Assembly (NCBI GenBank): GCA_016217935.1
Contig: JACRFJ010000014.1
Location: 1-35,768 of the forward strand
Direction of reading: 5' to 3'
Source: Candidatus Kaiserbacteria bacterium
GTDB lineage: Bacteria > Patescibacteriota > Minisyncoccia > Phycocordibacterales > UBA2100
Length of the DNA stretch: 35,768 nt
Shown here: positions 1-35,768 of the stretch, in pieces
Layout: each line of letters begins with the position of its first letter
How positions within the stretch are numbered: the stretch's first letter is position 1
Program-made: the position numbers and the translations under genes
Notes under the pieces: generated by a model
The model's database searches: none
Told to the model about the DNA's origin: nothing
What the model saw: the letters and a program-made list of their open reading frames with translations, nothing else

Positions 1-162
1 AGACGCCCTCCCTCGTATAATAATAGCACATATGAGGCATCTAGTCAATATTCCAGGGATGGCTCAACTGCGATACTATTCGGCGCACAAGGCCAGAGAA
101 AGCGGGTGACCAAACGGTCTTCAAGCGAAAGCGCCTGCCGAGGTCGAGCACTCCGCCTTGGA

Positions 163-188
163 AGACCCTTCGACTTCGCTCAGGGTCT
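163..188. repeat. Palindromic CCCTTCGACTTCGCTCAGGG-type hairpin upstream of rplJ
   Basis: agaccc-ttcgacttcgctca-gggtct inverted repeat; related sequences at 4276-4310 and 7560-7651. Confidence 0.6.
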
Positions 189-229
189 AAGAGCTACTAA
201 GCTCATGTTATTCGCTAAGTATCTCTAAG

Positions 230-739
230 ATGGCAAAAACAAAAACAGAGAAAGCAGAAATCGTGCAGAAACTCGAAGGTGCATTCAAGAATGCGGCGTC
301 GAGCGTATTCGTTCATTTCAACAAAGTGAATGTTGCAGAAGAGACGGCGATGCGCCGCGCCCTTCGCGCGGGCAATGTGTCCTACGTCGTTGCCAAGAAG
401 ACGCTCATCCGCCGAGCGCTCGAGAATCTCGGCCACAAGAGCGCGGATGTAACGCTCGATGGGGAAGTCGCTATTGCATATGGCCTACCTAGCCAGAGCG
501 GTGGCGAAGATATAACGGCCCCTGCGCGACTGATACACGAATTCGGAAAGAAACTCACGGACCGCATCGCGATCCTCGGTGGTATTTTCGAAGGAAAACT
601 CATTGGCCAGGCGCACATGCGAGAAATTGCAATGGTGCCTCCGATGGAAACGCTCCGCACAATGTTTGCGCAGCTTGTGAACTCACCACGCCAGCGATTT
701 GCTGTCGTGCTCAGTAAAGTCGCGGAAGTGAAGCAGTAG
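230..739 (+). CDS. rplJ: 50S ribosomal protein L10
   Basis: L10-like N-terminus (MAKTKTEKAEIVQKLEGAFKNA...VFVHFNKVNVAEETAMRRALR), immediately upstream of rplL. Confidence 0.93.
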   Translation: MAKTKTEKAEIVQKLEGAFKNAASSVFVHFNKVNVAEETAMRRALRAGNVSYVVAKKTLIRRALENLGHKSADVTLDGEVAIAYGLPSQSGGEDITAPARLIHEFGKKLTDRIAILGGIFEGKLIGQAHMREIAMVPPMETLRTMFAQLVNSPRQRFAVVLSKVAEVKQ

Positions 740-792
740 GTGTACTTCGCATGTACTACTTACTACGTTCTACTAACTACTAAACTATTCGT

Positions 793-1152
793 ATGAATCA
801 AGATCAAATCATTGAGGCCGTGGAGAAAATGACGGTGCTCGAACTCAACACGCTCGTCAAAGCGATCGAAGAGAAGTGGGAAGTCTCGGCAGCGGCGGTT
901 GCCGTCGCAGGACCTGCTGCGGGTCCTGCAGCAGAGGAAAAGAGCGAATTCGATGTGGAACTCACGGCGATGGGCGATCAGAAAATCGCAGTCATCAAGG
1001 CCGTAAAGGAAGTGCTCGGTCTCGGCCTCGCCGAATCCAAGGCGATGGTGGAGGGTGCACCGGCGATGATGAAGCAGGGTGTAAAGAAAGAAGACGCCGA
1101 AGCGTGGAAGAAGAAGATAGAGGAAGCAGGCGGCAAAGTTACCTTGAAGTAA
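793..1152 (+). CDS. rplL: 50S ribosomal protein L7/L12
   Basis: Ala/Gly hinge followed by [42 protein letters not shown]...[13 protein letters not shown]. Confidence 0.97.
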
Positions 1153-1301
1153 CTTTTCCGATCTGCTTGGGAAGGGGTCGGGGAACGGGAGTTCCCCGCG
1201 TCGGAGAGCAGGCCGGAGGCCGATGAGAACCGAGGGTTCTCATGGAGGAGTGAAGCGACGACGGCTGGTGGAAAGGTTACCTTGAAGTAACTTTTCCGAT
1301 C
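1138..1301. repeat. 26-bp direct repeat (1138-1163 and 1276-1301) flanking a 112-bp hairpin-rich insert
   Basis: gttaccttgaagtaacttttccgatc occurs exactly twice; the first copy includes the rplL stop codon. Confidence 0.9.
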
Positions 1302-1337
1302 CGAAGAAAGCAGCGGCCAGAGTGCCGTTGTTTTCTT

Positions 1338-1856
1338 TTGAGAGCGAGCTACGATAGCTTCGTGGCGGTCATTTACCTCGGACTCGGATCCAATGTGGGA
1401 AATCGGCGCGAGCATTTGAGCGATGCGATTCGCATGCTCTCCCCCAATGTACTGGTGCGCGAAGTATCACCAATCTACGAGAGCGAACCGCACGGCGTGA
1501 GCGAGCCGCAGCCACGCTACTTCAATCTCGCACTGCGAGCGACCACTGACTATGCGCCACAGATGCTCCTCAGCTATCTGAAAAATCTTGAACAAGCACT
1601 TGGCCGCAGTCGCAATACCCACAATCAGCCGCGACCGATCGACATCGACATCCTCCTCTACGACGACCTCGTGCACGAGAGTGACGAACTCACGATTCCG
1701 CATCCACGCATGCACGAGCGTGCCTTTGTTCTTGCGCCACTTTCTGATATCGCGCCACTCGCGGTACATCCAACGTTCAACGTAGTCGTTGCCGAGCTCG
1801 AAGGTCGGCTCGGCGACTATTCTTCGCTCGCATGGCTCTCCGAAGAGCGGCTATGA
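1338..1856 (+). CDS. folK: 2-amino-4-hydroxy-6-hydroxymethyldihydropteridine pyrophosphokinase (HPPK)
   Basis: VIYLGLGSNVGNRREHL and RPIDIDILLYDD...LTIPHPRMHERAFVLAPLSDIAP motifs; true start probably downstream of 1338. Confidence 0.93.
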   Translation: MRASYDSFVAVIYLGLGSNVGNRREHLSDAIRMLSPNVLVREVSPIYESEPHGVSEPQPRYFNLALRATTDYAPQMLLSYLKNLEQALGRSRNTHNQPRPIDIDILLYDDLVHESDELTIPHPRMHERAFVLAPLSDIAPLAVHPTFNVVVAELEGRLGDYSSLAWLSEERL

Positions 1857-2692
1857 CATTTGATTGGGGAAAGAAGACGTATGTAATGGGCATCGTGAAT
1901 GTGACTCCGGATTCTTTTTCTGGGGACGGCCTTACGGATGCTGCGGCTGCAATTGAGCGGGGGGTACAGATGGAAACCGGTGGAGCGGACATGCTCGACG
2001 TGGGCGGAGAATCGACACGCCCAGGATCCACGCCACTTCCGCTCGAGAAAGAACTCGATCGGGTGATCCCGGTCGTTCACGCACTCGCAAAGCGCGTCCG
2101 GATTCCGATTTCAATTGATACATACAAATCAGAAGTCGCAAGACGCGCGATTGAATCGGGAGCAGGGATCATCAACGATGTATGGGGCGGAAGAATGGAT
2201 CCAGATATTTTGAAAGTTGCCGCTGAGAAACAAGTCCCAATTATTTTAATGCACAACCGCAGTCAGCCGAGAAATGCCGAGCAATCAGAGCAGCTCGGCG
2301 GGCGCTATGTCGGCATGGAGTACGGAGATCTCATGATGGAAGACATCAAAAAAGAATTACGCCAATCGATAGACGCCGCCCTTGCCGCCGGAGTCGTTCG
2401 TGAAAACATCGTCGTCGATCCGGGTATCGGATTTGGAAAAACGGTCGAGCAAAATCTTGAGCTCATCCGTAGATTCGTGGAATTGAAATCGCTTCGATAT
2501 CCGATCCTCGTCGGGCCATCGCGCAAATCATTTGTGGGGTACACACTCAACCTACCTCCGCACGAACGTCTCGAAGGTACGATCGCTGCGACGACACTCT
2601 GTATCGAAAAAGGTGCGGACATCGTGCGCGTGCACGATGTGAAAGAAATCTACCGAGTCGCGAGATTTGTAGATGCGGTTGTCAGATCATAG
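1853..2692 (+). CDS. folP: Dihydropteroate synthase
   Basis: VMGIVNVTPDSFSGDG, DVGGESTRPGS and IDTYKSEVARRA motifs; start chosen at MTFDWGKK. Confidence 0.95.
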   Translation: MTFDWGKKTYVMGIVNVTPDSFSGDGLTDAAAAIERGVQMETGGADMLDVGGESTRPGSTPLPLEKELDRVIPVVHALAKRVRIPISIDTYKSEVARRAIESGAGIINDVWGGRMDPDILKVAAEKQVPIILMHNRSQPRNAEQSEQLGGRYVGMEYGDLMMEDIKKELRQSIDAALAAGVVRENIVVDPGIGFGKTVEQNLELIRRFVELKSLRYPILVGPSRKSFVGYTLNLPPHERLEGTIAATTLCIEKGADIVRVHDVKEIYRVARFVDAVVRS

Positions 2693-2740
2693 CCCCTGTC
2701 GATATCCACAGGGCCCTTTGCTGCGTGCTACTATGAACTC

Positions 2741-3364
2741 ATGAAAGGAGACTTTCTGGGTGAGATTCTCGGTAACAAAGCAAGGGCTCAGGTTCTCCGC
2801 GTGTTTGTTCTCAATCCAAACGAAGTCATCACGCTCGTGAACGCCGCTCGACGCTCGGGGGTCTCGCTACCTGTCACAAAAAAAGAGATTCGAGGGCTTG
2901 AAAAGATCGGTATTCTCAAGCGATCGCGCTCGATTACGATTACACTGCCGAAGAGCAAGCGCGTCGTTCGCGGCCAAAATAAAATTCCGGCATGGGCGGT
3001 GAATGCCGATTTCAGGCACCTACGCGCGGTTACCGCCTTTGTCCACGAGGTTTCTCCAGTGCGCTATGACAACATCGTGGGGGCACTCAAGAAAAGCGGC
3101 AAAGTTTCGGCCATAATCCTCTCGGGTACCTTTATGGGGGATGACTCTCGTCCGGCAGATCTTGTCGTTGCATCGGATACATTAAATGAGCGTCGTCTCG
3201 AGGCTGCGATCAAGCGACTCGAACCCGCCTTCGGCCGCGAGATCCGTTATGCCGCATTTTCAACCCCAGAATTCCGCTATCGCCTGACGATCCAGGACAG
3301 GCTCATACGCGATACGCTCGATTTTCCGCATCTGGTACTCCTCGATCGCACGAGACTTCTCTAA
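2741..3364 (+). CDS. Winged-helix transcriptional regulator-like protein
   Basis: 207-aa ORF with HTH-like N-terminus (KARAQVLRVFVLNPNEVITLVNAARRSGVSLPVTKKEIRGLEKIGIL); ATGAAAGGAG start. Confidence 0.6.
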   Translation: MKGDFLGEILGNKARAQVLRVFVLNPNEVITLVNAARRSGVSLPVTKKEIRGLEKIGILKRSRSITITLPKSKRVVRGQNKIPAWAVNADFRHLRAVTAFVHEVSPVRYDNIVGALKKSGKVSAIILSGTFMGDDSRPADLVVASDTLNERRLEAAIKRLEPAFGREIRYAAFSTPEFRYRLTIQDRLIRDTLDFPHLVLLDRTRLL

Positions 3365-3523
3365 TATCTTGGCTCAAGTAAGCCATTCTATGGACAGACC
3401 CCTAACAAGAGGGGTATCCACATACGGCTAAAAGGTTCGAAAATAAGGGAAAAGTGGTTGGTATCATGAACATATACGGGGTCGAAACCGTACTTTAATT
3501 ACTTTAATAGAGTTAAAACTCAT

Positions 3524-4216
3524 ATGATTGTTACTCAATCAGCGGGCGCAGTGCAGGGTTCGTTCTACGATCTCTGGTACACGGTGGCACAATACCTCCC
3601 GGCGATTCTCGCCGCGGTCGTCGTCTTCGTGATCGGCTGGATCGTAGGCGTGATCCTCTATCGCGTCATCGTAGAGGTCGTCAGAATCCTCAGGATTGAC
3701 GATGCTCTCAAGGCTGCGGGCATGAACGAGGTCGCGAGAGACGCGGGCATGAGCCTGGATGTCGGTCGCTTCCTCGGCACACTCGTGAAATGGTTCGTGA
3801 TCTTGGTCTTCTTGGTCGCGGCCCTCGATATCCTCGGGCTCACGCGTGTCACGATCTTCCTTCAGACGGTGGTACTCATGTACCTTCCACAGGTGATCGT
3901 CGCGGCCCTCATCCTCATCCTCGGCGCTATCGTCGCGGAAGTGGTACGAGGCCTGGTTGCGGGTTCTGCTCGCGCCGCAGGCGCACACGGTGCCAACCTC
4001 GCAGGCGCAGTCGCCAAGTGGGCGATTTGGGTCACGGCGATTCTCGCCGCGCTCAACCAGCTCGGTGTCGCAACCGAGTTCGTGCAGACTCTCTTCACGG
4101 GGATCGTGGTGTCGGCTTCGCTCGCATTCGGTCTTGCGTTTGGCCTAGGCGGCAAAGATGCTGCAGCCCGAACGATCGAACGTGTGCGCTCGGAGATCAC
4201 GCATCATCGCGACTAA
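3524..4216 (+). CDS. Multi-TM mechanosensitive-channel-like (TM-helix repeat) membrane protein
   Basis: Several hydrophobic segments; C-terminal SLAFGLAFGLGGKDAAARTIE typical of MscS/TM-helix-repeat proteins. Confidence 0.75.
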   Translation: MIVTQSAGAVQGSFYDLWYTVAQYLPAILAAVVVFVIGWIVGVILYRVIVEVVRILRIDDALKAAGMNEVARDAGMSLDVGRFLGTLVKWFVILVFLVAALDILGLTRVTIFLQTVVLMYLPQVIVAALILILGAIVAEVVRGLVAGSARAAGAHGANLAGAVAKWAIWVTAILAALNQLGVATEFVQTLFTGIVVSASLAFGLAFGLGGKDAAARTIERVRSEITHHRD

Positions 4217-4275
4217 GCCCCGACGAAATGTCGGGGTCTCGACCGGAGCGTCGGGATTTCGACCCGAAGAATTTA

Positions 4276-4310
4276 CGAATCCGCCCTTCGACAAGCTCAG
4301 GGCGGATTCG
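4276..4310. repeat. CCCTTCGACAAGCTCAGGG-type palindromic element, possibly serving as a terminator
   Basis: 12-bp perfect stem cgaatccgccct/agggcggattcg followed by tctttt. Confidence 0.75.
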
Positions 4311-4341
4311 TCTTTTGTGTGCGGCTTGATAGAATCTCGCT

Positions 4342-4704
4342 ATGCGCGATAGCGAGACACACGTGGCGGAATTGAAAAAGATGGTGGAAGATTTTCGCGA
4401 CGCACGCGATTGGAAACAGTACAATGATCCGAAGAATCTCGCGGAAGCGCTCTCTATCGAGGCTGCTGAATTACTGGAGTGTTTTCTCTGGAAAGATAAA
4501 GAAGCTGTTGCTGAAAAAATAAAGAATGATTCCGTATGGAGGGAGCGATTTACAGAAGAGCTCGCTGACGTCTTTATCTACTCGTTTCATCTTGCAAACG
4601 ACACAGGCACCGATATCACAGAAGCTGTAAAAAATAAAATCGCAAAGAACGAACAAAAATATCCGATCGGCGAGTGGAAGGGAAAGGTCAACAAGAACGT
4701 CTAA
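4342..4704 (+). CDS. MazG-like nucleotide pyrophosphohydrolase
   Basis: FRDARDWKQYNDPKNLAEALSIEAAELLECFLWK...ELADVFIYSFHLAN, typical of the MazG/dCTPase family. Confidence 0.88.
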   Translation: MRDSETHVAELKKMVEDFRDARDWKQYNDPKNLAEALSIEAAELLECFLWKDKEAVAEKIKNDSVWRERFTEELADVFIYSFHLANDTGTDITEAVKNKIAKNEQKYPIGEWKGKVNKNV

Positions 4705-4709
4705 GAAAT

Positions 4710-5396
4710 ATGCAGGCAGTTATTCTCGCAGCAGGCCGCGGCACGCGGATGAAAGAACTCACCGATTCTACGCCGAAGGCGCTGCTCGAAGTCGCGGGCA
4801 AGCCACTCATACAGCACGAGCTCGATGCGCTTCCCGCGGTGATCGATGAGGTGATCATCATCGTCGGCTACTTGGGAAGTAAAATCCAGGAGCGTTTCGG
4901 TGGTGAATACAAAGGCAAGCGCATTCTCTACGTTGAGCAAGACACGCTCGATGGAACTGCAGGTGCGCTTTCGCGCGCGAAGAGTATCTTGAAAGATCGG
5001 TTTCTCGTGATCATGTCAGATGATCTCTATGCGCGTGACGATATCGAGCGATGCATTGCTGTAGACGGCTGGGCAGTCCTCGTGCAGCATCGCAACAAAA
5101 TAAAATCGAAAGGAAAAGTTGAAACGAAGGATGGGAAAATCGTGCGCATCACTGAGGGTCATCATGGTGATATACCGGGACTCTTGAACACGAACTGTTT
5201 CGTATTCGATACGCGGATTTTCGACGTGCCGATGGTGCCAAAAGCAGCGGGGAGCAACGAATTTGGCCTGCCACAGACAGCAATTGCAGCGGCAGAGACA
5301 CTGCGGATTCCTTTTTATGCGATCGAGACAGATCGGTGGTTTGAAATTACCGATCCCGAAGACCTGGAAGAAGCTCCGGAATACCTGACCAAATAA
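4710..5396 (+). CDS. Sugar-phosphate nucleotidyltransferase family protein
   Basis: MQAVILAAGRGTRMKELTDSTPKALLEVAGKPLIQHELDAL; start moved to the internal ATG at 4710. Confidence 0.88.
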   Translation: MQAVILAAGRGTRMKELTDSTPKALLEVAGKPLIQHELDALPAVIDEVIIIVGYLGSKIQERFGGEYKGKRILYVEQDTLDGTAGALSRAKSILKDRFLVIMSDDLYARDDIERCIAVDGWAVLVQHRNKIKSKGKVETKDGKIVRITEGHHGDIPGLLNTNCFVFDTRIFDVPMVPKAAGSNEFGLPQTAIAAAETLRIPFYAIETDRWFEITDPEDLEEAPEYLTK

Positions 5397-5487
5397 GCCA
5401 AAAATGGCTTAAAAACCGCATAATATCCCCACTGTATCCACACGCTTTCCACAGGGATACCCCAATAGGGCTCTACGCCTGGATTAT

Positions 5488-5516
5488 TTGACTTCCGCTT
5501 TTGAAAAGAATATACT
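5488..5516 (+). promoter_or_regulatory. Sigma70-type promoter for the 23S transcription unit
   Basis: TTGACT - 17 nt - TATACT about 440 nt upstream of 23S. Confidence 0.75.
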
Positions 5517-5594
5517 CACCGTACATATATGAGTATCGGAATGAGAACCAAAACGCGTCAGCCGTAAATGGTGGGGCAACCCACATACACGACT

Positions 5595-5649
5595 GACCGC
5601 GAAAGCGGTCTTTTTCTTTCGAAAAATTATATGTTGCTCGTTGACATAC
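5595..5649 (+). promoter_or_regulatory. 23S leader: terminator-like hairpin followed by a boxA-like motif
   Basis: gaccgc-gaaa-gcggtc-ttttt at 5595-5615, then tgttgctcgttgacatac at 5632-5649. Confidence 0.5.
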
Positions 5650-6228
5650 GAAGAGCGACAAAGAAACCCGACACACTCGTAAAGTGTGTGCCGGGCGAAT
5701 CCGTCACACGCTTTTGGCGTGTGTCGGAAATCAAAGAATCAAAACGTTTCGATCAGGTTCTCCCTCAGACCTAAAAATCAGGGGAGGTCTTTCCTGATCG
5801 GAATGCAGGAAAATTGGTCCGCAGGTATGCGGACCGAGCAAAAGAAAAAGTCTCGTCTCTCTTGTAGGAGACGAGCAGAAAGCAGATTCGTCACATGCGC
5901 AGCGGTGCATATGTGATGGATCGAAATACGCGGTTCTCAGAATTCCTTACGGGAGTTCTGAGTAAGGGCGTGTGGTGGATGCCTAGACTGAAGAAGGCGA
6001 TGAAGGACGCGGCTTAGCTGCGATATGCTTCGGGGAGGTGCTCAGCAACCTTCGATCCGGAGATTTCCGAATGGGGAAACCCCATTGAGTAAACCTCAAT
6101 GACTTCTCACTTAAACGATGAGAAGAGCGTACCTCGGGAAGTGAAACATCTCAGTACCGAGAGGAAAAGAGAACAATAGTTACTCCCTTAGTAGCGGCGA
6201 GCGAAACGGGAAGAGCCCAAACTCAGCC

Positions 6229-6308
6229 TCAAAATTTGCATTCATGGATTCCCAAGGTCGGACCTTGGGGATTCTAAAGGTCCGACCTTGAATGAATTCA
6301 AATTTTGG
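6229..6308 (+). other. Expansion hairpin in 23S domain I
   Basis: caaaatttg...caaattttg outer arms; caaggtcggacctt/aaggtccgaccttg perfect inner inverted repeat; absent from remembered E. coli 23S. Confidence 0.6.
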
Positions 6309-6538
6309 GTATGGGGGTTATAAGGCTACGGCGATGCCCCAATTAATTTTGGATTGGCAGATGGAGTTACAAAATGCTTAGTTAGTGGAACGAGCTGGGA
6401 AGCTCGACCCCAGAGGGTAATAGTCCCGTACACGAAAACGAAGCATCTCTATGGCTGTAGTTCTTGAGTATCTCGAGACATGAATAGCTCGGGTGAATTT
6501 GCCAGGACTAACTGGTAAGGCTACATACTTCTTCAGAT

Positions 6539-6581
<43 letters not shown>

Positions 6582-6665
6582 GGTGAGGGGAGTGAAATAG
6601 AACTGAAACCACATGTCTACAAGGAGTCGAAGAGGTTCACCATTTTGGGTGGTATCTTTTTAGGT

Positions 6666-6947
6666 ATGTATTATGTGTATATTCTTCAAAGCACTACGAA
6701 GCCGAAAATGTATATCGGATACAGTGCCGACTTGAAGTCACGCATCGCTCGCCACAATGATGGGGGTGTGCAATCCACAAAATATTATCGACCCTGGAGT
6801 TTGTTGTATTACGAAGCATATTCGAGCGATGCGCTTGCGCACAGTCGAGAAAAAGCTTTGAAGAACAAAGGAAAAGGGTGGATAGAACTTAAGAAGCGGA
6901 TAGTGCCTAGAATGGTGAACCTCGACGGCGTGCCTATTGAAGAATGA
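6666..6947 (+). CDS. GIY-YIG nuclease-domain (UvrC N-terminal/YhbQ-like) protein inserted in a 23S helix
   Basis: MYYVYILQSTTKPKMYIGYSADLKSRIARHNDGG...KYYRPWSLLYYEAYSSDALAHSREKALKNKGKG; flanked by perfect 13-bp inverted repeat 6632-6644/6911-6923. Confidence 0.85.
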   Translation: MYYVYILQSTTKPKMYIGYSADLKSRIARHNDGGVQSTKYYRPWSLLYYEAYSSDALAHSREKALKNKGKGWIELKKRIVPRMVNLDGVPIEE

Positions 6948-7559
6948 GCCAACGAGTTGATGCATACGGCTTGGCTAAGCCCTATCGGGTGGAGCCGCAG
7001 CGAAAGCGAGTGTGAATAGCGCGTAAAGTCCTGAGAGCAATCGAAGGATTTGTCGTATGTATCAGACCCGAAGCCGGGTGAGCTACCCATGAGCAGGATG
7101 AACCACATAGAAATATGTGGGGAGGTCCGAACCCGTAGATTGTGCAACATCTTGGGATGACTTGTGGGTTGGAGTGAAAAGCTTATCGAACTCGGTAATA
7201 GCTGGTTTTCTCCGAAAGAGCTTTCGGGCTTGCGTCGCATGTTTCTGTAGGGGGTAGAGCACTGGAAGGTTCGGATAGGCCGCAAGGCCACTGAACCTAT
7301 CAAACTCCGAATACCTACAGCCAGAATGCGGCAGTTAGACGGTGGGGGCGAAGCTCCACTCGTCAAAAGGGAAACAGCCCAGACCGCCAGTTAAGGTCCC
7401 TAAATCCATACTAAGTGCAAGCAAGGAGGTGAAATTTCACAGACAGTGAGGATGTTGGCTTAGAAGCAGCCACCATTCAAAGAAAGCGTAACAGCTCACT
7501 CACTCAGAGATTTCGCGCCACAAATGATCGGGGCTAAGTATGGTACCGAAGCTGCGGAT

Positions 7560-7651
7560 CCTTCGATTCGACACTGCGTGTCTCACTCAGGACAAGTTCG
7601 CGAACTTCGCGAGCCTGCCCTGAGCGAGGTACTTGGTACCGAGTCGAAGGG
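7560..7651 (+). repeat. Palindromic TTCGACT...GCTCAGG element embedded in a 23S helix
   Basis: Related to the 163-188 and 4276-4310 elements; lies between conserved gaagctgcgg and ggtaggagaacgttcc. Confidence 0.6.
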
Positions 7652-8371
7652 TGGTAGGAGAACGTTCCGTTCGCGATGAAGCCAAAGAGGTGACTCATGG
7701 TGGAGCATACGGAAGTGAAAATGTTGGCACGAGTAACCGCAATGCGAGTGAGATTCTCGCACGCCGAAAGAACAAGGTTTCCTTCGCAATGGAGATCATC
7801 GAAGGGTTAGTCGGTCCTAACAGTATGGCGAATGCCGGACTGGATGGACATAGGGTTAATATTCCCTAACTTGTGTAGTGTGCGATGGAGGGACGGAGTG
7901 CTGTACCTCGGGCCCATTATTGGTTTTGGGTTCGGGCCGTGATTGTGTGCTGTAGGTAAATCCGCAGCATAATCGAGAGCGGCAGGGATATGTAGAGGCC
8001 TCGGCCAAAGCAGATTCGAGAGAGCGCGCTTCCAAGAAAAACTTCTAAGCTTCAACATTACTCAAACCGTACCGCAAACCGACACAGGTGTTCAGGGCGA
8101 GTAGCCCAAGGCGAACGAGTGAGAGATCCCCAAGGAACTCGGCAAAAAAGCGACCGTACGTTAGCAATAAGGTCCGCCACCGTAAGGTGGCCGCAGTTAA
8201 AATTTCCCAGGCGACTGTTTACCAAAAACACAGCTCCCTGCAAACTCGTAAGAGGAAGTATAGGGGGTGATGCCTGACCAATGCCGGAAGGTCAAGTATG
8301 GAGGGTACATGCATTTATGCATGTGCTGGACTATATAAGCCCCGGTCAATGTCGGCGATAACTATAATCGT

Positions 8372-9153
8372 GAACTCGCTACGCTCCGCAAGGAGTCAAG
8401 AGTAGGGCGATTGTAAAATTCGGCTATTTGCTGGAACATCCGAGTATCTAACAGTACCGTGAAGGTAACAATCTGTTAGTGCGGACAATCAGCAGGAAAG
8501 GCCAATACAGCGTGTGCTCACGCAATAACATTGCGCATGAATCACACAACTCAGGAACTACTCAAACAATTTCACGGAAAGCGAACACTGCTCAATTATT
8601 TTGTGGCGGGGTTCGTGGACGGGGAAGGAAGTTTTAGTGTAGCAATCCTCAAACATCCAAAGAAAGAAAACGAATGGATTATTAACCCGTGTTTTCAGGT
8701 GTATCAGCATCAAAAACACAGGGAGATTCTGGAAATTTGCCAAGAAGTGTTTGGCACCGGAAGCATTTACCGCAAGAGTGGTGTGCATCCGGTACTCAAC
8801 TTCAGCATCGACTCAACGAGAAATATAATCGAACGGGTAATACCGTTTTTCGATCGATATCCGCTCGTGACGAAACAAGAAGCTTACAGGATATTTCGGG
8901 AAATTGTTCTTGCGATGAAAAATCGCGAACATTTCACGAAAGAAGGATTCGTCCGTCTTGTACGACTTGCTTACTCCATGAATCAACAGGGTAAAGGGAG
9001 ACGGCGAACTCTTGAAGAGATCGTCGGCAAACTTCCACCCGACGCTGTATTGGAATCCTCAGAGACTTTACGCCGAACTCGCACTAAGTGAGCTGCGAGA
9101 TGATAAAGTCCAATCCTTATGGCGACATGAGGGGCTCCGATAAAATCGGAATG
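8372..9153 (+). other. Group I intron at 23S about L1923 (E. coli numbering)
   Basis: 5' exon ...ataatcgt pairs with guide gcgattgt (8407-8414) with U.G at the splice site; P7/R-like cagagacttta with S-like gataaagtcc; 3' exon cctaaggtagcg. Confidence 0.85.
8531..9091 (+). CDS. LAGLIDADG homing endonuclease (single motif) in the L1923 intron
   Basis: NYFVAGFVDGEGSFSVAI motif; ATG alternative at 8537; ORF sits in stem ccaatacagcg/cgctgtattgg. Confidence 0.9.
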   Translation: MRMNHTTQELLKQFHGKRTLLNYFVAGFVDGEGSFSVAILKHPKKENEWIINPCFQVYQHQKHREILEICQEVFGTGSIYRKSGVHPVLNFSIDSTRNIIERVIPFFDRYPLVTKQEAYRIFREIVLAMKNREHFTKEGFVRLVRLAYSMNQQGKGRRRTLEEIVGKLPPDAVLESSETLRRTRTK

Positions 9154-9181
9154 CCTAAGGTAGCGAAATTCCTTGTCTGGT

Positions 9182-9651
9182 AACTGGATTGCCAGCTTCG
9201 GGAGTGATCCCGATGAAAAATTCGGCTTATAACGGTGGAGTCTTAACCTGAGCGCTTCAGACGAGGCGCGTCGATGGAAAGATAATACCGTGGGAAGTTT
9301 GTGAACTTCAGTAGGTGAAATTGTTCATGTTCAACGAAGAGGAGAACGAGATGTACTACATCCTCATGGCATTGCCGATCGTGCTTTTGATCGGACTGGT
9401 CGTTTTGCTGAACAATTAAGACCAGCAAATCGATCTGCCGGGCAAGCTCCGTCGCGGAGACGAGGCTTGCCCCCTACTGAAGTTCACAAACCCCGTAACG
9501 ACTTAGCGCACACGCGCTAGAGTGTTTGCTTCGAGCAAACGCTAACACGCCGGCTCTCATTCAAAAGAATGAGATGAAGATATAGTCTAATGCCCGTAGA
9601 AATACGGGGAGAGTGTAGCAATCGCGCGATTGTTACGATCAAACTCAATTG
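9182..9651 (+). other. Group I intron at 23S about L1951
   Basis: Exon ctggt pairs with gccag with U.G at the splice site; S-like gaagatatagtct; exons join as ccttgtctggt|aagttcagacgcgcacgaatgg. Confidence 0.8.
9351..9419 (+). CDS. Candidate 22-aa transmembrane micropeptide encoded in an intron stem-loop
   Basis: gaagaggagaacgag-ATG; MYYILMALPIVLLIGLVVLLNN*; not in the ORF track because of length. Confidence 0.5.
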   Translation: MYYILMALPIVLLIGLVVLLNN

Positions 9652-9960
9652 AAGTTCAGACGCGCACGAATGGTATAACGACTTGGGAACTGTCTCGGGG
9701 ATTTGCTCGGTGAAAATACAAGGGCGGTGAAGATGCCGCCTTCCTGCAGCTAGACGAAAAGACCCCAGAAGCTTTACTGTAATTTGGTATTGGGATTACG
9801 GGTGCACTGCGTAGCGTAGGTGGGAGGATTTGAAGCGCTGTTTTCGGATGGCGTGGATCCGCCAATGCAACACCACCCTGTGTTTCTGTAATTTCTAACT
9901 CTCTCTGAGAAACAGAGAGAAGACAGTACCTGATGGACAGTTTCGGTGGGGCGCTGTCCT

Positions 9961-10950
9961 TGAGCGCCAAAGGCTGTTTATCCGCAGCTGGAAAACAAAT
10001 GGGGGACCCGATGCGGCAACGCACCGGTGCACATCCGACTATATGCTGGAACACCCGCGCATGTTTGAATACTCGCAAGAGTGAAAATTTCAAACCGATG
10101 CGGACAATCAGCAGGGAAGATTTGTGAACTTCAGCGAGGAGAGGAGCGCAAAAAATGTTAACGCGCTTGACTGCGGTCCGGAAGCTTATTGCTTACCGCT
10201 CTTCCTCTCGCTGAAGTTCACAAAAACCCTCAGAGACTACATGTCGGATCACCAGGTAAAATAGGTGAAAGATATAGTCCGATCTTATTGGCGACAATAA
10301 GTGTCGAAAGACAATCAACATGAACACAAAAGAAATTCGAGAACATAAGCTCGGGTTGAAGCTGACCGATCGCCAGCGTGCGATTATTGTCGGACTTCTT
10401 CTCGGAGATGGTCATCTCGAAACGCAAAACAACACCAGAACATATCGGCTTAAAGTCGAACATGGCTCTGCGCAGTCGGATTACGTACACTGGCTCTTCC
10501 AAGAGCTTCGTGAATGGATCCCCTCCGATAAGCCATATGTGAAGGTTCGTAAAGATGGCGTCCAAAACGTCGGATTTACAACATATTCACATGGGGTTTT
10601 GCGTTTCTATGGCCAACAGTTCTACGAAGGCAAGCGGAAGCGCATGCCTAAAATCATCGGAAAAATGATTGAGCCGATTAGTGTTGCGGTGTGGTTTATG
10701 GACGATGGTTCGCGCAAATCTGCACGACACCTTTGTTACATAATTCACACGCTCGGGTTTTCAAAGACGGACTTGGAGTTTGCCCAAAATGCGCTCCGAT
10801 CTCGATTTGGAATCCACACGATACAACATCGGCAAAAAGGAAAGTATTGGAGATTATATATTCCTTCAGACTCAGCGAGGCAATTCGAATCCTTGATCGA
10901 AGAATATATACGACCCATCGCTTCTCTGAAGCATAAGTTGGTAACAAATG
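9961..10950 (+). other. Group I intron at 23S about L2262
   Basis: Exon gtcct pairs with gggac with U.G; core elements cctcagagacta and aagatatagtcc; exons join as gcgctgtcct|cctaaaaagtaacggagg. Confidence 0.82.
10155..10214 (+). CDS. Candidate 19-aa basic micropeptide in the L2262 intron stem-loop
   Basis: gaggagaggagcgcaaaaa-ATG; MLTRLTAVRKLIAYRSSSR*. Confidence 0.25.
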   Translation: MLTRLTAVRKLIAYRSSSR

Positions 10951-10955
10951 CCTAA
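10320..10955 (+). CDS. LAGLIDADG homing endonuclease (two motifs) in the L2262 intron
   Basis: AIIVGLLLGDGHLE and SVAVWFMDDGSR motifs. Confidence 0.92.
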   Translation: MNTKEIREHKLGLKLTDRQRAIIVGLLLGDGHLETQNNTRTYRLKVEHGSAQSDYVHWLFQELREWIPSDKPYVKVRKDGVQNVGFTTYSHGVLRFYGQQFYEGKRKRMPKIIGKMIEPISVAVWFMDDGSRKSARHLCYIIHTLGFSKTDLEFAQNALRSRFGIHTIQHRQKGKYWRLYIPSDSARQFESLIEEYIRPIASLKHKLVTNA

Positions 10956-11224
10956 AAAGTAACGGAGGAGCCTATTATGGTCACCTAGGCGCGAATGGAA
11001 ACCGTGCCGATAGTGCATTGGCAAAAGGTGGCTTGACTGCGAGTCGTACATGACAAGCAGGCGCGAAAGCGGAGCAAAGTGAACCGACGATCTGCATTAG
11101 ATGCAATCGAAGATTAACGGATAAAAGTTACTCTGGGGATAACAGGCTGGTTTCGCCTAAGAGTCCAAATCGACGGCGAAGTTCGGCACCTCGATGTCGG
11201 CTCATCTCATCCCGGGGCTGGAGA

Positions 11225-11258
<34 letters not shown>

Positions 11259-11284
11259 AGGTACGTGAGCTGGGTTCAAACCGT

Positions 11285-11685
11285 TCAGCAACTCACGATG
11301 AGGTTAAACCTCATCGGTTGGGAGATTGAACGGTTTGAACCCCGAGGAAAAACGAACAATTAACGATTTCGTAAATCGTTATTTAGACATCATCACGGCG
11401 GCGATGCATAGCAATATGTATCGAGAAGCTGACTTATATCGGTAAAACCCGACGTGCAGTTTGCACGGGGCAATACCGAGGGAAGTTTGTGAACTTCATT
11501 GAGTGGATTTTGCTGTTTCCCCACTCAATGAAGTTCGCAAATGCCTGTAGAGACTGAATGTTAGCCATCCAGTAATGTAATGGATGAAGTTACAGTCCGA
11601 TCCTGCTAGTAATGGCAGTATGTCAAGGTGTCACCTTGACATTACCCTGGCGACTCAAAATGAGTCGCTCGTGGCTAACCTCATG
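11285..11685 (+). other. ORF-less group I intron at 23S about L2593
   Basis: Splits gggttcaaaccgt from cgtgagacagg; R-like tgtagagactgaa and S-like gaagttacagtcc. Confidence 0.78.
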
Positions 11686-12118
11686 CGTGAGACAGGTTGG
11701 TCTTAATCTGCTGTAGGCGTTGATTCTTGAGGAGATTCGTTTCTAGTACGAGAGGACCGAAATGAACGAACCTCTGGTCTGGGGGCTGTACCACCAGGTG
11801 CACCGCCCCGTAGCTATGTTCGGAATGGATAACCGCTGAAAGCATCTAAGCGGGAAACCAACTCCAAGATAAGGAATCGTTTGAGGGTCGTGGGAGATGA
11901 CCACGTTGATAGGCACCAGGTGGAAGCACAGCAATGTGTTGAGCCGAGGTGTACTAATACCCCGACAGAACTCTCGAAAGGAATTGTGGGAGTCGCGTTA
12001 CGCTTTCTACACATTCTTTGATTAATCTTTGTCGCTCTTCGTAGTCAACGAGAAGAGCTGTTTGAAAATTGTGTGTTGGTGGTTTGGCGATGGGGTGAGG
12101 CGCGAGTACGCGCAGCGC

Positions 12119-12188
12119 CGCAAGGCCGGAGCATCGACGGATGCGAGGCGGGGTCGCGCAAAATCGCTCCAGCGATTTATGTGTGACA
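12119..12188 (+). repeat. 70-bp structured repeat, copy 1
   Basis: cgcaaggccggag-[hairpin]-gaggcggggtcgcgcaaaatcgctccagcgatttatgtgtgaca. Confidence 0.9.
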
Positions 12189-12221
12189 CACCGTTCTTAC
12201 GTCCATGAATTTTGTTTTTTG

Positions 12222-12328
12222 TCCTGGTGATTCGTCGGAGGGGTCACACCCGTTCTCATTCCGAACACGGCAGTTAAGCCCTCTTGAGGCGATGGTAGTC
12301 GAAAGGCGAGAGTAGCTAGTCGCCAGGA
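12222..12328 (+). rRNA. 5S ribosomal RNA (inner copy)
   Basis: tcctggtga...cacacccgttctcattccgaacacggcagttaagccc...ggcgatggtagtcgaaaggcgagagtag...cgccagga; flanked by complementary ttttgttttttg/caaaaaacaaaa. Confidence 0.9.
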
Positions 12329-12465
12329 CAAAAAACAAAATTGCGCCTCTCACACCACCCGTCCTCATTCCGTCAACAGTCAACTTGGGCAGTTAAGCCC
12401 ATCTGCGCCGATGGTAGTCGAAAGGCGAGAGTAGGTCGCCGCCAACACACAGTTTTCAAACTCCA

Positions 12466-12592
12466 GCTGAGGTAGTCGAAAGGTGAGAAGCGAAGCTTCG
12501 CAAGGCCGGAGGCGCGTCGGCGCCGAGGCGGGGTCGCGCAAAATCGCTCCAGCGATTTATGCGTGACAGAGAGCTAGGCGCCAGAACAAAAT
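12466..12592 (+). pseudogene. Degenerate 5S 3'-end fragment interrupted by repeat copy 2
   Basis: gaggtagtcgaaaggtgaga and gagagctaggcgccagaacaaaat resemble the inner 5S 3' end and trailer. Confidence 0.4.
12499..12568 (+). repeat. 70-bp structured repeat, copy 2
   Basis: Near-identical to 12119-12188 apart from an internal covarying hairpin. Confidence 0.9.
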
Positions 12593-12636
12593 TTTTAACA
12601 CAATAGCTCAGTCCGCATATCTCGCTAAAAAGGGAA

Positions 12637-12661
12637 CCCCAGTAAAATCCGGGGCTTTTTT
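12637..12661 (+). terminator. Rho-independent terminator after the 23S/5S unit
   Basis: cccc-agtaaaatcc-gggg followed by cttttttt. Confidence 0.75.
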
Positions 12662-12682
12662 ATTGACGATGCGTCGTCACCC

Positions 12683-12988
12683 TTATCTTTCGAGCGTAAA
12701 GAGCAGGCCCGCGTCGCGCAATCTTGTAAACTGCGCGTTTGACGGAGCCTCCATCTCGCCGAACGCATTGCCACCAAGCGTTCGACAGTGCATGAGTCGT
12801 CCAACAGGGTTCCCGTCTGAGCGCGAGATGACGAGGAGATCATCTCCACTGAACAGAAGGCCAGTGTTGTCATTGATTCTCATAGCTCTGTCCCAGTTGA
12901 CGACAGTTCCCCGATTGCCGACAGATTGATAGTCGTGCGGGCGGCGGAACGATTGCAAAATGCGGAATACTTGAAGCGTACGGGGCAT
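12683..12988 (-). CDS. Hypothetical protein
   Basis: 101-aa ORF preceded by aggaggataaccg-ATG; no competing long ORF. Confidence 0.6.
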   Translation of the reverse strand: MPRTLQVFRILQSFRRPHDYQSVGNRGTVVNWDRAMRINDNTGLLFSGDDLLVISRSDGNPVGRLMHCRTLGGNAFGEMEAPSNAQFTRLRDAGLLFTLER

Positions 12989-13057
12989 CGGTTATCCTCC
13001 TGCTGAAGACATCATTCTCTTTTTTGAGCGACCGGTCAACTCGGGTACAATGAGTGG

Positions 13058-13834
13058 ATGTCGTGGGCATCTCGACGGCGCGCAAGTTACGCATTTGGCG
13101 TATCTCTTTTTTTTGCAGTGGTGATCGGTGGCCCTATTGGATATTGGTACTTCTCGATACCCGCGACATGCACCGATGGAATCGAGAATCAAGGGGAGAC
13201 TGATGTCGATCGCGGGGGTCCGTGCCTGCTACTCGACACACGTGCACTGAGTCCAGCATCGATTCTGTGGTCGCGGAGTTTTCGCGTGCGCGACGGATCG
13301 TACAGCGCGGCAGCGTATATCCAAAATGCGAATGAACAAGCCGGGGTCTCAGGTGTTCGATACAAATTTACTTTCTATGACGAGAAGAACATTTTTGTCG
13401 GCGAGCGATTTGGGTCGACCTACATCATGCCAGGCTCCATCACACCGATTTTCGAAGGCGCAATCGCGACAGGGAACAGGGTCGTCGCACACACGTATTT
13501 CCAATTCGAGGATCCGCTCGCGTGGGAGCGTCTCGAAAATCGGGCTCTTTCGATCGAGATCAACGATAAACAGCTCACCGATATTGGTACGGTACCTCGC
13601 GTGCACGCGAGCGCGCGCAATACGTCGGTACATGATATGTACGATGTAGTATTTCGCGCAGCAGTGTTCGACCCCGCGGGCAATGCTTTTGCGGCATCCG
13701 AGACAACGATCCCCAAACTTCGAGCAGGAGAGAAGCAAAATATTGTATTTACGTGGCCGGATCCCTTTACGATCGCCGTGGGTCGTATCGATGTCGTTCC
13801 CCTGGTAAAGCCTGCGATGCCACGCGCAGAGTAG
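13058..13834 (+). CDS. Hypothetical single-TM exported protein
   Basis: N-terminal hydrophobic segment (AFGVSLFFAVVIGGPIGYWYF), directly upstream of the SEDS gene. Confidence 0.75.
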   Translation: MSWASRRRASYAFGVSLFFAVVIGGPIGYWYFSIPATCTDGIENQGETDVDRGGPCLLLDTRALSPASILWSRSFRVRDGSYSAAAYIQNANEQAGVSGVRYKFTFYDEKNIFVGERFGSTYIMPGSITPIFEGAIATGNRVVAHTYFQFEDPLAWERLENRALSIEINDKQLTDIGTVPRVHASARNTSVHDMYDVVFRAAVFDPAGNAFAASETTIPKLRAGEKQNIVFTWPDPFTIAVGRIDVVPLVKPAMPRAE

Positions 13835-13839
13835 TACGT

Positions 13840-14988
13840 ATGTTTGCGAAACTCGTGGATCGGAGGCGCACACACCTATTTGCACATATAGATTGGTACT
13901 TGTTTATCGCAGCACTTGCCATCTCTATTCTCGGGCTCGTTACCATGCGGAGTTTTTCGGTAGAAAACGCATTCTTTGAGCGCCAGATCGTGTGGATTGG
14001 ACTTGCCGTGATCGTTTTCTTTGTCGCGAGTATCCCTGATTATGGTTTCTTGCGGCGCACCCCTGTCGTTGTCACGATGTACATACTTACGCTGGTACTC
14101 CTCGCGCTCATCTATATCTTTGGTTCGGTTACGCTCGGCTCCCAGAATCGTTTCAACCTCGGCATCTTTTTCGTGCAGCCATCGGACCCCGCAAAGATTG
14201 TCTTGGCGCTTGTGCTCGCCAAGTATTTCGCACGTCGGCACATAGAGATCAAGCATATTCGGCACATTCTCGTCTCTGGAGCCTATGCATTCGCGATTTT
14301 TGCACTCGTCTTTTTCCAGCCCGATCTTGGCTCTGCGATCATCATTTTCTCGATCTGGCTCGGTACGGTACTCGTCGCGGGGATTTCGTGGAAACATCTC
14401 GTAACGCTTTTTGTGCTTGCAATCGTGATTAGTGTCGGTGCATGGAACTACGGGTTGCGCGATTACCAAAAAGCGCGCGTACTCACCTTCCTCCACCCGC
14501 TCGCCGATGTGCGAGGCACGGGTTACAACGCGTACCAATCGACAGTGGCGGTTGGCTCCGGTGAGCTTCTCGGCAAGGGTATTGGCTACGGGACGCAGTC
14601 GAAATTGCAATTTCTCCCGGAGTATCAGACAGACTTTATTTTTGCAGCGTACGCAGAGGAGTGGGGTTTTTTTGGTGTCCTTATACTTCTCGGACTTTTC
14701 GGTGTCCTCATTATTCGGATACTCGTGATCGCACTCCACGGGGCCGATAATTTCGATGCGCTCTTCAGTGCTGCGATTGGGATATATCTCCTCGCACAAT
14801 TTATTGTCCACGTCGGTATGAACATGGGGCTTTTACCTATTACGGGCACCACACTGCCCTTTATGAGCTACGGTGGATCGCATCTACTCACCGAATACCT
14901 CGCGCTTGGTATTCTCATGGGTTTGCGACGCCACGCACGTCCGACGATTCAGGCGCGCGATGAGACGGAGCTCGTCGGAGCCGTCTAG
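13840..14988 (+). CDS. rodA: SEDS-family peptidoglycan glycosyltransferase (RodA/FtsW-like)
   Basis: LVFFQPDLGSAIIIF, GYGTQSKLQFLPEYQTDFIFAAYAEEWGF and GTTLPFMSYGGSHLL motifs. Confidence 0.9.
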   Translation: MFAKLVDRRRTHLFAHIDWYLFIAALAISILGLVTMRSFSVENAFFERQIVWIGLAVIVFFVASIPDYGFLRRTPVVVTMYILTLVLLALIYIFGSVTLGSQNRFNLGIFFVQPSDPAKIVLALVLAKYFARRHIEIKHIRHILVSGAYAFAIFALVFFQPDLGSAIIIFSIWLGTVLVAGISWKHLVTLFVLAIVISVGAWNYGLRDYQKARVLTFLHPLADVRGTGYNAYQSTVAVGSGELLGKGIGYGTQSKLQFLPEYQTDFIFAAYAEEWGFFGVLILLGLFGVLIIRILVIALHGADNFDALFSAAIGIYLLAQFIVHVGMNMGLLPITGTTLPFMSYGGSHLLTEYLALGILMGLRRHARPTIQARDETELVGAV

Positions 14989-16097
14989 CGTAAACGATAG
15001 AGAGCAAACGTTCGCTCAAGCATCTGATGCAAAGGGAAGCGTGTACCGCTCGGTTCCATGCGCGGGCGATGTGCGAGCTCCTGAATCGCATCAGCAAGAG
15101 CTGCTCCGTCACCTCGCTGCACGATGCGTATCATGCGAAGTTCTTTTGCCAATTCGGGGTCGATCACATCAGTCGCGATGATCGGCAATCCGGCGGCGTC
15201 AGCTTCGAGAAGCACATAGGGCATTCCTTCTTTGATCGATGGAAGGACAAAGAGATCGAATCCGGCGAGATTTTGTGCAGCATCGGGCACGAATCCCGGC
15301 AGAAAAATGCGGTCCGCGACACCGCGATCGCGAGCCGATCTTTCCAATGTTGCATGTTCCTCACCGTCGCTCACCACGAGATATACGCAATCGACATCGC
15401 GGTTCTTCAATTCTGAGACAGCGTCAATCGCAAATGCGATGCCCTTATTTTTCGTGAGCTCCGCAATCGTGACGAGACGAAGCGTATCACTCTGAATCTG
15501 TGCCGGCGGGAGCGCGCCAAACATCTTTCGAAACCCTTCATCTGGCGAGAGGAGTGTCGGCGCTTCGAATCCGATGGGCACATGCGTGATTTTTTTGCGA
15601 ACCCACCACATGCACTGTGCGATACGTTCATCGGATTTCGAAACAACAATAACGTGATGAGAGAGGACAGAAGTCAACCAGCTTGCAAAGTAAATGAAGC
15701 CTCTCGCTACGGGGCTTCGATTTTCCTTGAATGGCCAGCCGTGAATGGTGAAAATAATACGCTGCACTCCAGTTAGTCGTGCAGCGAAAGCACCAATCCC
15801 AGCAGCCTTCGAGCTATTCAGGTGTAGCACATCGGGCCTTTCTTTTTTGAGCAGAGACATGATTTCGAAGAAACTTCGAACGTCGGAAATAAGCGTCACG
15901 TCTCGTGCGAGGGATGGTATCGCATGCAATACGACCGGCGAGCCCGCGAGCATTTCTCGCAGTCGGCCCGATACTCCGTATGCGACATGCACATCAAAAT
16001 TACGCGCTTGAGCCGCGTGCGCGAGATCATATACATAGCGTTGTGCACCTCCATACGTCGCTTTCGTGATCAAGAAAAGCACCTTGTTTTTAGCCAT
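14985..16097 (-). CDS. Family 4-like glycosyltransferase
   Basis: TKATYGGAQRYVYDLAHAA...DLFVLPSIKEGMPYVLLEADAAGLPIIATDV. Confidence 0.88.
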   Translation of the reverse strand: MAKNKVLFLITKATYGGAQRYVYDLAHAAQARNFDVHVAYGVSGRLREMLAGSPVVLHAIPSLARDVTLISDVRSFFEIMSLLKKERPDVLHLNSSKAAGIGAFAARLTGVQRIIFTIHGWPFKENRSPVARGFIYFASWLTSVLSHHVIVVSKSDERIAQCMWWVRKKITHVPIGFEAPTLLSPDEGFRKMFGALPPAQIQSDTLRLVTIAELTKNKGIAFAIDAVSELKNRDVDCVYLVVSDGEEHATLERSARDRGVADRIFLPGFVPDAAQNLAGFDLFVLPSIKEGMPYVLLEADAAGLPIIATDVIDPELAKELRMIRIVQRGDGAALADAIQELAHRPRMEPSGTRFPLHQMLERTFALYRLR

Positions 16098-17478
16098 ATT
16101 TATGCCATTATTCTACCATCCTATGACCCTCGTACCCAAGCGGGAATATCTCCTGCTCCTTCTCGGCGACGTCGCTGTCTTTGTCACGTCACTCTATATC
16201 ACGCTTGCACTGCGCTATCTCGAGTTGCCGAGTCGCGACTTTTTCCTTCTGCACCTCTTTCCATTCACCCTCCTTTTTATCGCGTGGATCATCGTCTTTT
16301 TTCTCGCGGGACTCTACGGGCGGCATACTCGCATTTTTAGGAGCCGTCTCACCGCGACAATTCTCTACACACAGGTTATCAACATACTCCTTGCCGCACT
16401 TTTCTTCTTTTTCATTCCAGCGTTCGGACTCGCACCAAAAACCATCCTCATTCTCTACCTCGCGGTTTCTTTTGTGCTCGTTGGTTTTTGGCGCATGATT
16501 ATCTTCCCCCGCACACCGCGTTCGAAAAAACTGAAAGGCGTCCTCATCGCATCAGGCGGCGATGCGAAAGCACTTGCTGAAGAGGTGAAAGCTGACCCGC
16601 ATGCGACATTCATGTTTGATTACCTCGTCGACACATCGGTCGCGCCCACGCATGAGATCATTCAGCGCGCATGCCGCGTTGCGGCCGAGGACAACGTCTC
16701 TTTTCTCGTCGTCGACTTTTCCGATAAGGCGGTGGCTGCGGCACTACCAATCATTTACGATGCGGCATTCCACAAACGCCGCTTCGCGCTTGTCGATGCT
16801 GCGGAGCTTTACGAAGAAATGTTTGAACGGGAGCCGCTCTCCCTCATCGGGTACGAGTGGATTTTGGGCAACGTGAGTGCGTCGCGTATCTACGATCTCC
16901 TCAAACGTTTTATGGATGTCGTGCTCGCCTCGGTAGCAGGACTTGTATCACTCGTGATCTATCCCGCTGTCTGCCTTGCCATCAAACTCGATGATGGGGG
17001 ACAGGTTTTCATACGTCAGCGTCGCGTCGGTCGTTACCAGGAGCCGATCGGTGTAATCAAATTTCGCAGCATGAGCGGCAACGACGAGGGGGAATACGGT
17101 GAAGAAGGAAAAACACAGCTCGCTATCACGCGTGTTGGGAAATGGCTTCGCATCTTGCGTATCGATGAGCTCCCGCAATTGTGGAATGTGGTCCGCGGAG
17201 ACCTCTCGCTCGTGGGACCGCGCCCCGAACTTCCGGCGCTCGCCGCACAGTACAACGCGCGCATTCCGTACTACAACGCGCGATACCTGATTTCCCCAGG
17301 ACTGACCGGCTGGGCGCAGACACGTCATGATAGACATCCGCATCATGGTACCGACATCGCAGAGACGAAAGAAAAACTTTCGTACGATCTGTACTATCTC
17401 AAACGCCGGTCGCTCCTGCTCGACCTGTTCATTATCCTTCAGACGATCCGTATTTTGATAACTGCGCGCGGCACATGA
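16066..17478 (+). CDS. Polyprenyl-phosphate sugar-1-phosphate transferase
   Basis: KRFMDVVLASVAGLVSLVIYP...QRRVGRYQEPIGVIKFRSM...RIDELPQLWNVVRGDLSLVGPRPELP; start may be 16123. Confidence 0.92.
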   Translation: MIKKSTLFLAIFMPLFYHPMTLVPKREYLLLLLGDVAVFVTSLYITLALRYLELPSRDFFLLHLFPFTLLFIAWIIVFFLAGLYGRHTRIFRSRLTATILYTQVINILLAALFFFFIPAFGLAPKTILILYLAVSFVLVGFWRMIIFPRTPRSKKLKGVLIASGGDAKALAEEVKADPHATFMFDYLVDTSVAPTHEIIQRACRVAAEDNVSFLVVDFSDKAVAAALPIIYDAAFHKRRFALVDAAELYEEMFEREPLSLIGYEWILGNVSASRIYDLLKRFMDVVLASVAGLVSLVIYPAVCLAIKLDDGGQVFIRQRRVGRYQEPIGVIKFRSMSGNDEGEYGEEGKTQLAITRVGKWLRILRIDELPQLWNVVRGDLSLVGPRPELPALAAQYNARIPYYNARYLISPGLTGWAQTRHDRHPHHGTDIAETKEKLSYDLYYLKRRSLLLDLFIILQTIRILITARGT

Positions 17479-17614
17479 CCCGCTCGACCGTCGTTTGGCG
17501 GGGTCGCTATCTGCCGCTGCTGCGGCAGCACGTAGTCTCGTTGTCGCCGCGGCTGCAAAGACCCCGGCGAAGAGGGGTACTCGCTCGGCGAAGGAAATGC
17601 AGTAAGATATACAC

Positions 17615-18523
17615 ATGTTAAAAAAAGCGGTTATAACTGGCGGAGGCGGATTCATCGGGAGTAATATCGCGCACGAGCTCGTAAAAACTGGATGGGATAC
17701 ACATCTGATTGATCGCGACTACTCGTTCCGCGGCAAAGTGCTTCCTCGGGAAGCGAAGCAACATATCGAAGATATCCGTAAAACAGACGCGATCGTCGCG
17801 CTCTTCGCCGGCGCTGATGTCGTTTTTCATACGGCAGCAGTCCCGCGTGTTTCGTATTCAGTTGAACATCCTGTCGAAACCACCGATGAAAACGTGACTG
17901 GTACGGTCTCCGTACTCACTGCCGCTGCGAAAGCCAAGGTTCGTCGTGTCGTGTATTCCGCATCGGGTTCTGCATATGGAGAACAGGCGACCATGCCGCT
18001 GGTCGAAACGATGGTAGCAAATCCGGTGAATCCCTACGGATTGCAAAAATACGTCGGTGAATTGTTCGCGAAGCTCTGGGCAGATCTCTATGGAGTCGAG
18101 ACCGTGAACCTACGATATTTCAATGTGTATGGTCCCGGACTAGACCCCAACGGTCCCTATGCACTCGCGATCGGTAAATTTCTCCAAGCGACGAAAGAAG
18201 GGAAACCAAAGACCATCTTTGGCGACGGTACCATTACTCGGGATTTCACACACGTGAACGATGTGGTCGCAGCGAATATGTTGGCGGCCGAGAGTCCGAA
18301 AGTTGGGCAAGGAGAGGTCATCAATATAGGAGCTGGACGCAATGTCACCATCCAGTATTTGGCCGAGCTTTTCGGAGGCGAGATCACGTACGGTCCACCG
18401 CGCGTCGAAGCGCACGATTCACTTGCCGATAATCAGCAAGCAAAAAAGCTCCTTGGATGGGAACCAAAGGTACGGCTTGAGGATGGTATTGCTGCACTTA
18501 AGAAAGAGTGGGGAATTCAATAG
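17615..18523 (+). CDS. NAD-dependent epimerase/dehydratase (UDP-glucose 4-epimerase-like)
   Basis: AVITGGGGFIGSNIAHELV; SASGSAYGEQ...NPYGLQKYVGE SDR catalytic pattern. Confidence 0.9.
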   Translation: MLKKAVITGGGGFIGSNIAHELVKTGWDTHLIDRDYSFRGKVLPREAKQHIEDIRKTDAIVALFAGADVVFHTAAVPRVSYSVEHPVETTDENVTGTVSVLTAAAKAKVRRVVYSASGSAYGEQATMPLVETMVANPVNPYGLQKYVGELFAKLWADLYGVETVNLRYFNVYGPGLDPNGPYALAIGKFLQATKEGKPKTIFGDGTITRDFTHVNDVVAANMLAAESPKVGQGEVINIGAGRNVTIQYLAELFGGEITYGPPRVEAHDSLADNQQAKKLLGWEPKVRLEDGIAALKKEWGIQ

Positions 18524-18540
18524 AGCTGCAAACCCACGTA

Positions 18541-19343
18541 TGATAATCGATGGAAAAGCGATTGCCGCGGAGATCTATGCTGATCTCGGTGCGCAATATG
18601 CAGCTCTCGGGAAAAAGGTGCGGCTTGGCATCATTGTCGTCGGCGCGAATCCCGTGATAGAACAGTTTGTGCGTATCAAATCGCGTGCTGCGGCTGAACT
18701 CGGCATCGATATTGTGCGCACCGACGTCGTAGAAGATAGGGGAACCGCTGGTGCAATCGATGCGATACGCGCTCTCGCGCCGAGCATCGACGCGCTCATC
18801 GTGCAGCTTCCGCTCCCGAAATCGTTCGACACGAATGCGGTCCTCGAAGCAATCCCAAGAGAAAAAGATGTCGACGCACTCAACCCGGCTACTCCTGAAG
18901 ATCGGAGACTCGTTGATGCGCCGGTTGCGCTCGCTGTGCTTGAAATATTGAAGCGTTCGAACGTACGTATAGCCGGGCAAAAGGTGGTTGTCGTGGGCGC
19001 AGGCCGCCTCGTTGGTACGCCAGCAGCTGTGCTTCTGAGAAAAATGGGCGCCGATGTCTCGTTCTTTTCCCTCGATGAGGGATCAATCGATGATCTGAGG
19101 GATGCCGACATCGTGATCTGCGGTGCGGGGAAGCCGGGTTTTATCAAACCGATGCATGTAAAAACTGGGTCAGTCTTAATCGACGCAGGCGCATCGGAGG
19201 ATGAAGGGGTTGTCCGCGGTGATCTCGATCCCGTATGTGCAGAAAAGGCTTCTCTATTTACGCCAGTTCCTGGCGGCGTCGGCCCCATTGCGGTCGCGAT
19301 GATTTTTAAAAACTTGCTCCATCTCCTCCGAAAAGAAGGCTAG
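18541..19343 (+). CDS. folD: Bifunctional methylenetetrahydrofolate dehydrogenase/cyclohydrolase
   Basis: ALIVQLPLPKSFDTNAVLEAIPREKDVDALNP; VVVGAGRLVGTPAAVLL; TPVPGGVGPIAVAMIFKNLL; start at 18541. Confidence 0.93.
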
Positions 19344-19387
19344 AACACGTTCTTGGCGAACGTGTTCTTCGGGTTATACTGCTGCCC

Positions 19388-20707
19388 ATGATACAAGGGC
19401 GCATAACCGCAATTTTGATTTTCCTGCTCGGAGCAGCACTTGGCTGGTGGGTATTTCATGCGCATGAGGCTGGCATACGACCATTCAAGCTCGGACTCGA
19501 TCTCTCGGGCGGAACGCAGCTTGTCTATCGCGCAGATTTGCGAGCGATCACATCGAATGATGTTGCAGATTCAATGGCATCGCTGCGTGACACGATCGAG
19601 CGCCGCGTGAATCTCTTTGGCGTTGCAGAGCCGATTGTACAGGTAGAACATGCTGGCGCGCTCGCAGGGCAGCCAGAAGAGCGACTCATCGTGGAACTTC
19701 CCGGAGTGACCGACACACAAAAAGCAATCGAGCTTATCGGGCAAACACCCGTACTCGAATTCAGATTGCTCAAAAAAGATGCAGATCCGAACGCCGAGAT
19801 CTCGACCTCATCAATCAATCAGCTCTTTGAGAGAGCGGCTATTACAGGCAAGAACCTTTCGAGTGCCGAATTGCAATTTGAAGGGAGTCGCGGTCTCAAC
19901 AACCAGGCCGTTGTCGTGCTCCACTTCAATTCCGAAGGCGCGAGAACATTTGCCGATCTCACCAAGAACAATGTTGGCCGGCGCTTCGGGATCTTTCTCG
20001 ACGGCGTCCCAATTTCAGTGCCTGTGATCCGCGAGCCGATTCCGGACGGGACGGCCGTGATTTCAGGCGGGTTCACCCCCGATGCTGCAAAAGAACTAGC
20101 GCGCAACTTGAATTATGGCGCGCTTCCAGTGCCGATCGAGCTCATCTCGACCCAAACCGTGGCAGGGACACTTGGCGACAAGGCAGTACAAGACGGCATC
20201 ATGGCGGGGCTTTTTGGATTTATTGCAGTTTCGATATTTATGATCCTCTGGTACCGTCTTCCCGGCGTCATTGCGACGGTGGCGCTCATTCTCTACGTGG
20301 TCGCCGTACTCGCACTCTTTCAAATCATCCCTGTGACGCTCACTGCCGCTGGCATTGCAGCATTTATCCTCTCGGTTGGTATGGCGGTCGATGCCAATGT
20401 GCTCATTTTCGAGCGCATGAAAGAAGAGATGCGCTCCGGAAAAAGTGCATCCGAAGGTATCCAAGAAGGATTCGCGCGTGCATGGCCCTCGATCCGCGAC
20501 TCCAATATCTCGTCGATGATTACAGCAGTGATTCTGTTCTGGTTTGGCACCTCGCTCATCAAAGGCTTCGCGCTCGTTTTCGGGCTCGGCGTACTCATCT
20601 CGATGCTGACCGCGATCACCGTCTCGCGCACGTTCCTCCTCGCGCTCGGCGTGAAGGCAAAGGGCGGCATGTCCCAGTTTCTTTTCGGCAGCGGACTCAC
20701 TCACTAA
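19388..20707 (+). CDS. secD: Protein translocase subunit SecD
   Basis: LGLDLSGGTQLVYRADL; FTPDAAKELARNLNYGALPVPIELIS; VGMAVDANVLIFERMKEEMRSG. Confidence 0.95.
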   Translation: MIQGRITAILIFLLGAALGWWVFHAHEAGIRPFKLGLDLSGGTQLVYRADLRAITSNDVADSMASLRDTIERRVNLFGVAEPIVQVEHAGALAGQPEERLIVELPGVTDTQKAIELIGQTPVLEFRLLKKDADPNAEISTSSINQLFERAAITGKNLSSAELQFEGSRGLNNQAVVVLHFNSEGARTFADLTKNNVGRRFGIFLDGVPISVPVIREPIPDGTAVISGGFTPDAAKELARNLNYGALPVPIELISTQTVAGTLGDKAVQDGIMAGLFGFIAVSIFMILWYRLPGVIATVALILYVVAVLALFQIIPVTLTAAGIAAFILSVGMAVDANVLIFERMKEEMRSGKSASEGIQEGFARAWPSIRDSNISSMITAVILFWFGTSLIKGFALVFGLGVLISMLTAITVSRTFLLALGVKAKGGMSQFLFGSGLTH

Positions 20708-20709
20708 GT

Positions 20710-21621
20710 ATGTACATCGTCACACATCGAAATGTGTTCTTCTGCGCAACGGGTGCACTCGTTGTCGCCTCGCTCGTAGCACTTTTTGCATTCGGATTGC
20801 ATCTCGGACTCGATTTCACGGGAGGAACGCTTGTCCAAGTCGCGTATCCGAGCGAACGACCTGCCTCGAATCTGGTCGCTGAAGCGCTCGATGGGTCGGG
20901 CATCAAAAACTATTCCATCCGCGAAGCGGGGACGAGCGATTACATTGTTCGTGCACCGAATTTATCTGAATTGCAACGATCCTCAATCGCTGAGGTCGTC
21001 TCAGGCGGGGAGCGCTATCGCGGGCAGATTACGCAGCTTACTGAGGTTGGGCCGACAATCGGTACAGAACTTCGTAATAAATCAATCATCGCCCTCGGCC
21101 TCGTCCTTCTGTGCATCCTTCTTTTCATCGCGTTTGCATTCCGCAAGGTCTCAAAACCTGTGTCGAGCTGGATCTATGGGCTCATCGCGCTCGTGACCCT
21201 CATCCACGACGTCATCGTGCCACTCGGGTTTTTTGCCTTCCTCGGATATATCACGGGAGCACAAGTCGACACGCTTTTCGTGACGGCAATCCTTACAATT
21301 CTTGGCTTTTCGATCCACGACACGATCGTCGTTTTCGATCGTACGCGTGAGAATTTGCGGATCAACGACGAGCGGGGTCGGAGAGAAGATTTTGCCGATA
21401 CCGCAGGTCGTTCACTCGGACAGACCTTTGTTCGATCGATCAACACATCACTCACCGTGCTCATCACGCTCTCTGTTCTCTACTTCATCGGTCCTGAATC
21501 AACGCGCGTATTTGCCCTTACACTCTTGGTCGGCATCATTGCGGGCACATACTCCTCCATCTTTTTGGCAACCCCACTTCTCGTTACAGTCGAAAAGTGG
21601 CGCAGTAGTCGCAAAAAATAG
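20710..21621 (+). CDS. secF: Protein translocase subunit SecF
   Basis: FGLHLGLDFTGGTLVQVAY; ILGFSIHDTIVVFDRTRENLR; start at MYIVTHRN. Confidence 0.94.
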   Translation: MYIVTHRNVFFCATGALVVASLVALFAFGLHLGLDFTGGTLVQVAYPSERPASNLVAEALDGSGIKNYSIREAGTSDYIVRAPNLSELQRSSIAEVVSGGERYRGQITQLTEVGPTIGTELRNKSIIALGLVLLCILLFIAFAFRKVSKPVSSWIYGLIALVTLIHDVIVPLGFFAFLGYITGAQVDTLFVTAILTILGFSIHDTIVVFDRTRENLRINDERGRREDFADTAGRSLGQTFVRSINTSLTVLITLSVLYFIGPESTRVFALTLLVGIIAGTYSSIFLATPLLVTVEKWRSSRKK

Positions 21622-21743
21622 CCGATTGACTGAGGAAAGCGACAGGTATACACTCTGCAATACATGAAATTTGAAATTGCATATTATTGCGCTTATCGAA
21701 GCCCCCGGGAGTAGGCTCTTGCTACATTTCGTAAAAGAGACCA

Positions 21744-21765
21744 GGCCCCCGTACGGGGCTTTTTC
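21744..21765 (+). terminator. Terminator or attenuator upstream of the TyrA-like gene
   Basis: ggccccc-gta-cggggct-ttttc. Confidence 0.6.
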
Positions 21766-21871
21766 AGTGCTGGTGGCCTGATCTCGGCGTCTCGAAAGAC
21801 TTCGCAATCAGGTCAACAGATCTTTCATACGCTTGGGAATGACCTGATACCAAGCAACAGGGAGAAGTACG

Positions 21872-22672
21872 ATGCACGATACGACGGCTACCACACCCGC
21901 GATCACATGCCGTTCGATCGGCATCATCGGCGACGGACATTACGGGAGACTGCTCCGTAAGCTCATTCGGCGTTTTGCGCTCGACGTCAATGTACAGGTG
22001 CATGACAATTCGATCGACCCCGATGGACACACGTACGTTAGGCTGCGCGGACTCAGGAAATGTGACGCGGTTATTCTCGCTGTCCCGATGGACATCTTCG
22101 AGCAAGTCGTGAAAAACCTCCTTGCAGTCAACGGGCTGCGCGAAGATATGGTGCTCGTCAACGTGTGCTCGGATCAAGTGAAGTCGGGGGCCACGATCGC
22201 AGCACTTGCGGGGAAGCACCCATACATCTCCGCCCACAGCCCGTGGGGTCCTGATGCGTACCGAGATGTCAACGAAATCGTCTCGCTGCTGCCACCGATC
22301 GTACTGACGAAATGCACGCTTCCGCATCCGAATGACGAGGATCTCTTCTTCTTCATCCAGAACTGCGGATTCAAGATCGAGACTATGATGAGTGCCGAGG
22401 CGCATGATCGGAATCTCGCGGGGCGATGGATGTATTGCGCGCATCTGATCACGCAGATTCTGGGTCGCATGAAGTTGCTCGAAGAAGATTGCAGAGCGGC
22501 GCCGATCTCATATCAAAAGATCGTCGAAGGCGCACGGATGCTTCGCGACGACCGCGCCCTCTTCTTCACCCTCTGGGATCGTGTCCCCGAATGTCATGCG
22601 ACATTCGACGCGTTCATGGCAGCGGCTCACGGGCTCGCTGTCGATCGGCGCGAGCACATTAGCGGAAAGTAA
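21872..22672 (+). CDS. Prephenate/arogenate dehydrogenase-like (TyrA-like) protein
   Basis: SIGIIGDGHYGRLL Rossmann motif; CDAVILAVPMDIFEQVVKNL; ISAHSPWGPDA; gggagaagtacg-ATG. Confidence 0.7.
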   Translation: MHDTTATTPAITCRSIGIIGDGHYGRLLRKLIRRFALDVNVQVHDNSIDPDGHTYVRLRGLRKCDAVILAVPMDIFEQVVKNLLAVNGLREDMVLVNVCSDQVKSGATIAALAGKHPYISAHSPWGPDAYRDVNEIVSLLPPIVLTKCTLPHPNDEDLFFFIQNCGFKIETMMSAEAHDRNLAGRWMYCAHLITQILGRMKLLEEDCRAAPISYQKIVEGARMLRDDRALFFTLWDRVPECHATFDAFMAAAHGLAVDRREHISGK

Positions 22673-22698
22673 CGCCGACATCGTGCATGCTGCAATTG

Positions 22699-22735
22699 AG
22701 CGCCGGCAGGGTCCGAAACCCTCCGGCGCTTCTTT
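22699..22735 (+). terminator. Rho-independent terminator after the TyrA-like gene
   Basis: gcgccgg...ccggcgc stem followed by ttcttt. Confidence 0.65.
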
Positions 22736-22907
22736 CATAACCAGAAAACACCGCACGGAAGTCGGGCACGTTGTGCAGCGAACGAGTGTGGGGATGAATG
22801 GAATCGCCAAATAAACCGCTCCGGAGTGAAAGTCCGGAGTGGTTTATTTATAAAAATATCGGACGGCGGGCACAATGCCGCCGTCCGTGACGTAAGTGAT
22901 CAAGAGT

Positions 22908-23492
22908 TCAGGTGCTTCGTGCGGTTTCGGCGAGAGCGCAGCCGAATCTATGGACGTTGTTCGGGAAGTGCTCCCAGCCCTGTTCAGCTGAGAACAGACG
23001 GTGTTCTCGCTTCACTCCTTCAGGAAGTCCGAAGAGGTCCATATGCCAAGCCCCATGCCATCCGCTCTCCAGTCCCGTGATCTGCAGACCGAACGATGCA
23101 ACGATCCGCGGAACGGCTTTCGTTCCCGAAACATATGCCGGATGCATATGAGCGGAATTGACGATGCACAGGGCGATCGGGATCGACAATTGACAGGCTA
23201 GCTCGATGGCGTATCGCTCGGCCTGTGCGACCCTCGTGCTTGGAAGCATGCTGGCTGGAGATGTGCAGAGCGCCAGCCATTTTGCTCCCTCGAGCGCCTG
23301 TCGAATTGCTTCGTGGGGGACAGGATCGATGATGCCGATCTCGCGAGTCAGATCTCTGACCTCGACGTACTCCAGAAGTGCTAGCTCGCTCATCAGCTGC
23401 CGAATCAGGACTGTTTCATGCGCGAGAAATACGACAGGATATTTGGTTTTTGTCGTTATCTCATCCGATCCGTTGAGCATGGATTCCTCCAT
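22908..23492 (-). CDS. Hypothetical protein
   Basis: 194-aa ORF; gatggaggaatcc upstream of an internal ATG; no recognised family. Confidence 0.6.
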   Translation of the reverse strand: MEESMLNGSDEITTKTKYPVVFLAHETVLIRQLMSELALLEYVEVRDLTREIGIIDPVPHEAIRQALEGAKWLALCTSPASMLPSTRVAQAERYAIELACQLSIPIALCIVNSAHMHPAYVSGTKAVPRIVASFGLQITGLESGWHGAWHMDLFGLPEGVKREHRLFSAEQGWEHFPNNVHRFGCALAETARST

Positions 23493-23632
23493 CGGTTTGT
23501 CTTCGATTCGAAACTCACACGCAAGTTTTTAAAAGAGCTCTGGTGAGCTTTTTCAAAAGCTCACGCGACAGGTCGCACTTGCGGCCCGCGATATGGGTCC
23601 AAGGTTGGGCGCACATCGCGGGCTACAAACAG

Positions 23633-23654
23633 AAAGCCCCTCCGAGGAGGGGCT
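23633..23654. terminator. Strong hairpin, possibly a bidirectional terminator
   Basis: aagcccctcc-ga-ggaggggctt. Confidence 0.55.
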
Positions 23655-23840
23655 TGTCTTTCGTTTTTGCTTTGGTTAGCGCAACGCCACAGGCACCCTC
23701 CTCGGGAGACTAAAAAAGAAGAAAAAGAAGGCGCTGAAGAAGTTCATTGCCACGAAATATAGCCTGAATCGCATGCGTTGACAAGTACAGCTGGAAATGT
23801 AGTTTTATCCTAGGTCCACTGGCTAACGAAAGGGTTACCC

Positions 23841-24863
23841 ATGAGCGAGATCGTCCTCTCTGGAATTCGCGCGACCGGGAAGCTCCATTTCGGCAACCTC
23901 ATGGGTGCCGTGCAGCATTTCGTGCGGTTTCAAGGACGCGGCGATACGTGTCTGTTCTTCGTCGCGGACTTGCACACACTGACGACGCTTCAGGATCCTG
24001 ATGACATGCGTCGGAATCTCAGGGAAATTGTCAAGGACTATCTAGCTGCGGGTCTCGATCCACAGCAGTCAATCCTGTACGCGCAGTCGAGCGTCCCGGA
24101 GATTCCCGAACTCTCGTTGCTCCTCTCCATGCTGCAGCCGCTCGGCGACCTGCTCCGGATACCGACATTCAAGGAGAAGGTCCGGGGCCAGGACGAAAGC
24201 GCTACCCTCGGACTCGTCACATACCCTGTCTTAATGGCCGCCGACATCCTTGGTCCCAAGGCAACCCTGGTTCCGGTCGGCGAAGACCAGGTCCCGAATG
24301 TCGAACTCGCACGGCGGCTCGCGCATATCTTCAACGCGCGCTTCGGCGAAACCTTCGTCATTCCAAGCATGATGGACGAGATGGTGAAAGTGCCAGGCCT
24401 CGATGGCGCGAAGATGGGCAAGTCCGATGGCAACGCGATCGACATCAACGCCCCGATCTCCGAGATCAGTACGCTCTACAAGAAACGGGGCGTCACAGAT
24501 CCAAAGAAAGTTCGTGCGGGGGATCCCGGAAATCCATATCGGACTGTCGACATCGCCAAAGGGGTGGACGAAGGGTGTCGATCAGTCTACGCAGTCCACG
24601 AGCTCATCACGCCTGGCGAAAAGGAGGGACGGGAGATCGCGGACGAATGTCGCGCCGGTACGATCGGCTGTGCTGATTGCAAGGAGCGACTCGTCGGGAG
24701 TATCGCTGCAATTCTGGGGCCTTTCCAGGAGAAGCGTGCAGCGCTCGCGAACCAGGACGATTACGTGATCGACGTCTTGCATGAGGGTGGAAAGAGGGCT
24801 CGTGTGCTGATCGCGCCGACCGTCGAGGCCGTGAGGGAGAAAATGGGCGTGATCATATACTAG
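23841..24863 (+). CDS. trpS: Tryptophanyl-tRNA synthetase
   Basis: SGIRATGKLHFGNLMGAVQHF (HIGH region), DLHTLTT, GAKMGKSDGNAI (KMSKS region). Confidence 0.93.
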   Translation: MSEIVLSGIRATGKLHFGNLMGAVQHFVRFQGRGDTCLFFVADLHTLTTLQDPDDMRRNLREIVKDYLAAGLDPQQSILYAQSSVPEIPELSLLLSMLQPLGDLLRIPTFKEKVRGQDESATLGLVTYPVLMAADILGPKATLVPVGEDQVPNVELARRLAHIFNARFGETFVIPSMMDEMVKVPGLDGAKMGKSDGNAIDINAPISEISTLYKKRGVTDPKKVRAGDPGNPYRTVDIAKGVDEGCRSVYAVHELITPGEKEGREIADECRAGTIGCADCKERLVGSIAAILGPFQEKRAALANQDDYVIDVLHEGGKRARVLIAPTVEAVREKMGVIIY

Positions 24864-24952
24864 GTCAAGTCGCGCGTTCCTGTGCACAGCGTGCTCGAAA
24901 ACAAGAGAGGGGTGTCGGACATGCCGACACCCCGTATTGCTACACCAGTAAC

Positions 24953-25966
24953 TTACCGGTACTTGCGCGAATCAAATGCCATAATGCTCTGTCGAGCGGA
25001 CAGGTGCTGCATCACGTCTACCGATCCACCGGTCCCTCCGATTGGTCCACTCCTCACCTCGGGGATCTGGCGAGGCACCACTCTCAAGTGGAGCGCACGG
25101 AACGCATTGAGGAATTTGCCGATCGACTCGACCCGATCCCATAGTTGTTCCGCTCGACTGCCCCGTTGCCAGCGCGTCACGAGCGTCTTGCTCCGCTTGA
25201 CCCACTCCCGCGCACTTTCCATGCTTTCTCGCGTGCGGATGGGGTAGTATTCCATACGCTCCGCGATGTAGTCGAACTGCGCAATCCCCAGGTGATCGCC
25301 GTGAAGGAGCATGTCAACAATGGGAATCCCGGGGCTGAATTCACCGCTCGGTCCCTTGTGTCCGCGTGTCGGATGCGACATCAGAAACCGTCGGAATCCG
25401 CGCGCGTGGTCTTTAAAATGCTCGACATCCTGGCGACCCACCTTCCTGCTGTAGTTGAGGACATTCTCTGCAAAGCCATCTACAGACGCGAGCGCCCGTG
25501 TCGCGGCTTCGTCGTCTGAATTCTCGATCGCAGTCCGCATTGCCGATGCCATCGCCGCAAGCTGCACCTCAATCAGCGCGTGCCGCAGGTAGAACATCCG
25601 CTCCGTTTCCCCGATTGCGCCGCGCGTGAATGCTCGTACGTCGTCGGGCGGGTTCGCCATGACGAGATCTTCGTAGGTGAGGCTCGGGAGCTGTTCATCG
25701 GAAAAAAGCTCGACGAGCCCTTCCAATTTCCTGGGAATTTTACATCCGATGTGCATGAGCCCACGCTCAACCATGAGCACGTCCAGTCGCGCAACTGATG
25801 CGTGTTCAGATCGAACCACGTGAGCTACGAAAGCTTCGCTGAGGCTCTCGAGCAGAATCTCGATGCGCTCATAGACGTGCGTGTCGGCTGGAGGTTCGAG
25901 CGCTTCTGCAAGGCCACCGTTCGCGACAAAGTCGCTGAGCGGGCCGAGAGGCCGTTTCGCGATCAT
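24953..25966 (-). CDS. IDO/TDO/PrnB-superfamily-like protein
   Basis: FRRFLMSHPTRGHKGPSGEFSPGIPIVDMLLHG and a C-terminal GPIGGTGGS motif resemble the indoleamine/tryptophan dioxygenase-PrnB superfamily. Confidence 0.5.
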   Translation of the reverse strand: MIAKRPLGPLSDFVANGGLAEALEPPADTHVYERIEILLESLSEAFVAHVVRSEHASVARLDVLMVERGLMHIGCKIPRKLEGLVELFSDEQLPSLTYEDLVMANPPDDVRAFTRGAIGETERMFYLRHALIEVQLAAMASAMRTAIENSDDEAATRALASVDGFAENVLNYSRKVGRQDVEHFKDHARGFRRFLMSHPTRGHKGPSGEFSPGIPIVDMLLHGDHLGIAQFDYIAERMEYYPIRTRESMESAREWVKRSKTLVTRWQRGSRAEQLWDRVESIGKFLNAFRALHLRVVPRQIPEVRSGPIGGTGGSVDVMQHLSARQSIMAFDSRKYR

Positions 25967-26049
25967 GGGGTGACCTCGATCAAGTTAAGCAGAGCCAGCG
26001 TTGCTCGGATTGGCAAGGATCAGGTCGCTGGAGCATTGTTGCTGTCCGC

Positions 26050-26077
26050 AGTATGCCGGCTAATGTATCTGAGTCAA
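26050..26077 (-). promoter_or_regulatory. Promoter for the IDO/PrnB-like gene
   Basis: Minus strand TTGACT - 16 nt - CATACT. Confidence 0.5.
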
Positions 26078-26147
26078 ATATTCAAAACAAAGGCCCCGAC
26101 CACCAGGGATCGAGGCTTATACGCGGCATGCGTTGACGCTGCGTCTG

Positions 26148-26330
26148 CTATTCGAAATGCAGCACGTCCCGCGGATCGTGTCGACGCTCGCGGTCGACAA
26201 TCCGCTGGATCGCCGCCTGCACATCTTCGGGACTGGCATCGTATGGCAGCGTCAGTCCAGGGTGCTCATTCAGGATGCGCTGATCGGCGGCAGTGAGATC
26301 TTTCCAGATCCTCAGTTCCTGTTGGGTCAC
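26148..26330 (-). CDS. Small hypothetical protein (60 aa)
   Basis: agaagga RBS-like sequence before GTG; promoter 26364-26393 upstream. Confidence 0.5.
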   Translation of the reverse strand: MTQQELRIWKDLTAADQRILNEHPGLTLPYDASPEDVQAAIQRIVDRERRHDPRDVLHFE

Positions 26331-26363
26331 GATTTTGTCCTTCTATTCGAGGATACTGCATGC

Positions 26364-26393
26364 AGTATGTGTCGGAGTGTGCCCTTGAGTCAA
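26364..26393 (-). promoter_or_regulatory. Promoter for the 60-aa ORF
   Basis: Minus strand TTGACT - 18 nt - CATACT. Confidence 0.5.
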
Positions 26394-26427
26394 ATGTTTG
26401 GTAATTCGGGACTATTGCCTGGCAAGG

Positions 26428-26841
26428 TCAGACTTTTTCATGATCGCTGAAATAGCGAGTGTACCTTTCTAGATCTTCTCGCTCATCGCTCAAATAGATG
26501 TGCCTCCCCGTGTCGTCTTTTCTGACAAACAGTAACTGAGAACCATCGATGAGTAACATCCGGCGATAGTCAGTCTGATCCGTACGATGAAATAAATAGT
26601 TCGGGTGTTGAATATGCACACGACTAAATATTCTCTCAAAGTCTTCTGCGCGGCCAAATCCGATCCGAGTAACTTTAACACCCTCATTCATTTTCCTTTC
26701 CAGTAGAGCAAAATATTCTGGAGGGAGCGGACGCTCAATCTCTTCGATCGCTTGCATTGTCATCTGAATCGTAGAATGCGCATCGCGAACAAGACGCATT
26801 GCGGTCTCGAGCACGTCTGATTGTTCGATCTCCGAGGTCAT
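26428..26841 (-). CDS. Hypothetical protein
   Basis: 137-aa ORF with RBS-like sequence (catggaggacgacc) upstream of ATG. Confidence 0.6.
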   Translation of the reverse strand: MTSEIEQSDVLETAMRLVRDAHSTIQMTMQAIEEIERPLPPEYFALLERKMNEGVKVTRIGFGRAEDFERIFSRVHIQHPNYLFHRTDQTDYRRMLLIDGSQLLFVRKDDTGRHIYLSDEREDLERYTRYFSDHEKV

Positions 26842-26948
26842 GGTCGTCCTCCATGGTGGCTGTCAGCAGTATGTGCACGTTCGCAGATGACGGGCAAGTC
26901 GGTATCTTTGAATGAAATTACGAGCATGTGTCGAGACGATTGCTTTGA

Positions 26949-27449
26949 TCACTGAGAGAATTCAGTCTTAGCGAAACGATGTATATCCTCGGCAATTTGT
27001 GTAACGACATTCTGCAGGTAGTCGGCATCTTTCTGATTATGCGGATCCGCAACGCTCGATAAAAGACGCATTTTTTGTGTGATCGCGGGCGCTTCTTGCC
27101 ACTCGGCTTGCAACTTGTTGAGCGCTTCCTCACCAAGGACGAGTATCACATCAGCACGTTCAGCGTCCTCGCGTGAGATCGGAGTCGATACCTTATGTTC
27201 AGAAATGCTGATTGAGTATGCTTCAAGAATCTTGCGCGTCTGTGCGTAGGTTTCCGGATAGCCTCGCAGGTTTGCATGTTCCGCAGGCGGGACACCCATT
27301 GCGCCTTGTATGCCGCGAGACTCGATACGGTATCTGTCTTGCATGTTTCGATCAATGAGGACTTTGCGAAGCAGCTCTTCGGCCACCACTGAGCGGTAAA
27401 TATTGCCCCAACAGACAATAAGAACATTTTTCATAATTTCATTCATCAT
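26949..27449 (-). CDS. Low-molecular-weight protein tyrosine phosphatase/arsenate reductase-like protein
   Basis: NVLIVCWGNIYRSVVAEELLRK (CX5R loop) and DVILVLGE. Confidence 0.75.
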   Translation of the reverse strand: MMNEIMKNVLIVCWGNIYRSVVAEELLRKVLIDRNMQDRYRIESRGIQGAMGVPPAEHANLRGYPETYAQTRKILEAYSISISEHKVSTPISREDAERADVILVLGEEALNKLQAEWQEAPAITQKMRLLSSVADPHNQKDADYLQNVVTQIAEDIHRFAKTEFSQ

Positions 27450-27539
27450 ACGTCGTACAAAAGATTTCTGGTATCCCGATTGCAGTATACGAAAAAAGAT
27501 ACGGAGGGCGGCGGAAACCGCCCTCCGAAGAACATGCCG

Positions 27540-29978
27540 CTAATCGTCCGAGAGGATCTCGACGATTCCGGCTCGGCCATCAACACGCACGCGCATTCCT
27601 GTCTTGAGGTGTTTGATCGCGTCGCCGAGGTTCACGACTCCGGCGATGCCTTGTTCGCGCGCGCATATCGCGGTGTGCGCCAAGATGCCGCCTACCTTGG
27701 TTACGATGCCGCCGGTCTTGCCGACTGCCTCGATGACCGGCGACCAGGCGGGGTCGGTTTTCTTGGTGACGAGAATCGAACCCTCCTGGATCTGTGCGAT
27801 CACTGCGGCATCGCTGAGATCAACGACTACGATGCAGATACCCTCTGTGCTGTAGCTGGTCACGCCGATGCCTCGCAACGCACGATCTCCGTTTGCGGGC
27901 GGAACACCGATTGCGCGAAGATCGTCCGTGTACAGGATCTGCGGGACGTAGATTTCCGCATTCTGTGCATGCTCGCTTCGAGCAAGGACCGCGACGTCGT
28001 GCATCCGAGCCGCTTCAGCGGGGAGCTGGAATACCTCGATCGGGTCAAGATGGAAGATGAGACCATCCTCCCACCCGAGCATGCGTCCGATCTCGATGGC
28101 GTGCCCGCGAGCCACCTCGTAGCCCTTGAGGTAGTGGAATTTCACTACCTCGCGGAGCATGAGGTACTCTCGCGCGTATAGCACGTCGCTCCACACGGAG
28201 CTCCACGTCTCCCCGAACACGCTCTCGAGACGTGAGTATGCCTCCAGCGCGCGGCGGAAGTTTGCTTTAGTCTCGGGCTCACGAGCGTTTGCGACAAGCG
28301 CCTCGATGAGATCGGAGCGGTTGCGGTATCGAGGCAACGAGATCTCGAGCTCATGCTCGGCGAGGTGACCGAATTCCGCGATGACTGCCTCCACCGACAG
28401 GTCGCCGCGACGTGCGGCGAGCAGCATGTTGCTGAACCGGAGGTTTGGACTTTCCGGATCCCTTACGCCCATGAGGTCGCTCAGGTACGCATCTGCTTCC
28501 TCCTTCCCGAATTTCTCGAGCAGTGCTTTGTGCGCGCGAGCGAACGCAAAGAAGCCGAGCCGTGCGATTTGTACGAACATCGGACACGCGATGGTCCGAA
28601 GCTCGTCGCACATTCTGCGATAGAGCCCGACGTGGGCGTCGACAGAATCCGGCTTTTCGTTCAAGTGCGCATCGATCACGCGTTGCCACTGAGGTACGAA
28701 GTTCAGACGACACTCCGATGCCCGGGTCGCTTCAAGTGCTCTGATGCGTTTGAAGAACGTCGCGTACGCGCGACCATACCGTCTCGCATGCTTCGGGTCG
28801 AAGATTCGAGTGAGAAACTCTTCCGACGGGTTCTGCTCGTAGAGGCCGACTTCCGGATAGTTTGCGAACGTAGCATCTGTCTTGATCTTGCAGAGATAGC
28901 TCTCCACGATCCGGCAGTAATCCTGAAGGGGAATGCCAGCGATTCGGTACGTGAACGCGTCGTGGACAATGCTTGCGCGTGGTTTTCCCGCCACGAGCAA
29001 CTGGAAACCGGCGTTCAACTCATCGCCGATCTCGTACCCCATCGAATTACGACCGGTCTTGATCGCGCCTTCGCCATGAGCGAACAGGTAGCAGAAAAGC
29101 CCATGTGTCATCCGCGTCGGCGTATCACCGAGTATTTCGACGATGTTTTGATCCGAGAGCACGTCCTCGCCGAACTTGGCGCCGAGCGCATTGAGACGCA
29201 CCGTTTCTGCGCGAAGTGCCGCATTGAGATTGCCGACGCGCAGAGCGATATCGTCGAGCGCTGCATCGATCCCCGTGATGGGTCGCGCTTGGTTGATGTA
29301 GAGGTCATGGGTCTTAGTCTCAAACGCCCACTCGATGTCCTCTTCGCCTCCAAACGCCTCCCGTATCTTGAGAGCAGCGAGATAGAGTTCTTGCCTCTCT
29401 CGGTCGGTGAGTTGGAATCCGTCGACGATGTGCGACCGCTTTGTTTCTCCAGTTGCGGGATCGATATAGTAGCGGGTGGACTCCACGTGTGAGTTCACCA
29501 GCTTCTCCGCGTTGCCGCGGACAGCCTCGATGACCATGAGACCTTCGGAGCCGACGGGATCACGCGTGAAGAGCACGCCTGCGCACTTCGCGTCGACCAT
29601 TTCCTGGACGATAAGATCGAGGCTACCGGGGTCGACTCCGCGAGCGGCGCCGTATGCGGCGACGTTCGTGCTAGTAATCGCCTCAGCGCACTCGATGATC
29701 GCCGATTCGAGATTTGCAGTCTTTACGTCGAGTAGGGTTTTGAACTGCCCCGCCCACGAGTGGGCCGCGGAGTCTTCGCCTTTCGCAGAAGAGCGAACGG
29801 CGTAGAGAAGATCGCTGCGCAGGTGTGCGAGATTGTCACGAACGTGGGGCGGAAGACCCCTTGCTTCGAGAATCAGGCGGACGTCTTCCGCGGCGATCAC
29901 GATGAACGGCTTTACGCGCACGAATGCGCTGAGTGCCTGAAGACGTCCTGCTTTGCCGTTGGAACGTTGGGTAGCCAC
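27540..29978 (-). CDS. Rifampin phosphotransferase/PEP synthase-like dikinase
   Basis: N-terminal ATP-binding region (LLYAVRSSAKGEDSAAHSWAGQFKTLLDV...GVLFTRDP...DIEWAFETKTHDLYINQARPI); C-terminal His domain (GGILAHTAICAREQGIAGVVNLGDA); no C-terminal TIM barrel. Confidence 0.82.
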   Translation of the reverse strand: MATQRSNGKAGRLQALSAFVRVKPFIVIAAEDVRLILEARGLPPHVRDNLAHLRSDLLYAVRSSAKGEDSAAHSWAGQFKTLLDVKTANLESAIIECAEAITSTNVAAYGAARGVDPGSLDLIVQEMVDAKCAGVLFTRDPVGSEGLMVIEAVRGNAEKLVNSHVESTRYYIDPATGETKRSHIVDGFQLTDRERQELYLAALKIREAFGGEEDIEWAFETKTHDLYINQARPITGIDAALDDIALRVGNLNAALRAETVRLNALGAKFGEDVLSDQNIVEILGDTPTRMTHGLFCYLFAHGEGAIKTGRNSMGYEIGDELNAGFQLLVAGKPRASIVHDAFTYRIAGIPLQDYCRIVESYLCKIKTDATFANYPEVGLYEQNPSEEFLTRIFDPKHARRYGRAYATFFKRIRALEATRASECRLNFVPQWQRVIDAHLNEKPDSVDAHVGLYRRMCDELRTIACPMFVQIARLGFFAFARAHKALLEKFGKEEADAYLSDLMGVRDPESPNLRFSNMLLAARRGDLSVEAVIAEFGHLAEHELEISLPRYRNRSDLIEALVANAREPETKANFRRALEAYSRLESVFGETWSSVWSDVLYAREYLMLREVVKFHYLKGYEVARGHAIEIGRMLGWEDGLIFHLDPIEVFQLPAEAARMHDVAVLARSEHAQNAEIYVPQILYTDDLRAIGVPPANGDRALRGIGVTSYSTEGICIVVVDLSDAAVIAQIQEGSILVTKKTDPAWSPVIEAVGKTGGIVTKVGGILAHTAICAREQGIAGVVNLGDAIKHLKTGMRVRVDGRAGIVEILSDD

Positions 29979-30052
29979 GGGTCACCTCCTGCGGTGTGTT
30001 GATGAATTTTCAGAGAGCAGAAAGATCTCGGTTTTTTGCTGGTAGGAGCCAA

Positions 30053-30262
30053 CAAAAAACCGCCCGTATTCCACAAGCATATGCTCATGAGATAAGGGCG
30101 ATTTTCAGTCGCGGTACCACCTTAGTTGTTTCTCACCGACTCCGCAAGAGCGACATCGGTTTTCCTGATTACGGAGGAGTTCCGGATCACGACTTGCGCC
30201 GCGATCTCCTCACCGGCCCCAACCCCGCGTTGATGCGGGAACCGGTTCAATGGATTTACCTA
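30053..30262 (-). promoter_or_regulatory. T-box-like leader with terminator upstream of the dikinase gene
   Basis: Minus strand aaggtggtaccgcg (30110-30123), then cgccctt...acgggcg-gttttttg terminator; promoter TTGACA-16-TAGTAT at 30269-30296. Confidence 0.8.
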
Positions 30263-30323
30263 TTTTTGATACTACATGTTGTTTCTCATCTGTCAATATC
30301 GGAGTTTTTAGGCCTCTGGCATA

Positions 30324-31514
30324 GTGGGCGCGGTGGCTTTGGCACGAGGCCTAAAGCTGAGAATCCAACGAACGGGTGCGGCTATGCCGACGTCAGATCT
30401 TGATCTGCTTGCTTTGGGCAAACGACTCCACATGGTGGACGACATCCTCGTGCAGATGCTCGCGGCGAGACATAAGCTCGCAGGGGAGGTTTCGCGATAC
30501 AAGCGCAAAAACGGGCTCCCTATCTATCGTCCCGATATCGAACGGAAGCGGATCGAAGAGGCATGCGCCTACGGCGCAAGGCTCGGTCTCACTCCCGAGT
30601 ACGTCAGCTCTATCATGTACGGCGTGATTCGCGAGGCATGCATGGATCAGGTGATCGACCGTGAGCGAAACGACGGTCCGATCCAGCCGCTGACCTACGA
30701 GCAGCAGAAAGCGAATCTGCTCGAGCTCACGTCGTCGATCGCGGGTACCTACGACGCGACCTACGCGATGCCGTATGCGACCCGCGTGCTTCATGATTAC
30801 GAGGACCAGCGTCTTGAGAATCTCATCCTCGAAATGCCACGTGGGCGGCGTGGGCGGTTTCTCGATCTGGGCTGCGGCACAGGGAAAATCGCATTTCGCG
30901 CCGCGTACATGTTCAAGAAGGTCGTCGGTTACGACCTGAGTGCGCCGATGCTTGCGGTGGCGCGCCAGAAACACGCATCGCGCCATGCGAATACCGATGT
31001 GAGCTTCGTAGAAACAGATCTGGACAATGGAATTCCAGAACCCGACGAGAGCGTGTCGTTTGTCGCAATGACGCTCGGCACCGGAAGCGATATCCGCGAG
31101 ATCGAGAATCTGGTCGAGGAGATACAGCGAGTTCTCGAACCCGAGGGGCGTTTCCTGGTATCGTTCTACAATGCGGGTGCACTGCTCTATGAGTGGCAGT
31201 ACGTGCCCTGGCAGTTGCCGCTCGCAGCCTGGATGAACATCGACGAGCACACCTTGGAGGTTCCGCACGCTGGCAAGACCTACCAGGTGTTTGCCCGCCC
31301 CCGTACGATCGACGAGGTGAAGGAGCTGTTCAGCTGGGCGTTGGCGGGTTCACTGGACGTTACGACATACCCCACAATTTTGCCCGTGATTCCAAACGAA
31401 GCATTTGTGGGGCAGCCAAGCGATCAGCTCGCACGGACGCTCGGTGATCTCGAAAAGCAACTCGCGCACGGACATCACGGCGCGTACGCGATCGTCGGTG
31501 GCCACAAGTATTGA
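30324..31514 (+). CDS. Chorismate mutase (AroQ type) - SAM-dependent methyltransferase fusion
   Basis: LDLLALGKRLHMVDDILVQMLAARHKLAGEVSRYKRKNGLPIYRPDIERKRIEEA, then GRFLDLGCGTGKIAFRAAYMFKKVVGYDLSAPML; start may be ATG 30384. Confidence 0.8.
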   Translation: MGAVALARGLKLRIQRTGAAMPTSDLDLLALGKRLHMVDDILVQMLAARHKLAGEVSRYKRKNGLPIYRPDIERKRIEEACAYGARLGLTPEYVSSIMYGVIREACMDQVIDRERNDGPIQPLTYEQQKANLLELTSSIAGTYDATYAMPYATRVLHDYEDQRLENLILEMPRGRRGRFLDLGCGTGKIAFRAAYMFKKVVGYDLSAPMLAVARQKHASRHANTDVSFVETDLDNGIPEPDESVSFVAMTLGTGSDIREIENLVEEIQRVLEPEGRFLVSFYNAGALLYEWQYVPWQLPLAAWMNIDEHTLEVPHAGKTYQVFARPRTIDEVKELFSWALAGSLDVTTYPTILPVIPNEAFVGQPSDQLARTLGDLEKQLAHGHHGAYAIVGGHKY

Positions 31515-31569
31515 ATGGTCACAGCGAAGATGAATCGATGGTCGGCAACCTCTCAGTTGCCGACCGCTT

Positions 31570-32009
31570 TTATTTAAAATTTCGTGTTGGAGATTCATCT
31601 CCGCAGGTTTTTTCAAAAAGTAGGGGCGCGTCCGCGGACGCGCCCCTTGTTGCCGATACGATCATGCCCATGAGAGCGATCGTCGCTCTCTCTGCTGCGC
31701 GCACACATCGTTGCAAACGTGTCGGGGGAAGTGGGCTCAGCGCCACACCCCATCCGTCGTAGTCAGGACGCATTCGATTCCACGCTCTCCGCACGAGCGA
31801 TTCTTCGTCGATCTTGAGCCGCGTGATTGCGTAGATGAACGCGCACTGAAACGCTTGAAGCTGTTCTGCGTTCATACGGAGCAGAAAAGGCCGACGGATG
31901 CATAGTGCGGAAATCAACAGGACTCGCTTTCTCGATGCATCCTCCTTCGGAAGCGAATCCAATTGGATCGTCAGAGAGTGAGCGAGAGTCGAGAGCTTCG
32001 CGTTCACCA
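31570..32009 (-). CDS. Hypothetical protein, second gene of the T-box 2 operon
   Basis: Start placed at MVNAKLSTLAHSL just downstream of the preceding gene. Confidence 0.5.
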
Positions 32010-32020
32010 TGAAAGCCTCA

Positions 32021-32311
32021 TCATCCGAATGCTGTCGCCGAGTTCCAGGTCGCACCGTCAATGCCGATCGCTTTGCAGACGACGTCGATGCGGCCTTCCG
32101 CAGCTGCGAAGAGCCTCTCGCCGATACGCTGTACGATTGCAGGCATCTCGCCGACCGGGTCAAAGTCGCAGGTCGTGATTTGGACCGAGACGGATGCCCG
32201 GTCCTTTTCGTCAACGGCGATCGGATGCTTCTTCACGTCGTTAATCGCCGCTTCGATGAGCGAAGCAACTTGCAACTGAAGTCCCCTTGGAATCCACGCC
32301 GAGATATGCAT
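32021..32311 (-). CDS. Hypothetical protein (96 aa), first gene of the T-box 2 operon
   Basis: aaggaggaagacgag-ATG; MHISAWIPRGLQLQVASLIEAAINDVKKH... Confidence 0.6.
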   Translation of the reverse strand: MHISAWIPRGLQLQVASLIEAAINDVKKHPIAVDEKDRASVSVQITTCDFDPVGEMPAIVQRIGERLFAAAEGRIDVVCKAIGIDGATWNSATAFG

Positions 32312-32362
32312 CTCGTCTTCCTCCTTGTTGTAACAAAGATCGTTTGGGTCTTGCTCAAACGC

Positions 32363-32564
32363 AAAACCCGCCCTCGCAGCACAAAAATATTGTGCCGTAA
32401 GGGCGGGTTTCAAATTCCGCGGTGCCACCTTCTTTAGTCTCATCTCGTCCAATTGGACGGATTATCACTGTTACGGGCGAATCCCGGATCGCGACTTGTG
32501 CCGTGATCAGCCTCCCTGGCCCGAACCCGTGCCAATGCACGGAACCAGATCGCAGGCTTTTACT
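32363..32564 (-). promoter_or_regulatory. T-box-like leader with terminator upstream of an ORFan operon
   Basis: Minus strand aaggtggcaccgcgg (32418-32431), terminator cccgccctt...gagggcggg-tttt; promoter TTGACG-16-TACAGT at 32571-32598. Confidence 0.8.
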
Positions 32565-32641
32565 GCGATCACTGTACTCCCGAAAAAAGACACGTCAAAT
32601 CTACCTGTTGACAACGGAGCGCGACAGTATATTCTCAAAAT

Positions 32642-32716
32642 ATGTCAGGCAAGCAGAATGTGAATCTCGTCTTCGGCCTCCTTACCACTTCTGGTGGAGG
32701 TTCTGCTTGTGTCTAG
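32642..32716 (+). CDS. Candidate 24-aa micropeptide
   Basis: MSGKQNVNLVFGLLTTSGGGSACV*; promoter TTGACA-16-TATTCT (32608-32635) just upstream; terminator 32741-32776. Confidence 0.35.
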   Translation: MSGKQNVNLVFGLLTTSGGGSACV

Positions 32717-32740
32717 ATAACAAAAAAATAACCAGACACA

Positions 32741-32776
32741 CGAAGGCCCTTCACCCAAGAAGGGCCTTCGTTCTTT
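32741..32776 (+). terminator. Rho-independent terminator
   Basis: cgaaggccct-tcacccaaga-agggccttcg-ttcttt. Confidence 0.75.
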
Positions 32777-32840
32777 ATGTACCCCAGAGTTTCGTGAATA
32801 TCCGAATCACGGATGAAGGGACAGCAAATATGGAGGCGAT

Positions 32841-33170
32841 GTGATGGGGAAGCATGCGGCGAAACAGAAGGTCAATGGCACTGGCGTCGCGATTCCGCGT
32901 GGATTACCACGCACGATCTGTTCTATTCTCAATGAGCTCGAGAATGTCCAGCATGTGGTGGTGTGCGGAGCTACGCGTAATTACCAGGGTCGGGCAGCTG
33001 CGAACTTTGCGTGGAGACCCGAACCAAAAGGAGCTCTCGCGCTCTGCACCATTCGCGCCAAGGATCCAGACAATGGCGAGCGAGAGATCCGTGTGCGGGC
33101 GCGCAAGCTCGGCGCTGTTGTACGCATCCTCAAGAAGCGACTCTTCGCAGAGGGTGTTCATATCTCCTGA
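32841..33170 (+). CDS. Hypothetical basic protein
   Basis: 109-aa ORF with overlapping frames nearby; no recognised family. Confidence 0.5.
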   Translation: MMGKHAAKQKVNGTGVAIPRGLPRTICSILNELENVQHVVVCGATRNYQGRAAANFAWRPEPKGALALCTIRAKDPDNGEREIRVRARKLGAVVRILKKRLFAEGVHIS

Positions 33171-33407
33171 GTCGACTACTTCGCCGCCAAGAATTACATT
33201 CTCGGCGGCGAGTCTTTTCCTCTCAAGCTACAATGTATGTACATATGTACAAATGTTGTCACGGCCGATCTTGATTGACAGCTGAGGAAGTATGAATACA
33301 CTCGGAGGGACTTGTGATTCAGGATCGGCATTCAAAAAATTGAAAGTCGATCCTGGGTCGCGGTGACCTAGTCGAGATCATTCTCGGAAACGCCATGGAG
33401 GACACAG

Positions 33408-33575
33408 ATGGCGAAGAAGACGATCAAGGTTCTTCCCCGTACCAGGTCACGGCATCGGAAGCCAAAGCTTAAGCGGGCGTCGCGTGTCTCTGAACAGCAG
33501 GAGCGGCGGGTTGGCTATCGTCATCAGCGCAACTCGCTCGACAGCTCTGGATTCACACGGTGGGCGCGGACCTGA
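33408..33575 (+). CDS. Small basic protein (55 aa)
   Basis: catggaggacacag-ATG; MAKKTIKVLPRTRSRHRKPKLKRASRVSEQQERRVGYRHQRNSLDSSGFTRWART*; terminator-like hairpin at 33604. Confidence 0.55.
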   Translation: MAKKTIKVLPRTRSRHRKPKLKRASRVSEQQERRVGYRHQRNSLDSSGFTRWART

Positions 33576-33603
33576 TCGGATCATCGGTGAGACGTGCCAA
33601 CGA

Positions 33604-33629
33604 GCCGGCGGGGATTTATCCCCGCCGGC
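33604..33629 (+). terminator. Strong hairpin after the 55-aa ORF
   Basis: gccggcgggga-ttta-tccccgccggc; weak U tract. Confidence 0.5.
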
Positions 33630-33793
33630 GCAATCTTTCGTGTTACCCTGTGAGTAGGATGATTGCGCGGGGTTCTGCTGAGAAAAGGCGCCAATGCCCA
33701 CTCCTGCAGCGGACTCGACAGAAGAGGGTAACCAATCCCAAACTAGTCGAGAGTGGCATATCCAGCCGCGTGATCGTACATCCACGTGGACTT

Positions 33794-33816
33794 GGCGCGC
33801 TCGTGGCGCGCCTTTT
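33794..33816 (+). terminator. Terminator just upstream of the 16S promoter
   Basis: ggcgcgc-tcgt-ggcgcgcc-tttt. Confidence 0.65.
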
Positions 33817-33818
33817 AC

Positions 33819-33846
33819 TTGACTCTCACTTACTTTCACCTATACT
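33819..33846 (+). promoter_or_regulatory. Sigma70-type promoter for the 16S rRNA unit
   Basis: TTGACT - 16 nt - TATACT. Confidence 0.75.
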
Positions 33847-34254
33847 GGTCCGACCATCGCTCCTGATGGTTTTTGCCTGATGTGCGCTAGCACTTGGGCC
33901 TTGGACCGGATCTGCCGGAAGGTAGCTCTTGGAGAGGTGGTTTGAACTTTGACATACAGAATACGCATTCGAATTCCGTAGCGGAGTTCGAATGTAACAA
34001 CCAATGCAAACATTGGTAAGTTTCGAATCAAAAGATTCGAAAGCAACACACACAAGTCGAGGACCTGAAAAGGTCCGAGATCCTGAGCACGCAGTTGCGT
34101 GCGAAGGGCAAGAAAAAATCGGCACGAAGTTCTAGGAGGATTTTGTGTCGTACAGTAAAGGAACTAGAATGTTCCACATTCTTTTGTTCCGTCCATCCTA
34201 AGAGAAAGAGTAAACCTCTTTATCGGTAATCTCGCCGCAAGGCGGATTATTTAT

Positions 34255-35768
<1,514 letters not shown>

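Follow-up and report, generated by a model that had tools for sequence, protein, structure and literature searches.

The 5S rRNA gene is counted among the most stable single-copy genes of the reduced genomes of ultra-small bacteria of the Candidatus Kaiserbacteria group. Expanded 5S rRNAs are known in the Halobacterales, Halanaerobiales, Clostridiales, Thermoanaerobacterales, and Alteromonadales, in which expansion segments of 13–109 nt are found in molecules that are regarded as one RNA (Stepanov and Fox 2021, PMC7812874). Insertions are also described in the 16S and 23S rRNA genes of CPR bacteria, while no insertion of at least 100 bp was seen in any of 645 CPR 5S genes (Tsurumaki et al. 2024, PMC11270868). 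Among eukaryotes, the Cassandra retrotransposons of plants carry 5S sequence in a moving element (PMC7215508, PMC10853983), and filamentous ascomycetes harbor truncated 5S relics next to functional genes (PMC5555474). We found no nested 5S genes in the open-access literature, and the words "Patescibacteria" and "nested" are absent from the text of PMC7812874.

Here, we describe a locus of a Candidatus Kaiserbacteria bacterium in which one 5S gene is interrupted by an insert that holds a complete second 5S gene. As in the expanded 5S rRNAs (PMC7812874), insertions lie within the 5S gene, many being able to form extended helices, and 5S relics with insertions occur next to normal copies; in contrast to these molecules, the insert is about 260 nt long and holds a complete second 5S. 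The locus shares its bacterial group with the insertions in CPR 16S and 23S genes (PMC11270868), and the 23S and 16S genes analyzed here carry group I introns themselves, whereas the 5S insert matches neither an intron nor a homing endonuclease. The search used in that survey (RF00001, E 1e-4) would call the intact inner copy only, which fits with its absence of 5S insertions. The Cassandra elements differ in being eukaryotic LTR retroelements, for which the abstracts of the two papers do not mention 5S-in-5S nesting with rescue, and the ascomycete pseudogenes belong to eukaryotic multigene families rather than to a single-copy bacterial operon gene.

A 5S rRNA gene nested within a second 5S rRNA gene

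The window, i.e., the whole stretch of 35,768 nt that was analyzed, corresponds to contig C45 of a 764-kb genome in 47 contigs (G000) and was compared with a collection of relatives, mostly Candidatus Kaiserbacteria and other Paceibacterota. A 23S rRNA gene with introns (5950–11976, Rfam LSU match) lies upstream of the 5S region in the same operon; it and all 5S features are on the plus strand unless indicated otherwise. The 23S gene spans about 6 kb and contains a group I intron (9968–10301), LAGLIDADG ORFs (8531–9091 and 10320–10955), and a GIY-YIG ORF (6645–6947), and the 16S gene (34252–35768) contains a group I intron as well (35038–35399). A simple pattern scan revealed no clear promoter or terminator in the nested 5S region, so that all 5S copies are presumably located on one transcript with the 23S rRNA.

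The intact inner 5S rRNA gene is located at 12223–12328. It matches RF00001 over the full model (1–120) with 71.3 bits, above the gathering cut-off of 38, and represents the only RF00001 match in the whole genome; one intact 5S is present per genome. A custom covariance model (R1), built from 41 relatives (Paceibacteria), gave 120.2 bits, and a 5S HMM built from relatives, with this genome left out, gave 114.4 bits. The inverted-repeat search detected a 5' arm (12208–12222) and a 3' arm (12328–12342) of a flanking stem, the segments 12208–12230 and 12320–12342 being 96% complementary over 23 nt. The Rfam check suggested by the first-pass annotation agrees with its claim of a complete second 5S inside the outer copy, and the complementary flanks that it ascribed to this copy are present as well. 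This inner copy is probably functional and would provide the 5S rRNA of the ribosome.

The outer 5S is divided into a 5' half comprising the 5' strands of helices I and II (12075–12095, from the HMM alignment of the joined halves) and a 3' half (12354–12447, start approximate, from R1 and the HMM). The halves are enclosed by the arms of a putative processing stem at 12060–12074 (inverted repeat with 12439–12461) and 12448–12468 (inverted repeat and duplex energy); the segments 12060–12082 and 12439–12461 are 91% complementary over 23 nt, and the duplex of the outer arms amounts to −20.1 kcal/mol with helix I removed. The first-pass annotation had proposed that 12071–12096 and 12354–12450 rebuild one 5S with helices I and II, and had named a poor 5S score of the joined halves as one result that would contradict it. 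In fact, the joined halves reached 81.8 bits (E 3e-27) with the relatives-only HMM, compared to 63.4 bits for the 3' half alone and −3.3 bits for the short 5' half alone. Both halves are thus present, although the mature-like 5' half ends at about 12095 and not at 12096. The strands of helix I and of helix II, which are split between the halves, pair with each other, and the halves derive from a single 5S gene.

The outer copy is nevertheless damaged, because an insertion of about 10–13 nt (around 12373–12385) disrupts helix III/loop C. It therefore lacks the intact helices I–V of a 5S rRNA, and owing to the insert of about 260 nt with its full 5S and to the lesion in loop C it is also distinct from an expanded 5S with an extended helix of 13–109 nt on an intact core. 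R1 recognized the 3' half at 12385–12447 (33.5 bits, E 5.7e-9), while the outer copy in place had no RF00001 match even at E ≤ 10 and did not reach the gathering cut-off; annotation with Rfam alone hides this copy. The 3' fragment keeps 50 of 52 near-invariant 5S positions, which makes the earlier suggestion of a recent interruption plausible but no more than that, because old-looking nested loci also keep the outer stem and some outer copies look homogenized with the inner one.

The insert is composite: from 5' to 3', a repeat and a leftover of the outer gene precede the inner 5S with its stem, behind which lies a trace of the repeat in inverted orientation. The repeat, which is dispersed and has three hairpins (GTGAG...GTGAC), is inserted in loop B of the outer 5S, where its first copy spans 12095–12187. 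It is followed by a 17-nt leftover of outer loop B and the 5' strand of helix III, acaccgttcttacgtcc (ACACCGTTCTTACGTCC), at 12188–12204, and this layout is also seen in G058 (ACACACCTGTTTTTATTCC) and L111. The trace, which like the leftover was read from the sequence, comprises 11 nt of the left end of the repeat on the minus strand (GCGCCTCTCAC, 12343–12353); in G058, the elements follow one another in the same way, and a full inverted repeat copy precedes the outer 3' half. The pairing of the insertion ends noted previously (gtgaggcgc/gcgcctctcac) is present, but these ends are the start of the repeat and its inverted trace. Since the loop B/helix III stretch of 12188–12204 occurs again at the start of the outer 3' half, it is present on either side of the inner copy, and the insertion was not a clean cut. 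An intron explanation was ruled out, as the insert matched no intron family and no group I or II intron was detected in 11950–12760 at E ≤ 10.

Downstream of the outer gene, a third 5S is represented by a fragment of its 3' region (helix IV/V, 12469–12482; direct repeat family D3, 94% over 18 nt) and, on direct reading, by a 3' end fragment (AGAGAGCTAGGCGCCAGAAC, 12568–12587). Between them lies the second copy of the dispersed repeat (12483–12567), which is 86% identical to the first.

Nested 5S genes in related genomes

An uninterrupted 5S gene of the outer type is present in the relative G024. The outer type of the window is identical to it at 79 of 81 compared positions, at a host distance of 1.61, and the 5' half at 20 of 21 (by eye). 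Reading both sequences, we found that helix II differs by a compensatory change from A-U to U-A (GGCGAAGGG/CCCTTC in G024, GGCGATGGG/CCCATC in the window) and that one C-G pair of the flanking stem is replaced by G-C, which is likewise compensatory. Such matched changes indicate that the outer halves belong to one gene. Relatives with an unrelated spacer and a decayed tandem 3' part had been named beforehand as another finding that would speak against nesting; instead, G024 is uninterrupted and other nested loci were found.

Scanning 119 loci with the 5S HMM, we detected a full 5S in 104, with extra 5S fragments beside many of them, these counts including loci that represent the same genome twice. 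Among 76 distinct full-5S loci, 24 have an upstream or downstream 5S fragment (uncorrected p ≤ 0.01). On reading the sequences, both halves were found to flank an intact copy in G000, G058, G006, G014, G016, L108, L113, L120, L130, L132, L140, and L159, and partial evidence of nesting was obtained for G015, L144, L109, and L111. Nested 5S genes thus recur in relatives. Loop B, loop C, and the strand after helix II are recurrent insertion sites, and in several loci the inserted unit can be read to end with a stem of its own. A 5S covariance-model survey of the whole order showed nearby second fragments in few genomes (G000, G036, G115, G182, G186, and G188); this low count probably reflects that short halves fall below the covariance-model filters, and the denser nesting count refers to loci read directly and not to this survey.

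The locus L159 (G115) is triply nested and contains several distinct palindromic insertions; one of these, CCCAGTAGC..GCTACGGGACAGG, is located at the junction where L132 and L108 carry a whole 5S cassette. Furthermore, in L136/L162, L160, L161, and L163, the 5S gene is expanded by long hairpins inserted at helix IV/V; these loci are from other Paceibacterota, outside the bacterial orders named in the abstract of PMC7812874.

An arrangement of this kind could also stem from a decayed tandem array of at least three 5S genes, in which only the middle copy survived whole while the first kept just its 5' half and the last just its 3' half, the nesting being illusory. In G000, the presence of loop B/helix III sequence on either side of the inner copy is consistent with such an array. 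One-sided or tandem 5S remnants were seen in G017, G064, G012, G062, G010, G063, L155, L157, and L158; those in G017, G064, G062, G010, and L155, together with L117, fit the array, and the former five argue against a cassette and imply that tandem duplication also operates. However, in 11 nested loci the outer arms, which were defined by eye as the segments adjoining helix I, leaving room for some selection, paired with each other at a mean of −14.6 kcal/mol with helix I removed, compared to −5.6 kcal/mol for mismatched loci and about −5.1 to −5.3 kcal/mol when outer arms were combined with inner arms within one locus (outer 5' arm with its own inner 3' arm, −5.1 kcal/mol). Against shuffles, pairing was weaker in L120 (p 0.03) and L130 (p 0.017). 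The compensatory changes common to the outer halves of G000, the uninterrupted gene in G024, and the junctions of G014 and G016, which on reading show no overlapping 5S sequence, also speak against an array, and we regard it as unlikely. The simpler notion that the 3' half in G000 is a lone decayed tandem copy was rejected on the basis of arm pairing and compensatory changes.

We consider it probable that the resident 5S, the last gene of the rRNA operon, received a stem-bounded functional 5S cassette and that the outer copy is a broken relic. In this course of events, the dispersed hairpin repeat would strike loop B of the resident 5S before or together with the cassette, the stem-bounded cassette would enter the resident gene, and the inner copy would take over the 5S supply of the ribosome. 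The outer copy would then be left as a relic, whose intact flanking stem may still be the processing stem of the precursor. The direction of the event, from inner into outer, is what we infer from this arrangement; the cassette would be of lateral origin, and a transposase-like mechanism might have been involved, although we linked no transposase or recombinase to the insertion event. Because pairing is kept in L130, L132, and L159, in which the outer body has decayed, the outer stem may still be used in processing; palindrome-correcting mutation would give the same pattern of retained stems.

The retained stems would also suit an outer 5S that still works, either as an expanded 5S or after excision of the inner unit and the repeat at the RNA level, with gene conversion keeping it intact; excision had been considered in the first-pass annotation, but no positive evidence for it was found. 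In line with a working outer 5S, outer fragments break 0–5 of up to 54 near-invariant positions, the 3' halves of outer and inner copies do not differ in L140 and hardly differ in L120, and nearby members of the phylum have expanded 5S genes (L136, L160–L163). Yet helix III/loop C is damaged in G000 and RF00001 is blind to the outer copy, an intact 5S is already provided by the inner copy, several outer copies have multiple extra insertions, and excision is at odds with an insert that matches no intron family. Palindrome-correcting mutation or gene conversion could moreover preserve stems and bodies without function. A working outer 5S therefore appears quite improbable to us.

The exact arrangement of G000 was found in a single metagenome assembly only, and 5S genes, being short and conserved, are classic sites of chimeric joins, here possibly between 5S genes of different strains. 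Nevertheless, many independent assemblies, produced in different projects, show nesting in varied forms, and the junctions are made up of stems and repeats that are unique, in place of shared 5S sequence, which makes misassembly a very remote explanation.

Distribution and history of the nested 5S genes

On a host tree of one protein, which is encoded next to the 5S locus and leaves many weak forks, the nested state is scattered and amounts to 12 changes by parsimony, a number that is approximate in that L109, L111, L144, and L110 were labeled as nested without a clear 3' half and in which gains and losses are not told apart. G058 is nested and its sister G024 is not. The inner 5S of G000 is identical to that of G066 at 105 of 106 positions at a host distance of 0.97, this being the only pair at a host distance above 0.7 with at least 104 identities. 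The inner and outer 5S of G000 thus have different nearest relatives, G066 and G024, respectively, and both hosts are distant. This suggests that 5S genes may have moved laterally, convergence in a slow gene being the alternative.

By eye, a junction motif (CCCCGCACCAAA...TTTGGTGCGGGG or close variants) is shared around the inner unit in G014, L120, L144, and L163, and a common hairpin precedes CATTCC in G016, L113, L120, and L140. Because such motifs are common to distant hosts, the scatter may understate the age of some nestings. Overall, 5S genes seem to have been replaced repeatedly by copies landing inside them. We tentatively raise the possibility, which we consider doubtful at present, that the 5S genes of Kaiserbacteria and relatives are stem-bounded, lineage-crossing cassettes that prefer a resident 5S, break it, and supply an intact copy, i.e., a self-rescuing mobile gene. 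If 5S genes are indeed replaced from within, this would be a new way in which rRNA genes turn over, it would offer a testable example of an essential gene that rescues itself, and the 5S gene would have to be treated with caution as a marker of vertical descent in this group.

A dispersed three-hairpin repeat

The repeat found in loop B is about 93 nt long, forms three hairpins, of which at least two covary, and is dispersed through the genus, with copies in L166–L197. Both full-length copies in the genome of the window are located at the 5S locus. Across aligned copies, the linkers GTGAG, GCAAGGCCGGAG, GAGGCGGGGTCGC, and GTGAC are conserved, 97.1% of the cells in the hairpins are paired, and 15 of 21 pairs are changed on both sides. 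The covariation score was 0.49, compared to 0.16 for shuffles and at most 0.08 for slid controls, for an alignment that was not fitted to the structure but from which the structure was predicted. The repeat had no Rfam match, and it is possibly a new structured repeat of Kaiserbacteria.

REP/RAYT systems consist of short tagged palindromes in many copies per genome, near a Y1 transposase gene, and differ from this repeat of about 93 nt with three hairpins and two full copies. We found 13 Y1_Tnp matches in this genome and Y1 transposases in 46 of 52 genomes of the genus; among the loci read, a Y1_Tnp gene adjoins the 5S locus in G062 only. Mobility of the repeat by a RAYT/REP mechanism is unsupported, as the repeat lies near a Y1_Tnp gene in G062 only (coordinates compared by eye).

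In L178 and L180, two repeat copies are located between partial duplications of protein-coding sequence (the start of a FPEGFLWG-type glycosidase and the TTIEEVLRVITE gene end), a layout that resembles the arrangement of a broken and an intact gene at the 5S locus. In L179 and L196, repeat copies are found directly 3' of apparent tRNA genes.
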